Shown here in pieces: positions 1 to 64,000 of a stretch of DNA of 64,000 bases; position 1 is the stretch's first letter; the number at the start of each line of letters is the position of its first letter. A program made the translations under genes and the position numbers. Origin of the DNA: Clostridiaceae bacterium (GTDB lineage Bacteria; Bacillota; Clostridia; Lachnospirales; Lachnospiraceae); assembly GCA_910574345.1 (NCBI GenBank), contig CAJSZV010000011.1, positions 1-64,000 on the forward strand, read 5' to 3'. Below the pieces are notes generated by a model. That model had not been told where the DNA came from and ran no database searches. It was given only the letters and a program-made list of their open reading frames with translations.

Positions 1-110
1 AGAATCTTCGGAAAGGATGTTTAGAATTATCCTTCTGTCTAATCAAAAAAAGAATAAGTCTGTAAGCTGTTTTTCCTGCTTGCAAACTTATTATACGAGG
101 AACGTTATTT

Positions 111-1652
111 ATGGAATTGCTCATCAAAGCGCTGGCAGAACTGCCCATGCAGATCTTTTTGGTATGGACATGGATGATGGATCATCTTCTGTACATCAAC
201 CTGTTCTTGTCAGTGGTAATCGTATTTTTTCAGAGACGGGACCCAAAAGCTGTGTGGACCTGGCTTTTAGCCCTGTATTTTGTTCCCATCTTCGGCTTTC
301 TTCTCTATCTTCTTCTGTGCCAGGATTACCGGAAGAACAAGATGTTCCGGGTCAAAGAAGTGGAAGACAGGCTCCGGTATTCCATACAGACTCAGGAGAA
401 TATTGTCTCCAGCCGGGACATATGGCTTAAAGATCCAAAGTATCGGGAATACGAAAAACTGGTCTTATATAACCTGGAGACTTCCGGCGCCGTACTGACC
501 GGGAATAATCAAGTGGATATCTTTACAGACGGAGAAAAGAAATTCCGGGATCTGGCCTGGGAGATGGAACATGCACAGGACTATATCCACATCCAGTACT
601 ATATTATTAAAAATGACGAGCTGTTTCAGGGCCTTATCCCGATTCTGAAAAAAAAGGCGTCTCAGGGAGTGGAAGTGCGGATTCTCTATGACGGCATGGG
701 CGGTCGTTTTATGCCTGAGCGGATATGGAAAGACTTACGGGCAAGCGGGGTCCTTGTAGGAGAATTCTTTCCGGCCTTCCTTGGCCGTCTTCAGCTTCGT
801 GTTAATTACCGCAATCACCGCAAGATTGTGGTCATCGACGGAAAAGTCGGCTATGTAGGCGGCTTTAACATCGGCAGAGAATATATTTCCAGAGATCCGA
901 AATTCGGTTACTGGCGTGATACGCACCTAAAGATTCAGGGAAGCGCTGTCTACAGCCTGCAGATTCGTTTTGCTCTGGACTGGAATTATGCAGTAAAAGA
1001 AAATCTTTTTAAAAACGGCGGATATTTCGGCCTGGATGAATCTTTTGACGAAAAAGCATGCTCCTCAGACCCCCTGAGGGATATCTCCGGGGAGGACAAA
1101 ACCCTGGCCCAGGTTCAGATCATCAGCAGCGGGCCTGATGCAAGCAACCGCCAGATACGCAACAACTATCTCCAGCTCTTCAACAACGCCAAAAAACACA
1201 TTTACATCCAAACCCCTTACTTTGTCCCTGACGATGCGGTTCTGTCATCCCTTAAGATGGCAGCCGAATCGGGGGTGGATGTAAGGCTCATGATTCCCTG
1301 CAAACCAGATCATCCCTTTGTCTACTGGGCCTCTTACTCCTATGTGGGAGATCTTCTTGCAGTGGGAGCTAGGTGTTACACCTATGAAAACGGATTTCTT
1401 CACGCCAAGGGGGTTATGGCTGACAGTCTTGTGAGCTGCTATGGCACAGCCAATATGGACATCCGCAGTTTTGAACTGAATTTTGAGGTTAATGCCACCA
1501 TCTTTGACGCAGAGATTACCTGCCGTCTGGAAAAGGCATTTTTAGAAGATTTGAAACAATGCCGTGAAATAACAAAAGAGCGGTACGAGAGCAGAACCAT
1601 GTGGATCCGCATGAAGGAACAATGCAGTCGTCTGCTTTCGCCCCTGCTGTAA
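111..1652 (+). CDS. cls: Cardiolipin synthase (phospholipase D family)
   Basis: Makes cardiolipin from two phosphatidylglycerol molecules at the cytoplasmic membrane (family knowledge). Two hydrophobic segments at about residues 15-41 and 48-70 are followed by two phospholipase D domains. Both HKD motifs are complete: H236, K238, D243 and H431, K433, D438. The 513-residue length is normal for bacterial Cls. The ATG is preceded by GAGGAA at 97-102. The asparaginase gene begins 11 bases after the stop and its ribosome site overlaps this stop, so the two are probably one transcript. Function is secure at family level. Confidence 0.95.
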   Translation: MELLIKALAELPMQIFLVWTWMMDHLLYINLFLSVVIVFFQRRDPKAVWTWLLALYFVPIFGFLLYLLLCQDYRKNKMFRVKEVEDRLRYSIQTQENIVSSRDIWLKDPKYREYEKLVLYNLETSGAVLTGNNQVDIFTDGEKKFRDLAWEMEHAQDYIHIQYYIIKNDELFQGLIPILKKKASQGVEVRILYDGMGGRFMPERIWKDLRASGVLVGEFFPAFLGRLQLRVNYRNHRKIVVIDGKVGYVGGFNIGREYISRDPKFGYWRDTHLKIQGSAVYSLQIRFALDWNYAVKENLFKNGGYFGLDESFDEKACSSDPLRDISGEDKTLAQVQIISSGPDASNRQIRNNYLQLFNNAKKHIYIQTPYFVPDDAVLSSLKMAAESGVDVRLMIPCKPDHPFVYWASYSYVGDLLAVGARCYTYENGFLHAKGVMADSLVSCYGTANMDIRSFELNFEVNATIFDAEITCRLEKAFLEDLKQCREITKERYESRTMWIRMKEQCSRLLSPLL

Positions 1653-1663
1653 AGGAGTCTGTG

Positions 1664-2680
1664 ATGAAACGTATACTTTTAATCGCAACAGGAGGCACCA
1701 TTGCCTGCAAACGCAGTGATGCCGGGTTAAAACCTTTAATTTCCTCCGAGGAGCTTTTGTCCCATGTTCCTTCTGCCAGAGAGTTCTGCGAGGCCGACGC
1801 CCTGCAGCTGTTCAACCTTGACAGCACGAATATTCAGCCAAAACACTGGCTGGCCATGGCGGCTGCCATAGAGGAACGCTACGATGACTATGACGGTTTT
1901 GTTATCTGCCACGGCACGGACACCATGGCCTACACGGCCGCCGCCCTCTCCTATCTGATACAGAACCCGTCAAAACCCATCGTCATCACCGGGGCCCAGA
2001 AGCCTATTGACATGGAGATCACAGATGCCAAGACCAATCTGTCCGACAGTCTGCGTTTTGCCTCCTGTGACCGTTCCCACGGAGTGGTTATTGTCTTTGA
2101 CGGCAAAGCAATCGCCGGAACAAGAGGGAAAAAAGAGCGCACCAAAAGCTATGATGCATTTTCCAGCATTAATTTCCCTTATATTGCCACCATCCATGAA
2201 AGTCAGATCCTGTTCTACTTAGACGACAAGGAGCTTATAAAGGAACCTGTCCGGTTCTACCACTCGCTGAATTCCCGTGTAGGACTCTTAAAGCTGATCC
2301 CCTCCATGGATGCCACGGTCTTAGAATATATGACCGAACATTATGATGCGGTTATCATCGAGTCCTTCGGTGTCGGCGGTCTGCCAAACTATGAGACGGG
2401 AGGCTATTATCCTGTTATAGAGAAATGGATCTCTCTGGGCAAAGTTGTGATCATGACCACTCAGGTCACCAATGAAGGCAGCAATATGTCTGTCTATGAA
2501 GTAGGCCGGAATATTAAGAATGCCTTCGGCCTTTTAGAGTCCTATGACATGACTCTGGAGGCAACCGTTACAAAGCTTATGTGGATTCTGGGGCAGACGA
2601 AAGACAGGGGGAAGGTAAAGGAACTGTTCTACCGCACGATCAACCGGGATATTTTATGGAACGTATCATCTGCACATTGA
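1664..2680 (+). CDS. ansA: L-asparaginase, type I
   Basis: Hydrolyses L-asparagine to aspartate and ammonia. The N-terminus carries the asparaginase signature TGGTIA (residues 9-14) with the nucleophilic Thr12, and HGTDT at 83-87 supplies the second catalytic Thr/Asp set. The 338-residue length fits type I. There is no signal peptide, so it acts in the cytoplasm. The frame is open 21 codons further upstream, but that would lie inside cls. I chose the ATG at 1664 because AAAGGAG precedes it at 1651-1657. Likely co-transcribed with cls. Glutaminase side activity cannot be judged from sequence. Confidence 0.93.
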   Translation: MKRILLIATGGTIACKRSDAGLKPLISSEELLSHVPSAREFCEADALQLFNLDSTNIQPKHWLAMAAAIEERYDDYDGFVICHGTDTMAYTAAALSYLIQNPSKPIVITGAQKPIDMEITDAKTNLSDSLRFASCDRSHGVVIVFDGKAIAGTRGKKERTKSYDAFSSINFPYIATIHESQILFYLDDKELIKEPVRFYHSLNSRVGLLKLIPSMDATVLEYMTEHYDAVIIESFGVGGLPNYETGGYYPVIEKWISLGKVVIMTTQVTNEGSNMSVYEVGRNIKNAFGLLESYDMTLEATVTKLMWILGQTKDRGKVKELFYRTINRDILWNVSSAH

Positions 2681-2683
2681 CAC

Positions 2684-2725
2684 GGTGACTTTGTCACTGA
2701 CTCCAAACTTAGTTCCCTGTATACT
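2684..2725 (+). promoter_or_regulatory. Crp/Fnr-type operator with class II promoter for the ferredoxin gene
   Basis: GGTGACTTTGTCACT at 2684-2698 is a 5-3-5 palindrome (GTGAC, 3 bases, GTCAC) centred on 2691. A -10 box TATACT lies at 2720-2725 with no good -35, so the predicted start near 2732 puts the palindrome at about -41, the class II activator position. The same element with the same 29-base centre-to--10 distance precedes trxA at 3514. The adjacent Crp/Fnr gene at 3908-4582 is the obvious candidate regulator (inference). Confidence 0.7.
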
Positions 2726-2750
2726 GGTAAAAAACAAAAGGAGAGCTGTC

Positions 2751-2948
2751 ATGGCAAAAAGAAAAGCAATTGTCAGTACCAGGGAGTGTGTGGCCTGCGG
2801 ATGCTGTATGAAAGTTTGTCCCAGAGGCGCCATCTCCATTCCCAAAGGAATATTCGCCGAGATCGACAGGGAATTATGCGTGGGATGCGGAAAATGCGTG
2901 AAGGAATGTCCGGCAAGTGTCATTGTATTGGAGGTGTCTGAATCATGA
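2751..2948 (+). CDS. 2x[4Fe-4S] ferredoxin-type protein
   Basis: A 65-residue protein with two complete cluster motifs: C13-x2-C16-x2-C19-x3-C23 and C43-x2-C46-x2-C49-x3-C53, each followed by Pro. This is a clostridial-type electron carrier in the cytoplasm. Two extra features are the basic N-terminus and Cys18 between the first ligands. I chose the ATG at 2751, preceded by AAAAGGAGAG; the frame is open upstream but would run through the promoter. The last codons overlap the ATG of the membrane Fe-S gene by 4 bases, so the two are translationally coupled and probably pass electrons to each other. Confidence 0.93.
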   Translation: MAKRKAIVSTRECVACGCCMKVCPRGAISIPKGIFAEIDRELCVGCGKCVKECPASVIVLEVSES

Positions 2949-3535
2949 ACAGAAAAAAGAACTGGTATGATTACCTCTGGATAGTCTCCCTCACCTATCT
3001 GGTCCTGGGATTCTTCAATATCCTGTTTGCCTGGCTGGGGCTTCTCTGCTTCTTTATTCCCTTGATCATCTCCATTACAAAAGGGAACAAAGCCTACTGC
3101 AACCGGTATTGCGGCAGGGGACAGCTGTTTGCCCTGGCAGGCGGCAGATTCGGTCTTTCCCGAAAGAAAGACATTCCCGGATGGATGAAGTCCGGCTGGT
3201 TCCGATATGGATTCTTAATCTTTTTCTTTATTATGTTTTTTCTCATGCTTTGGAATACATGGCTGGTGTTTGCCGGAACAAAGAATCTGAGGACAGCGGT
3301 AACCCTTCTGTGGACCTTTAAGGTTCCATGGCATTGGGCCTACCATGGCGCCTTTTTCTCCGACGGCGTTGCCCAGTTTGCCTTTGGCTTTTACAGCATT
3401 ATGCTCACATCCACGGTTCTGGGGTTTGTGACCATGCTTTTGTTTAAACCCCGTTCCTGGTGCGTATACTGTCCCATGGGAACCATGACGCAGCTGATCT
3501 GCAAAGCCAAACATGTGACTTGGTCACAGAAATAG
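2945..3535 (+). CDS. Membrane 4Fe-4S binding protein (NapH/CcoG-like)
   Basis: A 196-residue integral membrane protein with about four hydrophobic segments (roughly residues 10-42, 74-100, 118-135 and 140-162). Two cysteine groups flank the membrane part: C53/C57 in KAYCNRYCGRG, and WCVYCP followed by another Cys near the C-terminus. This matches the Fer4_5 type of membrane iron-sulfur protein, which moves electrons between a soluble ferredoxin and a membrane partner. It overlaps the ferredoxin stop by 4 bases. The exact substrate is unknown. The trxA operator lies in its last codons. Confidence 0.75.
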   Translation: MNRKKNWYDYLWIVSLTYLVLGFFNILFAWLGLLCFFIPLIISITKGNKAYCNRYCGRGQLFALAGGRFGLSRKKDIPGWMKSGWFRYGFLIFFFIMFFLMLWNTWLVFAGTKNLRTAVTLLWTFKVPWHWAYHGAFFSDGVAQFAFGFYSIMLTSTVLGFVTMLLFKPRSWCVYCPMGTMTQLICKAKHVTWSQK

Positions 3536-3555
3536 AATAAGAAAACGGTTATAAT
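3514..3555 (+). promoter_or_regulatory. Crp/Fnr-type operator with class II promoter for trxA
   Basis: TGTGACTTGGTCACA at 3514-3528 is a 15-base palindrome centred on 3521, lying in the 3' end of the membrane Fe-S gene. The -10 box TATAAT is at 3550-3555, again 29 bases from the operator centre and again without a clear -35. Symmetry and spacing match the element at 2684. Together they indicate co-activation of ferredoxin and thioredoxin by one dimeric regulator (inference). Confidence 0.72.
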
Positions 3556-3610
3556 AAAAACCATAAAAGCCGCCGGACTGCGGCAAGTAAAAGAAAGGAA
3601 GGTAACAAGT

Positions 3611-3919
3611 ATGTCTGTACTTACTGTCAATAAAAATAACTTTGATTCTGTCAAATCCAGTGATAAGCCGGTACTTCTTGATTTCTACGCCGACTGGTGC
3701 GGTCCCTGCCGCATGGTCTCTCCTGTAGTGGACCAGATTGCAGAGGAAAATCCCCAGTTTCTTGTGGGCAAGATCAATGTGGACAATGAGCCTGAGCTTG
3801 CACAGGAATTCGGAGTGTTAAGCATCCCCACACTGGTTGTCTTAAAAGACGGCAAGGTAGCCCGCAGGGAAACAGGCGCAAGGCCAAAGGCTCAGATCCT
3901 GGCTATGTTAGAGGGCTAA
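3611..3919 (+). CDS. trxA: Thioredoxin
   Basis: A 102-residue thioredoxin with the redox-active site W29-C-G-P-C33 and the cis-proline segment SIPT later in the fold, a normal single-domain size. It reduces protein disulfides in the cytoplasm. AAAGAAAGGAAGG lies before the ATG. No thioredoxin reductase is adjacent. The ferredoxin and membrane Fe-S genes just upstream carry the same operator, so thioredoxin may be reduced or needed under the same redox signal (inference). Its last 12 bases overlap the convergent Crp/Fnr gene tail-to-tail. Confidence 0.95.
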   Translation: MSVLTVNKNNFDSVKSSDKPVLLDFYADWCGPCRMVSPVVDQIAEENPQFLVGKINVDNEPELAQEFGVLSIPTLVVLKDGKVARRETGARPKAQILAMLEG

Positions 3920-4582
3920 GGCTCTAAGGCGCTTCTTGTCAAGAATCTTTATATCTTTCCGGGAGACTTCCACGATCCCTTCGTTGGCAAAATACTTTAG
4001 CATCCTGGACACCACCTCACGGGCAGATCCCATATACCGGGCGATCTGCCCGTGAGTCATTGTGATCACATCCGAACCTGTTCTCGTCGATTCGTCAGAA
4101 AGAAAGATGGCCAGTCTTTTGTCCATACTCATAAAAAGAATCTGCTGCATCACCCACATCACATCAGAAAACCGGCTGACCGCTGTCTCAAGGGCAAAGA
4201 TCCGGATATCCGGATTACGCTTTGACACGGCAGCAAAGGCGGGTCCGCTGATGATATAGCACTGACTGTCTTCCTCCACATCGACAAAGACATCAAAGGT
4301 AATGGACTCAAGAACACAGGAAGCCGACAGCATGCACAGATCCCCCCTGTACAGACGGTAGAGGGTAATGTCTTTTCCCTCGTCGGACATCATATAGAGC
4401 CTGAGACTTCCGGAACGGACCAGAATAACACCGGAACATTCGCTGCTGTCGTGAATATTTTTTCCTTTGGGGTAAAGGGCATCATGGGAATTCTGACAGA
4501 TATACTCTCTGTCTGATTCTGAGATTTTGTCCCAAAAGGGGAAGATTTCTTTGCAGACGGATTCAAACATTGGATTTGACAT
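3908..4582 (-). CDS. Crp/Fnr-family transcriptional regulator
   Basis: A 224-residue protein with an N-terminal cyclic-nucleotide-binding-like sensor barrel, a long dimer helix (about residues 115-150) and a C-terminal winged helix-turn-helix whose recognition helix lies in GQIARYMGSAREVVSRMLKY. Cysteines are scattered and do not form the N-terminal cluster of E. coli FNR, so the signal cannot be read from sequence. GGGAG precedes the ATG. It converges on trxA and faces the two palindromic operators at 2684 and 3514, its probable targets. It could be an HcpR-, ArcR- or FNR-like redox or nitrosative sensor; the subfamily is undecided. Confidence 0.88.
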   Translation of the reverse strand: MSNPMFESVCKEIFPFWDKISESDREYICQNSHDALYPKGKNIHDSSECSGVILVRSGSLRLYMMSDEGKDITLYRLYRGDLCMLSASCVLESITFDVFVDVEEDSQCYIISGPAFAAVSKRNPDIRIFALETAVSRFSDVMWVMQQILFMSMDKRLAIFLSDESTRTGSDVITMTHGQIARYMGSAREVVSRMLKYFANEGIVEVSRKDIKILDKKRLRALAL

Positions 4583-4678
4583 GGCTTTGCTCCCTTGTAT
4601 CTATGGTTTATAACAACGATTTTATCATAATCCTCAAAGATATGAAATACCGCTTTCTTTTAAAAATATCCGGTTTCC

Positions 4679-4723
4679 ATGGATTTGAGGACGCTTTGCC
4701 GGTGCATATGGATTTTGAGGACG
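4679..4723 (+). repeat. Direct repeat upstream of the tetR gene
   Basis: ATGGATTTGAGGACG at 4679-4693 recurs with one inserted T at 4708-4723. The copies are 29 bases apart, between the divergent Crp/Fnr and TetR genes. The spacing is close to three helical turns, so they may be tandem binding sites. Alternatively they are a small duplication. No function is shown. Confidence 0.4.
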
Positions 4724-4773
4724 ATCTGTGGTAGAATGGGAGATAACTTAGAACGTGTGAAAAGGAGAACTTC

Positions 4774-5352
4774 ATGCGAAAAAAAGACGATACTCTGCAG
4801 GCTACCCTTCTGGAACTGGCCCGCCGCACAGCGGATGAAGAAGGCATTGCCGCTATAAACATCCGCTATCTTGCCAGAAAAGCCGGTGTGGCCACAGGAA
4901 CCGTATATAATTACTTCTCCAGCAAAGATGAGATTCTTCTTGCCATCACAGAGGAATACTGGAAACAGACATTGGCTGAGATGGAAAATGTCATAACCGC
5001 CCGTACATTTTGCGGCCAGCTGCGGGAGATCTTTGCATTTCTCCGGAAGCAAATCGACGAATCCGCAGGGAAGCTGATGAGCAGCCTTGGCAGTGCAGAA
5101 ACCACAGGGCTCAAACGCATGACGGTTATGCAGTCCGCACTGGAATCGGCTCTGAGTCGGAAGATGGCGCAGGACCCTGACGTGCGCAGGGATATCTGGA
5201 ACGACTCCTTTACCAGGGACCAATTCGCTCATTTTATTTTGATGAATATGATAATGCTGCTGAAATCCGGGGCAGAGGACATGGACTTTCTTATTGTAAT
5301 CATTGAACGCACCATCTTTCATGAGCCCGCGGCTTTTCATCTCCCCAAATGA
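4774..5352 (+). CDS. TetR/AcrR-family transcriptional regulator
   Basis: A 192-residue protein. Residues 8-55 form the TetR DNA-binding domain, with the typical helix pair around IRYLARKAGVATGTVYNYFSSKDEIL. The remainder is an all-helical ligand and dimer domain without recognisable specificity. AAAAGGAG precedes the ATG. The direct repeat at 4679-4723 lies upstream and may be its operator. Downstream neighbours are a rubredoxin and a broken EamA transporter; the transporter could once have been a target (inference). Regulated genes and ligand are unknown. Confidence 0.9.
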   Translation: MRKKDDTLQATLLELARRTADEEGIAAINIRYLARKAGVATGTVYNYFSSKDEILLAITEEYWKQTLAEMENVITARTFCGQLREIFAFLRKQIDESAGKLMSSLGSAETTGLKRMTVMQSALESALSRKMAQDPDVRRDIWNDSFTRDQFAHFILMNMIMLLKSGAEDMDFLIVIIERTIFHEPAAFHLPK

Positions 5353-5550
5353 CTCGGAGACCATAACCACATTTTTATTGCTCTGTGCAATAGTTTGCGG
5401 AAAAAAATAGAAGAAAATCCCGGCAGCCCTAAATATATACAGATGGCAAAAGGGATTGGCTGTCGTTTCAGTAAGAATGTATGACCGTTGTTTACAGAAG
5501 CTATCATTGTGATTGGAAAAAGATAAAAATATATCGTATATTTCCCCGCA

Positions 5551-5586
5551 TGCAAAAATAAAGGTCCAGGAATCTCTTCCTGAACC
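5551..5586 (-). terminator. Rho-independent terminator of the rubredoxin gene
   Basis: On the minus strand GGTTCAGGAA, GAGA loop, TTCCTGGACC forms a ten-position stem with one mismatch, followed by TTTATTTTT. It begins 11 bases after the rubredoxin stop codon. Confidence 0.75.
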
Positions 5587-5597
5587 CATACTTCCTG

Positions 5598-5753
5598 TTA
5601 TGCCTCTGAAAACTGATCCTTTCCCACAAAGCAAAGAGGACACTCGAAATCTTCCGGCACATCTTCCCATTTTGTTCCCGGAGCTATGCCGCCTTCCGGA
5701 TATCCCTTTTCCTCATCGTACTCCCAACCGCATACATCGCATACATACTTCAT
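5598..5753 (-). CDS. Rubredoxin
   Basis: A 51-residue protein read by hand on the minus strand. It starts [17 protein letters not shown] and ends with the second ligand pair CPLC and the tail [10 protein letters not shown]. The four cysteines C5, C8, C38 and C41, plus the aromatic core, are those of classical rubredoxin, a one-iron electron carrier used in anaerobes for oxygen and superoxide detoxification. AAAGGAGAG precedes the ATG by six bases. It has its own promoter (5793-5821) and terminator (5551-5586), so it is a single-gene unit. A second rubredoxin domain occurs in the flavoprotein at 18020. Confidence 0.96.
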
Positions 5754-5792
5754 ACTGATCTCTCCTTTTTATACAGAATAAATAGCACGTCT

Positions 5793-5821
5793 ATTATAAA
5801 ACTGCCGACCGGCTTCGTCAA
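5793..5821 (-). promoter_or_regulatory. Promoter of the rubredoxin gene
   Basis: On the minus strand, -35 TTGACG (5816-5821), a 17-base spacer and -10 TATAAT (5793-5798). The predicted start lies about 33 bases upstream of the ATG. No operator symmetry is obvious nearby. Confidence 0.75.
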
Positions 5822-6027
5822 TCACTAGTTACGTTCACAGATATCTTGTAAACTGTAACCATCACTAATCAAGCTTGAGCATCACGGCAATATTTCCTTG
5901 ACAGATGGGACCATACTGATTATGATTAGCCAGAACTAAGATATTCATTTTTCCAGTAAACCTGCATGCGCCCGGCAACGGGTGCACCACCACACATGAA
6001 AGTCCGGCAGGCTGCCTGCGAAAAGGT

Positions 6028-6647
6028 ATGATGCTCACCCTTTTGGGCAGGTCTTTATGGGGATTTTCAGGAACCTGCGGCCAGTATCTCATGCAGCAGA
6101 AGGGAATCACCTCTGACTGGCTGGTTCCCCTTCGGCTGACTATAGCCGGCTTTTTACTGCTCCTCATCTGCTTTTTAAGGAGCGGGACCGCGTATTCTCC
6201 GTGTGGAAGACAAGAAAAGATGCAGGAGAGATTCTGTGTTTCGGGATTCTTGGCATGTCCATGTGCCAGTATACCTATTTTACTGCCATCGGTGCTTCCA
6301 ATGCGGGGACAGCCACGGTGCTTCAGTACATAGGGCCGGTGATTATTGTGGTCTATGTATCCCTGCGGACTTTAAAGCTGCCGGGGCCCAAGGAGATCTG
6401 CGCCACCATTTTAGCGGTTCTTGGAACCTTTTTCCTTGCTGCACATGGAGATCCAGAAAGCCTGGTGCTGTCAGAGAAGGCTCTGTTCTGGGATCTGGCC
6501 TCCGCCGCGGCACTGGCCGTCTATACGGTCCAGCCGGGGCGGCTTCTGCCATGCACAGATGCTCTGAAGGATAGGCACAACGGAGCAGCCATTCTCTGTA
6601 AGACTATATTCCAGGGGACACCGGATATCCCGGACTATTTTTTCTGA
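6028..6647 (+). pseudogene. Broken EamA/DMT-family transporter
   Basis: The first 50 codons from ATG 6028 read as a normal EamA N-terminus (TLLGRSLWGFSGTCGQYLMQQKG...). The frame then shifts within the T5 run at 6172-6176. The next frame continues the family sequence (KERDRVFSVWKTRKDAGEIL, later MCQYTYFTAIGASNAGTATVLQYIGP). Homology stops after AVYTVQPGRLLP near 6545, leaving about 200 of the usual 300 residues and an unrelated tail. The homopolymer shift could be a sequencing error, but the missing C-terminal half makes a pseudogene the better reading. The intact family exports amino acids or other metabolites. Confidence 0.82.
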
Positions 6648-6747
6648 TACATCCCTGTCTCCTCCTTTTTGCCCCTGATTATATAAAAACTTTTTTGTTG
6701 TGACAAGTAACTATGGAAATTAATAGCAGCCCTTCCTTTGTACCACA

Positions 6748-6793
6748 TTGACATTTCCATTCAACATGACTATAATATAGGTGAACTTGTTCA
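6748..6793 (+). promoter_or_regulatory. Consensus promoter with palindrome, DUF2871 gene
   Basis: TTGACA (6748-6753), a 17-base spacer and TATAAT (6771-6776) match the sigma-A consensus at every position. TGAACTTGTTCA (6782-6793) is a 12-base perfect palindrome over the predicted start, a typical repressor position. A TetR- or MarR-type protein would fit; the TetR gene 1.4 kb upstream is a candidate (inference). Confidence 0.75.
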
Positions 6794-6821
6794 TTTAAAA
6801 CATATAAAGGAGAAAAACATA

Positions 6822-7232
6822 ATGACGAAACGTTATGCCAACTTAGCCTTGGCCTATGGAATCGCAGCCATGATAGCCGGGGTGTTTTACAGAGAATTTA
6901 CCAAATTCAGCCATTTCACGGGAAAAACCAACCTTTCCGTCATGCACACTCACTATTTTCTGTTAGGCATGTTCTTCTTTCTCATACTGATGCTGGCTGA
7001 AAAGGTTCTTTCCTTTTCTGGAAAGAATACCCCTAAGGTCCTCATTACCTATGAGATCGGACTTAATATCACAGGCCTTGGTTTTCTTATGAGAGGCCTG
7101 ACCCAGGTGTGGGGAACCCAACTCAGCAGGGGTATGGATGCCTCCATCTCCGGAATCGCCGGCATCGGCCATATCCTGACAGGGGTTTCCATGATTCTCT
7201 TCCTTTTAAGCATCAAAAAGAAAGCCGTCTAG
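6822..7232 (+). CDS. DUF2871-type four-helix membrane protein
   Basis: A 136-residue protein with four hydrophobic segments (about residues 6-24, 45-65, 76-98 and 112-131). Conserved His residues lie in SVMHTHYF and GIGHIL. The pattern fits DUF2871, a family of unknown function, and the histidines resemble haem-binding membrane bundles (inference). The ATG at 6822 follows AAAGGAG; the frame is open 28 codons further but would run through the promoter. Single gene behind a strong, probably repressed promoter. Nothing downstream on this strand. Confidence 0.75.
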   Translation: MTKRYANLALAYGIAAMIAGVFYREFTKFSHFTGKTNLSVMHTHYFLLGMFFFLILMLAEKVLSFSGKNTPKVLITYEIGLNITGLGFLMRGLTQVWGTQLSRGMDASISGIAGIGHILTGVSMILFLLSIKKKAV

Positions 7233-7598
7233 CACTATGGAATTTATTAGTATCTCATAAATTTGCTAATATCTTGCCAACCTGGAAATAATCTGCCATC
7301 CTCGCTCCTGCGCCATGTCCGGAAGACTCAGCCCATGGAGCTCCCTTTCCTGATATATCATGCCCTGAGATCAGGTAAGGGTACTCCTATAAATCAACAG
7401 AGCAGCAGTCAGGAACCCATGGTTATCTTTTGGGAAAATCTCATGTCCCTGAACTTACTGCCCCATTTTTCAACTCTTCTTTTTGCCTGAAGCATACCTG
7501 TCAGCCCCTTTTGTCATACACCATCTTTTCAGATGCCGGGGATAAAAGGTATTTTGCCCCTTGGTACCAATTGTACCACACCGGCAGGGGAGAATCAA
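7233..7598. other. Gene-free stretch with possible sensor-kinase debris
   Basis: No intact gene. On the minus strand near 7497-7410 a short frame (KWGSKFRDMRFSQKI) resembles the start of a YesM-type sensor kinase. A one-base shift then gives a brief hydrophobic run before a stop. This is too short to call a gene. GGTAC, 5 bases, GTACC at 7563-7577 is an inverted repeat 22 bases beyond the stop of the C45 gene; it has no T-run, so I do not call it a terminator. Confidence 0.4.
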
Positions 7599-8678
7599 TT
7601 ATTCTGAAAAGCTATATTTTTCATAAGCCGCCTCACAGGGGTTGCCCCAGGCAATCAGCGCATACCCCCGGTTTACACAGTACAGCATAGAGGCAATGGT
7701 CTGCAGGTTTTCACCGGCTGCATGGTTGCACACAGAAGCCGGATATCCGTAATGGTCTCTTAGGCATTCCTGAATGTATTCTGCAGTGATCTCTCCGCTC
7801 TTCTTCCTCAAAAGATATCCCAGCCTCTGTCCGCGGAAATGGTGCTCATGGGCCTTGTCAGCCGGTATGAAACGGTCAATGGTCGGATCTACCTGAATAT
7901 CATTTCCCTGGGTAATGACGCCGGCAGACGGAACCAGTTTGAAATTTTCCACAGGAGTTGTCTCGTATACAACCGCTTCTCCTTTGGCAGACGTCATCAC
8001 ATAATTAATGGACACACAGGGCTTTAACCGCTCCACCAGGGCCTTAGCCTCCTCCAGATCCCTGCACTGCATAATTCTTCTCCGCATAAAATTGGTGGGA
8101 ACAGAGATACCCCGCACATCCTTGGTGGATAAAAGGGTACTGCAGTTTACGGAAATGCCATGGCTGTTCATTCCGCTTCTGAGAAGCTGGGCCGGTTCTG
8201 TCAGACCTACGATCCGGGTACCGTTCTCCTCATCAATATGCAGCACATACAGGTTCTCCCCGATAAAGGGGGCATTGTCCCAGTTTTGGCCGCCTATGGT
8301 TTCCCCATCCTTTGTCGCATCGGGGGTGACTGCATAGCAGGTGCATTCGCTGTTTTCATAGCTGTTCACATGCTTCTTAAATTTCAGAAGCTCATACCGG
8401 GTATTGAGAACCATAATCACGGACAGATCTACCCCAGCCCCGGCGGCAATCCCCTTGGCCTCCTCCATAAGCTCCGGCATCTCCTTTTCCAGATAGGGCA
8501 CATACTCCATAGCCATCTCCTGGGCCTCTTCCCATGTATACCCCTTCTTCTCAAAGGATTTCCTGTATCCCTGACATACCCTGGCAATCTCCTCCTGTAC
8601 CTGGGCTCCGTGCTGATGTCCTCGCTCAAAGGGGTCGGAAGCTTTCACATATATTTCTCTCAGTCGTCTGCTCTCCAT
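7599..8678 (-). CDS. C45-family autoproteolytic acylase/hydrolase
   Basis: A 359-residue N-terminal-nucleophile hydrolase of the penicillin acyltransferase (C45/IAT) type. The likely processing site is E111/C112 with Thr113 following (SECTCYAV), matching the Cys-Thr at the cleavage point of this family. GGQNWD about 18 residues on is also typical. Members cleave or exchange amide-linked acyl groups, for example N-acyl amino acids or bile-acid-like amides. There is no signal peptide, so it acts in the cytoplasm. The SLC13 permease gene ends 93 bases upstream in the same direction, suggesting an imported anionic substrate (inference). Start supported by GGAGAG before the ATG. Confidence 0.85.
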   Translation of the reverse strand: MESRRLREIYVKASDPFERGHQHGAQVQEEIARVCQGYRKSFEKKGYTWEEAQEMAMEYVPYLEKEMPELMEEAKGIAAGAGVDLSVIMVLNTRYELLKFKKHVNSYENSECTCYAVTPDATKDGETIGGQNWDNAPFIGENLYVLHIDEENGTRIVGLTEPAQLLRSGMNSHGISVNCSTLLSTKDVRGISVPTNFMRRRIMQCRDLEEAKALVERLKPCVSINYVMTSAKGEAVVYETTPVENFKLVPSAGVITQGNDIQVDPTIDRFIPADKAHEHHFRGQRLGYLLRKKSGEITAEYIQECLRDHYGYPASVCNHAAGENLQTIASMLYCVNRGYALIAWGNPCEAAYEKYSFSE

Positions 8679-8771
8679 CGTTATCTCTCCTCCAATTCAT
8701 TTTTTCATAGCAGGCCTGCATGCATGCTGCCCTGCACTTTCCGGTGTTTTGAAACATGTTGCAAACACGTC

Positions 8772-10082
8772 TTAGAAAAACGGGAATACCAGGGGAAGAA
8801 TCAGCATACAGCATACAAAATTAATAATCAGAAGGGGCCAGCCGTATTTGGCAAAATCCTGGAATTTCAGGTTGGTAAAGGGCATAATCAGCTGATTGGT
8901 TCCTGATGCCATAGGTGTCAAATAGGAGCTGGTTGCTGCCATGGCAATAGCCATAACCATAGCTCTGGGATCTGCGCCCAGATGTCCGGCCAGCTCAATG
9001 GCCACAGGTGCCAGCACGCCGGCACAGGCCATGTTATTCATAAACTGGGTCATTACCACGGTTCCCACCCAGAGAATGGCCGTAATCACATACAGGTTAT
9101 TGCTCTCCCCGATGGCGCGGATGAAAAATGCGCTGAATACGTCTCCTAAAGGCGTGACCTTGATAATGGCGATGGCCAGATTAATACCTGCACAGAAGAG
9201 AACCAACTGGGCGCTGATGCTGGTAAAAAACTGCTTTGACTTTGCCACCTTTAAAAAATACAGCACGGCGATGATTCCATAGCCGAAAAAGTAAGGACTG
9301 AAGCCCGGAATTTCCATGACGCTGTCTGCCACCAGCCCAACTAGAAACGCCCCAAAGCCAATGAGTACGATCTTCTGTTTCTTCTTCATCTCCGGTGTAG
9401 CCGTATCCTTTGCTTCCATAAGGACTGCGGCATCACCTGGTACGGTCTCCTCATAGGAGGGACACATCTTATGGAACACGATCAGATAGAGCCCGCCGAT
9501 AATCATGACCGGAACACCGACCCAGGCGAAGTCAAACATCCCCAGACCTTTCAGCCCCATGTCCAGAAGAGCCGTGTTGGCATATACATTGGATGTGGTT
9601 CCGATAAGGGTACATGCTCCTCCAATGGTTGTGGAAAAGATCACAAAGAGGCACATTTTCGAGTAGCTCAGTTTAGTTCTTTTGGCAATGCCGTAGATCA
9701 CAGGAACCAAAGCCATGGCCACATGGTTGTTGGCCAGGAAAAACGAGAATACGTTGCCGAACACAAAGAGCACCAAAAGAAGCATTTTTTCCATTTTCTC
9801 TGGATCGCCGTGAGCCACCTTGTTGGCCTGAGTCACTACGGTGTTGCCGATCATACTGTCCAGCCCCGTGGCTGTCATCAGGCCCATGAAGATACAGATG
9901 ATATACATCAGCTGCAGGCCGGAGCTGGAAAATACTGCATAAACCTCCTTCGTTGTCATGGCCCCGGAAAAGACCACAATAGGCGCCACTGCCACATAGG
10001 TCATCCAGTTGGGAAGCCGGAACATCAAAACAGCGATAAATACTGCAATTCCTAATATTGCTCCAAAAAGCTGTAACGTCAT
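8772..10082 (-). CDS. SLC13-family (DASS/ArsB-like) anion permease
   Basis: A 436-residue polytopic membrane protein with about 11 hydrophobic helices. It has the inverted-repeat signature of the family: SFFLANNHVAMALVP and IGTTSNVYAN in the first half, TQFMNNMACAGVLAPVA and PMASGTNQLI in the second. Such carriers import dicarboxylates, sulfate or similar anions, usually with sodium. An ATG two codons upstream lies one base from AAGGAG; the ATG at 10082 has the proper seven-base spacing, so I chose it. Likely co-transcribed with the C45 acylase downstream. Confidence 0.88.
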   Translation of the reverse strand: MTLQLFGAILGIAVFIAVLMFRLPNWMTYVAVAPIVVFSGAMTTKEVYAVFSSSGLQLMYIICIFMGLMTATGLDSMIGNTVVTQANKVAHGDPEKMEKMLLLVLFVFGNVFSFFLANNHVAMALVPVIYGIAKRTKLSYSKMCLFVIFSTTIGGACTLIGTTSNVYANTALLDMGLKGLGMFDFAWVGVPVMIIGGLYLIVFHKMCPSYEETVPGDAAVLMEAKDTATPEMKKKQKIVLIGFGAFLVGLVADSVMEIPGFSPYFFGYGIIAVLYFLKVAKSKQFFTSISAQLVLFCAGINLAIAIIKVTPLGDVFSAFFIRAIGESNNLYVITAILWVGTVVMTQFMNNMACAGVLAPVAIELAGHLGADPRAMVMAIAMAATSSYLTPMASGTNQLIMPFTNLKFQDFAKYGWPLLIINFVCCMLILPLVFPFF

Positions 10083-10107
10083 AACCATTCTCCTTTTCTT
10101 CTGTTTT

Positions 10108-10175
10108 GTTTTCCGGCCGAGAAAACCTTTGATTAGTTATGACTTTATTATAGAAAAAATATGCTTCCCTGACAA
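10108..10175 (-). promoter_or_regulatory. Promoter and leader palindrome of the SLC13 gene
   Basis: On the minus strand, -35 TTGTCA (10170-10175), 17 bases, -10 TATAAT (10147-10152). The leader then carries a 19-base dyad at 10108-10126 with arms GTTTTC and GAAAAC around a G+C core. It lies just before the ribosome site and could be an operator or a hairpin. Confidence 0.65.
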
Positions 10176-10231
10176 ATACTTACTTGATTAATAATCTATA
10201 ATCATCTTCTTATAGGGTTGAGCAGACAACT

Positions 10232-11545
10232 TTATGAACTCCTGCCTCTTCGCAGATAACAGCTCATAAGTCCCAGCGTCAGTATCAGGCACAATCCTTC
10301 CGCTGCCGCACCGCACAGCCATATCCACTCTCCCTTATGTATCGCGGATACGGCAAAGACAGCCGCTGCCGGCAGCACCAGGCCCCTCCCCATAGAGATA
10401 GGAAAGGAATAACCTGCCCGCTCTACGGAAGTGAAAAATGCCGCTGTCACCACATTAAACCCCATAAACAAAAACGCCCATGCATAGGTCTTGAGCGCCT
10501 GAGCGCTGACTTCAAACAGCCGGCTGGAGGGGGCGATAAATAAGGCCACAATCTGATCTCCCAATACCTGGCAGACAGCCCAGCCCAAAATCCCAAAGAT
10601 CAGCCCCATGCCTACGCCCAGTTTCATCAGAAACATATACTGCTTCTGCTCCCCTCTGCCATAATGATAGCTGGAGATAGGCTGCAGGCCCTGAGCTGTC
10701 CCGGACATCATCATAAGTACCAATGTATTCACATATCCCACCACGGTATAGCTCACCACACCGTCCTCTCCCAAAAGCCCCAATATAGCCTGGTTAAAGA
10801 GAAAAATTACGATTCCATTGGAAAATTCCGTAATCCCATCTGCCACTCCCAAAGGGAGGGTCCTGCCGTAGATCCGCAGATTCCACCGAAATCTTGTAAA
10901 CTTTAGGATTTTGGAGTATTTCCCAAAATAAACCAGATAGATCACAACAGACAGCACCTGGGCCAGACCTGTGGCAAAGGCCGCCCCCTTTACCCCCCAG
11001 CCAAGCTTCATCACAAAGAGCCAGTCCAGCACCACATTGGCCAGACCTGCCGCAGATACGCCAATCACCGACAGCTGAGGCGTACCATCGGTCTTGACCA
11101 GCACCTCCATGTTGTAGGCACAGATAAAGAACATGGCAAAGGGAGCAATGATCCCCACATATTCCATAACATATCCCAGAGTATCCTCCGTTGCCCCCAG
11201 AAACCGCGCCACATGCTCCAGGTTCATCAAGGTAACTACCGAAATCATCAGGGCCGCTGCCGCCGAGACCAGCAGGTTTTGTGTGAAGAGACGTCTGGCC
11301 AGTTCCTTCTCCCCCTTGCCCAGTTCTATGGAAATCACCGTTGACATTCCCACTGCAATCAGCAGGCCGCTGGCAAACATAGCGGAATTATAGGGGGAGG
11401 ACAGGTTCACAGCCGCAAGGGCCTTTTCCCCGATCCCCTTTGCCACAAACATTCCGTCCACCATAGTATAGAGGGAAAATGCCAGCATGGACAGAATGGA
11501 GGGAATTACAAACCGGAAGAATTTTTTCACTAGATTTTTTTTCAT
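10232..11545 (-). CDS. MATE-family efflux transporter
   Basis: A 437-residue, 12-helix membrane protein of the multidrug/oligosaccharidyl-lipid/polysaccharide superfamily, MATE branch. Signs are the N-terminal IPSILSMLAFSLYTMVDGMFV and the second-half counterpart with NFV-like spacing. It exports cationic drugs or metabolites by sodium or proton exchange (family knowledge). The frame is open 18 codons further, but AAAGGTG before the ATG at 11545 decides the start. Divergent from the LysR gene at 11713, the likely regulator. A second MATE gene lies at 25594. Confidence 0.9.
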   Translation of the reverse strand: MKKNLVKKFFRFVIPSILSMLAFSLYTMVDGMFVAKGIGEKALAAVNLSSPYNSAMFASGLLIAVGMSTVISIELGKGEKELARRLFTQNLLVSAAAALMISVVTLMNLEHVARFLGATEDTLGYVMEYVGIIAPFAMFFICAYNMEVLVKTDGTPQLSVIGVSAAGLANVVLDWLFVMKLGWGVKGAAFATGLAQVLSVVIYLVYFGKYSKILKFTRFRWNLRIYGRTLPLGVADGITEFSNGIVIFLFNQAILGLLGEDGVVSYTVVGYVNTLVLMMMSGTAQGLQPISSYHYGRGEQKQYMFLMKLGVGMGLIFGILGWAVCQVLGDQIVALFIAPSSRLFEVSAQALKTYAWAFLFMGFNVVTAAFFTSVERAGYSFPISMGRGLVLPAAAVFAVSAIHKGEWIWLCGAAAEGLCLILTLGLMSCYLRRGRSS

Positions 11546-11579
11546 TTTAACACCTTTTTTCACCTTTCTGGATACCTCT

Positions 11580-11637
11580 ATTATAACGGAGGCCCCCATC
11601 GGGCTGTCAAATAAGAATTCACTTATAGGTTCTTAAC
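11580..11637 (-). promoter_or_regulatory. MATE promoter with 19-base spacer and nearby LysR-type dyad
   Basis: On the minus strand, -35 TTGACA (11605-11610) and -10 TATAAT (11580-11585) are both perfect but 19 bases apart, too long for good unaided activity. The spacer contains GCCC, GATG, GGGGC. Just upstream, AAGAA and TTCTT flank 12 bases at about 11613-11634, the kind of interrupted dyad LysR proteins bind. The LysR gene starts about 80 bases away. Confidence 0.55.
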
Positions 11638-11712
11638 CGGATTCCAATAGGGCGCTGTTTCTTTTTTTATGAACATATGCTATATTGTTTACAGATAAAC
11701 AGGAGGTTTCTT

Positions 11713-12663
11713 ATGATAAGTGAACGAAAGATGGGCTATTTACTGAAAATCGCCGAATTAAAATCCATCTCCAATGCCGCAAAAGAGCTGTATGTCTCCC
11801 AGCCGGCCTTAAGCCAGCTGATTAACTCCCTAGAAAAGACCTATAACACGAAAATCTTCGAGTACAAAGGCGGAAAGCTGGTTCCCACCTTTACGGGAGA
11901 ACTGATTCTGGAGACCTTTCAAAAGCAAAAGCTCTTGGAGAATACCCTCCTAAATGCCCTGGATGATGCCAGACAGTCCAAAACAGGAAGAATGTCCATA
12001 GGAATCTCCAGCGGGAGGGCTCCTATGTTTCTGTCCATTGTACTGCCAAGCTTTCAGAAAGCCTACCCCAATATTCAGCTTACCATCAATACCAACTCCT
12101 TAGACGGCTTTGAGAGTATGGTTGTCTCCGGTCATCTGGATCTGGCTTTTGTCATGAACAAAGCCGATGTTCCCTCGGAAGTCCTCCAGAACCTGATCTA
12201 TGAGCCCCTATTTGAATATGAATGCCTCCTGGCTGCTCCCCCCAACCATCCGGCGGCCAAGGCAGTGGAGGACCAGCCCGACTGGAGACTGCGCCCTCCT
12301 GTAAACCTCCAGGATTTTCAGAATGAAACCTTTATACAGACCGCCGCCTCCGACCGTCACAAAAACTGGGAAAATTCCATCTACGCCCCCTACAACTTCC
12401 ACCCCAAGTATACCATCCTTCTGTCGGAGGAAGCTGCATTATTCGATCTGATTCAGGCAGGCCTGGGCTTTGGCCTGATTCAGGATTATGTGGCCTTTTC
12501 CCGCAAAAAGGGGGCGTTTTTCCGTCTGGACAGAGAGGATTCCAAGGCCACCCTCTGTGTCATTCACCGGAAAGACGCCGCCCTTACGGAAGCGATGCAG
12601 TATTTTATTCAGTTGGTGAAGAAGCATACCCAGGAGGGCTCTTTCTTCAGGCTTGATTCCTAG
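11713..12663 (+). CDS. LysR-family transcriptional regulator
   Basis: A 316-residue protein. Residues 1-65 hold the LysR winged helix (KIAELKSISNAAKELYVSQPALSQLINSLE), and the rest is a periplasmic-binding-like sensor domain of two lobes. AGGAGG precedes the ATG at 11713. It is divergent from the MATE gene with 167 bases between, and LysR proteins usually control the divergent neighbour, so it probably activates MATE export in response to an unknown small molecule (inference). Ends 13 bases before the convergent clpB gene. Confidence 0.92.
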   Translation: MISERKMGYLLKIAELKSISNAAKELYVSQPALSQLINSLEKTYNTKIFEYKGGKLVPTFTGELILETFQKQKLLENTLLNALDDARQSKTGRMSIGISSGRAPMFLSIVLPSFQKAYPNIQLTINTNSLDGFESMVVSGHLDLAFVMNKADVPSEVLQNLIYEPLFEYECLLAAPPNHPAAKAVEDQPDWRLRPPVNLQDFQNETFIQTAASDRHKNWENSIYAPYNFHPKYTILLSEEAALFDLIQAGLGFGLIQDYVAFSRKKGAFFRLDREDSKATLCVIHRKDAALTEAMQYFIQLVKKHTQEGSFFRLDS

Positions 12664-12676
12664 AGCAGTATTTGCA

Positions 12677-15277
12677 CTAGTGCTGCCCCTCCACATAGGC
12701 TGTCAGGGTCCCTCTGTCCTCTGAGGTGTCGATGACGATGGTATCTCCTGCCCGCACCTGATCGTTGAGAATGATCCTGGCCGCCAAAGTCTCCACATAT
12801 TTCTGGAGATAACGCTTCAGAGGTCTCGCCCCGTATACCGGGTCATAGCCATGCTCCACTATGAAGGACTGAGCCCTGTCAGTCAAATCCACCTTGATCT
12901 CTCTGTCTGTGAGCCGCTTGTTGGTATCCTCCATCATGAGACTCACAATATTGCCGATATTATCTTTGGTCAAAGGCTTAAACAGGATAATCTCATCCAG
13001 ACGGTTCAGGAACTCGGGACGGAAATGGGCCCGCAGATCTCCCATAGCCAAATGCTCGGCTTCCCCGGTGATATTGCCTGCCTGGTCAATTCCCTCCAGA
13101 AGATACTGGGAACCGATGTTGGAGGTCATAATGATAATGGTATTCTTAAAGTCTACGGTCTTGCCTGTGGAATCCGTGATCCGCCCATCATCCAGCACCT
13201 GCAAAAGCACGTTAAACACATCGGGGTGGGCCTTCTCCACCTCGTCAAAGAGAACCACGCAGTAAGGCTTTCTTCTGACGGCCTCCGTCAGCTGGCCGCC
13301 CTCGTCATAGCCTACATATCCTGGAGGCGCTCCGATGAGACGTGCCACGGAATGCTTCTCCATATACTCACTCATGTCGATGCGGACCATATTGGCCTCA
13401 TCATCAAAGAGGCTCTCGGCAAGGGCCTTGGCAAGCTCTGTCTTGCCCACACCCGTAGGCCCTAAGAACAGGAAGGAACCGATAGGCTTAGTGGGATCCT
13501 TGATCCCTGCCTTGGAACGGATAATGGCCTCCGTCACCTTCTCCACACCCTCGTCCTGCCCCACCACCCGGCGGTGCAGCACCTCATCTAAGTGGAGGGT
13601 CTTGCTTCGCTCGCTCTCTGTCAGCTTGGCCACGGGAATCCCCGTCCATCTGGAGATAATCCTTGCGATCTCGTCATCGGTGACGCTCTCATGAACCAGG
13701 CTCAAGTCCTGATTCTTCACCTTCTCCTCTTCTTCCGCCAGCTGCTTCTTAAGCTCCGGCAGCTTCCCGTACTGAAGCTGGGCCGCTTTATTTAAGTCGT
13801 ACTCCTGCTGGGCCTGGGCGATCTCCCGGTTGGCGGCCTCGATCTCTTCTCTCAAGGAAGAAAGCCGCTCCACGGAAGTCTTCTCATTCTCCCACTGGGC
13901 CTTCTTTCCCGCAAATTCCTCGTGAAGCTCCGCCAGTTCTTTCTGAAGATCCTCCAGACGGTCCTGGCTTAACCGGTCCGTCTCCTTCTTAAGCGCCGCC
14001 TCCTCAATCTCCATCTGCATAAGCTTCCTGGACAGCTCATCCAGCTCCGCCGGCATGGAATCCAGCTCTGTCTTAATCATGGCGCAGGCCTCATCCACCA
14101 GATCAATAGCCTTATCCGGCAGAAACCGGTCGGAAATATACCGATCCGATAAAAGGGCCGCCGACACCAGGGCAGAGTCCGTGATCTTCACGCCGTGAAA
14201 TACCTCGTACCGCTCCTTAAGGCCCCGGAGAATGGAAATGGTATCCTCCACCGTAGGCTCCGCCACCATAACCGGCTGGAACCGCCGCTCCAGCGCCGCA
14301 TCCTTCTCTATATACTTTCTGTATTCATCCAAGGTGGTGGCCCCGATACAGTGCAGCTCTCCTCTGGCAAGCATAGGCTTTAACATATTGCCTGCATCCA
14401 TGGACCCTTCGGTCTTGCCTGCTCCAACAATGGTATGAAGCTCGTCAATAAAGAGGATAATCTGGCCATCGCTTTTCTTCACTTCCTCCAGCACGGCCTT
14501 AAGACGCTCCTCAAACTCGCCCCTGTACTTGGCTCCTGCCACCAAGGCTCCCATGTCAAGGGCAAAAAGCTTCTTGTCCTTCAAGCCCTCCGGCACGTCT
14601 CCCCTGACAATCCGCTGGGCAAGGCCTTCTACCACGGCAGTCTTGCCTACGCCGGGCTCCCCGATGAGCACCGGGTTGTTCTTGGTCTTTCTGGAGAGAA
14701 TCCGGACCACATTCCGGATCTCGCCGTCCCTTCCGATAACCGGGTCCAGCTTCTGATTCCTGGCCCGCTCCACCAAGTCGTAGCCGTACTTCTCCAGGGT
14801 ATCATAGGTGGCCTCCGGGTTATCGCTCACCACTCTCTGGTTACCCCGCACCGTAGTCAGAGCCTGTAAAAATGTCTCCCGGTTGATGCCGTACTGGCGG
14901 AATATCTCCTTTATGGTCTTATCAGGCTGTTTTATGAGAGACAAAAAGAGATGCTCCACAGACACATACTCATCGCCCATGGACTTTGCCTCGTCCTCCG
15001 CATTAATCAGCACCTTATTCAGATCGCTACTGACATAGAGCTGTCCGCCTCCGCTGACCTTGGTAAGACGCCCCACCGCCTGTCCCGCCTCATTGACAAA
15101 CATCTCCGGGGAGATGTTCATCTTGGTAATCAGCTTTAAAATCAGGCTGTCGTCTAAGGTCAAAAGGCTGTAGAGCAGATGCTCCTGCTCTAACTGCTGG
15201 TTGCCGTGTTCATAGGCAAGCTTCTCGCAGTTCTGTACCGCTTCCATGGATTTCTGGGTAAATTTATTGATATTCAT
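12677..15277 (-). CDS. clpB: ClpB disaggregase (Hsp100 ATPase)
   Basis: An 866-residue hexameric AAA+ chaperone that pulls proteins out of aggregates with DnaK. Order: Clp_N double repeat (1-145), NBD1 with Walker A GEPGVGKT and Walker B FIDE, a long coiled-coil middle domain (about 400-525) specific to ClpB, NBD2 with Walker [10 protein letters not shown], and a C-terminal substrate domain. The middle domain separates it from ClpA and ClpC. The ATG at 15277 follows AGGAGG by seven bases; a GTG two codons earlier is disfavoured. A CIRCE element overlaps the promoter, so it is under HrcA. Confidence 0.97.
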
Positions 15278-15418
15278 CGTCACTCCTCCTCATATTACAA
15301 AGTAACGCCCCCTCACTTAAAGTTCGGCGGCATTTCGTCGGAAGGCATTTTAATATGCGCTGCATTGGCCTTCCTCCTGGAACAAGCTGAATATAATCGT
15401 TTTATTTGTTCTATGTGA

Positions 15419-15461
15419 ACTATAACACATGTTGTTAGCACTGTCAAGAGTCGAGTGCTAA
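15419..15461 (-). promoter_or_regulatory. CIRCE operator overlapping the clpB promoter
   Basis: TTAGCACTG, 9 bases, GAGTGCTAA at 15435-15461 matches the CIRCE consensus with one changed base. On the minus strand the -35 TTGACA (15442-15447) lies inside the CIRCE, and -10 TATAGT (15419-15424) follows after 17 bases. Bound HrcA would therefore block RNA polymerase. The leader to the ATG is about 135 bases. Confidence 0.92.
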
Positions 15462-15986
15462 TTTTTGCAAAGAATTTCTGAAGCCTTTATTTTACGGGCT
15501 TCACAGGGGTTTTTCACTTGCTTTCGCACTCAATTTTCTTGATTTGACCACATTTTACGACAACGACTTATGGTTTATACCACAGCAGGTACGGTTTCTG
15601 GCAGGTTCATTTTCGACATTTCAGCAATGTGTTATAAATATTCATGGTGATCTGTGCATCCGAATATACCATTACATACTGCAAATGAGGTTTGCAACTG
15701 TCGTCTGTCCACCGGAATGCAGGCGAGCTTCCGTCTCAACATACCGTGCTGCGTCGTATAACTGCTGAATATCCCGGCCCAGGCCGCCCTCTCTTCCAGC
15801 TTTGCTGGAATTCACCTTGTCACTGTAAAGCCATTCAGAAATGAAATCACAGCAATATTCCGCATGGCCGGATTCGATGCAAGACCCATCTCATCCATCC
15901 AAATAGAAATCAGGTCTGCCCGGAACTCCTCACTATAAAGCTCCACATCCAGAAGCATTCAAGCAGCTTATGGAAGATTAATTTAT
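15462..15986. other. Gene-free stretch of degraded coding debris
   Basis: No intact gene. Besides the integrase fragment at 15607-15672, the minus strand reads about 49 residues (LLDVELYSEEFRADLISIWM...) from near 15960 to a stop at 15812, with a second short frame after it. I cannot assign either. Broken frames on both strands beside an integrase tail and a toxin tail suggest the scar of an old mobile insertion. Confidence 0.5.
15607..15672 (-). pseudogene. Tyrosine integrase C-terminal remnant
   Basis: On the minus strand this reads MVYSDAQITMNIYNTLLKCR and stops. It resembles the tail of phage-type tyrosine recombinases (GHSDAQITMNIYNTLL...), which holds the catalytic tyrosine Y14 in this fragment. 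Everything upstream of it is missing or frame-broken. A relic of an integrated element. Confidence 0.55.
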
Positions 15987-16154
15987 GCTCCTGCTCCACT
16001 GCCAGCAAATAATAAGGACCGCAAATTAAGTGGCAATTATTTCGGATACAGAGAATGTCACATAGCCCCTGACTGGCTGCTCATATATAAGCAAACCGAT
16101 ACGGAATTAAAATTAGACCGTACCGGTACCCATGCTGACTTATTTGGCATATAA
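15987..16154 (+). pseudogene. YafQ/RelE-type toxin C-terminal remnant
   Basis: Open from about 15987 to the stop at 16154. It contains PLPANNKDRKLSGNYFGYR, then ECHIAPDWLLIYK and RTGTHADLF, the conserved second half of YafQ-family mRNA interferases. The catalytic-side His and the terminal HADLF are kept, but the N-terminal half and any start are lost to frameshifts, and no antitoxin gene is nearby. Probably dead. Confidence 0.7.
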
Positions 16155-16185
16155 GGGCTATCACAGGAAGGAACACCGTACCCTG

Positions 16186-17994
16186 TCACTCAAATATACT
16201 ATACCCATAAATCCCCTCATAAACCTTCGTATACACCTGAACCTCCGGCGGGAACTCCGCTGTGCCAATCACATTCTCATCCCCGCACACCACCTCCAGC
16301 CTCCTGCATCCCAGAACAGGGCTCAAATCATCAATGTTATTCCGTTTCAGGCTGCAGCCTCTTAAGTCTTCCATCCCATTTACAAAGGAAACATCCCTCA
16401 CTCCGCAGTCGTCCAGATACAGCCATCTCACCCCCGGATAATGCTTTAGGAACCCAAAATCCAGTTCCTCCCCCCCAGCCAGACTCTCAGGGCGGCAGGC
16501 CGTAAATCCAAGCTCCTCAATAGAAGGATTGTCCTTAAGAACTCCCGTGTCCAGCATCAGCTTCACCGGCGAAGACGAGATACGCCCCAGACGGAAGGTC
16601 TTAAGCCCCGGCAGGTTCAGAATAGGCTCCACCCCCGTGATCTCCCGTCCATAAAAATTATCCAGCTGAATCCTCTCCAGACAGGTGAGTCCGCCGAGGA
16701 CCGACACATCCGCAGGAACCTGATATTCAAAAATCGCCATGTGCAGATCCAGAGCCCTCAGACTCCCCAGTTTCCCAAGCTCCTCAAGACATTCCCGGTC
16801 ATCTATGGCAATCATCAGCTCCTTTAGGCCGTTTATCCCCTGTAAAATCCCTATCTCCTCTGCCGGAATATATTTCTGGTCAATAAAATACAGCCTCTCC
16901 AGATTCTCCAAAGACTCTAACGGCTTAAGCTCCGGTGTCTCCCCTGCGCAGACAGAAAGCTCTCTAAGCCCCGACAGGTCTTCCAAAAATCCGCACTCCC
17001 CCACAGGCACGTGGTCAATATACAGAGACGCCAGATCCGGCAGAGCTTTTAACTTATCAAGCCCTGTATAGCTTTCCCCGCAGGACAGCCGCAGATTCTT
17101 CAGATTCCTGCATTCCTCAATACCGCTTACATCCACGGACTCGCTTGCCAGAGTCGTATCCACTACAAGCTCTTCCAGACCGGTAAACTGTTCCACACCC
17201 TCCAGGGAACGGCCCATGACCCCCAGATGCAGAATCTTAATTGCCTCTGGGTTCAGCACCTGTGCCACCATATCCAGGCTGTCCTCCGTCTCCACATAGC
17301 TGATCTGATTGCCCTCTGCAAAATGGAGCATGGACAGCCAGGCCGAGCCTGTGGTATCCACGCGGGTAAGCCCCGTAAACATGGAATAATCCGAAGGCCA
17401 GCTCACCATCCTGGTGCGGTAGGTCCATTTCTTCACGGTCCTTTGGAACTCTCTCTCGTCCTCACAGTCCTGATAATCCGTAAAACTGTAGGAAATCACA
17501 TTAAATTCCCTGTCCCCCTCACGCTCATAGGAGCAACGCAGATATCGGATGCTCTCCAGCTCCTCTGGTGTAATCTCGTCAAAATTCTTCCCAAAGATAT
17601 CCTTGCAGAAAATCACCAAAAGCTCCCCGCCTGCATCTGCCGGCAGATCCTCATCGGAAGTGGAAAATACCGACCTTCTGGCGGCAATATTAAACCCGAA
17701 TATAATCAGAACCACAACCGATGCCATAGCCAAAAACCCCACAAGCAGCCTTCTGGCCCGGTTTACCCTTCCCTTAAGCTCCTCATTGCCGCTGTAATCC
17801 ACCTGAATGTAAATGACCGTTCCTTTGGCCTCGTCTATCAGGTATCTCCGTCCGCAATAAGGACACAGGGCATGAGTTTTATCCTCCAATTCCAATGTCC
17901 CGCCGCAATTCGTACATTCCAGTTTCAAAGCTTCTCCAATCTTTTTCTCTCTCCCCGGCCCATGTTTTGTCACCTTTTCCATCTCCCTTTCCAT
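16186..17994 (-). CDS. Zinc-ribbon, single-TM, leucine-rich-repeat protein
   Basis: A 602-residue protein. Residues 27-47 form a zinc ribbon (C27-x2-C30, C44-x2-C47), residues 82-104 one transmembrane helix, and from about 205 to 570 there are irregular leucine-rich repeats (for example TGLEELVVD, RNLKNLRLS, GLRELSVCAG, LERLYFID). Positive residues before the helix predict the ribbon inside and the LRR domain outside. Function is not known; LRR domains bind proteins or glycans. The start is uncertain: AAGGAG directly abuts the first ATG, so the ATG at 17985 or a GTG a few codons later may be used. It sits 25 bases after the flavoprotein-rubredoxin gene. Confidence 0.75.
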   Translation of the reverse strand: MEREMEKVTKHGPGREKKIGEALKLECTNCGGTLELEDKTHALCPYCGRRYLIDEAKGTVIYIQVDYSGNEELKGRVNRARRLLVGFLAMASVVVLIIFGFNIAARRSVFSTSDEDLPADAGGELLVIFCKDIFGKNFDEITPEELESIRYLRCSYEREGDREFNVISYSFTDYQDCEDEREFQRTVKKWTYRTRMVSWPSDYSMFTGLTRVDTTGSAWLSMLHFAEGNQISYVETEDSLDMVAQVLNPEAIKILHLGVMGRSLEGVEQFTGLEELVVDTTLASESVDVSGIEECRNLKNLRLSCGESYTGLDKLKALPDLASLYIDHVPVGECGFLEDLSGLRELSVCAGETPELKPLESLENLERLYFIDQKYIPAEEIGILQGINGLKELMIAIDDRECLEELGKLGSLRALDLHMAIFEYQVPADVSVLGGLTCLERIQLDNFYGREITGVEPILNLPGLKTFRLGRISSSPVKLMLDTGVLKDNPSIEELGFTACRPESLAGGEELDFGFLKHYPGVRWLYLDDCGVRDVSFVNGMEDLRGCSLKRNNIDDLSPVLGCRRLEVVCGDENVIGTAEFPPEVQVYTKVYEGIYGYSIFE

Positions 17995-18019
17995 CTCCTT
18001 AAGGCTTATCTTTTCCCTG

Positions 18020-18637
18020 TCAATTTACAACCTTTTCAAAATCCGAAGCCGAATGTTTGCAGAGAGGGCAGATAAAATCAGGCGGAAGCTCCTCCCCTTC
18101 ATAGATATACCCGCAGACCCTGCAGCGCCAAATAGTCTTCCCTAGGTCCTTGGTCTGTTCCGGCTTTGGCTTGATGTGGGACTGATAATATCCGTAGGTG
18201 GCTGACGTAATCTCGGACAGCACATCCATATCCTTTACCCCGGCAATAAACAGGGTATGACTTCCCAGGTCTATCGCCTGCTCCACCTCTCCGCTGATAT
18301 AACCGTTGGTTCCCGCCGTCACATAGTAAAGGCCGTTGGCACTGCGCTCACAGCCGCTGAATCCGGCAAATTTGTCCACGGTGCGGCCTGACTGAAAGCC
18401 GAACCGCTTAAACGTATCAAACGAAGCATCCTCGCTGAGAATGGAAATATTAAACCTTTTGCTGTTCTTTACCAGGTCATGGGTGAAGTTTGCCTTGTTC
18501 ACAGCAATGGAGATTCTGTTTGGCTCGGAAGTCACCTGGCCCGCCGTATTGATGATGCATCCCCCATCTCTTCCATCCTGTGCAGATGTGAGAACAAACA
18601 GTCCGTAAGTCAGATTGTACATAGTCTTTTTATTCAT
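18020..18637 (-). CDS. Flavin reductase-like/rubredoxin fusion (high-molecular-weight rubredoxin type)
   Basis: A 205-residue two-domain protein. Residues 1-150 are an FMN-binding flavin reductase-like domain (TSAQDGRDGGCIINTAGQV is the flavin loop). Residues 168-205 are a rubredoxin domain with C-x2-C (RCRVCG) and C-x2-C (CPLC). Such proteins pass electrons from NAD(P)H via FMN to the one-iron centre, and on to flavodiiron or other detoxifying proteins. It follows the PerR gene by 14 bases, consistent with a peroxide/oxygen response. ATG preceded by AAAGGAGG. The physiological partner is not in the window. Confidence 0.88.
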   Translation of the reverse strand: MNKKTMYNLTYGLFVLTSAQDGRDGGCIINTAGQVTSEPNRISIAVNKANFTHDLVKNSKRFNISILSEDASFDTFKRFGFQSGRTVDKFAGFSGCERSANGLYYVTAGTNGYISGEVEQAIDLGSHTLFIAGVKDMDVLSEITSATYGYYQSHIKPKPEQTKDLGKTIWRCRVCGYIYEGEELPPDFICPLCKHSASDFEKVVN

Positions 18638-18651
18638 CTTATAGTCCTCCT

Positions 18652-19032
18652 TTATCTTTCATTTTCATTATTTAATCTTTCCCTGCATTCAGGACAAATA
18701 TAGAAAACCTTTAAATCATAGGATAAAAAAAACTCCCCCAGCTGCCCCTTAAGAGACAGGGTCAGATCTTCCAATCCAATATCCGCCAGTTTTCCGCAAT
18801 GCCTGCATACAAGGTGATCGTGCTTCTCCATTCGGTCGTAGCGATCAGCCATCCCTTCAACGGACACTTTGCGGATCATCCCGGCCTCCCACAGCTTGTT
18901 CAGATTATTATAGACCGTTGCCAGGACTACGCCGGGATACTTTTTTTTCAGTTCTTCAAAAATCTTCTCCGCCGTCAGATGTTCATAAGAGTTACTAACG
19001 ATTCCATAGATTTCCTTCTCGTACCGCGTCAT
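18652..19032 (-). CDS. Fur-family regulator, PerR-like
   Basis: A 126-residue protein with an N-terminal winged helix (LTAEKIFEELKKKYPGVVLATVYNNLNKL) and a dimer/metal domain. It has the structural zinc cysteines C-x2-C twice (LVCRHCG and YICPEC) and the regulatory His/Asp set near residues 80-95. PerR is a peroxide sensor that uses iron-catalysed histidine oxidation. The two operators at 19053-19087 have PerR-box symmetry, and its downstream partner is an oxygen-detoxification protein. It is thus PerR rather than Fur or Zur (inference). Probably autoregulated. Confidence 0.87.
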   Translation of the reverse strand: MTRYEKEIYGIVSNSYEHLTAEKIFEELKKKYPGVVLATVYNNLNKLWEAGMIRKVSVEGMADRYDRMEKHDHLVCRHCGKLADIGLEDLTLSLKGQLGEFFLSYDLKVFYICPECRERLNNENER

Positions 19033-19052
19033 CTGGTTTCCCTCTTCTATTT

Positions 19053-19100
19053 TTAGAATAATTCTAAATTTATTATAATTATTCTATTTATATATGTCAA
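19053..19100 (-). promoter_or_regulatory. perR promoter with two PerR boxes
   Basis: On the minus strand, -35 TTGACA (19095-19100), 17 bases, -10 TATAAT (19072-19077). TTAGAATAATTCTAA (19053-19067) is a perfect 7-1-7 palindrome, and TTATAATTATTCTAT (19073-19087) a near match, with centres 20 bases apart on one helix face. They cover the -10, the spacer and the start site, so binding should repress. Confidence 0.85.
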
Positions 19101-19199
19101 GCCATCTATTCCCTTTTCAGCCTTATTACTCATACCTTTTAACGGTTCACTCCCTCTGGAAAAGTGCCGGAAAATCCCCTCAGGGCAATAAAAAGTAAC

Positions 19200-19228
19200 T
19201 TGTCACTTTTTTCTAAAAGTGATATAAT
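19200..19228 (+). promoter_or_regulatory. Promoter with 20-base inverted repeat in its spacer
   Basis: TTGTCA (19200-19205), 17 bases, TATAAT (19223-19228). TCACTTTT, TTCT, AAAAGTGA (19203-19222) is an inverted repeat with perfect 8-base arms that fills the space between the two boxes. A further AAAAAGT lies just upstream. Serves the three-gene operon at 19285-21126. The binding protein is unknown. Confidence 0.72.
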
Positions 19229-19284
19229 CAGGCCGTGTGATTTTGCACACTAATTTAAGGCAAAGGAAGGTGTATTTTAAGAAT

Positions 19285-19881
19285 ATGAAAGAACATGAAA
19301 GTGCAAAATTTGAACGGTTTGGAAGCTTCTTTTTCCTGCTTCTTTTTGGGATCGGTTTGGGACTGCCATTGGGAGCATCCCTCATCCTGTGTATTGTCAA
19401 GGGAGTCTTTGACTTTAGTATCTTCCTGACACTGAGTCTCGTATTTATGTTCATGGTGTGGATCGGCTTGATTATGATGATCGCTTACGGAAGCTTCACC
19501 TCATTTTTTGTAAAACAGACTGCAAAAGGCGTGAAAAATCTTCCCTACAACTTTAACAGCTCCTTTAAAGGAAGAGGCGGCATTTTGTACATAGATGTGG
19601 AAAACGGAATGATCGGTTTCATCTCCGCTTATAATCCCCGCAAGATCCAAGTGTTCAGCGCATCCCGCATTGGCGGAGCCCAGACCATCGCATCGGCCAT
19701 GACCGGCATCCGCTTTGTATTCTACCTGGACGGCAAAAAGATCTCCATGCCTACTCTGCTCACCAACAAGGTAGTCAGCACCAAGTCCGGTATCGGCGCC
19801 GAGGCCGTATCCAAGGCCGACGCCTTTGTAGAACTTCTCATGGCTGCCAAGAGCCAGGCTCAGGCAGGCAACAGGCGGTGA
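19285..19881 (+). CDS. Two-TM membrane protein, unknown family
   Basis: I do not recognise this 198-residue protein. Residues 10-75 hold two transmembrane helices in hairpin form. After residue 88 comes a soluble domain with alternating strands (GILYIDVENGMIGFIS... FVFYLDGKKISMPTLL) that resembles a bacterial PH-like barrel, followed by one helix (inference from pattern only). The frame is open 16 codons upstream, but the ATG at 19285 lies after AAGGAAGG. It is the first gene of three: the next starts on GTG overlapping this stop by four bases. Confidence 0.72.
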   Translation: MKEHESAKFERFGSFFFLLLFGIGLGLPLGASLILCIVKGVFDFSIFLTLSLVFMFMVWIGLIMMIAYGSFTSFFVKQTAKGVKNLPYNFNSSFKGRGGILYIDVENGMIGFISAYNPRKIQVFSASRIGGAQTIASAMTGIRFVFYLDGKKISMPTLLTNKVVSTKSGIGAEAVSKADAFVELLMAAKSQAQAGNRR

Positions 19882-20351
19882 GCGGTTTGGACGATCTGAT
19901 ATACTATCTGCCTCAGATTATTCTTGGAATTGTGGCGGCGGCGGTTTTTATATGGGTGATCTTCTTTATCCGCGAGTTAATCCGCAATTCTCACGGCAAG
20001 TCCACCTGCATCCACTGCAAGAAAGCTGCCGAAAAAGTATCGCCCGAACCATACCTTTTCCTGCTTCCTGTATCCTTTGGGGACAAATACGAAGATGCAG
20101 AACAGTACCTCCCTTCTCATATGAGGCCTATTATGAGTACGCGCCAGATACCTACAGGCCGAAGGGCCTGCAGGCTGGAGGTCTATGGCTGCAGCCACTG
20201 CGGCAAAAGACAGGTGACTGTCACGGATTTCCTTTTGGTTCGGGGAGAGGAAGATATAAAAAGAACTTACGAACTGCCTTATGAGCCTTTTGGGCCCTTA
20301 ATCGAAAGCTGGCTGGCTCTCAGGCAGCGGCAGGAACCGTCGTCAAATTAA
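19878..20351 (+). CDS. Membrane-anchored zinc-ribbon protein, unknown family
   Basis: A 157-residue protein not recognised. One N-terminal transmembrane helix (about residues 8-32) precedes a soluble domain with a split C-x2-C pair (CIHCKK near 44 and CSHCGK near 105), probably one zinc site. It starts with GTG at 19878, sharing bases with the previous stop (GTGA), a sign of translational coupling. Middle gene of the three-gene operon. The cytoplasmic side is favoured because cysteines bind metal there (inference). Confidence 0.72.
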   Translation: MSGLDDLIYYLPQIILGIVAAAVFIWVIFFIRELIRNSHGKSTCIHCKKAAEKVSPEPYLFLLPVSFGDKYEDAEQYLPSHMRPIMSTRQIPTGRRACRLEVYGCSHCGKRQVTVTDFLLVRGEEDIKRTYELPYEPFGPLIESWLALRQRQEPSSN

Positions 20352-20403
20352 GGTTCCCTCCGACCCGCCAGACAATATAAAACAAAATAAGAGGTTATTA
20401 AGT

Positions 20404-21126
20404 ATGAACAAAAAAATTGCGAAAGTATTAGAATTTGCCTCCGTTATTATCGGCATTGTAGTAGGTGTCTTTGTGGCAAAAGGCATCGGCGTGGAGTCCA
20501 TGCTCCGCGGCAAGGAGGAACCTGTATCCCTGGCTATGACCGAGGGCGGTCTCCAGGATGATTTTGTAGGACTGCCCGCCGGCAGCGATATCCCCAGAGT
20601 TTCCACTGCCGAAGAGTGGGAGGACACCTGGGCCACCTCCCTTGTCACCGTAGAACCCGCAAGTATTATTCCCACCGGCATCGGGGCCCGCTACTCATGG
20701 GTCTCCGCCTACGCCAACAGCGGCCGCCGGGGCGGTCCAAGGAAACGCCCGGATGTTAATAATATGACATTTGACATTTTAGGTGAATATGGAGAATATT
20801 TTATCCTGGAACTTCCTGACCACTCTTACATTCTGGCTCAGATTTCCCAGGACGACGCCAAAAAAATAAAGGCGGGAAAAGAAGTCACTCTCCCCATCGG
20901 CAAAAAAGGCGGAGTCCACCGCCAGGTTCTTGCCAATATTCAGGAGCTTTGTGATGAATACGACGTGAATACGGAAGGCGTGTTCTACTGCATCAATGAT
21001 CAGTGGAACGAAAGCCACCAGTTCAGGGTCCAGCTTACAAAACTTGGCATCCTGCTGGGAGTCACCCTTGTTGTGGGCGCCATTCTCATCACCATCATTG
21101 ACAAAGTACTTAAGATCAAAGACTGA
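20404..21126 (+). CDS. Two-TM protein with central soluble domain, unknown family
   Basis: A 240-residue protein not recognised. Transmembrane helices lie at about residues 9-28 and 212-233, so both ends are in the membrane with a domain of about 180 residues between. That domain is rich in short strands and contains a basic patch (NSGRRGGPRKRPD). Third gene of the operon, 52 bases after the second, with AAGAGG before the ATG. Its last 11 bases overlap the convergent sfsA gene. The trio looks like a small membrane complex (inference). Confidence 0.7.
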   Translation: MNKKIAKVLEFASVIIGIVVGVFVAKGIGVESMLRGKEEPVSLAMTEGGLQDDFVGLPAGSDIPRVSTAEEWEDTWATSLVTVEPASIIPTGIGARYSWVSAYANSGRRGGPRKRPDVNNMTFDILGEYGEYFILELPDHSYILAQISQDDAKKIKAGKEVTLPIGKKGGVHRQVLANIQELCDEYDVNTEGVFYCINDQWNESHQFRVQLTKLGILLGVTLVVGAILITIIDKVLKIKD

Positions 21127-21817
21127 CAGGAACTTTCTGGTCTATGACAAACCCGTCTTCTCTGACGAGGCAGTCATAGGCCAGAATTTTTACTCCCGCC
21201 TTTCCGGCATCCCGTAAAGCCTGGGCGAATTCTTTGTGCATCTTTTCATTGGGTTCAAACCGGGTCACCCCTTTCATCTGAATCACAAACAGCACATATG
21301 CTGCAAATCCCTGCCCTGCTGCCTGGGCCAGTTCCTGCAAGTGTTTCACTCCCCGCTCTGTGGGAGCATCGGGAAACATGGCAGTTCCGTTTATTTCCAG
21401 GGTCACTCCCTTTACTTCCATAAACGCCTGTTTTTCCTCTACTGTAAATGCCAGATCAAACCGTGACTGGCCATAGGTTACCTCTCTCTGAATCTGCCGG
21501 GGCTTAAGTCCCGTCTCCCTCTCAAACCCTCCGCCGTGAAGCCACTCTGCTGCCGCCTCGTTGGGAGCCTGGGAATCCATATTAATGAGCAGTTTTTCCT
21601 TGCGGACAGCTACCAGAGAGTACTGAGTCTTTCTTCCCTTCTTTTCCGCCTCAGGGTCATACTCCAAAAAAACCTTAGCCCCCGGAACCAGAAGTTCCCT
21701 GCATCTCCCTGTATTTTTTACATGGACCGTATGAATTTCCCCCTGGATCTCCGCCTTAGCCACGAAACGATTGGGTCTTTCCTTAAAAATCCCCTCTTTT
21801 ATATGCTGGTACTTCAT
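21116..21817 (-). CDS. sfsA: SfsA family DNA/RNA nuclease-like protein
   Basis: A 233-residue SfsA protein. The N-terminal OB-like part carries TGRCRELL, and the PD-(D/E)xK-like core carries RFDLAF, AFMEVKGVTL and MFPDAPTERGVKHLQEL. The family was named for sugar fermentation stimulation, and biochemical nuclease-type folds have been proposed; the role is unsettled. The ATG at 21817 follows a GTG that also could initiate; the ribosome site is weak. Tail-to-tail with the unknown membrane operon and head-to-head with feoA, 66 bases apart. Confidence 0.92.
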   Translation of the reverse strand: MKYQHIKEGIFKERPNRFVAKAEIQGEIHTVHVKNTGRCRELLVPGAKVFLEYDPEAEKKGRKTQYSLVAVRKEKLLINMDSQAPNEAAAEWLHGGGFERETGLKPRQIQREVTYGQSRFDLAFTVEEKQAFMEVKGVTLEINGTAMFPDAPTERGVKHLQELAQAAGQGFAAYVLFVIQMKGVTRFEPNEKMHKEFAQALRDAGKAGVKILAYDCLVREDGFVIDQKVPVSL

Positions 21818-21883
21818 CACTCACGCCCTGTTCCTTTCCTGCATATTCTAGTCATAAGTACATTCTTTTCCGGTGAAATTTCT

Positions 21884-22132
21884 ATGGTGCTTCCATTGAG
21901 TAAAATAGATTTGGGTGAAACGGTAAAGGTAGTCTGGATCGCCAGTGAAAAACACATGGCCGACCGCCTGGCCGACTTAGGTTTCGTCCCTGATGAAGAG
22001 ATCTCCTGCGTCCTGAAAGGCAGGCAGGGGGGAATGCGGGCCTACTTAGTCCGCAATGCCGTAATCGGTCTGAGAGAAGAAAATGTTAACGAAATCTTTG
22101 TCCAGACCGGCCCCTGCCGCTCTTCCTCATGA
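21884..22132 (+). CDS. feoA: FeoA, ferrous iron transport accessory protein
   Basis: An 82-residue SH3-like protein of the FeoA family: LPLSKIDLGETVKVVWI..., then MADRLADLGFVPDEEI and a C-terminal strand with VNEIFV. FeoA assists FeoB in ferrous iron uptake at the cytoplasmic face. The frame is open 116 codons upstream inside the antisense of sfsA, but homology begins at the ATG at 21884, which follows GGTGAAA. It is followed by a terminator and by a small gene on the other strand before feoB, an unusual split. Confidence 0.9.
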   Translation: MVLPLSKIDLGETVKVVWIASEKHMADRLADLGFVPDEEISCVLKGRQGGMRAYLVRNAVIGLREENVNEIFVQTGPCRSSS

Positions 22133-22146
22133 TTTTCTCATCTTAA

Positions 22147-22190
22147 AAGCATGTAAAAGGCAGCCACTCAAAAATGGCTGCCTTATGCTT
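22147..22190 (+). terminator. Bidirectional terminator between feoA and the small secreted gene
   Basis: Stem AAGGCAGCCA (22157-22166) with TGGCTGCCTT (22175-22184) and an eight-base loop. It is extended by AAAAGCAT and ATGCTTTT on the outside, giving T-rich ends on both strands. It separates feoA from the convergent small gene. Confidence 0.82.
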
Positions 22191-22193
22191 TTC

Positions 22194-22478
22194 TTATTCT
22201 CCGTCCACATCCATATTCACTGCAACGCTGATGGCGCCTGATACCGTAGCCATGGCTGAAATCACAGCGAACAAAATGATCAAAAGCGCACCACCCATAA
22301 GAATCAACAAAAATGCGCTTTCCTCTGAATCTTCGCCTTGTGCCGGCTGTTCCGTCTGAACTGCCTGAGTCTCTGTCTGAACCGTTGCTGCGTAAGTTTC
22401 CGCAGCCGGAGCCCCTGCCAAAGACATGCACAAACACATCATAAACATAACTAAGGTCTTTTTCAAAATCTTCAACAT
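22194..22478 (-). CDS. Small exported or membrane protein, unknown
   Basis: A 94-residue protein. MLKILKKTLVMFMMCLCMSL with cleavage-like APAAETYAA (about residues 20-31) is a signal peptide. A Gln/Thr/Glu-rich linker (about 32-54) follows, then a 25-residue hydrophobic helix (about 55-83) and the short acidic end MDVDGE. It would sit in the membrane with a brief outer segment. GGAAGGAG precedes the ATG at 22478. It is divergent from feoB and convergent with feoA, so it divides what is normally a feoAB operon. Function unknown. Confidence 0.7.
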   Translation of the reverse strand: MLKILKKTLVMFMMCLCMSLAGAPAAETYAATVQTETQAVQTEQPAQGEDSEESAFLLILMGGALLIILFAVISAMATVSGAISVAVNMDVDGE

Positions 22479-22618
22479 CTTCTGGTACTCCTTCCTGAAT
22501 AGCACTATTCCATAGTATACCACATGAAGCAAAAAAAAGAAATACCCTTGCACTTTTCTTTTTTTTTTTCATAGGGTAATCATAAGGCTGATTGATGAAA
22601 AATGTATGGAGGGATTCC

Positions 22619-24457
22619 ATGGATAACTATCAGATGGTAGCAGCACTGGCCGGCAATCCCAATGTAGGCAAAAGTACCATATTCAATGGTTTGACCGGCT
22701 TAAGGCAAAAAACCGGCAACTGGGCAGGCGTAACCGTGGCATCCGCCTGCGGGGAGTTTACATGGCAGGGCAAAACCTGTATCCTTGTAGATCTGCCTGG
22801 CACTTACTCCCTCAATACCCATTCCAAAGAGGAGGAAATTGCCAGAGAATACTTATCCTCCGGTAAAGCAGACTCCGTAGTTGTGGTCTGCGACGCCACC
22901 TGCATAGAAAGGGGTCTCCACCTTCTCAAGCAGATTCTATCCTTAGAACAGATCAGGGACCAGGGAATCCCTTTGATTCTGTGCGTCAACCTGTGCGATG
23001 AAGCCATGAAGAAGGGGATTGAAATTGATTTTGGACTCTTGCAGGATGTTCTGCAGATCCCCGTTGTATCCTGTTGTGCCAGGTGCTCCGAAGATTTAGA
23101 TTATTTAAAAGAAACCATTCTGGACAATGAGGGGGTCCAGGGCCGCTATGACTGCCTGGATTTCTCTCCCAAACAGCTTGCTAAGGAAACAGTCAGGTAT
23201 ACCAAAACAAACTACCGGAAACGGGAAGAACAGATTGACCGGATAGTCACCGGGCGTTTCAGCGGAAGCCTGATTATAGTTCTCCTTCTCATGGGAGTCT
23301 TCTGGCTTACCATGGCCGGAGCCAACTATCCCTCGGAGGTTTTATGGGATCTGCTGTTTTCGCTGGAAACTCCTCTGGCCCTGTGGCTTGAAGCCCTCAC
23401 AGTCCCTTCCCCCGTAATTCAGGCCCTGGTGTACGGAACCTATCGTGTTCTGGCCTGGGTGGTGTCCGTCATGCTGCCTCCCATGGCTATCTTTTTTCCT
23501 CTGTTCACTTTGCTGGAAGATCTGGGTTATCTTCCGCGGGTGGCCTTTCACATGGACCGCTCGTTTAAAAGGTGCCGTGCCTGCGGCAAACAATGCCTTA
23601 CCATGGCTATGGGGTTCGGCTGCAATGCAGCCGGAGTCATCGGCTGCCGGATTATCGATTCCCCCAGGGAACGGCTCATCGCTATCCTCACCAACTCCTT
23701 AGTTCCCTGCAACGGACGCTTTCCTACTCTGTTTACACTCATTACTTTGTTTTTCCTTACGGGAATTCAGGGAACAGTCTCCGGCTCCCTTCTGGCCGCT
23801 TGTTATCTGACCGCCGCTATTGTAGGGGGCGTGGCAGCTACACTGGGATGCTCCTGGCTTTTGTCCCATACCTTTTTAAAAGGCATCCCCTCCGCTTTTA
23901 CCCTGGAACTGCCTCCTTACCGCCGCCCCCAAATAAAAAAAGTCCTGATCCGCTCGGTTCTTGACCGCACTCTTTTTGTCCTTGGCCGGGCTGCAGCCAT
24001 CGCCGCCCCCGCCGGGCTGATTATCTGGCTTCTTGCCAATATAACCCTAGGGGGCCAGAGCCTTCTTATGCATCTTACAGGGCTCTTTGATCCTCTCGGA
24101 CGGTTTATGGGGCTGGACGGCGTAATTCTTATGGCCTTTGTTCTGGGATTTCCCGCCAACGAGATCGTAATTCCCATTATGCTCATGGCCTATCTGCAAA
24201 GGGGCTATTTGGTGGAAATGACCGATTCCGCCGCCCTTTTCACTCTGCTTACAGACAACGGCTGGACTTTAAAAACTGCCCTGTGCATGTTAATCTTCTG
24301 CCTCTTCCACTGGCCCTGCTCTACTACCTGTCTCACCATAAAAAAGGAAACCGGCAGTTTAAAATGGACTGCCCTGGCCATAATCATGCCGACTCTGTTG
24401 GGATTTTTGCTCTGTGTTCTGGTGAATCTTACATTTTCTCTGCTGGGATTTGCATAA
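22619..24457 (+). CDS. feoB: FeoB, ferrous iron transporter with GTPase domain
   Basis: A 612-residue protein. Residues 8-165 are a GTPase domain: G1 GNPNVGKST (12-20), G3 DLPGTYSL and G4-like NLCD. The rest is a membrane part with about ten helices, including both Gate motifs (LPRVAFHMDRSFKRCRACGKQ... and the later PANEIVIPIML). It imports ferrous iron across the cytoplasmic membrane. The ATG at 22619 follows GGAGGG; ATGs up to nine codons upstream are disfavoured. Slightly short for FeoB but with all core parts. No terminator to the next gene, which is convergent. Confidence 0.95.
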   Translation: MDNYQMVAALAGNPNVGKSTIFNGLTGLRQKTGNWAGVTVASACGEFTWQGKTCILVDLPGTYSLNTHSKEEEIAREYLSSGKADSVVVVCDATCIERGLHLLKQILSLEQIRDQGIPLILCVNLCDEAMKKGIEIDFGLLQDVLQIPVVSCCARCSEDLDYLKETILDNEGVQGRYDCLDFSPKQLAKETVRYTKTNYRKREEQIDRIVTGRFSGSLIIVLLLMGVFWLTMAGANYPSEVLWDLLFSLETPLALWLEALTVPSPVIQALVYGTYRVLAWVVSVMLPPMAIFFPLFTLLEDLGYLPRVAFHMDRSFKRCRACGKQCLTMAMGFGCNAAGVIGCRIIDSPRERLIAILTNSLVPCNGRFPTLFTLITLFFLTGIQGTVSGSLLAACYLTAAIVGGVAATLGCSWLLSHTFLKGIPSAFTLELPPYRRPQIKKVLIRSVLDRTLFVLGRAAAIAAPAGLIIWLLANITLGGQSLLMHLTGLFDPLGRFMGLDGVILMAFVLGFPANEIVIPIMLMAYLQRGYLVEMTDSAALFTLLTDNGWTLKTALCMLIFCLFHWPCSTTCLTIKKETGSLKWTALAIIMPTLLGFLLCVLVNLTFSLLGFA

Positions 24458-24475
24458 TTTGTCTTTGGAGGCGTC

Positions 24476-25369
24476 TCACATCTGGGAGGCGCCTTCCTCT
24501 TTCCATCTCGGATCATCCAGAAAGCCTTCCCCGTATACCTCCTTCGTCTCCGACACAATTACAAAAGCGCCAGGGTCGCAGCTGTCAATCATCTCCTTAA
24601 CCAGATAAAACTGCTTTCTGTCCACGACACACATAAGCGTCTCACTGTCTTTTTGGCTGTACCCTCCTACACTCTTGAAAAACGTAGTGCCTCTGTCCAG
24701 CCTGTCCATGATCATTTCGGCAATCTCATGATTCTTCGGCGAATGAATCATCACCATGGTTCCCTTATTCATACCGTAAAGGATAGCATCAATGGCCTGC
24801 GTTGTGCACACCATGGAGATGATTCCGTAAAGAGCGGATTCCAATTCTCTGAATACCAAAACCGAGGCGCCGATTACCACAACATCAATGAGCATAATGG
24901 CATATCCCGTGTGCATATAGGGATATCGTTTCTGGAGAAGTTTTGCAAGAATATCTCCGCCGCCGGTGGTGGAACCTTCCATAAAGATCAGGGCCATACC
25001 TGCCCCTGCCAGAATTCCGCCGAAAACCGATGAGATGAGCCTGTCCCCTGCATACTGCGGAATCCATGGCGATACTGCCCCGTCCAGAACAAGAGACATA
25101 AGAACCACAGTGCGGACGGTTTTGAGAGCCATCTTTTTATCCAACAGTACATACGCGCCAAGCAGCAGAGGAATATTAATAAGTAAAGTCAGAGTGCCCA
25201 CAGGAAATCCTGATAAATGATTGATTAACAATGCGATTCCCGACGCCCCTCCCGGCGCAATCATACACGGTTCAATAAAACACCACACACCCAAAGCCTG
25301 CAAAAAGGCTCCCATCAGATCATACGCCAAGTCCTTTCCCCATTTTTTTATCCCTTTGTCTGCTCTCAT
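24476..25369 (-). CDS. YitT family membrane protein (DUF161/DUF2179)
   Basis: A 297-residue protein with five or six transmembrane helices in residues 14-175, including the GGxxGIA motif (PCMIAPGGASGIALLIN) and EGSTTGGGDILAK. A C-terminal DUF2179 domain (about 220-285) contains YSQKDSETLMCVVDRKQ. The family is common in Firmicutes, and transport has been proposed but not shown here. The frame is open far upstream but only through the leader and neighbouring gene; AGGAGGAG before the ATG at 25369 fixes the start. Its leader has its own promoter, a compound hairpin and an intrinsic terminator, so expression is likely controlled by attenuation. Confidence 0.88.
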   Translation of the reverse strand: MRADKGIKKWGKDLAYDLMGAFLQALGVWCFIEPCMIAPGGASGIALLINHLSGFPVGTLTLLINIPLLLGAYVLLDKKMALKTVRTVVLMSLVLDGAVSPWIPQYAGDRLISSVFGGILAGAGMALIFMEGSTTGGGDILAKLLQKRYPYMHTGYAIMLIDVVVIGASVLVFRELESALYGIISMVCTTQAIDAILYGMNKGTMVMIHSPKNHEIAEMIMDRLDRGTTFFKSVGGYSQKDSETLMCVVDRKQFYLVKEMIDSCDPGAFVIVSETKEVYGEGFLDDPRWKEEGASQM

Positions 25370-25573
25370 AATTTTTCTCCTCCTTTTCCCGGCTGAGAGC
25401 ACAAGACCAGGTCCATCCGTCACATGAGTGTTTCTCCAGATGCAAAAAGCAGAGGCCTTGTGCCCCTGCCATAGTGAACCGGAGCACCAATCATAACTTT
25501 CGTTATAATTCCGCGCACCGGCACGTCTTTTTAATTCTGTTCTTATTCTAAACCACAAATCTGCAAATGTCCA
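25370..25573 (-). promoter_or_regulatory. Candidate attenuator or riboswitch leader of the yitT gene
   Basis: Minus strand. Promoter TGGACA (25568-25573), 17 bases, TAGAAT (25545-25550); start near 25538. A compound hairpin spans 25524 down to 25474: GTG/CAC, CCGG/CCGG and GCGC/GTGC, topped by a nine-pair stem closed by a GAAA tetraloop. The terminator at 25444-25469 follows after a few bases, then AGGAGG and the ATG. GTGCTCC (25481-25487), in the hairpin's 3' arm, can instead pair with GGGGCAC (25460-25466) of the terminator. That gives two mutually exclusive folds. I do not recognise it as a known riboswitch class. Confidence 0.6.
25444..25469 (-). terminator. Intrinsic terminator inside the yitT leader
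   Basis: Minus strand: GCAGGGGC (25462-25469), loop ACAAG, GCCTCTGC (25449-25456) gives eight pairs including one G-T, followed by TTTTT. It lies about 75 bases before the yitT ATG and after the promoter. It may also end transcripts from the MATE gene upstream. Confidence 0.78.
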
Positions 25574-25593
25574 GCAAAATTTCATCTGACTTC

Positions 25594-26919
25594 TCACACA
25601 CCATGTTTTCTTGTATGGAAATAATAGGGAACCTCCACCAAAAGCATGGCGCTCCACCCGATTGCACAGGCAAAAGCAACACCAGAAAGCCCTGTGCCCG
25701 GAGTCAGGATATAGACGAAGATCACACGAAGGCTGGTCTGAATAAAGGTGCCGAGAAGCGTCATCTTCATATGCTTCTTCCCCCGGAAATATCCCTGCAT
25801 TCCATTGGTAAAACCGGGAAATATGTAAAAAAGGGCCATAATTCCCAGATAACCGCTTCCCAAAGCCACGATCTCCTTTGCCTCTCCCCCCACAAAAAGC
25901 TTCATAAGAGGAACTCTTAAGACAAGTATGGCGGCACAAATCAGTATCCAGTAACCGAATTCCAGCAAAAGACCAGCACGAAAGCCTTTTCTGATCCTGT
26001 CCTCCCTGCCTGCCCCGGAATTCTGAGCCACAAAAGTAGTGATGGCATTGGCAATGCTCTGTTCAGAGGTAAATGCGTAGGCGTCAATCTTGTTCACCGC
26101 GTTAAAGGCCGCCATCACATCCACCCCCATGGGATTTACCGCTCCCTGTATCAGAAGCTTTCCAATAGGCTGACAGGACTGCTGAAGAGCCGTAACACTT
26201 CCATACTGCAGAGTCTGTCTCAAAAGCCCCCTGTCCACCTTGAATTCCTTCCATGTCAGCTGAAGGAGAGGAATCTGACGGTATACATAGACAATGCACA
26301 AAACCGCGGATAAGGCCTCCGCCACCACTGTGGTCACGGCGGAGCAGGTAATCCCGAAGCCCAGAACTCCGATAAAAATCACATCCAGTACTCCGTTTAG
26401 GACAGAACAGAATGCAAGAAATTTTAAAGGCGTCCTGGAATCCCCCACGCTTTTCAGCGCCGACGCAACAGCATTATAGAAAAATGTAAAGGGAGCTCCC
26501 AGGAATATGATTCTCAGATAAGAGGAAGCCGTATCCAGAATCTCATGGGGAACATACAAAGCTTTCAGCAGAGGCTTTGTCACCAGAATTCCCAAAGCCA
26601 CCACAATCAGAGAAAAATATACCCCGAAAACAGCCGTGGTTGCCATTTCTCTCTTCACCATATCCTCCTGCTTTGCGCCGAAAAAGCCGCTCATCAGCAC
26701 CGACGCGCCGATGCAGATTCCCGATATGCCGAGAATAATAATGTTCATCACCGGGCTTGTGGTTCCCACCGCCGCCAGTGCTTCCTTTCCGATAAAGCGC
26801 CCCACAATAATGGAATCCACCGCGTTATAGGTCAGCTGGAACAGATTGCCCAGAATCAGCGGAATCGCGTAGGATATTAAGTGCCGGGGGATATTCCCCT
26901 CTGTCATGTCCTTTACCAT
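25594..26919 (-). CDS. MATE-family efflux transporter
   Basis: A 441-residue, 12-helix MATE protein: PLILGNLFQLTYNAVDSIIVGRFIG in helix 1, IANAITTFVAQNSGAGREDRIRKG in the second half, and a short soluble tail. It exports drugs, toxic metabolites or flavin-like compounds with sodium or protons; substrate unknown. The ATG is preceded by AAGGAG. It follows the DUF6930-like gene by ten bases, so both are probably one transcript. It differs clearly in sequence from the other MATE at 10232. Confidence 0.92.
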   Translation of the reverse strand: MVKDMTEGNIPRHLISYAIPLILGNLFQLTYNAVDSIIVGRFIGKEALAAVGTTSPVMNIIILGISGICIGASVLMSGFFGAKQEDMVKREMATTAVFGVYFSLIVVALGILVTKPLLKALYVPHEILDTASSYLRIIFLGAPFTFFYNAVASALKSVGDSRTPLKFLAFCSVLNGVLDVIFIGVLGFGITCSAVTTVVAEALSAVLCIVYVYRQIPLLQLTWKEFKVDRGLLRQTLQYGSVTALQQSCQPIGKLLIQGAVNPMGVDVMAAFNAVNKIDAYAFTSEQSIANAITTFVAQNSGAGREDRIRKGFRAGLLLEFGYWILICAAILVLRVPLMKLFVGGEAKEIVALGSGYLGIMALFYIFPGFTNGMQGYFRGKKHMKMTLLGTFIQTSLRVIFVYILTPGTGLSGVAFACAIGWSAMLLVEVPYYFHTRKHGV

Positions 26920-26929
26920 AATGTTCTCC

Positions 26930-27946
26930 TTAGAAACCGCCCCGGAACCTGCTGATTATGGATTCGTCAATGCTTTCAAGACTGCTTACTACCTTCAGTT
27001 CTGTATTGCTCATAGCACAGATATCTTCCAGCACCGCGGCTGTAATTACGTTAGTCACATGGACTTCTCTCGGCGCTCCGTGAGTAAGAATCATGGATGC
27101 CAGTACCTGTGCAAGTTTGATCCCGGGATCTTCCTCCGGTTCCGTCAGTTCCGCACTCATAATAAGACCTGACCCGGCCTCTCCCACAATACATATGCAG
27201 GGATTCCCCGGCCTGTCATACTTCTTATCCTGAACGGAAGCTCCAAGGTACTGCATATCCGCCTCAAGAATTATCTCATTTTTTGAAGCGCTGTTCAGTT
27301 CTTTTTCCAGTTCCTGGTTGGTAACGGTCAGTTTTTCATACCGATAGGATGTAAAAGGCAATGGGGCCTCGCTTCCCTTCCACTGCCCTGTCTCCTGATC
27401 TTTTTTATACAGGAACATATTAGCCGCTGAGAAGTTCACTGTCATCTGGCTGCTCTCATAATACTCCAATGCCTCCAGGAGCCTGGCAAAATATTCTGTC
27501 ATTCTCAGCACCTGAGGACGGTCCAGATTATAAGGGAAATAACCAGCTGCATAGGACAGAAAGTAAAGCCACTGGTTCTTTCCTCTGTACTTGTACCCTA
27601 ATTGTTTAATGGTTTCCCTTTGCTTTGCTGTCAGCTCTTGCCGGTTCCCCCAATAGCAGGTCAGATTATCCTGACTGAACATGGTGTATTCCGTTGACAG
27701 GTTCAGAGTATCAGCCGTGGCCAGCATCATAAAATCGTTTAGTCCGCTGTAGCCCTCATAAGCCACGATCCCATAACAGCTGTCCCCTCTTCCCAGAATA
27801 CTGAAAAAAACCGTATCTTCCTTCTCGCCCTCCTGGATTCCGATCAAATCCATATCCCAGAATTTCTCCCATGGCTGTTTCTCTTTCAGTTTCGTGGCCG
27901 CCTCGTACAGACTGCCCCACTCTTTTAATGATGCTTCTTCTCTCAT
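26930..27946 (-). CDS. Hypothetical protein with DUF6930-like C-terminus
   Basis: A 338-residue soluble protein without signal or membrane segments. The C-terminal 120 residues (from about KNEIILEADM to the end, with GAPREVHVTNVITAAVLEDICAM) resemble DUF6930, and the N-terminal half resembles domains often joined to it. This is from memory of the pattern, and no activity is established. It is translated ten bases ahead of a MATE transporter and is divergent from the cysteine-cluster gene at 28078. A role linked to the exporter cannot be argued from sequence. Confidence 0.65.
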   Translation of the reverse strand: MREEASLKEWGSLYEAATKLKEKQPWEKFWDMDLIGIQEGEKEDTVFFSILGRGDSCYGIVAYEGYSGLNDFMMLATADTLNLSTEYTMFSQDNLTCYWGNRQELTAKQRETIKQLGYKYRGKNQWLYFLSYAAGYFPYNLDRPQVLRMTEYFARLLEALEYYESSQMTVNFSAANMFLYKKDQETGQWKGSEAPLPFTSYRYEKLTVTNQELEKELNSASKNEIILEADMQYLGASVQDKKYDRPGNPCICIVGEAGSGLIMSAELTEPEEDPGIKLAQVLASMILTHGAPREVHVTNVITAAVLEDICAMSNTELKVVSSLESIDESIISRFRGGF

Positions 27947-28013
27947 GGCCTTCTCCTTGTCTTTTATTCACATCCACAGTTTAACACACTATAATGTCCG
28001 GGTCAAAAGGTAT

Positions 28014-28042
28014 TTGTCACAAGGCCCGTTTTCTGCTATAGT
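28014..28042 (+). promoter_or_regulatory. Promoter of the cysteine-cluster gene
   Basis: TTGTCA (28014-28019), 17 bases, TATAGT (28037-28042); the predicted start is about 29 bases before the ATG. Confidence 0.7.
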
Positions 28043-28077
28043 AGTGTCATGATGAACAGTAAAATGGAGATGAATGG

Positions 28078-28752
28078 ATGAACCGATATATAGATTTAAA
28101 CCACATATCCGACGGAAAATTATACCGCGCCGATGATCTGGTAAAAGCCGGCTGCGGAGACTGCCTCGGCTGTTCCAAATGCTGCGAAAGCATGGCGGAC
28201 ACCATAATCTTAGACCCTATGGATCTCTATCTTCTGACGGCCAATCTGCACACATCCGCGGCTTCCCTGATGCATAGGCAGATTGACTTAGGCGTGGTGG
28301 ACGGTATTGTTCTGCCCCATATTAAGATGGCGGACGACACAGGCCGGTGCCCCTTTCTGACAGAGGCGGGCCGGTGTTCCATCCACAATTTCCGCCCCGG
28401 CTTCTGCCGCCTGTTTCCTCTGGGACGGTATTACGAAGACCGGTCCTTTCGCTACTTTCTTCAGGTTAAAGAATGTAAGCGTCAGAACCGGTCCAAGGTA
28501 AAAGTCCGCAGATGGATTGACATGCCTGACTTTAACCGCTATGAACAATTTATTGCTGACTGGCATTATTTTCTGAAAGACCTTCAGATCCCCCTTGCCA
28601 AAAAAGGAGAAAAATGGGCCAAAGATACCAGTATTCTCATTCTTAATGAGTTTATTTTTAAACCTTATAACACAGAAGAAGACTTTTATCCCCAGTTTTA
28701 TGAACGTCTGAAATCCTCTTCGATAACACTCCAGGCGGATTCCACACTGTAA
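28078..28752 (+). CDS. YkgJ-type cysteine-cluster protein
   Basis: A 224-residue protein of the YkgJ (UPF0153) zinc/iron-chelating type. It has GDCLGCSKCCESM at about residues 22-34, then CPFL...GRCSIHNFRPGFCRLFPLG at about 90-125, and a further Cys in KECKRQ. The spaced cysteines are typical for a bound metal or Fe-S cluster, and some members are thought to take part in protein modification, but the role here is unknown. The ATG at 28078 is the first usable start. Its last 55 bases overlap the 3' end of the giant glycosyltransferase gene on the other strand. Confidence 0.82.
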   Translation: MNRYIDLNHISDGKLYRADDLVKAGCGDCLGCSKCCESMADTIILDPMDLYLLTANLHTSAASLMHRQIDLGVVDGIVLPHIKMADDTGRCPFLTEAGRCSIHNFRPGFCRLFPLGRYYEDRSFRYFLQVKECKRQNRSKVKVRRWIDMPDFNRYEQFIADWHYFLKDLQIPLAKKGEKWAKDTSILILNEFIFKPYNTEEDFYPQFYERLKSSSITLQADSTL

Positions 28753-31700
28753 CGGCTCTTTACATACTCCTGGGTTTTTCCGCTCATTTCAAGACACTCA
28801 TCCGGCTGACAGTAAAGCCGGACTATTGCCGCCGCGAATTCCTGGGGTGTATCCTCCACCGCCATAACCTGATCCGCATCGTCGATTCCTTCCGCACCGA
28901 TGGAGGTGGTGACAATGGCTGCCCCGTTATAAAGGGCCTCCACCACCTTTCCTTTCACCCCGGCGCCGTATCTCAAAGGCACAGCCACAATCCTGGTAGT
29001 ATCGTACAGTCGGGCCAGCTCCTCTTCACTGACAAAGCCTTTTATGATAACGCCGCTGCCCGGCTGCTCCAAAGCCCTGATCTCTTCCGTTACCCTGGAA
29101 CCAACCACATAGAAATCCGGCGGCGTTTCTCTCCGATCTTCCATTTCCTTCCGGATCAGAGGATATACCTCTCTCACAAACCACAGCACCGCGTCTGCAT
29201 TGGGCGGATGAGCGAATCCGCCTACGAACAGGATCCCTTCCCTTTCCGCAAAATTCTGAGGAATATCTTCCCTGAACTTCTCATACACATATGCCACAAT
29301 ATTCTTTACGGGAATCTCTTCATCCACCGCCTTGATAGCATCCCTCTCCACATAAGAAGGATAGTAGGACACATAAGCCTTATACATCAGCGACAGTTCC
29401 ACTGATCTCCAGTATACCGCCGCCTGATGCCTCTCAGGGTCGCCCGTAAGCTCATACTCTCTTCCCTCCCTTAAGAAATGAAGGTCATGGCCGTAATAGA
29501 TAACTTTGATCTGTGTATTTTCCTTAATATAATCAATATATTTGCTGGCGATATGGGGGCGATTTAAGTAAGCGAATCCGATATCAGCACCGTGGTCTTT
29601 CAGCCAGTTCCAGATTCCCGCCTGATAATCCTGACCGTAAAGGATCTCAATGCCCATCTGCTGCAGCACCGTGGAATATGGTTCCTCATGCAGAAAATTA
29701 TCCCCCAGAAACTTCACCACATACCCCATCTTTAAAAACATCTTCAGGTACTGGAATGTAGTCTTGGAACCGGCGTCCTTGTCATATGTGGGCACATAGT
29801 GGTCCACCACCAGGATCATGGGCTTGCCCATACTGCGCTCCCTTGCCCGAAAAGGATCGGGATTTCCGTTGTTGACGCACTGTCTCTCAAACTCCGAAGC
29901 CCACTTTTCCTTAAGCTTTCGGCTGTTTTCCACTTGATACCGCTTTAGGCCCGTGCCCTGTACATCGGTTCCGTTGGAGACGCCTTCATAGTGAATCACT
30001 TTGGAAAGAGGCTGATACACTACCCGGTATCCGGCTTTTCTCACTTCGAATGCCAGATCCGAATCCTCACAGTAGGCCGGTGCAAACCGCTCATCAAAGC
30101 CGCCGATCTGCTGCCACAGTTTCCTGGAGAGCAGAATAGCCGCGCCGGAGATATAGTCCACATCTTTTACATAATTATATTCCGGCTTATCCGGATCGTC
30201 CAGCCGCCCGTAATTCCATCCGGAACCGTCACTCCAGATAATTCCTCCCGCCTCCTGCAGCCGCCCGTCAGGATACACCAGCTTGGAACCCACCATGCCA
30301 ATGGACGGATCTGATTCCATCAGGCTTACAAGGGAACCAAGCCACCCTTCTGTTACCTGGGTGTCATTATTCAGAAACATAACATAGGAGCCTTTTGCAT
30401 GCCTGGCAGCATGGTTGCAGTTTCTTAAGAATCCCTGGTTGGTCTCGTTGCGGCATATAACCAGGCCTTCTGCGTACCGGTCCAGATGCTCTGTGGCATC
30501 ACAGGACACATCATCTGCAATAATCACCTCATAGGCCACATCTTTTGTGTGTTCCAGTATGGACACCAGACAGGCATAGGTATAATGAATTTGGTTATAT
30601 ACCGGAATGATAATAGATACCTGGGGAGCTTCTTCCCTGGGAAAGTGCAGTTTTCCATGAAGGCGGTACTGACTTCCGATAAGAAAATCCCCTTCCCGCA
30701 GATTTTTCCCTTCCTCCGAACCATAAAGCCTTGCCGAACTTACGGGATGAAGTATATACTCTTTCAGATAAGACAGCTTCTTCCTCTCCACACTCCCTCT
30801 GGGATACCTTTCGTTGAACTTCTCTCCCAATTTCCGTCGCACTTTAAAGATCAGAGCCTCATGACGATTCAAATAGGTCAAAGTCTTTCCCATCTCTCCG
30901 ATCTCACGGCGCAGATCGCCTATGATGATCTCTAAGTTGGTCACATGGTTTTGGGTCAGGCGCTGCACCTCTGTCATCTTACGGATCGTGGTATCCTTCT
31001 CCCTCATCTGCAGACGCAGTTCTTCCAGACGCGCCTGGGCCCGGTTAAGCTCCCCGTCCACTCTGGACAGTTCTTTCACGGTCTTTGTCTTCACATAATA
31101 ATTTTCCAGATAGATTTTCTGGTTCTCACCGTGAACATAACTCTGAAATCCTTCTTCCATCTCCTCATAGGCTTTGGCCTTTTGGGCAGTGATCCCAAAC
31201 TCTTTAAGCCAATGGGCCACGTCGCCATATCCCGTAAGAAGGCTTTTGTACTGACGGAAAAAATAAAACAGAATCCGGTACTTCACATATTCCACAGGTA
31301 TAGGAAAAAAAAACACCCACTCATAGTCCAGGCAATACCGTCCTTCTTCTGTCAAAAGGATATTCTCAAAGAGAGCGTCAATGTTGGACGCTTCCAGACT
31401 CACTGCATCCCTGTCCAGTCCCTGAGGCAGTTCCCCAAAGACTTCCCTGAACTCCTCCGTCATCTGAAAGGGCCTTACACATTCCTCCCTGCAGTCAAGA
31501 ACCATGTCTATGGCTTCTTTTACCGCCTCCACCGGCGCCTTGCCGCCGCGTATCTCCCTTCCCAGACATTCCGACAGGCTTTCCCCCGCCAGATAGACAA
31601 ATCCTGCCCTTTTGCCGCCATCTTCCATAGAAGGTTCTGAAAATGCCAGATTCTTATGCTGCCGATTCAGAATCCGGCAGGACTTTTCGAATGTGCGGAT

Positions 31701-32630
31701 ATGCAGGTTCCCTTCTTCTGTCAGCGCCTCTTTCTCCACTCTTCTGGGGTTCCCCCAAATAATGGTTTTTATCTGAAACGGCTCTCTCCTTGTCCGGTTA
31801 TATTTGATATATTGAACCCTTTCCCGGTCCCTCTCTTCTTTTTCCCTTTTCCAGACTGCCAGATAGGAATTGGCAAACCGGTCGAATTGCCCGTCTTCAC
31901 ATACCCGGTCAAATCCCTCTCCCACATCCATAGCCAGGTAGGGAGGATAATCATAGGCTGTAATGGTATCTGTCAGATCTCCTTTCCCCGGAAGATAGCC
32001 GTCGGAGAAAATCGTCACAGGCAGACGGTAATCGGGCATGGGATAGTAAAAGGTCGTGGTTCCCATATCCTCCGGCCCGGACATGATCTTTATAAGGGAC
32101 TCTTTCGAAAAGCTGTGCTCATCCCGCTCTGCCCCAGCCCAGTACTTCATGCCAAAGGGATTGCACACGGCAACTATGATCTCTCCGCCCGGTTTTAAAA
32201 GTTCCTTTGCCGCCTCTACGGCCTCCCCGGCTCTCCTCTCATCCAGGCTCCCCGCAAACACCACATAATCATACCGTTTTTCACAGCTCCTTCTGTATTC
32301 CAGAAGGTTCCCCTGGCAGTAACCGATGTTATTTCGTCTTTCCAGTTTCACATGCCGCAGCCGGTTCACTTCCAGGTCGTCTTCCGATTCATCCAGCACA
32401 TCCACCCAGGAGACCTTCTCTGCATAGACGCCTGTCAGCGCTCCGTATCCGGAACCCACTTCCAGAAGAGTCCCGCCTTCCCTAAAGGGATACCAATCCA
32501 TCAGATTCTCCCTCAGTTTTGACAGAGCATACAGATAGTCCAGTCTTACATGGTCTTTTAAAATCTGACGGGTGTCGCCCTTATATTTTTCCAAAACCGT
32601 TATTAATTCCCGGCTGATGTCTCTCTTCAT
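28698..32630 (-). CDS. Methyltransferase/kinase-like/GT2/GT4 fusion protein
   Basis: A 1310-residue cytoplasmic protein of the surface glycan locus. Residues 1-265: class I SAM methyltransferase (LLEVGSGYGALT at 55-66). About 275-510: a kinase-like fold with catalytic-loop pattern D418-x4-N423 and D435-Y-E. About 515-585: coiled coil. 671-920: GT2 glycosyltransferase (VSIIIPVYNQ, NNDT at 754-757, EDSD at 855-858). 937-1310: GT4-type transferase with the GFVSEEELARLY donor-site region. Similar fusions of methyltransferase, kinase and coiled coil (WbdD) cap O-antigen chains before ABC export. Here the chain-ending and chain-building enzymes may be one polypeptide (inference). GGAGG precedes the ATG; last gene of the operon. 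Confidence 0.85.
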   Translation of the reverse strand: MKRDISRELITVLEKYKGDTRQILKDHVRLDYLYALSKLRENLMDWYPFREGGTLLEVGSGYGALTGVYAEKVSWVDVLDESEDDLEVNRLRHVKLERRNNIGYCQGNLLEYRRSCEKRYDYVVFAGSLDERRAGEAVEAAKELLKPGGEIIVAVCNPFGMKYWAGAERDEHSFSKESLIKIMSGPEDMGTTTFYYPMPDYRLPVTIFSDGYLPGKGDLTDTITAYDYPPYLAMDVGEGFDRVCEDGQFDRFANSYLAVWKREKEERDRERVQYIKYNRTRREPFQIKTIIWGNPRRVEKEALTEEGNLHIRTFEKSCRILNRQHKNLAFSEPSMEDGGKRAGFVYLAGESLSECLGREIRGGKAPVEAVKEAIDMVLDCREECVRPFQMTEEFREVFGELPQGLDRDAVSLEASNIDALFENILLTEEGRYCLDYEWVFFFPIPVEYVKYRILFYFFRQYKSLLTGYGDVAHWLKEFGITAQKAKAYEEMEEGFQSYVHGENQKIYLENYYVKTKTVKELSRVDGELNRAQARLEELRLQMREKDTTIRKMTEVQRLTQNHVTNLEIIIGDLRREIGEMGKTLTYLNRHEALIFKVRRKLGEKFNERYPRGSVERKKLSYLKEYILHPVSSARLYGSEEGKNLREGDFLIGSQYRLHGKLHFPREEAPQVSIIIPVYNQIHYTYACLVSILEHTKDVAYEVIIADDVSCDATEHLDRYAEGLVICRNETNQGFLRNCNHAARHAKGSYVMFLNNDTQVTEGWLGSLVSLMESDPSIGMVGSKLVYPDGRLQEAGGIIWSDGSGWNYGRLDDPDKPEYNYVKDVDYISGAAILLSRKLWQQIGGFDERFAPAYCEDSDLAFEVRKAGYRVVYQPLSKVIHYEGVSNGTDVQGTGLKRYQVENSRKLKEKWASEFERQCVNNGNPDPFRARERSMGKPMILVVDHYVPTYDKDAGSKTTFQYLKMFLKMGYVVKFLGDNFLHEEPYSTVLQQMGIEILYGQDYQAGIWNWLKDHGADIGFAYLNRPHIASKYIDYIKENTQIKVIYYGHDLHFLREGREYELTGDPERHQAAVYWRSVELSLMYKAYVSYYPSYVERDAIKAVDEEIPVKNIVAYVYEKFREDIPQNFAEREGILFVGGFAHPPNADAVLWFVREVYPLIRKEMEDRRETPPDFYVVGSRVTEEIRALEQPGSGVIIKGFVSEEELARLYDTTRIVAVPLRYGAGVKGKVVEALYNGAAIVTTSIGAEGIDDADQVMAVEDTPQEFAAAIVRLYCQPDECLEMSGKTQEYVKSRYSVESAWSVIEEDFRRS

Positions 32631-32663
32631 TCTAACCTCCGCTCCATGGGGCTTCTGTTTTTG

Positions 32664-33980
32664 TTATTCAGTGCTCCTTACCGTCTTATGGGCCTCCACT
32701 CGTGACTCCATGTCATATACCCCTACGGTATTCTTGTTGGAGATTACAGTGATATTGGCCACATCATACAATCGGTGGTACACCACATGCTCACCCAGCT
32801 CAAATCCGGTGCAGCTCATGGACAGCAGATATTCCCCGCCCTGAAGGTTCATCTTTTGAGTGAAGCACACTTCGTATTCATCTCCGGCCTCCACGGGCCT
32901 GATATCTGTCCCCTCAAACATGGTGTTGGTGCCGGTGAGATCCGTTCCTTTTTTGTCCTTGATGGTGTAAGTAAAAATAGGGCTTTGAATGGAGGCATAA
33001 AAGCGAATCCTCTCTTTTATTGTAAAATTCTCGCCTTTCAAAAGAAGATTTGTAAGATTCCCCCTCTCGTCAAAGAGCCCCAGGTCATAGATTTCCGCAC
33101 GCCCGTCTCCGTACTCCGTGCGGTTGTGGTTGATGGTCAGTTTATCCTTCATCAGCCCTTCCCGGTGCCCATGCACAGTATCCTTCTTCCCGGCTTTCTC
33201 CCCGGAGAAATCATTCATCTCTGCCAGTTCCTCTTTCAGAGAGTCCATCTGGTTAGCCAGAATCTTCTTATACAGATCCACCATATGGCCGGGAACGCCC
33301 TCCGCTACAAAGTTTCCCCGATTTAAGAGAACTACTCTGTCACAGTATTTGATAATGCTTCCCATGTCATGAGTCACCATGAGAATGGTCGTCCCTTTTT
33401 GACGGATCTCTTCCATTCGCCTGTAGCATTTGGACTGGAAGAACACATCGCCCACAGAAAGCGCTTCATCCACAATAAGAATCTCCGGTTCCACATTGAT
33501 GGCCAAAGCAAATGCCAGCCGGACAAACATTCCGCTGGAATAGGTTTTTACGGGCTGGTACACAAAATCTCCGATATCGGCAAAGTCCAGAATATCCTGA
33601 AGTTTTGCCTCCATCTCTTTTCTGGAGAATCCCATCATGGTTCCGTTCATATAAATGTTTTCAATCCCGGTATAATCGGAATTAAATCCTGCCCCAAGTT
33701 CCAGAAGGGCAGAGATGCTGCCCTCCACCTCCACGCTTCCTTCGGAAGGGGACAACACACCTGTAATAATCTTTAAAATCGTGGACTTGCCGGAACCGTT
33801 GGTTCCTATGATTCCCACTGTCTCGCCTTTCTTCACCTCAAAGGAGATATGATTGAGAGCATAGAATTTTTTGTGGTATTCCTTGTGCCTGGGATGAAGG
33901 GATTCTTTCAGCCGGTCAATGGGCTTGTCGTACATCTTATATATTTTGGTCACGTCTTTTACGATAATCGCATGTTCCAT
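32664..33980 (-). CDS. Polysaccharide ABC exporter ATPase with Wzt-type tail
   Basis: A 438-residue protein. Residues 1-250 are an ABC ATPase of the Wzt/TagH/RfbE kind: Walker A GTNGSGKST (59-67), signature YSSGM and Walker B ILIVDEALSVGD. After a linker, residues about 290-430 form a beta-rich domain like the Wzt carbohydrate-binding tail, which reads the modified chain end before export. That fits the methyltransferase/kinase fusion next door. It pairs with the permease gene 18 bases upstream. GGGGGAAGAGA precedes the ATG. Confidence 0.92.
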   Translation of the reverse strand: MEHAIIVKDVTKIYKMYDKPIDRLKESLHPRHKEYHKKFYALNHISFEVKKGETVGIIGTNGSGKSTILKIITGVLSPSEGSVEVEGSISALLELGAGFNSDYTGIENIYMNGTMMGFSRKEMEAKLQDILDFADIGDFVYQPVKTYSSGMFVRLAFALAINVEPEILIVDEALSVGDVFFQSKCYRRMEEIRQKGTTILMVTHDMGSIIKYCDRVVLLNRGNFVAEGVPGHMVDLYKKILANQMDSLKEELAEMNDFSGEKAGKKDTVHGHREGLMKDKLTINHNRTEYGDGRAEIYDLGLFDERGNLTNLLLKGENFTIKERIRFYASIQSPIFTYTIKDKKGTDLTGTNTMFEGTDIRPVEAGDEYEVCFTQKMNLQGGEYLLSMSCTGFELGEHVVYHRLYDVANITVISNKNTVGVYDMESRVEAHKTVRSTE

Positions 33981-33998
33981 TCTCTTCCCCCTTTCCTC

Positions 33999-34817
33999 CT
34001 AAAGCACATCAGAAAAATGAGGCCTCAGCCGTTTAAACACTTTCAGTCCTATGAGAAACAGACACAAGGTCGCCGCCCAGAAATACAAGGTCATTCCGGG
34101 TCTCTGCCAGAAAAAGTTTCCCATAATCATGCTGTCCCGATATCCGGCCACAATGTAGTACATGGGATTGAATTTTATCATCCTGCGCAGCAAAGGATAA
34201 AAACTCACGCCGGCAAACTGCTCCTCCTGCCACATAATAGGGGTCAGCCACATACCGAACTGAAGGCAGATGTTGACTATCTGAGCCATATCCTTAAAAA
34301 ACACCTGAATCGCACTTGTAAAATACACCAGAGCCATGGTATAGACTGTCAAAGCAAAGGTATAATACAGGGTCTGAATCCAAATAAGTTTCGGCACCCA
34401 TCCATAGCAGAGATACAGTCCCGCCATAATGAGCGCAAAGATCAGATGAACGATCAGACAGGAAATCATCTTAATAATAGGAAGGACCTCCACCCGGAAC
34501 ACTACTTTTTTCACTAGATAACTGTACTCTGAAAGACAGTTGGTCCCGGCATTCATGGCTTCGCTGAAATAGAACCAGGGAACGATTCCCGGCACCAGCC
34601 ACAGCACAAAGGGAACCCCTTCTATGGGATTGCCGTTGCGCAGCCCTACGCCAAACACAAAATAATAGACAGCCACCGTGGCAATGGGCTGGACAAACAT
34701 CCACACCACGCCGAAATAGGACCCTACAAACCGCTTCTTAAAATCAGCCTTTGCAAGATCCATGATCAGACGCCTCTTTTTTATGATATCCTGTATCAGG
34801 GATATTACATAATTCAT
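33999..34817 (-). CDS. Polysaccharide ABC exporter permease (Wzm/TagG type)
   Basis: A 272-residue ABC-2 permease with six transmembrane helices, an N-terminal amphipathic region (LIMDLAKADFKKRFVGSYFGVVW) and the family segment VFFKDMAQIVNICLQFGMWLTPIMW. It moves completed undecaprenyl-linked polysaccharide to the outer face with the ATPase at 32664. It starts 12 bases after rfbC ends. With the downstream ATPase it is the main exporter of the locus; two flippases upstream are of a different class. Confidence 0.93.
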   Translation of the reverse strand: MNYVISLIQDIIKKRRLIMDLAKADFKKRFVGSYFGVVWMFVQPIATVAVYYFVFGVGLRNGNPIEGVPFVLWLVPGIVPWFYFSEAMNAGTNCLSEYSYLVKKVVFRVEVLPIIKMISCLIVHLIFALIMAGLYLCYGWVPKLIWIQTLYYTFALTVYTMALVYFTSAIQVFFKDMAQIVNICLQFGMWLTPIMWQEEQFAGVSFYPLLRRMIKFNPMYYIVAGYRDSMIMGNFFWQRPGMTLYFWAATLCLFLIGLKVFKRLRPHFSDVL

Positions 34818-34829
34818 AGAATCCCTTCC

Positions 34830-35393
34830 CTACACTTCCTGAAATCGAAAGGTCTCCTTGAGACCGCCCCATTTCTGGTCTTTCTCGGAAATGATCAGCT
34901 TCATATCCGGGGCTATGGGCCAGGCCACACCGATCTCAGGGTCATTCCAGTAAAGCCCCCCTTCATCGCCCGGATGGTAAAAATCCGTACACTTATAGAC
35001 GAACTCCGCCTCATCAGACAGCACCAAAAAGCCATGAGCAAACCCTTCCGGAATATAGAACTGCTTTTTGTTCTCCGCCGACAATTCCACGCCAAACCAC
35101 TTGCCGTAAGTCTTGGAGCTGGCCCGCAGATCCACTGCCACATCAAACACCGCGCCCTTTACGACCCTCACAAGCTTTCCCTGGGGAAACTGTTTCTGAA
35201 AATGCAGGCCTCTTAAGACTCCTCTCGTTGACATGGACTGATTGTCCTGTACAAATACCATGTCAAGTCCTGCTTCCTTAAAATCGTTCTGGTTATAAGT
35301 CTCTACAAAATATCCTCTTTCATCCTTAAATACGGTGGGCTCAATCACATAAAGCCCCTCTATCTGGCATGGTGTTACGGTTATCTTTCCCAT
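34830..35393 (-). CDS. rfbC: dTDP-4-dehydrorhamnose 3,5-epimerase
   Basis: A 187-residue cupin-fold epimerase of the dTDP-L-rhamnose pathway. The catalytic His lies in RGLHFQ (H64), with the catalytic Tyr and Asp later around FVYKCTDFYHPGDEGGLYWND. Length is typical. RfbA, RfbB and RfbD are not in the window, so the remaining dTDP-rhamnose genes must be elsewhere. Its presence next to the ABC exporter is the best evidence that the polymer contains rhamnose (inference). Same direction and close spacing with its neighbours. Preceded by AAAAGGAG. Confidence 0.95.
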   Translation of the reverse strand: MGKITVTPCQIEGLYVIEPTVFKDERGYFVETYNQNDFKEAGLDMVFVQDNQSMSTRGVLRGLHFQKQFPQGKLVRVVKGAVFDVAVDLRASSKTYGKWFGVELSAENKKQFYIPEGFAHGFLVLSDEAEFVYKCTDFYHPGDEGGLYWNDPEIGVAWPIAPDMKLIISEKDQKWGGLKETFRFQEV

Positions 35394-35438
35394 GATGATT
35401 TCTCCTTTTCTTTTTCCTTTGTGCAGTCGGAAACTCTC

Positions 35439-37088
35439 CTACAGTCTCATACTCACGACGGAATACAGGCGAAGCAGCACATATCCGTTGGTACAGCACA
35501 TCAGATACAATATACTACGGTTTCCATTCTTTGTCAAAATTATGGCGTCATTTTTAACTGCCATAAGAAGTATGGGCAAAATAGGAAGGAAATATCTTCC
35601 CTGTACTCCGCTGATCACAGGAGAACTGACAGTCGTCCATGCAATCAACATGGAAAGCAGTATAGCTGCAGTACAGCCCAGACAAAGTACATATATCCAA
35701 ATCCGATTTCCCTTGGACATCCTCTGGCTCTCCCCCGGTTTTTTAAGAGCCAGGCACAGAAGGCAGACTGTGAAAAACAGAATCAGGATATAAGGCACAT
35801 CAAGAACCTGGTCCAGATTCCCCAGATAGGCGCCCATCATGGTCAGGTGGTAATGCTCCATCTGCCACAAAAGGGTCTGGTAAAACATTCTTATAAGCTC
35901 CATGGGGTTGTGGATCAGATAAGTTAAACTGTATCCCGCCTCCTGCGCCCACGGCACATAACTTTCCGTCTCCGTGGCATAAGTAAGGATGGTTTTCGTG
36001 TTGACTGCCGCCATGGCCAGGCCCCAGGCCAGACCTACTGCCATGGCGGACAAAGCCCATTTTTTCCAATTGCCGAACTTCTTTACGGGAATCAAAAGGC
36101 ACAGTCCCATAAGAACTCCATAGACCATCTTGCAGGGACCTGCCGCCGCCATGAGCGCTGCCAGCACCGCCACATCCCAAAGGGTTGCCTTTTCTTTCTC
36201 GTAAGCCAGATCCAGACATAGGGCAGTCAGATAAAACATGCATCCCATGATCATCACGTCATAGGAAAAGGACGCGGACAGATGAAGTGTCATAGGCAGC
36301 AGGGCTGTCCCGAACATCACTTCCTTTCCAAAAGGCAGACGCCTTATGGACAAGGCTGTCATGGCCACAAAAAACACCAGATTAAAAAAGCGCCCCATAT
36401 ATACCAGCCCCAGGCTGTTAAGGTGAAGGCTCCTGGCCAGCGCCACCCCCAGGGCCTGAGGGAAGTGGCCTGCGGGAGTCGTAACCACCGGCGGATAGAC
36501 GGAGACAAACCGGGCATTCTTTTCCCTTTCGTCAGAGGTACCAGGATATCTGCGTCCCGTCAGTCCCAGGTCATGTATCTCTTTATAGGTTTCCTCTGTC
36601 AGGGTTTCTCCCAGAACCCAGGCCTTATCGGAAGTTCCCTCCTTTACCCGGAGATATCCGTCCTGTCCCATCTCATATTCATAATTGCCGCCCACATCCT
36701 CCAGCCACATATCCTGGGCCCGCACCAGCACATGGCCGGAACAGGAGTTGGACGGCTGACCCAGAAGGTGGCTGGAAAGCTCGTAGGCACTGATATAATG
36801 GCTGATCTCGTCCGGCGCCGAAAGAGGCGGAAGGACCATCATATAAAGGATTCCAAGGGACAGCCCTGCTGCCGCGTAGACATACTCCAGTCCCTTCTCG
36901 CTGCTCCATAAAAGCCGCCCAAAAACCGCCAGAAACACGCACACCGCGGCGAAAAGCCACCCGTAATTTCCCAAAAGCCAGGTATGGCCGCTGGCTGCAG
37001 CCCCTGCCCTCACATCCAGATAATGCCAGGCGGCAAAGATCACCACCACTCCAATCCCTGAAAGCCAGATTTTATTTTTCTTCCTCAT
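35439..37088 (-). CDS. DUF2142-family multi-spanning membrane protein
   Basis: A 549-residue protein with about 12 transmembrane helices and one outer loop of roughly 100 residues (about 105-200, containing VLPPLSAPDEISHYISAYELS with an Asp-Glu pair near a helix end). This layout is like GT-C glycosyltransferases that use undecaprenyl-phosphate sugars on the outer face, though DUF2142 itself has no proven activity that I can cite. The ATG at 37088 follows GAGGAGAAG and overlaps the DUF2304 gene by 17 bases. Probable side-chain transferase of the glycan (inference). Confidence 0.78.
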   Translation of the reverse strand: MRKKNKIWLSGIGVVVIFAAWHYLDVRAGAAASGHTWLLGNYGWLFAAVCVFLAVFGRLLWSSEKGLEYVYAAAGLSLGILYMMVLPPLSAPDEISHYISAYELSSHLLGQPSNSCSGHVLVRAQDMWLEDVGGNYEYEMGQDGYLRVKEGTSDKAWVLGETLTEETYKEIHDLGLTGRRYPGTSDEREKNARFVSVYPPVVTTPAGHFPQALGVALARSLHLNSLGLVYMGRFFNLVFFVAMTALSIRRLPFGKEVMFGTALLPMTLHLSASFSYDVMIMGCMFYLTALCLDLAYEKEKATLWDVAVLAALMAAAGPCKMVYGVLMGLCLLIPVKKFGNWKKWALSAMAVGLAWGLAMAAVNTKTILTYATETESYVPWAQEAGYSLTYLIHNPMELIRMFYQTLLWQMEHYHLTMMGAYLGNLDQVLDVPYILILFFTVCLLCLALKKPGESQRMSKGNRIWIYVLCLGCTAAILLSMLIAWTTVSSPVISGVQGRYFLPILPILLMAVKNDAIILTKNGNRSILYLMCCTNGYVLLRLYSVVSMRL

Positions 37089-37419
37089 GTCTCTTCTCCT
37101 CAAGGGCCATGTGCTGTACCAGATCCTTAATCTTGGTTTCCAGCTGGGAGATCTGTATGGTCATATCAAACACTTTGACGATCAGCAAAAAAATGGCCAC
37201 CAAAAACAGGAAATTGGCTGTGGAATAAATTCCAAGGACTCTTGCGCAAAAATCAGCCGCAGCCGGAAAAATACTGTAGACCACCAGTACCAGCGCCAAT
37301 ATGATCCAGAAGATAGTATTCTCGATCTGCACCTTGGACTGCCTTATTTTTTTCATCATTAAAAAGAATGTTCCCACCGATACCAGAATCAGCGCGGCCC
37401 GCAGGGTCATTGTCATCAT
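37072..37419 (-). CDS. DUF2304 small membrane protein
   Basis: A 115-residue protein with three hydrophobic segments and a charged coiled tail (QLETKIKDLVQHMALEEKRHEEEK). DUF2304 proteins accompany DPM1-like glycosyltransferases; GacJ of group A Streptococcus, partner of GacI, belongs to this kind as I recall. The ATG at 37419 overlaps the stop of the GT2 gene by four bases (ATGA) and follows GGAGGGG; earlier in-frame ATGs lie inside that gene. The likely partner is the GT2 at 39724 (inference). Confidence 0.85.
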   Translation of the reverse strand: MMTMTLRAALILVSVGTFFLMMKKIRQSKVQIENTIFWIILALVLVVYSIFPAAADFCARVLGIYSTANFLFLVAIFLLIVKVFDMTIQISQLETKIKDLVQHMALEEKRHEEEK

Positions 37420-38375
37420 GCCTGTCCCCTCCATTTCCTCTCCCAGTACTGCCGGTTCATGGTACACTTTAGGATCATCTGTCTCGGCAGCCTTTTATAT
37501 CGTTTGCCCATGAAGTAGCCTAAATATTTGCTGCCGCTGATCAGAATCAGCCTGGGAATCAGCTGGATACGGCCTGTGTTAAAAAGCCACTGAGCCGTTT
37601 TCTTTACCAGACGAATCCCCTCTCCCTCGGAGGGTAGTCCCCCAAATACTTCCGGATGGTCCGCCTGAGATACCGCCATATCAAAGTTCCGGTGAAACTG
37701 CTGTAAGAACGTCATATTATGGGAGTGAATCACCGCCGCCTCCGCCGCATAGGCAATGGCATATCCACCCTTTATGACTCCGGCCGCATAGACCATATCC
37801 TCATTGAAAATCGCCTGATTCACAAACCCACCCATTTTTTCAAACACGTCTTTTCTGTAAGCGCAGCAGGCATTAGATGCAAAATATGTCTTGATCCCAA
37901 GTTCCGGCAGATCCTTTACAGTCTTAATATGCCCCTTATTCGGATAATTAAAATTCCTCGTAAACCGTTCTATGGCGCCGCAGTCTTTGGCAGGAAGCTG
38001 TCTGGCATAAGCCATGGCCGTAATCTCCCCTCCAGGTCCTGTCTGTAAAACCGCCTCCACAAGCCGCTCCACAAGATACTCATCCTTCGGCACCGCATCA
38101 TCGGTCATAAAAACCATGATCTCCGCCTGCGAATATCCCGCAGCCAGATTCCGCGTCTTCCCGTGATCGAATTCCTGCCTTGTCACATGGTGTACCTCCA
38201 GCCCTGCCAAGGGGCAGCTTTCCTGATTCCAATAACGCTCTTCTGTATTCACCACGATGATCCGGTTTATGGGACAGGTCTGTTTCATCAACATCTGCAA
38301 AATCCGGCCAAACTGTCTGTCCGGCTTATATACCGGTATCAGCACGTCAACCTTTGGCCAAAATCCTTTCTCCAT
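37416..38375 (-). CDS. GT2 glycosyltransferase (rhamnosyltransferase-like)
   Basis: A 319-residue GT-A protein. It has VLIPVYKPDRQFGRIL at the N-terminus, the DxD-like FMTDDAVP near residue 90, the acceptor region FASNACCAYRKDVFEKMGGF and the catalytic-base segment FNEDM. The order and the C-terminal amphipathic part resemble the rhamnosyltransferases of RfbF/RgpB kind, which fits the RfbC gene nearby; sugar and linkage are inferred only. AGGAGG precedes the ATG. Cytoplasmic, membrane associated. Confidence 0.87.
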   Translation of the reverse strand: MEKGFWPKVDVLIPVYKPDRQFGRILQMLMKQTCPINRIIVVNTEERYWNQESCPLAGLEVHHVTRQEFDHGKTRNLAAGYSQAEIMVFMTDDAVPKDEYLVERLVEAVLQTGPGGEITAMAYARQLPAKDCGAIERFTRNFNYPNKGHIKTVKDLPELGIKTYFASNACCAYRKDVFEKMGGFVNQAIFNEDMVYAAGVIKGGYAIAYAAEAAVIHSHNMTFLQQFHRNFDMAVSQADHPEVFGGLPSEGEGIRLVKKTAQWLFNTGRIQLIPRLILISGSKYLGYFMGKRYKRLPRQMILKCTMNRQYWERKWRGQA

Positions 38376-38394
38376 AGCCTTCCTCCTCGTATAA

Positions 38395-39693
38395 TCATGT
38401 TCTTTCCCTCTGCTTTCGCGCCTTCCTGATTCCTGCCCAGGTCCATATCACAAATGCCGCTGCCATAACCGCCATGAGAACCAGATAGGCTGCTGCCGCC
38501 CCGAAGATTTTCTCTCTTCGCACCATAACCGGAGCCATCCATGCCCCCAGGAATGCCAGAGCCAGATAGATGCCGAAAATCACTCTCTGCCTTCTCATGA
38601 TCACCAGGGCATAATAATGGAGGTTTAAAAAAGCGTAGCAGGCTCCCCCCATAACAATGAGAATAAAGGGTATGTGATAACATGTGAGCCGCCCCTCATA
38701 AGCCTCTCCCAGAATATTCTCCAGGATCCACAGAACCGGCTTTCCCAGCCCTATGGTGAGCACCAGCGCAAGAACGCTTAAGGCGCCGATGATCCGGGAG
38801 ATTCCCATAAGCCTCCCGGCAAACTCCTTAAACTGCCCTTTGTTCCATCTGTCTGTCAGGGAAGTCAGAACCGGCCGTATCACAAACCCGGCTGCCAGAT
38901 TGATGACGGAAGTAGGCATGAAAATAAGATTAAAATACCCGGATGACGCATCATCCAGATTGGCATCAATAGCATATTTTGCCGCCGAAAAAATATAAAA
39001 ATCCAGAAATACGGACACAAACAAAAGCACGGTCTCCCTGGTCAGAGGCAGCATCCGCTTTTTATCCCACCTGTAGTCCACTCCCGAAAGTCTCTTTGCC
39101 ACGGAGACGTCAAATAACAAGATTCCCGCCGCCTGAGCTGCCAGTGCCGCGGCGCAGGCCCAAACCAGATTCCCGCCCCGGACCAAGACAAGGAGAAATG
39201 TGCCTACGGACAGAAGTGTCCGAAATGTATTGGATTTTCCTGTAAGATGAAGGTTGCCGTTTCTCTGAAACTCGGATTCATACACATCGGCAAAACCGTC
39301 CGCCGCCTTATAACCAACCAGCAGAAAGACAATAATCCCTTTCTCCTGTGTGTAGCCGGACAAAAAAAGATACCCTGCTCCCACTGCCAATGCCAGAATA
39401 CAGGTCCCATACCGGTGATGAAGATAGTCTCCAAACCGGTATTGCATGCTCCCGTCCGTAGCCTGGAAAGGCCGGATTCCAAAGTAAGCCAGGATGAACA
39501 TCTGCTGTCCAAAGGTACTGTAACCGAAAGCGAAGATTCCGCCCTGGTCCTCACCGGCAAGTCTCATAACCAGAAAGGACAATACCATGCTGGCAAAGGC
39601 GTAGCAAAAACTTCCCGCCATGTTCCAGAGAATATTCTGTTTTTCTTTATCAGGGCCTGTCCTCATGAGAAAAGATGCCCACCGCTCTGCCAT
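38395..39693 (-). CDS. MOP-superfamily polysaccharide flippase-like protein
   Basis: A 432-residue membrane protein with 11 to 12 helices and a soluble tail of few residues. NILWNMAGSFCYAFASMVLSFLVMRLAG at the start and the two-bundle layout match Wzx-type lipid-linked sugar flippases. The ATG at 39693 lies nine bases after AGGAG; the ATG three codons earlier abuts that site. With a DPM1-like enzyme just upstream, it may flip an undecaprenyl-phosphate sugar for side-chain addition (inference). A second, distinct flippase is at 42595. Confidence 0.82.
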   Translation of the reverse strand: MAERWASFLMRTGPDKEKQNILWNMAGSFCYAFASMVLSFLVMRLAGEDQGGIFAFGYSTFGQQMFILAYFGIRPFQATDGSMQYRFGDYLHHRYGTCILALAVGAGYLFLSGYTQEKGIIVFLLVGYKAADGFADVYESEFQRNGNLHLTGKSNTFRTLLSVGTFLLVLVRGGNLVWACAAALAAQAAGILLFDVSVAKRLSGVDYRWDKKRMLPLTRETVLLFVSVFLDFYIFSAAKYAIDANLDDASSGYFNLIFMPTSVINLAAGFVIRPVLTSLTDRWNKGQFKEFAGRLMGISRIIGALSVLALVLTIGLGKPVLWILENILGEAYEGRLTCYHIPFILIVMGGACYAFLNLHYYALVIMRRQRVIFGIYLALAFLGAWMAPVMVRREKIFGAAAAYLVLMAVMAAAFVIWTWAGIRKARKQRERT

Positions 39694-39723
39694 GACTGTC
39701 ATCTCCTGTCCCTTTTCTATCCG

Positions 39724-40413
39724 TTACCGCTTTCTGAAATTCTGAATCAGCAGAATGGAGATCAGCATCCTGGCCATATATTTGGCGGCCACCACAGGTT
39801 TCAGATAGCTTTCTCCTCCGGCACGCTCTGCGATCTCCACCGGCACTTCCGCCACCTTTGCCCCCTGTTTTAAAAGATAGGAGATAGTGTCCGGCTCCGG
39901 TCCATAATTAATATTCAAAGCGAATTCCCCAATCATTTCCCGGTTAAACATGCGCATACCAGAGGTAGGGTCCTGTACTTTCACACCTGTGGTCACGAAA
40001 ATGGCTGCCTCAATAAGACGGCTTCCGATCATTCTCATGGAAAAATCTTTCTTCCCGATGACAAACCGGCTTCCGATGACAATCTCGTATCCCTCTTCCA
40101 TCTTCCGTCTCATGGAATCAATGTACTCCGGCCTGTGCTGCCCGTCTCCGTCAAATTGGATGGCATAGGCATATCCCCTCTGCCATGCATACTTCATACC
40201 AGCCTGAAAACATCCGGCAAGGCCTAAGTTCACCGGCAGATCCAGAAGATGGTATCCTTTTTCCCTGCATATGGCCACGGTCCGGTCCTTAGAACCGTCG
40301 TTCACCACAACATAGTCAAGCTGGGGATAACTGCAGATCAGTTTCTCCACCACAGTCTCAATATTCGCTTCTTCATTGTAAGCCGGTATAATCACCAGCA
40401 CCTTGTCTGTCAT
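39724..40413 (-). CDS. DPM1-like GT2 glycosyltransferase
   Basis: A 229-residue single-domain GT2: IIPAYNEEANIETVVEKL, DGSKDRT, DxD in QFDGDGQHRPEY, and DPTSGMRMFNRE before the end. This matches polyprenyl-phosphate mannosyl- or glucosyltransferases, which load one sugar on undecaprenyl phosphate. It has no C-terminal membrane helices of its own; short DUF2304-type partners often supply them, and one is encoded at 37072. The ATG at 40413 is preceded by GAGGTGG. Donor sugar unknown. Confidence 0.9.
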   Translation of the reverse strand: MTDKVLVIIPAYNEEANIETVVEKLICSYPQLDYVVVNDGSKDRTVAICREKGYHLLDLPVNLGLAGCFQAGMKYAWQRGYAYAIQFDGDGQHRPEYIDSMRRKMEEGYEIVIGSRFVIGKKDFSMRMIGSRLIEAAIFVTTGVKVQDPTSGMRMFNREMIGEFALNINYGPEPDTISYLLKQGAKVAEVPVEIAERAGGESYLKPVVAAKYMARMLISILLIQNFRKR

Positions 40414-40436
40414 ATCCACCTCTGTCTGTTCCTGTA

Positions 40437-41549
40437 TCAGTGTACTTCCTTAATGATCCCGCAGATCTCATCCACGATTTCCGCAGGCAGTTCTCCGTAG
40501 AGGGGAAGAGTCAAAACCTGTTTTGAAACCGCGGCGGCCACCGGCGTATCCTCTGCCCGAAATCTGTCCCGGTAGCACTCGTAACTGTTGATGCAGGGAT
40601 AAAAATATTTGCGGGCCATAATATTGTGCTCTTTCAGGTCCTCAAAAATCTGGTCCCTGTCCCTTTTGTATCCGTCAAACACCACAGGCATATAGGCATA
40701 GTTATAGCGGACACGCGGATCCTCCTTACAGAGCCGGATTCCCCGGATGCCTTCCAGATTCTCTCGGTACCGCATAACCAGGGCTTTCCGTTTCTCAATC
40801 TCGCTCTCCACATGGGGGAGATTACACAGACCCATAGCTGCCTGGAACTCATTCATCTTCCCGTTGGCCCCGACATACTCCACCTTTTCATATCCCGTGA
40901 TTCCAAAATTCTTCAGCTCATAGAGGCGCTTTTCAAGCCTGTCATCGCGAAACACCACTGCGCCCCCTTCAATACTGTTGAACACCTTTGTGGCGTGAAA
41001 GCTGAACATGGATGCATCCCCCCACAGCGCCACGCTTTTCCCTTCAAAAGTCTCTCCGAATGTATGGGCCGCATCATAGATCACTTTCAGATGGTGCTTG
41101 TCTGCAATCTCCTGAATCCGTTCCATATCACAGAGATTGCCGTAGACATGAACCGGCACAATGGCACAGGTCCTCTCCGTAATCAGCCCTTCAATCTGAT
41201 CCACATCCAATGTATAATTATTGGGATTGATATCACAGAACACAGGAGTCAGGCCGTTCCTCACTATGGCATGGGTGGTGGACGAAAAGCTGAAAGGAGT
41301 GGTGATCACTTCCCCATCCAGTTCCATGGACTGAATGACCAGTTCCAAAGCCATATGTCCGTTGACAAACAATTCCAGATTCTTTACCCCAAAATATTCT
41401 TTCAGTCGTTCTTTAAACTCCTCATGATAGACCCCCATATTAGTCAGCCATGCGCTGTCCCAGATCGGCTTCAACATCTCTGCGTATTCCTCAAAAGGCG
41501 GCAAAAACGATCTTGTCACCAATATGGGAGACTCTCTTTTTTCTCTCAT
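40437..41549 (-). CDS. DegT/DnrJ/EryC1-family sugar aminotransferase
   Basis: A 370-residue PLP enzyme. The Schiff-base lysine K188 lies in MFSFHATKVFNSIEGG, and VYGNLC and VIYDAAHTFG supply cofactor contacts. It transfers an amino group to a keto-sugar nucleotide, giving an amino sugar such as a 3- or 4-amino-deoxyhexose. It stands next to an ATP-grasp enzyme, suggesting that the amino sugar may then be acylated by an amino acid or another acid (inference). Normal length. Ends 23 bases before the DPM1-like gene. Confidence 0.92.
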   Translation of the reverse strand: MREKRESPILVTRSFLPPFEEYAEMLKPIWDSAWLTNMGVYHEEFKERLKEYFGVKNLELFVNGHMALELVIQSMELDGEVITTPFSFSSTTHAIVRNGLTPVFCDINPNNYTLDVDQIEGLITERTCAIVPVHVYGNLCDMERIQEIADKHHLKVIYDAAHTFGETFEGKSVALWGDASMFSFHATKVFNSIEGGAVVFRDDRLEKRLYELKNFGITGYEKVEYVGANGKMNEFQAAMGLCNLPHVESEIEKRKALVMRYRENLEGIRGIRLCKEDPRVRYNYAYMPVVFDGYKRDRDQIFEDLKEHNIMARKYFYPCINSYECYRDRFRAEDTPVAAAVSKQVLTLPLYGELPAEIVDEICGIIKEVH

Positions 41550-41576
41550 CGCCCGATTCCTCTCCGGCCTGTCTGT

Positions 41577-42587
41577 TCAGGCCTGTCCCATCCGGTATTC
41601 TCCATACCGTCTGGCAATGTACTGCTCTGTAATCTTTTCCACCGGCTCCAAGCCTTTCCCGTTAAAACAGTTTAAATGATTCTTGACCATATCATATCCT
41701 GCCATACAGGAGAATGCCACACCGCCGGAAAATCTGGCATTGCATTCCAGAAAATGCCACTGCTTCCTGCCCTCATTATCCTCGTTTTCAATAAACTCAA
41801 AATTCACGCACCCGCGGATTCCAATGGCATCCGCCAATGCATGGCACTGTCTCTCTAATTCCCGGCTTCGAAATACATAGACGGAAACCCCGGCCCCATT
41901 ATGGGTTCTTATGAGCTCTCTCCTGGCCACGCAGGCGGTCTTTCCGCTTGCCGGATCCCTCGCCGTATCCACAGTGACGATTCTTCCGTCGATTCTGGGC
42001 TGTACCAGATACCTGTCTGCCCTGGTTCTGGAAAGCTCCACTGCAAGTTCCATCTCCTTCGGGCTTTCCACCACCCGAAGGCCCTGGCTGCTTCTTCCGT
42101 CCACAGGCTTCATCACCAGAGGATAGCTGAGGTTTTTATATCCGGAGCCCGCCTCCCGTTCCATAACAGATAGTAAACTCTCCCCTGGAATAGGACAGCA
42201 GATGTGAAGCGGCGTCAGGAACCCTTCCATCTTCTCCTTATTTCTGCACAGGCTCACAGCCTCATAGCCGGACATACAGATCACGGCTCCCAGTTCTTTC
42301 TCTGCCTCCGGCCATTCCTGAAACACATCAATCTCCGCATCCGTAAGGGGCAGAATATAATCCGCCTGCTCCTGCCTGCACACATCTCTCAAAAACTGCT
42401 TATATCTGTCCCGGTCTGTGGCATAAGGGGCCTGGAAAAACCGGTCCACATCCCTTGAATTGACTACCCAGTTTTCCGAATAAATATCACAGCCTACAAC
42501 CCTGTATCCTTCCCTGTGACACGTTTCTATAACAGCCTGGGCCGAGAAAGAGCCTATGGCCGTCACGATAATTGTCTTTTTCATCAT
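41577..42587 (-). CDS. ATP-grasp carboxylate-amine ligase-like protein
   Basis: A 336-residue ATP-grasp protein. A Rossmann-like N-domain (IIVTAIGSFSAQAVIETCHREGYRVVGCD) is followed by the ATP-grasp fold with PLVMKPVDGRSSQGLRVV and the metal-binding FLECNARFSGG (Asn/Glu pair). Such enzymes join a carboxylate to an amine via an acyl phosphate, or act on amino acids. Paired with the DegT aminotransferase, a glycan amino group is a plausible acceptor (inference). AAGGAG precedes two adjacent ATGs; the second, at 42584, has the better spacing. Confidence 0.85.
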   Translation of the reverse strand: MMKKTIIVTAIGSFSAQAVIETCHREGYRVVGCDIYSENWVVNSRDVDRFFQAPYATDRDRYKQFLRDVCRQEQADYILPLTDAEIDVFQEWPEAEKELGAVICMSGYEAVSLCRNKEKMEGFLTPLHICCPIPGESLLSVMEREAGSGYKNLSYPLVMKPVDGRSSQGLRVVESPKEMELAVELSRTRADRYLVQPRIDGRIVTVDTARDPASGKTACVARRELIRTHNGAGVSVYVFRSRELERQCHALADAIGIRGCVNFEFIENEDNEGRKQWHFLECNARFSGGVAFSCMAGYDMVKNHLNCFNGKGLEPVEKITEQYIARRYGEYRMGQA

Positions 42588-42594
42588 CTTCTCC

Positions 42595-44046
42595 TTATGA
42601 ATGTTTCCTTTCTTTCACCAGTCTCAGCAGATACCTAAAGCTTTCCATCTTAAAGGCCCATGCCAGAAACACATACACAAAAATCCCTGCGGCAATCTGA
42701 ACCAAAAGCCTTATCCATACGGAAACCGCCGCCATCACGGAGCCCAATATCATGACTACAGCACACATGACGAATGACAGCACTGCCGGCGGCATCACGT
42801 CCATCCACTGGCGGAATATGCTGTACTTTAACAGTCTGCGGTTGGGAGCCCCGTTGATAAAGGTACACAGAAAATCCTGAAACGCCTTGAGTCCCACCAT
42901 AACATAGACGGAATAATTCATGCCGATAATCAAAGCCAAAAGGCTGAGGGTCTTTTTCACAATCTCAAGTTTCAGAAATATATCGCTTCGTCCCATGGCG
43001 TTAATAGCCTGGAGATTGGTAATATGGATGGGCCAGAAACAATATGCAATGCACATGATCCTTAAAAACGGCACACAGACCAGCCATTTATCCCCAAGAA
43101 GGGCACAAACCAGAGTATCCGCCACTCCAAAGAGTCCAAGCAGCATGGGAAGCACTGCAAAAGAACTGATGCGGATTGCTCTTCTGGCCATGTGCCGTAC
43201 CTGGTCCATATTCTCCTGTCTGGCAGAAAAAGCCGGCAGAAGCACTGCCTGAATCGCCGCCCCCAGATTGCCTGCGATAAGTTTGGGGAACTGCTCTCCT
43301 CTGTTATAGCTTCCCAACAATTCTTCATTATAAATCTTTCCGATCAAAAGTCCATACAAATTATTAAAGATCGTGTCAAGAAGAGAGGCGCATAACAGTT
43401 TCCAGCCAAAGGAAAACATTCCTCCGATTCGGTTCATGGAAAAAAGCCGCCGAGGCTTCCATGATACGGTCACAAACAGCACGGCCATGAGAGACACATA
43501 GTAGACCATCTGCTGCCCCACCATAGCCCATACGCCCCACCCTCTGAATGCCATCCAGATACTGACGGCTCCTGACACAGCCGAGGCGGCGAGGGTGGAC
43601 AAAAAAAGCCCTTTAAACTCCAGGGTCCTGGACACATAGGCAGTCTGTACGGAGATGACTGCACCGGGAAACAGCACGGCTGCCAGCACCCGCACAATAG
43701 GTTTCAGTTCCTCTATTCCATAAAACCGGGCTATGGGACCTGCCGCGCCGTAGAGAAGCCCGTACATAATCAGAGCCGCCGCCAATTCAAAATAACAGAC
43801 AGAAGAAAAATCCGTCTCGTCCGCATTCTTTTTCTGCACCAGGGCCGTGCTGAACCCATTCTGCACAAACACATTGGCAATGGTAATAAAGATCATAATA
43901 ATCCCCACCACTCCGTATTCCGCCGGACTTAAAAGCCGCGCCAGAATAATCGCCGCCGCAAACTGGATTCCCTGGGCCCCCCCGTTTTCCAGAATCTTCC
44001 AGAACAGCCCTCTGGCCACTTTCTGTTTCATATTCGTGTCAGCCAT
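42595..44046 (-). CDS. Lipopolysaccharide/teichuronic-type flippase (WzxC-like)
   Basis: A 483-residue, 14-helix MOP-superfamily protein. KVARGLFWKILENGGAQGIQFAAAIILARLLSPAEYG at the start is characteristic of the WzxC/TuaB/RfbX group. It flips undecaprenyl-linked oligosaccharide units. Only seven bases separate it from the ATP-grasp gene, and it is 27 bases from the GT2 gene upstream. With an ABC exporter in the same locus, two export routes coexist, which suggests two lipid-linked intermediates (inference). Confidence 0.9.
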   Translation of the reverse strand: MADTNMKQKVARGLFWKILENGGAQGIQFAAAIILARLLSPAEYGVVGIIMIFITIANVFVQNGFSTALVQKKNADETDFSSVCYFELAAALIMYGLLYGAAGPIARFYGIEELKPIVRVLAAVLFPGAVISVQTAYVSRTLEFKGLFLSTLAASAVSGAVSIWMAFRGWGVWAMVGQQMVYYVSLMAVLFVTVSWKPRRLFSMNRIGGMFSFGWKLLCASLLDTIFNNLYGLLIGKIYNEELLGSYNRGEQFPKLIAGNLGAAIQAVLLPAFSARQENMDQVRHMARRAIRISSFAVLPMLLGLFGVADTLVCALLGDKWLVCVPFLRIMCIAYCFWPIHITNLQAINAMGRSDIFLKLEIVKKTLSLLALIIGMNYSVYVMVGLKAFQDFLCTFINGAPNRRLLKYSIFRQWMDVMPPAVLSFVMCAVVMILGSVMAAVSVWIRLLVQIAAGIFVYVFLAWAFKMESFRYLLRLVKERKHS

Positions 44047-44072
44047 GAACCTTCACCCTGCTTTCCTGTTGC

Positions 44073-45062
44073 TCAAACCTTCTTCCTTCCGATACGGTGA
44101 AACCATGCCTGCAGGCAGCCATAAGCCTTTGGCAGCCTGCTTTCAAACCGGATGAAAAAACGAGTTCTGAAATTCAACTCTCTGTACAAATCCCGATTCT
44201 CACGGGCCAATATGACGGAAAACTTTCTCCTGTTTACCTGAGTCAGATAATACAGCCGCCTGATGGCATGGTCCACGGTCTCATGAAACCTGCCTCCGCT
44301 TTCCCTGTCAAATCCCTCATACATCTTCTTCATAGCCCTGGCATATTCTCTCTGCTTCCCCTCATAGTCCCCCTGTTTCATAAGGGTGGTCCAGGACTCG
44401 GCCCCGCCCAGCCGGTACACGCACATAGGTTTGTCCATATAATAAGCCCACCCTCTGTCCGCCGCCATGAGCTGCAGAGGGATATCCGCAATAGGCGCCT
44501 GAACATAAAAATCCGGAAGCTCCTTTACCATCCTGGTCCGAAACATAAGGGATGCCGTGGGGTAACCGCAGGTCTTATCAATAATCTCCTTCTGAGATAC
44601 TTCCCTTGACCTTCTGTAAGGCCTCATCTTATGTTCTGTAAAGGCTCTCCCCTGCACCTCAATCCTTGCACTGTGAAATACCAGAGAACAATCCTCATGG
44701 GCCTCCAGAAAATCCACCTGTCTCTGGAGCTTATCTGTTGACGTCCAGTAATCGTCTCCCTCGCACATGGCAATATATTTCCCCTTGGCTCTGGGAAAAT
44801 TAAATGTGCCGCTTACATTGGTAAGCCCCTTGGAATACTGGTTCTCCTTCTGAAGAATCGGTTTGATCACATCAGGAAAACGTCCGGCATACTCTTCAAT
44901 GATCGCGGCTGTCCCGTCAACGGAGGCGTCGTCGTGAATCAAAACCTCATAGGCAAAATCCGTCTTCTGTCTTAAAAACCCTTCCAGGGCATCTCTTATA
45001 TACTCTTTCTGATTATACGTAATGCAGCAAATGCTGACCATAATCTCCTGTGAATTCGTCAT
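44073..45062 (-). CDS. GT2 glycosyltransferase
   Basis: A 329-residue GT-A enzyme: VSICCITYNQKEYIRDALEGFLRQKTDF, HDDASVDGT, and the DxD-like CEGDDYWT (about residue 100). ADIPLQLMAADRG is the acceptor part. Sugar specificity cannot be read. It is the first gene of the minus-strand run after the L,D-transpeptidase, with which it shares the 203-base divergent promoter region. GAGGAAAC precedes the ATG. Confidence 0.9.
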   Translation of the reverse strand: MTNSQEIMVSICCITYNQKEYIRDALEGFLRQKTDFAYEVLIHDDASVDGTAAIIEEYAGRFPDVIKPILQKENQYSKGLTNVSGTFNFPRAKGKYIAMCEGDDYWTSTDKLQRQVDFLEAHEDCSLVFHSARIEVQGRAFTEHKMRPYRRSREVSQKEIIDKTCGYPTASLMFRTRMVKELPDFYVQAPIADIPLQLMAADRGWAYYMDKPMCVYRLGGAESWTTLMKQGDYEGKQREYARAMKKMYEGFDRESGGRFHETVDHAIRRLYYLTQVNRRKFSVILARENRDLYRELNFRTRFFIRFESRLPKAYGCLQAWFHRIGRKKV

Positions 45063-45117
45063 TGTTTCCTCTATTTTCTAAAAATATCCTTACGTTTACC
45101 TTGCCATTACCTTTCAT

Positions 45118-45144
45118 TTTACAATATTGCCCAGAAATTGTAAA
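45118..45144. promoter_or_regulatory. Inverted repeat between GT2 and L,D-transpeptidase genes
   Basis: TTTACAAT (45118-45125) and ATTGTAAA (45137-45144) are perfect 8-base arms around 11 bases. On the minus strand they overlap a possible promoter, TTTACA, 17 bases, TAAAAT. Could be an operator shared by the two divergent genes. Confidence 0.5.
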
Positions 45145-45265
45145 TCAGATATGGAATTTTCCCATGGAATGTGATAAATTAAGAGGGTCGGTGTATATTC
45201 AAATGCATGATGAAAGCTGCGGCCTTCGCGGTCCACAGCTAATTAACAACCAGGAGGAAAATCCA

Positions 45266-46777
45266 ATGAATACATACAAGCGATTGGGACTAACTCTTTT
45301 TCTTACAGCGGCAATGGCAATAGGAAGCACAGCCAGTGCACTGGCCGCACCGGAAGATTACGGTCCCGCATTTGATTCCAATTTAAATTCCGGTCAGTCA
45401 GCGTCCCAGGTAACCCAGCAGTCACAGGGTCCCGGCGTTGCTGAAGAACAGCCTGCACCGGAACAAGATACACAGGTCCCGGACCTGGAGGCACAGACTC
45501 CGGAACAGGAAGCGTCACTTACAGAAGAAAAAGAGGAATCGGTTCTTGACGATATCCCTGTGAACAGCCCTCTGGCGGTTCCCCACAGAACTCCCAGGCT
45601 GCAGACTACCATCCTTTTGACCGATGTGCATCAGTGGTCTCAGGCTTTTGTCAACGACCAGCAGATCACCGTAGACGGACGCCCGTTCTATTCCATCTCC
45701 ACTTTTATTGAACAGATTCACGGTGATTTTCTGTACCGTGCCTACACCACCTCCAACGGCTGGACCAGATGGTCCATGAACGGACAGCAGACAGATATAC
45801 CGGCGGATTTTGCTTCCATCGAAGCCATCCAGTGCCGCTTCAGCGGTCCGGTTAACAATCAGTATGATATCTACTACTGCACTACCTTAAGCAACGGCCA
45901 GACCACTGGCTGGGTTAAGAACGGCGAAACCGCCGGAACCATGAACCAGGGATTATACATGACAGGCTACCGCATGGCATTCTTCCCAAAGGGAACAGAT
46001 CCGGGACTTAATTCCAAGAATTCTCTGGTATCCGCCCATGCTGACGGGGTTCAGTATGTGGACGGCGCACTGCGCTATATCCACGGCGACGGTTCTAATT
46101 TCACCGGATGGGGCTGGGTCGGCAATGACCGCTACTACTTTGTTGATTCATGGCCTGTTACGGGATGGCAGTATATTGACGGGTACAAGTATTATTTTGC
46201 AGAAGACGGCCACATGCTTAGCGACGTGGAGCCTGTTATCGGTGCCGGCGGCCCCTTCGAAATCAGGATCAACAAGGAGATGAACTGTTTAACTATCTTT
46301 GCCAAGGACGGTGACAACGGTTTCATTATCCCTGTGAAGTCTTTCCTGACTTCCACCGGCGACGACACGCCTCTCGGAACCTTCCGCACACCGGAGAAGT
46401 ACCGCTGGCGGCTCATGATCCATGACCTGTATACACAGTACGCAACCCGCCTGGGTTCCGGCCTTCCCATCCTGATGCATTCCATCATCTACGATGCGGC
46501 TAATCCGTACACCGTATGGGCCAGCACTTACAACAACCTTGGAATTGCCCGCTCCGCCGGATGTATTCGTCTGACAACAGCTGATTCCAAGTGGATCTAT
46601 GATCACTGTGCTCTGGGCACCTCTGTTACCGTATATAACAGTCCTGTGCCGGGTCCCTTTGAGCGTCCTACTATCGCTGCCGAGATTCCCTTTGAGCAGA
46701 CCTGGGATCCTACAGACCCCTCTGTGACTCCTGAAGGAATCGCTGCCGAAACTGCAAGAATTCTCGGAAACAGCTGA
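45266..46777 (+). CDS. L,D-transpeptidase with ChW and choline-type wall-binding repeats
   Basis: A 503-residue exported protein. A signal peptide (1-27, ending ALAAPE) is followed by a Gln/Glu/Pro-rich linker to about 110. Two or three ChW-like repeats follow (GWTRWSMNGQ..., TGWVKNGETAGTMNQGLYMTGYRMAF), then Trp/Tyr-rich wall-binding repeats (GWGWVGNDRYYFVDSWPVTG...), and a C-terminal YkuD domain. Its active site is H-x-n-S-A-G-C433-I-R-L in ARSAGCIRLTTAD. It makes 3-3 peptidoglycan cross-links or attaches proteins or glycans to the wall. AGGAGGAAA precedes the ATG. It is the only plus-strand gene inside the glycan locus. Confidence 0.9.
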   Translation: MNTYKRLGLTLFLTAAMAIGSTASALAAPEDYGPAFDSNLNSGQSASQVTQQSQGPGVAEEQPAPEQDTQVPDLEAQTPEQEASLTEEKEESVLDDIPVNSPLAVPHRTPRLQTTILLTDVHQWSQAFVNDQQITVDGRPFYSISTFIEQIHGDFLYRAYTTSNGWTRWSMNGQQTDIPADFASIEAIQCRFSGPVNNQYDIYYCTTLSNGQTTGWVKNGETAGTMNQGLYMTGYRMAFFPKGTDPGLNSKNSLVSAHADGVQYVDGALRYIHGDGSNFTGWGWVGNDRYYFVDSWPVTGWQYIDGYKYYFAEDGHMLSDVEPVIGAGGPFEIRINKEMNCLTIFAKDGDNGFIIPVKSFLTSTGDDTPLGTFRTPEKYRWRLMIHDLYTQYATRLGSGLPILMHSIIYDAANPYTVWASTYNNLGIARSAGCIRLTTADSKWIYDHCALGTSVTVYNSPVPGPFERPTIAAEIPFEQTWDPTDPSVTPEGIAAETARILGNS

Positions 46778-46797
46778 TTTGCAGCATGATAAACCAT

Positions 46798-46837
46798 ATG
46801 CGCCTGCCACACGCAAAAGTCCGGCAGGCGCATTTTC
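46798..46837 (+). terminator. Terminator of the L,D-transpeptidase gene
   Basis: ATGCGCCTGCC (46798-46808), 14-base loop, GGCAGGCGCAT (46823-46833), then TTTTC. The 11-pair G+C-rich stem follows 20 bases after the stop. It overlaps the stop of the convergent GT2 gene. Confidence 0.85.
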
Positions 46838-47703
46838 TATATTGTCTCCCATATTCGAATCTCTAACAGAATCAGCCCGAACCACAATCTGGCAAAAAGC
46901 TCTTCTGCCTTATTAATATAAAGATAATTCTTCATATAATACATGACACTTTCATGGCGAAGCTTCTGCCGGTTTATCAGTCCCTTGCAGGACTTTTCCA
47001 CCGTAGCCCCATGGCGATGGAGGTATCTGTCCGTCAGAAGAAGTATGGTGCGGTATCCGCTGGTTTTCATTCTCCATGCCAGAACAGCCTCTTCCTGGTA
47101 TAAAAAGACAGCCTCATCATATCCCCCGCATTCTAAAAACGCCGCCGTATCCACCATAAGCATGGAACCGTGAACCACATCCACAAAAACAGCCTTTTTA
47201 TCCTTAAAATAGTCCTTGGGATAATTCAAAAACCGGCCCAACACCCGTCTGCTTATGGGGCCCATGGCAAAAAGCTCGCCCAGGAATCCATGAAGTTTCC
47301 ATCCATATCCCATCCCGCCGTACCCCATGTCCTCCATTACCGCGGACACAATCCCTGCATCGGGATGGTTCTTAAACATATGCGCCATCTTCACGATCAA
47401 CTGCTCTGTAAATTCCACGTCAGGATTAGCGATAAGTACGTGAGTGGCCTCATTGACCTCCATGGCATACTTCACTCCCAGATTGTTGCCATACCCGTAC
47501 CCGCCGTTTTTCTCCCCTCGGATCACGGCCACCTTCTCATCCCGAAGCTGTTTCAGATGCTGCCAGGAGTCGTCTGTAGACGCATTATCCACAACCACGA
47601 TCTGTTCCAAAATCCCGTAATCGTAAATTTTCTCCACCAGACTTTGGACAGTGTGTCCGTCATTGTAATTGACGATCACACAGTTTACTCTTGTCAGTCC
47701 CAT
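46837..47703 (-). CDS. GT2 glycosyltransferase (WcaE/rhamnosyltransferase-like)
   Basis: A 288-residue GT2: CVIVNYNDGHTVQSLVEKI, DNASTDDSW, IANPDVEFT and the HGSMLMVDTAAFLECGGYDE acceptor segment, with a short C-terminal hydrophobic stretch. The family is that of dTDP-rhamnosyl- and related transferases. The ATG at 47703 follows AAAGGGGGAAG and overlaps the previous gene by ten bases; 13 codons more are open upstream. Part of the second minus-strand run of glycosyltransferases. Confidence 0.87.
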   Translation of the reverse strand: MGLTRVNCVIVNYNDGHTVQSLVEKIYDYGILEQIVVVDNASTDDSWQHLKQLRDEKVAVIRGEKNGGYGYGNNLGVKYAMEVNEATHVLIANPDVEFTEQLIVKMAHMFKNHPDAGIVSAVMEDMGYGGMGYGWKLHGFLGELFAMGPISRRVLGRFLNYPKDYFKDKKAVFVDVVHGSMLMVDTAAFLECGGYDEAVFLYQEEAVLAWRMKTSGYRTILLLTDRYLHRHGATVEKSCKGLINRQKLRHESVMYYMKNYLYINKAEELFARLWFGLILLEIRIWETI

Positions 47704-48689
47704 GGCTTCCCCCTTTCTCCGGCTGATGGAATCGTGAAGCACTGAGCCAGAGTCTGAATCCGGGAGCTTTTAAAAAAGCGGCTGCGGACAATGTTGCACA
47801 ATCTCCCTGCCGGAGTCTGGTACGGGAGCGCCAAAAATGCCCGCAGAGTATGCTTTTGATCTTCGGTCATTCTTTTGCCATACATACTGCCAAAAGCCCT
47901 TGCCTGTGCAAACATGTTCCGGTAATTTTGTTCTACCTGTCTTTGCCTTTCCAGACGTTCCTTCAAATCCTTTGGGCTGCCTGTCCTTCTGGCTCCCAGG
48001 GCATTGTCCTCATGCTGGCGGTATTGGTACAGCGGTTCCCTTACACAGGAAATCACACCAAAACAAGATGCAGCCAGAGCAATCCACCAGTCATGCATGC
48101 AGCACGCTTTCGGCACTTTATCCACAAGCCCTGCCAGAGCCCTGTTGATCATTACCGCACCTCCTGTAACCGGATTCTCCGCTAAAATCTCTGAGAATGT
48201 CCTGCGTTTTGGATTGCAGTGCTGATAGGAAAAGAAGCTTGAAGCGACAGGGTATAAGTCCTGATCCACCACCTCCATGTCAGAGTAAACCAAAACAGGA
48301 AAGTCTTTTCCATATTGTTTCTCCTTGCTTTTCATCCGCCCAAGGAGTTTTCTGACCTTATCATTTCTCCACACATCATCCTGGTCACAGAGTAATATAT
48401 AATCTCCCTCCGCTTTGGACAGCAGCCAGAAAAAATTCATGGCAGCCGGAGGAACCTGGCCGGCTCTGTCTGCATACTGTCCTTCTTTTATACGATGGTT
48501 CAGAAAAATACTCTCAGGATACCATGCCTTATACTGTTCAAGAATCTTTCTGGTATTGTCTCCGGAGCCGTCGTCTGATATGATCAGCTGAAGATCCCAC
48601 ACAGTCTGGGACAAAACAGAATCAATCTGCTGACCTATATAATCTTCCCCTTCATAGGCAGCCATAATCACTGTAATCTTATGTCTCAT
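47694..48689 (-). CDS. GT2 glycosyltransferase
   Basis: A 331-residue GT2: ITVIMAAYEGEDYIGQQIDSVLSQT, SDDGSGDNT, and LCDQDDVWRNDKV (DxD). This is the RfaG-independent rhamnosyl/galactosyl group found in many streptococcal and clostridial capsule loci. GGAGGTGAG precedes the ATG at 48689, which overlaps the GT8 gene by 11 bases; both ends of the gene are overlapped by neighbours, showing tight operon structure. Sugar unknown. Confidence 0.88.
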   Translation of the reverse strand: MRHKITVIMAAYEGEDYIGQQIDSVLSQTVWDLQLIISDDGSGDNTRKILEQYKAWYPESIFLNHRIKEGQYADRAGQVPPAAMNFFWLLSKAEGDYILLCDQDDVWRNDKVRKLLGRMKSKEKQYGKDFPVLVYSDMEVVDQDLYPVASSFFSYQHCNPKRRTFSEILAENPVTGGAVMINRALAGLVDKVPKACCMHDWWIALAASCFGVISCVREPLYQYRQHEDNALGARRTGSPKDLKERLERQRQVEQNYRNMFAQARAFGSMYGKRMTEDQKHTLRAFLALPYQTPAGRLCNIVRSRFFKSSRIQTLAQCFTIPSAGERGKPWD

Positions 48690-49680
48690 CACTCACCTCC
48701 GCCTTGCCCTTATTTCTCCCTTCTATAACCTTCATGCCAACCTTTCCGCTGATAAGCCACCTGACCTCCGGCCATAACACAGTGGCATAATCCATCATAT
48801 GATAGGCAAACATATACAGTTCTCGTCCCCTCTCCTTCGGTGTTCCCGCCCAAGGGGTCCGGGCCAGATAGGTCTCATAGGCTTTGCGGTAGTGGTTTAG
48901 ATTTCCTGCAATCCAGGGCCGCTCATCTCCCATATAATGAATCACCGCCGGATGCCTCTTGGCGGTGACAAACATCTCCTCTGTCACTCCTTCATAACTT
49001 GGACAGTGCTGTTTCAAATCTCCATAAGAGAAATATCGGTAATTGGTAAAAAAATTATACTCAGGGGGCAGAGATTTAATCCTTCCTTTCAGAGCGCCGT
49101 TGATCACATCCTGATCGCTGGCAAACAGCTTTCCGTCTTTGCTTTGCCAGTAATCCAAAAGCTTTTGCTGCGTGCCGCCGGCTCTCCAGGCCTCTAAATC
49201 CACCAAAAGGACCCCTGAGTTATAATAGGGATCCTCTTCCTTTAAATCAATGGACTCTTTCACTGCTTTATAGATCGTGGGTTCCATTACGGCTCCTATG
49301 ACGCAGTCTTTCAGATCCGTCTCCCACAGCCGTCTTAAGGGGCGGGCAACTACAGTATCGCAATCCAGATACAGGACTCTTTCCATATGCTCAGGAAGCA
49401 CCTCTCCCATAAAGAGACGGGCCATAATACTGATATCATATCCCCCTGTATCCGCCTGAAATTCAAATCTCTCCTTCAAGTCCCCCATTTCGAGAATAAC
49501 CAGACGCCTCCCATACCTGTCCCCGATCTCCATCAGTTTCGCCGCATTCTCTTCTGACAGTCCCAGAGACATAATATATACGGTAAGAGAGGGACACTGG
49601 CGGTTCCTGTCAAAGAGGGAACACATGGAGACTGCCAGGTGTCTGACATATCCATCATTGGAGGCATAAACCACATTCAT
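48679..49680 (-). CDS. GT8 glycosyltransferase
   Basis: A 333-residue GT8 retaining transferase. MNVVYASNDGYVRHLAVSMCSL is the GT8 N-terminus, with DxD in RVLYLDCDTVV (about residue 90) and YNSGVLLVDLEAW, ASDQDVING, and HYMGDERPW as family blocks. It uses UDP-glucose or UDP-galactose (family knowledge). I chose the ATG at 49680, after AAAGGGTG, rather than 15 codons upstream inside the dehydrogenase gene. A C-terminal amphipathic region may bind the membrane. Confidence 0.92.
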   Translation of the reverse strand: MNVVYASNDGYVRHLAVSMCSLFDRNRQCPSLTVYIMSLGLSEENAAKLMEIGDRYGRRLVILEMGDLKERFEFQADTGGYDISIMARLFMGEVLPEHMERVLYLDCDTVVARPLRRLWETDLKDCVIGAVMEPTIYKAVKESIDLKEEDPYYNSGVLLVDLEAWRAGGTQQKLLDYWQSKDGKLFASDQDVINGALKGRIKSLPPEYNFFTNYRYFSYGDLKQHCPSYEGVTEEMFVTAKRHPAVIHYMGDERPWIAGNLNHYRKAYETYLARTPWAGTPKERGRELYMFAYHMMDYATVLWPEVRWLISGKVGMKVIEGRNKGKAEVSDET

Positions 49681-49699
49681 ACAGCTGCACCCTTTCTCT

Positions 49700-50665
49700 T
49701 TACCGTTTCCGATATCCGGTCTCAAAGTCTACCAGATTCTTCATCTCATCAATCCTGCCTGCCAGGAATTTTTCCAGATTCTCTCCTGCAATCCTGACAA
49801 TCCGCTCAAATGTCTCAGGGAGATGATATTGACCGGATATATGAGGAGTGATAACCATCCGTGGGGCATCCCACAAAGGATGGTCCGCAGGAAGGGGCTC
49901 CGGGTCAGTCACATCTGCTCCGCAGCCGCCAAGGTGACCTTCCTTCAGTGCTCTGCACAACGCGTCCGTATCAATGGCATTGCCTCTTCCCACATTCAAA
50001 AGGAAAGCGCCCTGCTTCATAAGCCGCAGCCGTCTCTCGTCCATCATATGGCAGGTGGCGGCACTGTTAGGAAGAGAAAGAGACACAATGTCAGCTCTGG
50101 GAAGCACCTCATCAAGATGTTCTGCAGTATATAATTCATCCAGATAATCCGGTTTATCTCCCGGCGTCCGTCTGATGCCTATGGTATAAGCGCCCAGGCT
50201 TTTCATTCTCCTTGCAAATTCCCCGCCGATATCTCCGAGTCCTACGATCAAAACCGTGGAACCCCATATGGAAGTGACTTTTCCCTGATCCTTCCACTGA
50301 TGCTCCAGCTGATTCTCATAATACTGGTAAAACTTTTTCTGAAGCATAAAGGTCATTCCCACCAGGTATTCGGAGATGGCCAGGCCGTAGGCTCCGGTGG
50401 CATTGGTGAGCACCGTCCCGGAATTCAAAACACCTGGTTTGCAGTAATTGTCCGAACCGGCGGAATTCAGCTGCAGCCATTTAAGGTTTTTCCCATTCTT
50501 TAACAGCCGGGGGGACACATTGCCGATGATGATCTCCGCCTCCCTAACCTCTTCCTCCGTTACATCTGACGGGGAGACATAATAAAATTCACATCCAGCT
50601 CCGATCTTCTCAAGATATTCTTTGTGCCTGTCTTCCACAGGTATGGTTACCATTATTTTTTTCAT
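49700..50665 (-). CDS. D-isomer-specific 2-hydroxyacid dehydrogenase
   Basis: A 321-residue NAD(P)-dependent enzyme. The nucleotide fold is VLIVGLGDIGGEFA (about residues 138-151). The catalytic Arg is in the segment after DIVSLSLPNSAAT, then Glu in the DPEPLPADHPLW segment and His in VITPHISGQ. Members reduce 2-keto acids or oxidise phosphoglycerate-like acids. The substrate is not set; the N-domain is of the glyoxylate/hydroxypyruvate kind rather than SerA. It overlaps rpiB by four bases and is followed by the GT8 gene after 19 bases. Confidence 0.9.
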   Translation of the reverse strand: MKKIMVTIPVEDRHKEYLEKIGAGCEFYYVSPSDVTEEEVREAEIIIGNVSPRLLKNGKNLKWLQLNSAGSDNYCKPGVLNSGTVLTNATGAYGLAISEYLVGMTFMLQKKFYQYYENQLEHQWKDQGKVTSIWGSTVLIVGLGDIGGEFARRMKSLGAYTIGIRRTPGDKPDYLDELYTAEHLDEVLPRADIVSLSLPNSAATCHMMDERRLRLMKQGAFLLNVGRGNAIDTDALCRALKEGHLGGCGADVTDPEPLPADHPLWDAPRMVITPHISGQYHLPETFERIVRIAGENLEKFLAGRIDEMKNLVDFETGYRKR

Positions 50666-51105
50666 TGATTTTCAATCTCCATCAGCATTGCTATCCGTCT
50701 CTCGTGTCTGTCGCTGCCCTCATACTTTGCGTCAAGCCAGGCATCCGTAATCATAATTGCCATCTCCGGTCCTATGATTCTGGAGCCAAAGGCCAATACG
50801 TTGGAATCATTATGCATCTTTGACAATCTGGCTGTACAGGGTTCACTGCACACACAGGCGCGGATGCCTTTTACCTTGCCTGCTGCCATGGAGATCCCCA
50901 CACCTGTGCCGCAGATGGCGATTCCCAAATCCGCCTCTCCCGAAGCCACGGCTTTCCCTATCCTCTCTCCGTATATGGGATAGTCACAGCTTTCCGAAGA
51001 ATCTGTTCCCATATTCACAACTTCGATTCCGCGCTCTTCAAGATGAGCCTTCACAGCCATCTTCATCTCTACGCCTGCATGGTCATTACCGATTGCAATC
51101 CTCAT
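50662..51105 (-). CDS. rpiB: Ribose-5-phosphate isomerase B / sugar-phosphate isomerase
   Basis: A 147-residue RpiB/LacAB protein: MRIAIGNDHAGVEMK at the start, catalytic Cys in IAICGTGVGISMAA (about C65), and the SRIIGPEMA and HERRI phosphate-binding parts. It interconverts ribose-5-phosphate and ribulose-5-phosphate, or allose-6-phosphate. The coupling to a 2-hydroxyacid dehydrogenase (ATGA overlap) hints at a tetronate-type or similar sugar-acid route rather than the housekeeping pentose pathway (inference). 27 bases after aroC. Confidence 0.93.
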   Translation of the reverse strand: MRIAIGNDHAGVEMKMAVKAHLEERGIEVVNMGTDSSESCDYPIYGERIGKAVASGEADLGIAICGTGVGISMAAGKVKGIRACVCSEPCTARLSKMHNDSNVLAFGSRIIGPEMAIMITDAWLDAKYEGSDRHERRIAMLMEIENQ

Positions 51106-51132
51106 ATTTCTATTCTCCTTGTTGGATTTTTG

Positions 51133-52254
51133 TCAAAATCCCTTCTCCTGCTGTCCCCTAAAGAAGTCTTGTATCCTGTCCATTCTGGAAGCCATACTTA
51201 CAAGCAGCAGATCCGCCGCGGTAAACGCGGCCATGGTTTCCAGCACCACCACTGCCCTGGGCACTATAATGGGATCATGGCGGCCCTTTATCACTGCGTC
51301 CGCCTCTTCCCCCCGGCGGTTAACCGTCTTCTGAGCAACGGAAACCGACGGAGTCGGCTTAAAGCTCACCCGCATCACGATCTGTCCCCCGTCGCTGATG
51401 CCGCCCAGGATTCCTCCGGCATGATTGGTGGCCTTTGCCACGCTGCCTTTTGAATCTTTTATAAAACTGTCATTATTCACAGAGCCCACGCTTTTTGCCG
51501 CCTGGAATCCGCTGCCGATCTCCACACCCTTCACTGCACCGATGGACATGGCGGCGTGAGCCAGCCTTGCATCCAGCTTTTCAAAAACCGGCTCTCCGAT
51601 TCCCGCCGGCAGACCGTCGATGATGCACTCTGCTATACCTCCGGCTGAATCCCCTTTTGCCATCAGTTCTTCCAGATAAGCTTCGGCACGAAGAGCCGCT
51701 TTCGCATCAGGCATATACAGCCGGTTGTTTAATCTTTCCTTGAGATCAAAACGAGTTTCGTCAATCTCCACTTCCCCGACGGCCCTCGTATAAGCAGTTA
51801 CCGTAATTCCCAGTTCTCTCAGCAGTTTTGCTCCGATGGCTCCTGCCGCCACTCTTCCTATGGTCTCCCGGCCGGAAGAACGTCCGCCTCCCCGGTAATC
51901 CCGGAACCCATATTTTTGATCAAAGGTAAAGTCCGCATGACCTGGCCGATAGAGGTCTTTGATATCATCGTAATCCCGGGAACGCTGGTCTGTGTTGCGC
52001 ACCAGCAAAGAAACCGGGGTTCCCGTGGTCTTCCCCTCAAAAACCCCTGACAGAATCTCCACCGCGTCGCCTTCCCGGCGCTTGGTGGTGAACCTGTTCT
52101 GTCCCGGCTTTCTTCTGTCCAGATACTCCTGGATATCCTCTTCACATAAAGACAGTCCGGCCGGACAGCCGTCTACCACCACCCCGATTCCTTTCCCGTG
52201 GGATTCCCCCCATGTGGTCATGGTCAGCAGGGTCCCCCATGTAGAACCGGCCAT
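51133..52254 (-). CDS. aroC: Chorismate synthase
   Basis: A 373-residue FMN-dependent enzyme that makes chorismate from EPSP, the last step of the shikimate path. N-terminal MAGSTWGTLLTMTTWGESHGKGIG holds the signature GESHG. The later blocks FTFDQKYGFRDYRGGGRSSGRE and GGISDGGQIVMRVSFKPTPSV are intact, and the DAVIKGRHDP segment is present. Full length. No other aromatic genes are near; it lies one base after the lactonase stop and before rpiB. Confidence 0.97.
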   Translation of the reverse strand: MAGSTWGTLLTMTTWGESHGKGIGVVVDGCPAGLSLCEEDIQEYLDRRKPGQNRFTTKRREGDAVEILSGVFEGKTTGTPVSLLVRNTDQRSRDYDDIKDLYRPGHADFTFDQKYGFRDYRGGGRSSGRETIGRVAAGAIGAKLLRELGITVTAYTRAVGEVEIDETRFDLKERLNNRLYMPDAKAALRAEAYLEELMAKGDSAGGIAECIIDGLPAGIGEPVFEKLDARLAHAAMSIGAVKGVEIGSGFQAAKSVGSVNNDSFIKDSKGSVAKATNHAGGILGGISDGGQIVMRVSFKPTPSVSVAQKTVNRRGEEADAVIKGRHDPIIVPRAVVVLETMAAFTAADLLLVSMASRMDRIQDFFRGQQEKGF

Positions 52255-52255
52255 T

Positions 52256-53302
52256 CTAGCGCACCTTCACAATCGCGCAGCAGTTGGGTTCATCCACCTT
52301 CATAGGCTTCCCGTTCATAACCAGAAGTCCCTTCTCATAGTCTACGGTGAAGAACGTGATAGTTCCCGATTCATGGTTAAAGCTGGCCACATGCCTGTCA
52401 TCCGGGAAGACCGCTATGTCCTTGGGATATACGCCGCTGATGGGCAGACAGCATTTCAGCGTAAGAATGCCGGTGTTCTCATCTCTCTCAAAGATGCTGA
52501 CCGTATCGTCCCCTGCGTTGCTGCAGAATAAATACTTCTCGTCCGATGAGAAACGGATGGCGCAGGCAGCAGTCAGCTGGCTTAAGCGCTTTCCTGTAGT
52601 GGGAATCGTCTGAATCTTCTCAATCTTGGGAGAACGCTTTCCCGTCTCATAAGTATATACGTCGATTACGTTCTTTACCTCATACATGAGATAGATAAAC
52701 TTTCCGTCAGAACTGAAGATAAAGTGCCTCGGCGCTGATTCAAGGTCACAGGGAATGGCATCCACCAGCACCATCTGCTCCTCCTGGAACCGGTAAATCT
52801 TTACCTGGTCGACTCCTAAATCAGCCACCATGACAAACCTTCTGTCAGGAGTCATGCGGGTACAGCTGATATGGGGACGGAAGGTTCTCTCCGCCACGCT
52901 TCCCAGTCCCTTATGATATACGCCTGCCGCGATGCTTCCGACAGTTCCATCCTGGTTTAAGTGCATGACCGTGGCCTTGCCGTCATGATAGCCGGATATG
53001 AACAAATATTTCCCCTCAGGCTCCACGGACAGCTGGCATCCCCTCATGCCTCTGATATTGGCCGTGTTCAGCTTGGTAATACTTCCGTTCTCATGAATCC
53101 GGTAGGAAACCACACCCTCGTCTGCAATGGAGTATAAGGTCTTGCCGTCAGCTGACGGTACAAGATAAGAAGAATTGTCAATCTCCATCTCGCAGCGTTC
53201 TTTAAACCTTCCATTCTCAACATCCACATCATAAACAGTGATGCCCTTCGCATTGCCTGTGTAGGAATAGGAACCTACATACGCCATATATACACCCTTC
53301 AT
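52256..53302 (-). CDS. Lactonase-family beta-propeller protein (6-phosphogluconolactonase type)
   Basis: A 348-residue seven-bladed propeller of the YbhE/Pgl family: YVGSYSYTGNAKGITVYDVDVENG at the start, and RPHISCTRMTPDRRFVMVADLGVDQVKIYRF and HFIFSSDGKFIYLMYE in later blades. It hydrolyses sugar lactones, by analogy 6-phosphogluconolactone. AGGAGG precedes the ATG; a second ATG five codons on (MAYVGSY) with AAGGGTG is possible. It leads the run with aroC and rpiB. The assignment to Pgl activity is not proved. Confidence 0.85.
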   Translation of the reverse strand: MKGVYMAYVGSYSYTGNAKGITVYDVDVENGRFKERCEMEIDNSSYLVPSADGKTLYSIADEGVVSYRIHENGSITKLNTANIRGMRGCQLSVEPEGKYLFISGYHDGKATVMHLNQDGTVGSIAAGVYHKGLGSVAERTFRPHISCTRMTPDRRFVMVADLGVDQVKIYRFQEEQMVLVDAIPCDLESAPRHFIFSSDGKFIYLMYEVKNVIDVYTYETGKRSPKIEKIQTIPTTGKRLSQLTAACAIRFSSDEKYLFCSNAGDDTVSIFERDENTGILTLKCCLPISGVYPKDIAVFPDDRHVASFNHESGTITFFTVDYEKGLLVMNGKPMKVDEPNCCAIVKVR

Positions 53303-53374
53303 CTTACTAATCCTCCTAAAATTCCTGAGTTTTTAAGTTAAAAATATAATATCATACATTTCACAAAAAAGCTA

Positions 53375-53485
53375 TTGACATACACATATTTTTCTGTATA
53401 ATGGGATTTGCGCTTTGTTTATTATTACTAAACTTTTTGTTTGTATTTAGTATCAGTTAGTATTAGTAAACTTTTTGTTTGCATT
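53375..53485 (+). promoter_or_regulatory. Promoter and twin operators of the XRE-cupin/pot operon
   Basis: TTGACA (53375-53380), 16 bases, TATAAT (53397-53402); start near 53409. Two copies of a 23-base direct repeat begin at 53425 and 53463, 38 bases apart, differing in two positions. Each contains AAAC, TTTTT, GTTT, an inverted repeat of 13 bases. Both lie downstream of the start, so a bound regulator would act as a roadblock. The first gene product is the natural ligand (inference). Confidence 0.7.
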
Positions 53486-53520
53486 CAGCCCTTTTCACAG
53501 ATTAAGAAAGGAGAATGTTC

Positions 53521-54054
53521 GTGGATATCGGCTTAAAACTGAAAGAACTTCGGATTCTCAAGGGCCTCACCCAGGAAGAGCTGGCTGACCGGGCGGAGCT
53601 GTCAAAAGGCTTCATCTCCCAGCTGGAACGGAACCTGACATCTCCCTCCATCGCTACTCTCATGGATATCCTCCAGTGCCTTGGAACCACGATCGGAGAA
53701 TTTTTTAATGAGACTCCGGAAGAACAGATCGTATTCGGCAAAGGAGATTATTTCGAAAAAAAGGATTCTGAACTAAATAATGAAATCAAGTGGATTATTC
53801 CCAACGCCCAGAAAAACATGATGGAGCCTATCCTTCTGACTCTGGAAGCCGGAGGAGAGACTTACCCTGACAATCCTCATGAAGGAGAGGAATTCGGTTA
53901 TGTGCTCCAGGGCATGGTCTCCATACATATAGGCAGCAAGATCTACCGGGCCAAAAAGGGAGAATCCTTTTACTTTGTTTCTGATAAAAAACATTACCTC
54001 ACCAGCAAGTCCGGGGCTGTGATCCTCTGGGTCAGCTCGCCCCCCAGTTTTTAA
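53521..54054 (+). CDS. XRE-family regulator with cupin domain (PuuR-like)
   Basis: A 178-codon gene. Residues 1-60 form an HTH_3 domain (LKELRILKGLTQEELADRAELSKGFISQLER), and residues about 105-175 a cupin (PHEGEEFGYVLQGMVSIHIGSKIYRAKKGESFYF). This architecture is that of PuuR-like regulators of polyamine genes. I prefer the GTG at 53521, seven bases after AAGGAG; an ATG two codons earlier lies only two bases from it. It begins the operon with potABCD, which it probably represses when polyamine is plentiful (inference). Confidence 0.9.
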   Translation: MDIGLKLKELRILKGLTQEELADRAELSKGFISQLERNLTSPSIATLMDILQCLGTTIGEFFNETPEEQIVFGKGDYFEKKDSELNNEIKWIIPNAQKNMMEPILLTLEAGGETYPDNPHEGEEFGYVLQGMVSIHIGSKIYRAKKGESFYFVSDKKHYLTSKSGAVILWVSSPPSF

Positions 54055-54070
54055 TTGAGGAGGAAGGCAC

Positions 54071-55144
54071 ATGGGCAATCTCATTGATTTAATTAACATC
54101 TCGAAAAGCTTTGACGGAACTCTGGTATTGGATGATCTGAATCTGTCTGTAAAGGAGAATACTTTTGTCACCCTCCTTGGCCCCAGCGGCTGCGGAAAGA
54201 CTACAACCCTTCGGATCATCGGAGGGTTCGAACGGGCCAACAAGGGCAGGGTTATTTTTGACGGGCAGGACATCTCAGACCTTCCCCCCAATAAGCGTCA
54301 GCTGAACACCGTATTCCAGAAGTACGCCCTGTTCACCCATATGAATATTGCGGAAAACATTGCATTCGGCCTTAAGATCAAGAACAAGCCCAAAGCCTAC
54401 ATTCAGGATAAGATCAAGTATGCTTTAAAGCTTGTTAACCTTGACGGCTATGAAAACCGCAGCGTAGATTCCTTAAGCGGCGGCCAGCAGCAGCGCATCG
54501 CCATAGCCAGAGCCATTGTCAACGAACCCCGTGTGCTGCTTTTGGATGAGCCTTTGGGCGCTTTGGATTTAAAGCTCAGGCAGGATATGCAGTATGAACT
54601 AATCCGCTTAAAGAACGAGCTTGGCATCACCTTTATCTATGTGACCCATGACCAGGAGGAAGCCCTTACCATGTCCGATACCATCGTGGTCATGAATCAG
54701 GGATATATTCAGCAGATGGGCACGCCGGAGCAGATCTACAATGAACCGGAAAACGCCTTTGTGGCTGACTTTATCGGCGAGAGCAACATTGTCCACGGCA
54801 CCATGATCCGCGACGAGCTGGTGGAAATCTTCGGATCCCGGTTCGCCTGCGTGGACAAAGGCTTTGGAACCAATACCCCTGTGGATGTGGTGATCCGCCC
54901 GGAAGATATTGACCTTGTAAGTCCTGAGGAAGGGTCCTTAAAGGGAGTATGCACCCACCTGATTTTTAAGGGCGTTCACTATGAGATGGAAGTCACCACC
55001 TCTGACGGATTCGAGTGGCTTGTACACAGCACCGATATGTGTCCCGTAGGGAAAGAGGTTGGCATTCATGTGGATCCTTTTGACATTCAGATCATGAACA
55101 AACCTGCATCGGAGGACGAGGAGGCCGTGGGAGTCAATGAGTAA
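54071..55144 (+). CDS. potA: Spermidine/putrescine ABC transporter ATPase
   Basis: A 357-residue ABC ATPase: Walker [10 protein letters not shown] (37-45), signature LSGGQQQR, Walker [12 protein letters not shown], and the C-terminal TOBE domain (about 275-345). It powers uptake of putrescine or spermidine through PotB and PotC, with PotD as receptor. GAGGAGGAAGG precedes the ATG. It is 16 bases after the regulator and overlaps potB by eight bases, so stoichiometry is kept by coupling. Confidence 0.95.
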
Positions 55145-55949
55145 AAAATTATTATCAGGCCCCTATCTGGTATGGATGATGGGATTCACCGTAATTCCCC
55201 TGCTTTTGATTGTGTATTACGGTCTTACGGACAAAAGCGGCGCCTTTACCCTGGCCAATATTATTTCCATCGCCACAGCAGAGCATTCCAAAGCACTGTG
55301 GCTTTCCCTGGGGCTCTCTTTCATAAGTACCTTAATCTGCCTGGTTCTTGCCTATCCCCTGGCCATGGTCCTGAGAAAGCGGGGTGTGGGCAGAGGGAGT
55401 TTCGTGGTATTTATCTTCATCCTTCCCATGTGGATGAACTTTCTTCTGCGAACCCTGGCATGGCAGACTCTCCTGGAAAGAAACGGTGTGATCAACGGCA
55501 TCTTAAGCGCCCTGCATCTGCCTAATCAGTCTCTCATTAACACGCCGGGAGCAATTATTCTGGGTATGGTATACAACTTCCTGCCCTTTATGGTGCTCCC
55601 CATCTACAATGTGCTCTGCAAGATAGACGATAACACCATCAATGCGGCCCATGATCTCGGCGCTGACTTTTACCAGACTCTGGTGCGTATCTGGCTGCCT
55701 TTAAGCGTACCCGGCATTATCAGCGGCATTACCATGGTGTTTGTCCCGGCCCTCACCACCTTTGTGATCTCCAACCTGCTGGGCGGCAGCAAGATCCTGC
55801 TTATCGGCAATGTAATCGAGCAGGAATTCACCCGCGGAAGCAACTGGCATCTGGGCTCCGGACTTTCCCTGGTTCTCATGATATTCATTCTGGCCAGTAT
55901 GGCTCTTATTGCCAAATATGATAAAGACGGGGAGGGCACTGCATTCTGA
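55137..55949 (+). CDS. potB: Spermidine/putrescine ABC transporter permease PotB
   Basis: A 270-residue permease with six transmembrane helices and the EAA-type loop [26 protein letters not shown] that contacts PotA. It is one half of the polyamine channel in the membrane. Starts eight bases before the end of potA and its stop shares a base with potC (TGATG). Length fits PotB (about 275-285). No atypical residues seen. Confidence 0.94.
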
Positions 55950-56749
55950 TGAAAAAGACAAAAGACCGTTTGAAACGGATTGGAGAAAATTTTTATCTGG
56001 TGTTTATTATGGTGTTTCTCTATGCGCCTATTGCCACCCTCATGGTCCTTTCCTTCAGCAACTCCAAGTCCCGGACCCAGTGGGGCGGCTTCACCCTTCG
56101 GTGGTATGGGGAGATGTTTCAAAGTTCCACGATCATGACTGCTCTGCAGAATACTCTGGTCATCGCCTTTGCCTCCGCCCTGATCGCCACGGTCATCGGT
56201 ACGGCGGCGGCCATCGCCATCAGCAGCATGAAGCCGCTTCCCAGAACGGTAATTATGGGAATCACCAACATTCCCATGCTCAACGCCGATATCGTCACCG
56301 GCATCTCCCTCATGCTTGGCTTTATCGCTTTCGGCATCTCTCTGGGATTTAAGACCATTTTGATCGCTCACATCACATTCAATATTCCCTATGTGATCTT
56401 AAGCGTCATGCCCAAGTTAAAGCAGACCAACAAAAGCGTCTATGAGGCTGCTATGGACCTGGGAGCATCGCCTGTGTATGCATTTTTTAAGGTGGTATTT
56501 CCTGATATTCTGCCCGGAGTCCTGTCAGGATTTCTCCTTGCCTTTACCATGTCCTTAGACGACTTTATCATCACCCATTTTACAAAGGGAGCCGGGATCA
56601 ATACCTTATCCACGCTTATCTACAGCGAAGTGCGGAGGGGAATCAAACCGTCCATGTATGCATTGTCCACAGTGATCTTTATGACTGTGCTGACGCTGCT
56701 TATCATTACTAATTTTGCACCAGAGAAAAAAGGTGCTCATAAAAATTAA
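55949..56749 (+). CDS. potC: Spermidine/putrescine ABC transporter permease PotC
   Basis: A 266-residue permease with six helices. The coupling loop EAAMDLGASPVYAFFKVVFPDILPGVLSGF is intact, and the family block SLDDFIITHFTKG lies near the end. It is the second half of the polyamine channel. Start overlaps the potB stop by one base. PotD follows 36 bases later with its own AGGAGG. Confidence 0.95.
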   Translation: MKKTKDRLKRIGENFYLVFIMVFLYAPIATLMVLSFSNSKSRTQWGGFTLRWYGEMFQSSTIMTALQNTLVIAFASALIATVIGTAAAIAISSMKPLPRTVIMGITNIPMLNADIVTGISLMLGFIAFGISLGFKTILIAHITFNIPYVILSVMPKLKQTNKSVYEAAMDLGASPVYAFFKVVFPDILPGVLSGFLLAFTMSLDDFIITHFTKGAGINTLSTLIYSEVRRGIKPSMYALSTVIFMTVLTLLIITNFAPEKKGAHKN

Positions 56750-56785
56750 AACAGACACATGAAATGTGCAGGAGGATAGCAGAAT

Positions 56786-57883
56786 ATGGGAAGAAGACAT
56801 TTTGCCTTCGGGCTGGGAATTTTACTGGGAACGGCATCTGTCCTTGGAGGATGCGGCGGTCCCTCAAAAAGCAATGACTCCAAAAACGCCGGAGAAGTCT
56901 ATGTATATAACTGGGGGGAATACATTGATGAAGAAGTCATCTCCATGTTTGAGGCGGAAACAGGCATCAAAGTAATCTATGACATGTTTGAAACCAATGA
57001 GGATATGTACCCGGTAATTGAAGCCGGCGGCAGAACTTATGATGTTGTCTGTCCCTCGGATTATATGATTCAGAAAATGATCGAAAACCAGATGCTGGCT
57101 GAGATCAATTTTGACAATATTCCTAATATTGACCAGATCGACCCGGAATATATAGAAAGATCCAAAAGCTTTGACCCGGAAAATAAATATTCCGTGCCAT
57201 ACTGCTGGGGAACTGTGGGAATCCTTTACAACACCTCCATGGTAGCGCCGGAAGATGTGCCCTCCAAGTGGTCCGACCTCTGGGATGAAAAGTTTTCAGG
57301 TGAGATTCTCATGCAGGACAGCGTGCGTGATGCTTTCATGGTAGCTTTGAAATCCCTGAATTACTCCATGAACTCCGCTGACAGAGGCGAGCTGGAAGAA
57401 GCGCGGGATCTCCTCATCCGTCAGAAACCCCTGGTTCAGGCCTATGTCATCGACCAGGTGCGCGACAAGATGATCGGCGGCGAGGCGGCTATCGGCGTTA
57501 TCTACTCAGGCGAAATGCTTTATATTCAGGAGGAAGTGGAAAACCAGGGCCTGGATTATACTCTGGAGTATGTGATTCCTGAGGAAGGCACCAATGTGTG
57601 GATTGACTCCTGGGTTATTCCCGCCAACGCAAAGAATAAGGAGAATGCAGAAGCCTGGATCAATTTCCTCTGCCGCCCTGAGATTGCCAAAATGAACTTT
57701 GAGTACATTACCTACCCCACTCCCAATAAAGGCGCCTTTGATCTTCTTGACGAAGAGCTTCAGAATAATAAGGCTGTGTTCCCGAACGTGGAATCTCTTG
57801 ACAACTGCGAAGTATTCCAGTATCTTGGAGATGAAGTAGATACCATTTACAACGACCTGTGGAAGGAAGTAAAATCCAACTGA
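56786..57883 (+). CDS. potD: Spermidine/putrescine-binding lipoprotein PotD
   Basis: A 365-residue extracellular receptor. The lipoprotein signal ends at L20-G-G-C23, so it is anchored to the outer face of the membrane. The mature protein starts VYVYNWGEYIDEEVISMFEAETGIKV, the PotD/PotF signature. Aromatic and acidic residues of the polyamine site are spread through it (DYMIQKMIENQ, CWGTVGILYNT, WIDSWVIP). AGGAGG precedes the ATG. It delivers polyamine to PotBC. Last transporter gene of the operon. Confidence 0.95.
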   Translation: MGRRHFAFGLGILLGTASVLGGCGGPSKSNDSKNAGEVYVYNWGEYIDEEVISMFEAETGIKVIYDMFETNEDMYPVIEAGGRTYDVVCPSDYMIQKMIENQMLAEINFDNIPNIDQIDPEYIERSKSFDPENKYSVPYCWGTVGILYNTSMVAPEDVPSKWSDLWDEKFSGEILMQDSVRDAFMVALKSLNYSMNSADRGELEEARDLLIRQKPLVQAYVIDQVRDKMIGGEAAIGVIYSGEMLYIQEEVENQGLDYTLEYVIPEEGTNVWIDSWVIPANAKNKENAEAWINFLCRPEIAKMNFEYITYPTPNKGAFDLLDEELQNNKAVFPNVESLDNCEVFQYLGDEVDTIYNDLWKEVKSN

Positions 57884-57937
57884 GAAGTTATAGGTACAAA
57901 AGGCAAGGCGGCAAACCGCCGGAAGGGAGCTTTAATT

Positions 57938-58279
57938 ATGGAAGCTTTGGAATTACTGCTGCGTCATGTTGTCGATGCGGCCATTATCTGTTTTGAGTTT
58001 GTGGGAGTCTTTGTCATCATCCTGGCCGGCCTTAAAGGTATCCGGGATTATGTAAAAAAGAATCCTCAGATCCGTCTGAACCTGGCTACAGGTATGGCCT
58101 TAGGACTGGAATTTAAGCTGGGCAGCGAGATTCTCCGTACGGTTATCGTCCGGGAATTATCTGAGATTGCCACAGTGGCTGCCATCATCGTTCTCCGGGC
58201 CGCCCTTACCTTCCTGATTCACTGGGAGATCAAAGTGGAGAAGGCAGATGAGGAAGAGCTGAATGAGAATCATCATTGA
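57938..58279 (+). CDS. DUF1622 small membrane protein
   Basis: A 113-residue protein with two or three hydrophobic helices (about 10-33, 65-95) and the conserved block GLEFKLGSEILRTVIVRE, as in the DUF1622 family of unknown function. GGAAGGGAG precedes the ATG. It follows potD by 54 bases with no terminator between, and the operon terminator comes just after it, so it belongs to the polyamine transcript. Function in polyamine uptake is only inferred from position. Confidence 0.8.
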   Translation: MEALELLLRHVVDAAIICFEFVGVFVIILAGLKGIRDYVKKNPQIRLNLATGMALGLEFKLGSEILRTVIVRELSEIATVAAIIVLRAALTFLIHWEIKVEKADEEELNENHH

Positions 58280-58290
58280 GCTTGCTGTTA

Positions 58291-58315
58291 ATCCCGCATC
58301 AGCGGGATTTTTTTC
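58291..58315 (+). terminator. Terminator of the pot operon
   Basis: ATCCCGC (58291-58297), loop ATCA, GCGGGAT (58302-58308), then a run of T to 58314. It follows the DUF1622 gene by 11 bases. Confidence 0.9.
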
Positions 58316-58346
58316 GCCTATGACCCGGTTTCCGGAGAAAGTGTGA

Positions 58347-58375
58347 TTGACAACTGCGGAATAATTGGGTATGGT
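58347..58375 (+). promoter_or_regulatory. Promoter of the HAD hydrolase gene
   Basis: TTGACA (58347-58352), 17 bases, TATGGT (58370-58375); it begins about 30 bases after the pot terminator. Confidence 0.65.
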
Positions 58376-58413
58376 GAAAACAGTATGAAAAAGAAAGGAA
58401 TTTTAGAAGAATT

Positions 58414-59223
58414 ATGTATAAGATTATCGCTTGCGACTTAGATGAGACCTTATTGGGCTCCGACAGAACCATCCCGGAAAGAAACATAAGGGCCATCCGA
58501 AAGGCGCGGGATATGGGCCTTCGATTTGTCCCGGCCACGGGCAGAGGCTACCATTCCGTAGCGCCCACCTTAAAAGATCTGGATTTGTTTCAGAAAGAGA
58601 AGGAATATGTGATTTCCTACAACGGCGGGGCCATTACGGAAAACAAGGACTGGCGCCTTTTGCATTTTCAGGGGATCTCCTTTGACCTGGCCCAAGAACT
58701 GTACAAAAGAGGCAGGAATTACGATGTAGCCATTCACATCTATACCAGGGAAATGATGTATCTGTACAACGCCGAGCCGGAGGATGCCAGGTCTCTGTCC
58801 GCACGGATGAAGGTGATGGAGATCTCCGGCGACAATATTGACTTTCTGAAAGGAACGGATATTGTAAAAGCTTTGTATATGAATACGGATTATGAGTATC
58901 TGCGCCGGATAGAGGAAGACTATAATGATCTGGCCCCCCAGATGGATGTGAGTTACTCCAGCAACCGCTTTATCGAGTTCAATCACACTGGTGTCAACAA
59001 AGGGACGGGGCTTATGTCCCTGGCCGGGATGCTGGGAGTAAAGACGGAGGAGACCATAGCCATCGGCGATAACTTTAATGATCTTTCCATGATCAAAGCA
59101 GCCGGCCTGGGAGTGGGTGTGGCCAATTCCATAGAGGGAATCAAGAAAGACTGTGATTATATCACAAAGGCTTCCAATGATGAAGGAGCTGTGGCCGAGG
59201 TAATCGAAAAATTTATTTTGTAA
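58414..59223 (+). CDS. HAD-superfamily (Cof-type) sugar phosphatase
   Basis: A 269-residue protein: motif I CDLDETLLG (D8, D10), a large cap of the IIB type, the catalytic Lys in HTGVNKGTGL, and motif IV GDNFNDLSMIKAAG. Cof-type enzymes remove phosphate from sugar or nucleotide phosphates and flavins in the cytoplasm; the substrate cannot be set from sequence. It has its own promoter and is followed by the MalY-like gene, which also has its own. Confidence 0.92.
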   Translation: MYKIIACDLDETLLGSDRTIPERNIRAIRKARDMGLRFVPATGRGYHSVAPTLKDLDLFQKEKEYVISYNGGAITENKDWRLLHFQGISFDLAQELYKRGRNYDVAIHIYTREMMYLYNAEPEDARSLSARMKVMEISGDNIDFLKGTDIVKALYMNTDYEYLRRIEEDYNDLAPQMDVSYSSNRFIEFNHTGVNKGTGLMSLAGMLGVKTEETIAIGDNFNDLSMIKAAGLGVGVANSIEGIKKDCDYITKASNDEGAVAEVIEKFIL

Positions 59224-59246
59224 ATCCCCAAAACATGTGTTACACT
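59218..59246 (+). promoter_or_regulatory. Promoter of the MalY-like gene
   Basis: TTGTAA (59218-59223), 17 bases, TACACT (59241-59246). It overlaps the end of the HAD gene. Moderate match. Confidence 0.5.
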
Positions 59247-59286
59247 GAAGGAAACAGTTACTACAAAGAAAAGTGAGGAAAATTTT

Positions 59287-60498
59287 ATGAAATACGATTT
59301 TACTTCCATCATGAACCGTCATGGCATGGACTCCATTGCAGTGGACAATCCCGGACAAATGCCCGGTGCGCCGGGAGGGCCAAAGGAAGGCTTTGATATC
59401 ATTCCCATGTGGGTGGCGGATATGAATTTCCCTACGGTTCCCACGGTGTGCCAGGCTCTGGCAAAGCGGGCCTCCCACCCGGCTTTTGGATATTTCGGCC
59501 TTTCTGATGCTTATTATGATGGGATTATCCATTGGCAGGAGACCAGGAATCAGGTGAAGGGCCTTAGAAAAGAGCATATCGGATATGAGAACGGCGTCCT
59601 CGGCTGCGTGGTATCCGCTGCCCAGGCATTCTGCTCCTGCGGCGACAAGATCCTTGTTCATGCCCCCACCTACATAGGATTTACAGGCTCCCTCACCAAT
59701 GCCGGCTATCATCTTATTCTGAGCCAGCTTGTACAGGATAAAGACGGGATATGGCGTATGGACTACGAAGATATGGACCAAAAACTAAAAGAACATTCCA
59801 TTCATTTTGCTGTATTCTGTTCCCCTCACAATCCCACGGGCCGTGTGTGGGAACCATGGGAGATCGAGAAAGCCATGGAAGTCTACAAGGCCAATGACTG
59901 TGTGGTAGTATCCGACGAGATCTGGGCGGATATCCTCCTGGACGGACACAAACACACCCCCACTCAGTCCGTATCAGAGGATGCCAAAAACCGCACCATC
60001 GCCATCTATGCTCCCTCCAAGACCTTTAATCTGGCAGGACTGGTAGGCTCCTATCATATTGTTTACAACAAGTACTTAAGAGACCGCCTGAGAAAGCAGT
60101 CCTCCCTGTCCCACTACAATTCCCAGAATGTAATGTCCATGCACGCCCTCATCGGCGCGTACAGCGAGGAAGGCCAGGAGTGGGTCGATGAACTGTGCCA
60201 GGTTCTCAGCGCCAATGTGGACTTTGCGTATAACTACATCCTTTCCAACTTTAAAGGCATATCCCTGACCAAACCTCAGGGCACTTATATGCTGTATCTG
60301 GACTGCTCCTCCTGGTGCCAGGAACATCATAAGACTCTGGATGAACTCTTAAGAGCCGGATGGGATGTGGGCGTAATCTGGCAGGACGGACGGCCATTTA
60401 ATAAGCCTTACACGATCCGTATGAATCTTGCCCTGCCTTTGAGCCGGGTGGAAGAGGCAATGAAGAGACTGTCCCGGTACGTATTCTCTGTGTCCTGA
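59287..60498 (+). CDS. MalY/PatB-type C-S lyase (aminotransferase fold I)
   Basis: A 403-residue PLP enzyme. The Schiff-base lysine K245 lies in YAPSKTFNLAGL, and FCSPHNPTGRVW and VVVSDEIWADI bind the cofactor. The MWVADMNFPT block early on is a mark of the MalY/PatB group, which cleaves cystathionine or cysteine conjugates to a thiol or sulfide, pyruvate and ammonia. No linked sulfur genes. Ends 15 bases before a terminator shared with the convergent nagA. Confidence 0.93.
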   Translation: MKYDFTSIMNRHGMDSIAVDNPGQMPGAPGGPKEGFDIIPMWVADMNFPTVPTVCQALAKRASHPAFGYFGLSDAYYDGIIHWQETRNQVKGLRKEHIGYENGVLGCVVSAAQAFCSCGDKILVHAPTYIGFTGSLTNAGYHLILSQLVQDKDGIWRMDYEDMDQKLKEHSIHFAVFCSPHNPTGRVWEPWEIEKAMEVYKANDCVVVSDEIWADILLDGHKHTPTQSVSEDAKNRTIAIYAPSKTFNLAGLVGSYHIVYNKYLRDRLRKQSSLSHYNSQNVMSMHALIGAYSEEGQEWVDELCQVLSANVDFAYNYILSNFKGISLTKPQGTYMLYLDCSSWCQEHHKTLDELLRAGWDVGVIWQDGRPFNKPYTIRMNLALPLSRVEEAMKRLSRYVFSVS

Positions 60499-60513
60499 AC
60501 TTTTGCTTAAAAA

Positions 60514-60563
60514 GAGAGCGGGTGCGGCTTCACGGCAGTGAAGCTGCACCCGTCTCTGATTTT
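60514..60563 (+). terminator. Bidirectional terminator between malY-like gene and nagA
   Basis: A long stem, G+C-rich in the middle (CGGGTGC, GGCTTCAC pairing with GTGAAGC, GCACCCG), spans about 60518-60553. It is followed by CTCTGATTTT on the plus strand. It lies between two convergent genes. Confidence 0.75.
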
Positions 60564-60569
60564 ATAAGA

Positions 60570-61709
60570 TCAAAGCATCTTTTTTCCCCGGCAGTATGTC
60601 TGGCATACTTCATAATCATCTTCCAAAACTACAATATCCGCATCATAGCCGGCTGTCAGTTTCCCTTTCCTGTCATCCACGCCTAAACACCTGGCCGGAT
60701 TGATGGTGCAGGAATTTAAGGCCGTGTCAAAGGGAATCATCGCCTCCTCAGCCAAAATCCTAAGCCCCCGGTTCATATAAAGGGTACTTCCCGCAATGGT
60801 TTTCGTGCCCTTCAGATAAGCCAGGCCTGTCTCGCTGATCTCAATGGGATGTCCGCCCAGGTCATAATTACCGCCGGGAGGACAGTGCTTCGCTCTCAGG
60901 GAATCACTGATCATAATAGCATAATCCCGCCCTTTGGCAGTGACATAATTATTCAGAGCAGCCAGATGAGAATGGCATCCGTCACAGATAATCTCCCCGT
61001 AGATATCTCTCACTCTCATGGCTGTTCCCACCAGTCCCGGATTCCTGTGATGAAAAGGGGTCATTCCGTTGAACACATGAGTCATGGACACGGCGCCGTT
61101 GGCAATTCCCATAAGCGCCTGTTCATAGGTGGCTGATGAATGTCCCATACTCACTACCACCCCTGTGCTCCTGCAATATTTCGTCAGGGCGAAATCCTTG
61201 TCATGCTCCGAGGCCAGAGTAATGTATCTGATCAATCCCCTGGCGGCCTTCTGATACATCTGAAACTGTTCCACAGACGGCTGTGCGATGGCTTCCGGCG
61301 GCTGGGCGCCTTTATAATCCATATCTAAGTACGGCCCTTCAAAATGAATTCCAAGAATCTCCGCTCCCTCGTATCCATCCTCCACCACAGCGGCCACATT
61401 GGCCACGGCTTTGGTCAGCACATCCGGCATCTGCGTTACTGTCGTAGGAAGAATCCCTGTAACGCCTTCTTCCGGAATCCTTCTCATCCACTCTCTAAGC
61501 CCTTTCGGCTCCCCGTCATTAGTATCAAAGCCATAGGCGCCATGGGTATGAACATCAATGAAGCCGGGAACCACCCGTTTTGTTTCATAATCCTGGTCTG
61601 CACCCTTTGTTCCATAGGGATACACTCCCTGGATCTTCCCTTCCTGAATCTCAAGCTGAGCCTCCAAAAACTGCCCCCCGATCCAAACCCGTCTGCTCTG
61701 CAGTATCAT
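60570..61709 (-). CDS. nagA: N-acetylglucosamine-6-phosphate deacetylase
   Basis: A 379-residue amidohydrolase. FIDVHTHGAYGFDT holds the metal His pair, VTGILPTTVTQM and EGPYLDMDYKGAQ supply the metal and substrate residues, and GHSSATYEQA and MISDSL hold the remaining His and Asp. It converts GlcNAc-6-phosphate to glucosamine-6-phosphate for wall recycling or amino-sugar use. The ATG at 61709 follows GGAAGGAGAAG; seven further codons are open. No nagB is in the window. Its operon start is just downstream of the helicase terminator. Confidence 0.94.
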   Translation of the reverse strand: MILQSRRVWIGGQFLEAQLEIQEGKIQGVYPYGTKGADQDYETKRVVPGFIDVHTHGAYGFDTNDGEPKGLREWMRRIPEEGVTGILPTTVTQMPDVLTKAVANVAAVVEDGYEGAEILGIHFEGPYLDMDYKGAQPPEAIAQPSVEQFQMYQKAARGLIRYITLASEHDKDFALTKYCRSTGVVVSMGHSSATYEQALMGIANGAVSMTHVFNGMTPFHHRNPGLVGTAMRVRDIYGEIICDGCHSHLAALNNYVTAKGRDYAIMISDSLRAKHCPPGGNYDLGGHPIEISETGLAYLKGTKTIAGSTLYMNRGLRILAEEAMIPFDTALNSCTINPARCLGVDDRKGKLTAGYDADIVVLEDDYEVCQTYCRGKKML

Positions 61710-61796
61710 CGCTCTTCTCCTTCCTGTCATCCTGTATCACAATCATCCAAATATTTCATTTCCTATCTCAGTATACCCACTTTTTTCCCAAAATGC

Positions 61797-61843
61797 AAGA
61801 AAAGCCACTCACGAAAAAGAATTTGTTTTCGTGAATAGCTTTT
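61797..61843 (-). terminator. Terminator of the helicase gene
   Basis: Minus strand: AAAAGC, four bases, CACGAAAA, loop, TTTTCGTG, four bases, GCTTTT then CTT. Arms at 61838-61843, 61826-61833, 61810-61817 and 61800-61805. It begins 16 bases after the stop. Confidence 0.75.
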
Positions 61844-61858
61844 CTTTGGAAACTTTTT

Positions 61859-63550
61859 TTATCTTCCTCTGCCGTTGGCCTTCTCTACATGAACATTTTT
61901 ACCTTTGATCTTTACATCTTTCATGGCTTTCAGAACCGCGCCTGCATACTCTCTGGGCACCTCCACAAAGGTGTAGTTATCATACATATCAATGCTGCCC
62001 ACCAGCTTGCCTGAGATTCCGGATTCTCCCGCCACGGCTCCAAGGACATCACCCGGACGGATATTCTGGTTCTTGCCGATATTTACAAAGAGACGGGCCA
62101 TATCCTCCCGTTCCTCCCTGACTTCCCGGCCATAACGGCTGCCCCGGCTGTCCCGGCCTCCCCGGTTCCCCTTGCCCCGGCCTCCTCCGTCGCGGCCATA
62201 ACGGTCCAGATCGTCAAGAGACCGGGCCGGACGGCTGCTGTCGATAATATCCTCATTCTCCTCGCCCATGGACAGTTTCAGCAATGCGGCTGCTACATCC
62301 AGAGAGGTGCATTCTTCCGTCAATACGGCTCTCTCAATGAGGGATACCATCTTGGTCAGATCTGACTCGCGGATCTGCTCCATAACCTGTTCCATAATCT
62401 TTTCCGCCTTGATGGCCGTGATATCATCCAGAGACGGAACAGCCTGAGGAATGATCTTAGTTTTGCAGTACCGCTGGATATCGCGAAGCTTGTAGACCTC
62501 TCTTCCCACCACAAAGCTGAACGCGATTCCCTCTTTCCCCGCCCGGCCTGTACGTCCGATCCGATGTACATAATACTCGTCATCCTGAGGAATATCATAA
62601 TTGAATACAGCCTCCACATTGTCCACGTCTATTCCTCTGGCAGCCACATCCGTAGCCACCAGAATCTCTGTCGTGCCGCTGCGGAAACTGCTCATAACCC
62701 GGTCGCGCTGAATCTGCTTTAAGTCTCCGTGAAGCCCCTCTGCAAAATACCCCCGCCCCTGAAGGTCCTGGACAAGCTCATCCACCTGGCGCTTGGTATT
62801 ACAGAAAGCGATAGACAGGCTGGGGGCATACATATCCAGAAGGCGGCACATAACCTCCACCTTGGTCTTTGGCTTTACTTCATAATAATACTGGGTAACT
62901 TTAGGAACCGTCAGTTCCTTCTTCACCACTTTCACCGTGACTGGCTCCTTCTGGAACTGTCTGGCAATATTCTGGATTTCCGCAGGCATGGTGGCGGAGA
63001 ACATGACGGTCTGGCGCTCCTCTGGAAGCTGGCTTAAGATGGTCTCCATATCCTCCAGAAATCCCATGTTCAGCATCTCGTCAGCCTCATCCATAATCAC
63101 CGTGTGAATGTGATCGCAGCGAATAGTCTTTCTTCTCATATGATCCATGACACGTCCCGGAGTCCCTATGACAATCTGCGTTCCTTCCTTCAGCCCCCGG
63201 ATCTGCCTTGTTATGTCCTGCCCTCCATAGATGGGGAGTACTTTTATTCCATGCATATACTTTGACAGTCTGCGGATCTCCTCCGCCACCTGAATCGCCA
63301 GTTCCCTGGTGGGGCACAAGGCGATAGCCTGGAGTTTTTTGCTGTCAGGATTAATCTTTTGAAGCAGGGGAATTCCAAAGGCTGCTGTCTTGCCTGTTCC
63401 TGTCTGAGCCTGTCCCACCACGTCTCTTCCTTCCATCTGTACCGGTATGGCCTGGGCCTGGATGGGAGATGCCGCCTCAAATCCCATATCCGTCACCGCC
63501 CGAAGTATTCTTTCATCTAATTGTAACTCGTCGAACCTTATTGTTTCCAT
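61859..63550 (-). CDS. deaD: DEAD-box RNA helicase (DeaD/CsdA type)
   Basis: A 563-residue ATP-dependent RNA helicase. Q motif, then Walker A AQTGTGKT (48-55), MDEADEML, SATMP and HRIGRTGRAG. After the two RecA domains comes a helical dimer part, then an Arg/Gly-rich linker (YGRDGGGRGKGNRGGRDSRG) and a DbpA/CsdA-type RNA-binding domain (MARLFVNIGKNQNIRPGDVLGAVAGESG). It unwinds rRNA or mRNA structure, often at low temperature. GGAAAGGAAA precedes the ATG. Its leader opens with a terminator-like hairpin, so attenuation by temperature or by the helicase itself is possible (inference). Confidence 0.95.
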   Translation of the reverse strand: METIRFDELQLDERILRAVTDMGFEAASPIQAQAIPVQMEGRDVVGQAQTGTGKTAAFGIPLLQKINPDSKKLQAIALCPTRELAIQVAEEIRRLSKYMHGIKVLPIYGGQDITRQIRGLKEGTQIVIGTPGRVMDHMRRKTIRCDHIHTVIMDEADEMLNMGFLEDMETILSQLPEERQTVMFSATMPAEIQNIARQFQKEPVTVKVVKKELTVPKVTQYYYEVKPKTKVEVMCRLLDMYAPSLSIAFCNTKRQVDELVQDLQGRGYFAEGLHGDLKQIQRDRVMSSFRSGTTEILVATDVAARGIDVDNVEAVFNYDIPQDDEYYVHRIGRTGRAGKEGIAFSFVVGREVYKLRDIQRYCKTKIIPQAVPSLDDITAIKAEKIMEQVMEQIRESDLTKMVSLIERAVLTEECTSLDVAAALLKLSMGEENEDIIDSSRPARSLDDLDRYGRDGGGRGKGNRGGRDSRGSRYGREVREEREDMARLFVNIGKNQNIRPGDVLGAVAGESGISGKLVGSIDMYDNYTFVEVPREYAGAVLKAMKDVKIKGKNVHVEKANGRGR

Positions 63551-63593
63551 TCAATTTCCTTTCCATTTTCCGAATAACTGCTATCCTTTTTCC

Positions 63594-63679
63594 GGCAAAA
63601 AAACGAGAACATTCAAGACAGACCCTGAATCTTCTCGTTTTGTACAGTAAACTATAACAGATTTTTAAACTAGTGTCAA
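63594..63679 (-). promoter_or_regulatory. Helicase promoter followed by terminator-like leader hairpin
   Basis: Minus strand: -35 TTGACA (63674-63679), 17 bases, -10 TATAGT (63651-63656); start near 63644. About six bases later AAAACGAGAA, one mismatch, ATTCA, ten-base loop, TGAAT, then TTCTCGTTTT form a 15-pair stem that runs into seven T. It ends about 45 bases before the ATG. The hairpin also stands downstream of the MFS gene, but since the promoter lies before it, it affects helicase transcripts. Confidence 0.7.
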
Positions 63680-63699
63680 TGAGCAAATTTACCGTATTT

Positions 63700-64000
63700 T
63701 TACGTTGATCCGGCTTTTTTCCTGCCGCTGCCAAGGACATAAGCCACTGCCACTGCCATGGACAAACCATAGATTACAAAGGTACAGACAAAAGGCAGTC
63801 TGACATGGACAGAATAAATAAATCCCGCTGTCATAGACCCTGCGATGCTTCCCAGAGATTTCGTTGCATTGAAAAACCCCATAACCAGATTCTTCTGCCT
63901 CATATCCGCCTGATTGGCAATCATGCTTTGAAGCACGGGGACACTTACGGAGTATCCTGCATAGACCACCACACTGAATCCCATAAAGAAGCCTGCATCT
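63700..64000 (-). CDS. MFS transporter, C-terminal part (runs off the window)
   Basis: The last 99 residues of a major facilitator protein; the start lies beyond the window. The fragment shows three hydrophobic helices with the intervening segments QSMIANQADMRQKNLVMGFFN and KSLGSIAGSMTAGFIYS, as in 12-helix drug exporters of the DHA1 group. It ends in a basic tail. Substrate unknown. 21 bases separate its stop from the helicase -35, so the helicase is independently transcribed. Confidence 0.8.
   Translation of the reverse strand, partial: DAGFFMGFSVVVYAGYSVSVPVLQSMIANQADMRQKNLVMGFFNATKSLGSIAGSMTAGFIYSVHVRLPFVCTFVIYGLSMAVAVAYVLGSGRKKAGST

Follow-up and report, generated by a model that had tools for sequence, protein, structure and literature searches.

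The question raised by this locus is whether yitT is preceded by an RNA that controls its transcription and, if so, which signal that RNA would sense. To our knowledge, the YitT family (PF02588 with DUF2179) has no settled function. An RNA that senses the signal for one YitT copy would give a direct handle on YitT function, because an in vitro search for the ligand requires no knowledge of the protein. We analysed a stretch of 64,000 nucleotides (the window) in which a first-pass annotation had described the yitT leader as designed like a transcriptional riboswitch or a protein-controlled attenuator. A structured, conserved, terminator-coupled and yitT-specific leader RNA stands from that description; the competing pairing that it named does not. 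We consider it probable that a conserved leader RNA controls yitT through the terminator, and the definition of the element by nine leaders, its invariant positions and two models makes the idea testable.

The yitT leader in the window

A MATE gene (25594-26919) and yitT (24476-25369) flank the leader, which lies on the minus strand. Its parts are the following.

25573-25545, minus strand: sigma-70-like promoter TGGACA-17-TAGAAT, 10 of 12 consensus bases, predicted start at about 25538
25531-25479, minus strand: conserved 53-nt element, predicted to fold as a compound hairpin
25521-25531, minus strand: 5' strand AAAAGACGTGC of the conserved element, with AAAAGA and TGC invariant in five of five lineages
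25512-25525, minus strand: alternative early hairpin H1, CGTGC (25525-25521) with GCGCG (25516-25512)
25479-25521, minus strand: compound hairpin, with lower stem CCGG/CCGG, middle stem GCGC/GTGC and upper stem H2
25489-25510, minus strand: H2, nine-pair stem AATTATAAC-GAAA-GTTATGATT
25460-25487, minus strand: candidate competing pairing, GTGCTCC (25487-25481) with GGGGCAC (25466-25460), possible (p 0.081)
25444-25470, minus strand: intrinsic terminator, stem 25470-25448, then five T
25384-25379, minus strand: ribosome-binding site AGGAGG
24476-25369, minus strand: yitT, ATG at 25369, with a PF02588 membrane domain (E 7.1e-55) and PF10035 (DUF2179; E 2.2e-19)

The promoter, the compound hairpin with its nine-pair, GAAA-closed stem, the five-T terminator and the AGGAGG, all of which had been described before, are present in the sequence. 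In the compound hairpin only the last base of the 5' strand is paired and the rest of that strand is unpaired. Promoter-like sites (15 in 8 kb, 9.0 expected) and terminator-like sites (14 in 8 kb, 8.1 expected) are common here, so those two scans alone carry little weight. Both Pfam matches in the yitT product exceed the curated cut-offs, and the source genome has six YitT-family copies.

Relatives carrying the element

YitT orthologues were gathered as 12 loci from genome contigs (L020-L031) and by genus and family searches, and 17 YitT loci were viewed in detail (the window, L020-L031 and L044-L047). The element is present at ten of these and absent at seven (L026-L031 and L047), absence being judged by a whole-core model, R1 (for L026-L031), by a model of the 5' half, R2, and by eye. 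Since L024 and L025 have one leader in common, the loci yield nine distinct leaders in five lineages: the window, L020, L021 and L022 (Hungatella); L023; L024; L044 and L046 (one genus); and L045. The hairpin and the terminator, for which conservation in orthologous leaders had been proposed as the check, are kept in all nine.

The nine leaders score 39.3-51.4 bits with R2, values that are not independent, because R2 was built from them; the gap below them is independent, the next site among 21 sources scoring 14.5 bits at a distance from any leader. Under the stricter R1, L044 and L045 reach 13.4 and 9.1 bits, within the noise. Their elements were identified by inspecting the sequence 5' of the gene, and homology was tested separately: in alignments of lineage pairs, 0 of 2000 shuffles were as good as the native sequences in each of eight pairs.

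The order of promoter, structured leader, intrinsic terminator and gene, seen in the window, was also seen by eye in the other leaders, with two exceptions, L045 (no clear promoter seen in its leader by eye) and L023 (no T run). By eye, TGGACA and TAGAAT recur in the three other Hungatella leaders, L024 has the promoter-like TTGTAA-17-TATGAT, L044 and L046 have TATACT, and the TATAAT of L023 is farther away.

Presence of the element coincides with presence of the gene. Among 26 genomes of the genus, the four with an orthologue (E 1e-90 or better) are the same four with R1 scores of 73-75 bits, and among 397 genomes of the family the five with an orthologue (E 1e-110 or better) are the same five with R2 matches, each in the yitT leader, in a scan whose stricter filters may lose weak matches. 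R1 itself gave matches in 4 of the 397 genomes of the family and in 5 of the 26 of the genus; matches in G188 and at two G006 sites (28-29 bits) were judged to be chance on inspection. A DNA search gave matches in 10 of 299 genomes, and those outside G000 and G044 are only 24-57 bases long. The 5'-half pattern, which misses the window itself because the window has GCGC, occurs in 5 of 392 genomes of the order (three matches for the reversed control), and no match continues as the element. It also matches 52 viral stretches, none of which has the next conserved block. The element was not found in the plasmids or phages searched, and a search for a viral YitT relative found none. A protein tree of 14 orthologues (L030 left out) places three changes in element presence, with poor support.

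In the window, the genes around yitT are MATE and FeoB by Pfam. At other loci the neighbours, named from their first residues, are presumably a MerR-like regulator, a sugar isomerase-like gene and an M20-like hydrolase, and at another yitT locus we take them to be an acetyltransferase-like and a cytidine deaminase-like gene together. As the neighbours vary while yitT stays common, the element follows yitT. The gene 3' of the element is yitT in every leader, and the element was found with no other gene and in one bacterial family.

Sequence conservation of the element

With one leader taken per lineage, 21 of 31 columns are invariant in the 5' half (AAAAGA, TGC, GCA, GG, AT, ATA and CG). In the 3' half only 2 of 25 columns are invariant, yet the pairing is retained. 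Pairing is better between the 5' and 3' strands of one leader than after strands are swapped between leaders (rank 4 of 120 permutations; rank 8 of 120 for the lower stem alone). The hairpin, for which a check for compensatory changes had been proposed, has changes on both sides at five columns of a hand alignment (12-15 and 29); because insertions and deletions hamper alignment of the region, they are support rather than proof. The fourth H2 pair is replaced by an internal mismatch or a bulge in other lineages, and column 25 of the hand alignment is a mismatch, wobble or bulge in four of five lineages.

In 10 of 12 leader pairs, similarity is higher over the element than over the first 300 coding bases, for example 0.96 against 0.75 for the window and L020, and 1.00 against 0.82 for L044 and L046. 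All segments are identical between L024 and L025, and the order is reversed for L023 and L044 (0.65 for the element, 0.68 for the coding start). Since unrelated flanks score about 0.57-0.60, the distant element values of 0.65-0.72 are modest.

Folding is stronger than in shuffled sequence. The 172-nt leader has a z score of -3.53 (1 of 200 dinucleotide shuffles equals it), the 90 nt of hairpin plus terminator -4.82 (0 of 200 dinucleotide shuffles) and the 53-nt element alone -4.65 (0 of 200 shuffles). Taken by lineage, the element scores -4.65 (window), -3.04 (L023), -3.99 (L024), -4.87 (L044) and -4.25 (L045).

A 5' half conserved as a linear sequence, and not as both strands of a pocket, would also fit a protein-controlled attenuator, in which the 5' half is the binding site of an RNA-binding protein that promotes or prevents formation of the terminator; this protein might be YitT's own regulator. 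The narrow range and single target gene suit a local protein-RNA pair as well. However, there is no candidate protein, the neighbours of yitT differ between lineages, and Rfam's known RNA-binding leader motifs give no match, so that we regard this explanation as rather doubtful.

The same conservation could in principle belong to the DNA. The inner bases of the inverted repeat RTGC-N(2-4)-GCAY are invariant in five of five lineages and lie a few bases past the predicted start, as would be expected of a repressor site, with the hairpin and terminator being separate features. DNA-binding dimers, however, seldom allow variable spacing of their half-sites, and the spacer here varies from 2 to 4 bases. 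The conservation also extends past the palindrome on both sides, and the 3' arm keeps its pairing in every lineage. An operator is very improbable on these grounds. The same 2-, 3- and 4-base spacers shift the reading frame between lineages inside the element, which argues against a conserved leader peptide and against a conserved extension of the YitT N-terminus. Although the frame is open into yitT in the window (a 487-codon ORF) and in L042 and L043, there are in-frame stops in L008 and L009, and no shared start codon or ribosome site is seen by eye; the probability of a translated leader appears close to negligible.

The early hairpin H1

The central strand of the element is common to two folds, pairing either with the 5' strand as H1 or with the 3' arm in the compound hairpin. 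The H1 helix, which was not noted in the first-pass annotation, is in all nine leaders and is more widely kept than the pairing of GTGCTCC with GGGGCAC proposed there. Its four inner pairs are present in six of six distinct 5' halves and its fifth pair in four of six. One H1 pair is changed on both sides (G-C to A-U in L045); as 74 of 500 shuffles reach the level of H1, the covariation support for it is weak. In L044 and L046 the H1 arms are only two bases apart, too few for the innermost pair to close.

In growing transcripts H1 is predicted to dominate first and to yield at about 54-58 nt, its early probability in L044, L046 and L045 often being only 0.4-0.6. In nine of nine leaders the compound hairpin is roughly 6-11 kcal/mol more favourable than the H1 fold, which means that a ligand would need to pay that energy or to act during RNA synthesis.

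Pairing of GTGCTCC with GGGGCAC

The first-pass annotation had placed the switch in the 3' arm of the hairpin, whose GTGCTCC can pair with GGGGCAC of the terminator. This pairing is possible, and neither the compound hairpin nor the terminator can form alongside it, but it is not beyond chance and is not kept outside Hungatella. We compared the duplex of the 3' arm with the terminator 5' arm in each leader with 1000 shuffles. The window duplex has -13.3 kcal/mol against a shuffled mean of -9.3 (p 0.081), and p is 0.03 in L020, 0.121 in L021 and 0.228 in L022, all Hungatella. In the other lineages it is 0.239 (L023), 0.66 (L024), 0.28 (L044), 0.826 (L046) and 0.25 (L045). At p 0.05 the native pairing is no better than shuffled in eight of nine leaders, and only L020 passes.

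The growing window transcript favours this fold at 84 nt (-26.8 kcal/mol), and by 97 nt it loses to the terminator (-29.3 against -40.0). Base-pair probabilities of growing transcripts show a return of the early fold, at 80-86 nt, for the window, L020 and L022 alone; in L021 the return is hardly visible (0.06). The pairing is thus favoured only briefly, in three of nine leaders, all Hungatella. From the shuffle p values and these probabilities we reject it as the conserved switch; within Hungatella it may serve as a local refinement.

A second pairing in the window leader joins GGGGCACAAGGCC (25466-25454) with GGTCTTGTGCTCTC (25408-25395) over about 13 bases, and involves the terminator 5' arm and loop. 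It is strong in the window (centroid), is also seen by eye in L020 and was not seen elsewhere; it was set aside because it is made after the terminator. Among the nine leaders, no conserved antiterminator pairing that excludes the terminator was found.

The terminator across leaders

A hairpin follows the element by 3-12 nt in eight of the eight leaders folded, and the terminator of L046 was read by eye. A T run is present in eight of the nine leaders. The ninth, L023, has a strong stem without a T run and a second hairpin with six T further down. As their sequences differ, the terminators appear to be kept as a function and not as a sequence.

Separately, at about 3860-3960 of L023, a single 3' arm, followed by six T, has two GAATCCTGCTG copies as competing partners, which is a possible second attenuator in that leader. 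A palindrome TTCYATAGGAAA...TCCTATGGAA lies 3' of the terminator in L020 (3919-3930) and, by eye, in L023, L027 and L044; among 107 loci its exact pattern occurs only in L020 and its copies, and the window has no exact match.

A passive leader would be a stabilising 5' hairpin with a leaky terminator, or else a small RNA of about 95 nt made in its own right; yitT would then be expressed by read-through and nothing would be switched. Such an arrangement would agree with the lack of a conserved antiterminator and with L027 and L029, whose leaders have a terminator-like hairpin (GGCAGGGGC...TTCCTGC) without the element. A passive hairpin, however, does not need a 5' half that is nearly invariant across lineages, nor would it be expected to stay with yitT as other neighbours change, and we consider this explanation improbable.

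Comparison with known RNA families

The statement that the leader matches no known riboswitch class was borne out by covariance search with Rfam 15, which gave no match over it. At gathering score, the only match in the window is GA-cis at 15297-15381, and none lies over the yitT leader; the leader alone gave 0 matches at E up to 10. In six related loci there were seven matches at E up to 5, none over the element and all below gathering. The L045 and L044 leaders gave 10 and 16 matches at E up to 10, all far below gathering; the best is SurA, on the opposite strand (E 0.007, 17.5 bits against a gathering score of 100). The yxkD gene of the guanidine-I riboswitch (ykkC-yxkD leader) is also a YitT-family gene. 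The Rfam scans of the window and of the leaders covered gave no match to that riboswitch.

The closest parallel in layout is provided by the guanidine-IV riboswitch (GGAM-1, mepA motif) and its variant Gd4v, in which, according to passages of two reports, a first hairpin is followed by a terminator that is itself the expression platform (PMC7736828, PMC9788692); passages of PMC11611296 and PMC12186494 also bear on the guanidine-IV and Gd4v layout. The yitT leader likewise has its own promoter and a first hairpin closely followed by a terminator hairpin, and single membrane-protein genes are among the targets, as far as these passages describe them. The guanidine-IV and Gd4v families serve MATE and GNAT genes in the portions of PMC9788692 consulted, and a MATE gene lies upstream here, which would speak for membership. 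However, the guanidine-IV terminator loop is described in a passage of PMC7736828 as having highly conserved bases needed for binding, and the terminator loops of the eight leaders folded here differ throughout and have no shared bases by eye. Nor was any kept complementarity between the first hairpin and the terminator loop, or any extra hairpin in the folds of these eight leaders, seen by eye. In the yitT leader conservation instead covers the first hairpin's 5' half and the leader sequence preceding that hairpin, and the only downstream gene found is yitT, not sugE or a transaminase. This comparison is based on the published terminator-loop feature. Membership in guanidine-IV or Gd4v is extremely unlikely; by analogy with what these passages describe, the yitT element may work like those riboswitches without being one.

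The HMP-PP (thiS) riboswitch and the HRC-8-4 motif are also built on or beside an intrinsic terminator, with conserved bases at the tip of the terminator stem in the part of PMC8632094 that treats them, whereas the terminator of the yitT leader is not conserved in sequence. In the open-licence papers searched nothing was found on this yitT leader, and YitT and riboswitch occurred together in none of them, which is no proof of novelty. A word search of the main text of two surveys of new bacterial RNAs (PMC11109978, PMC8632094) found no YitT or DUF2179.

A possible mechanism

The reading that we favour, to which we give slightly less than an even chance, is that the leader is a cis-acting transcription-attenuation RNA of yitT and a riboswitch for a small molecule or ion. 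The 5' strand would first pair with the central strand (H1), after which the 3' arm would displace it to form the compound hairpin. The terminator would form next, and by default transcription would stop. By binding the conserved 5' half, a ligand would fix the RNA in one of the two folds, and this choice would alter the passage of the polymerase through the terminator; most simply, yitT would be switched on.

More specifically, and only tentatively, we propose a new Lachnospiraceae riboswitch class with a single-sided sensor in its 5' half. The sequence AAAAGA-N-RTGC-N(2-4)-GCAY-GGAWT would bind the ligand during RNA synthesis, hold the early hairpin and let the polymerase pass the terminator. 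If this is true, the ligand would be whatever YitT moves or whatever is sensed by its predicted PII-like domain, and it would give the first assigned role to a widespread uncharacterised family. The C-terminal DUF2179 domain of YitT (24476-24780, minus strand) has a predicted PII-like fold, close to PstA/DarA, which would make a nucleotide or a small effector a first guess for the signal. On the same structural prediction, the membrane part of YitT would look as if it carried its own sensor.

Another RNA in the window

The GA-cis RNA (RF02987) scores 58.8 bits on the minus strand at 15297-15381 of the window. The gene start that follows it is, we assume from its residues, that of a ClpB-like protein. 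About 50-90 bases upstream of the GA-cis RNA there is, by eye, a near-perfect repeat, TTAGCACTC-N9-CAGTGCTAA, which we take to be CIRCE-like.
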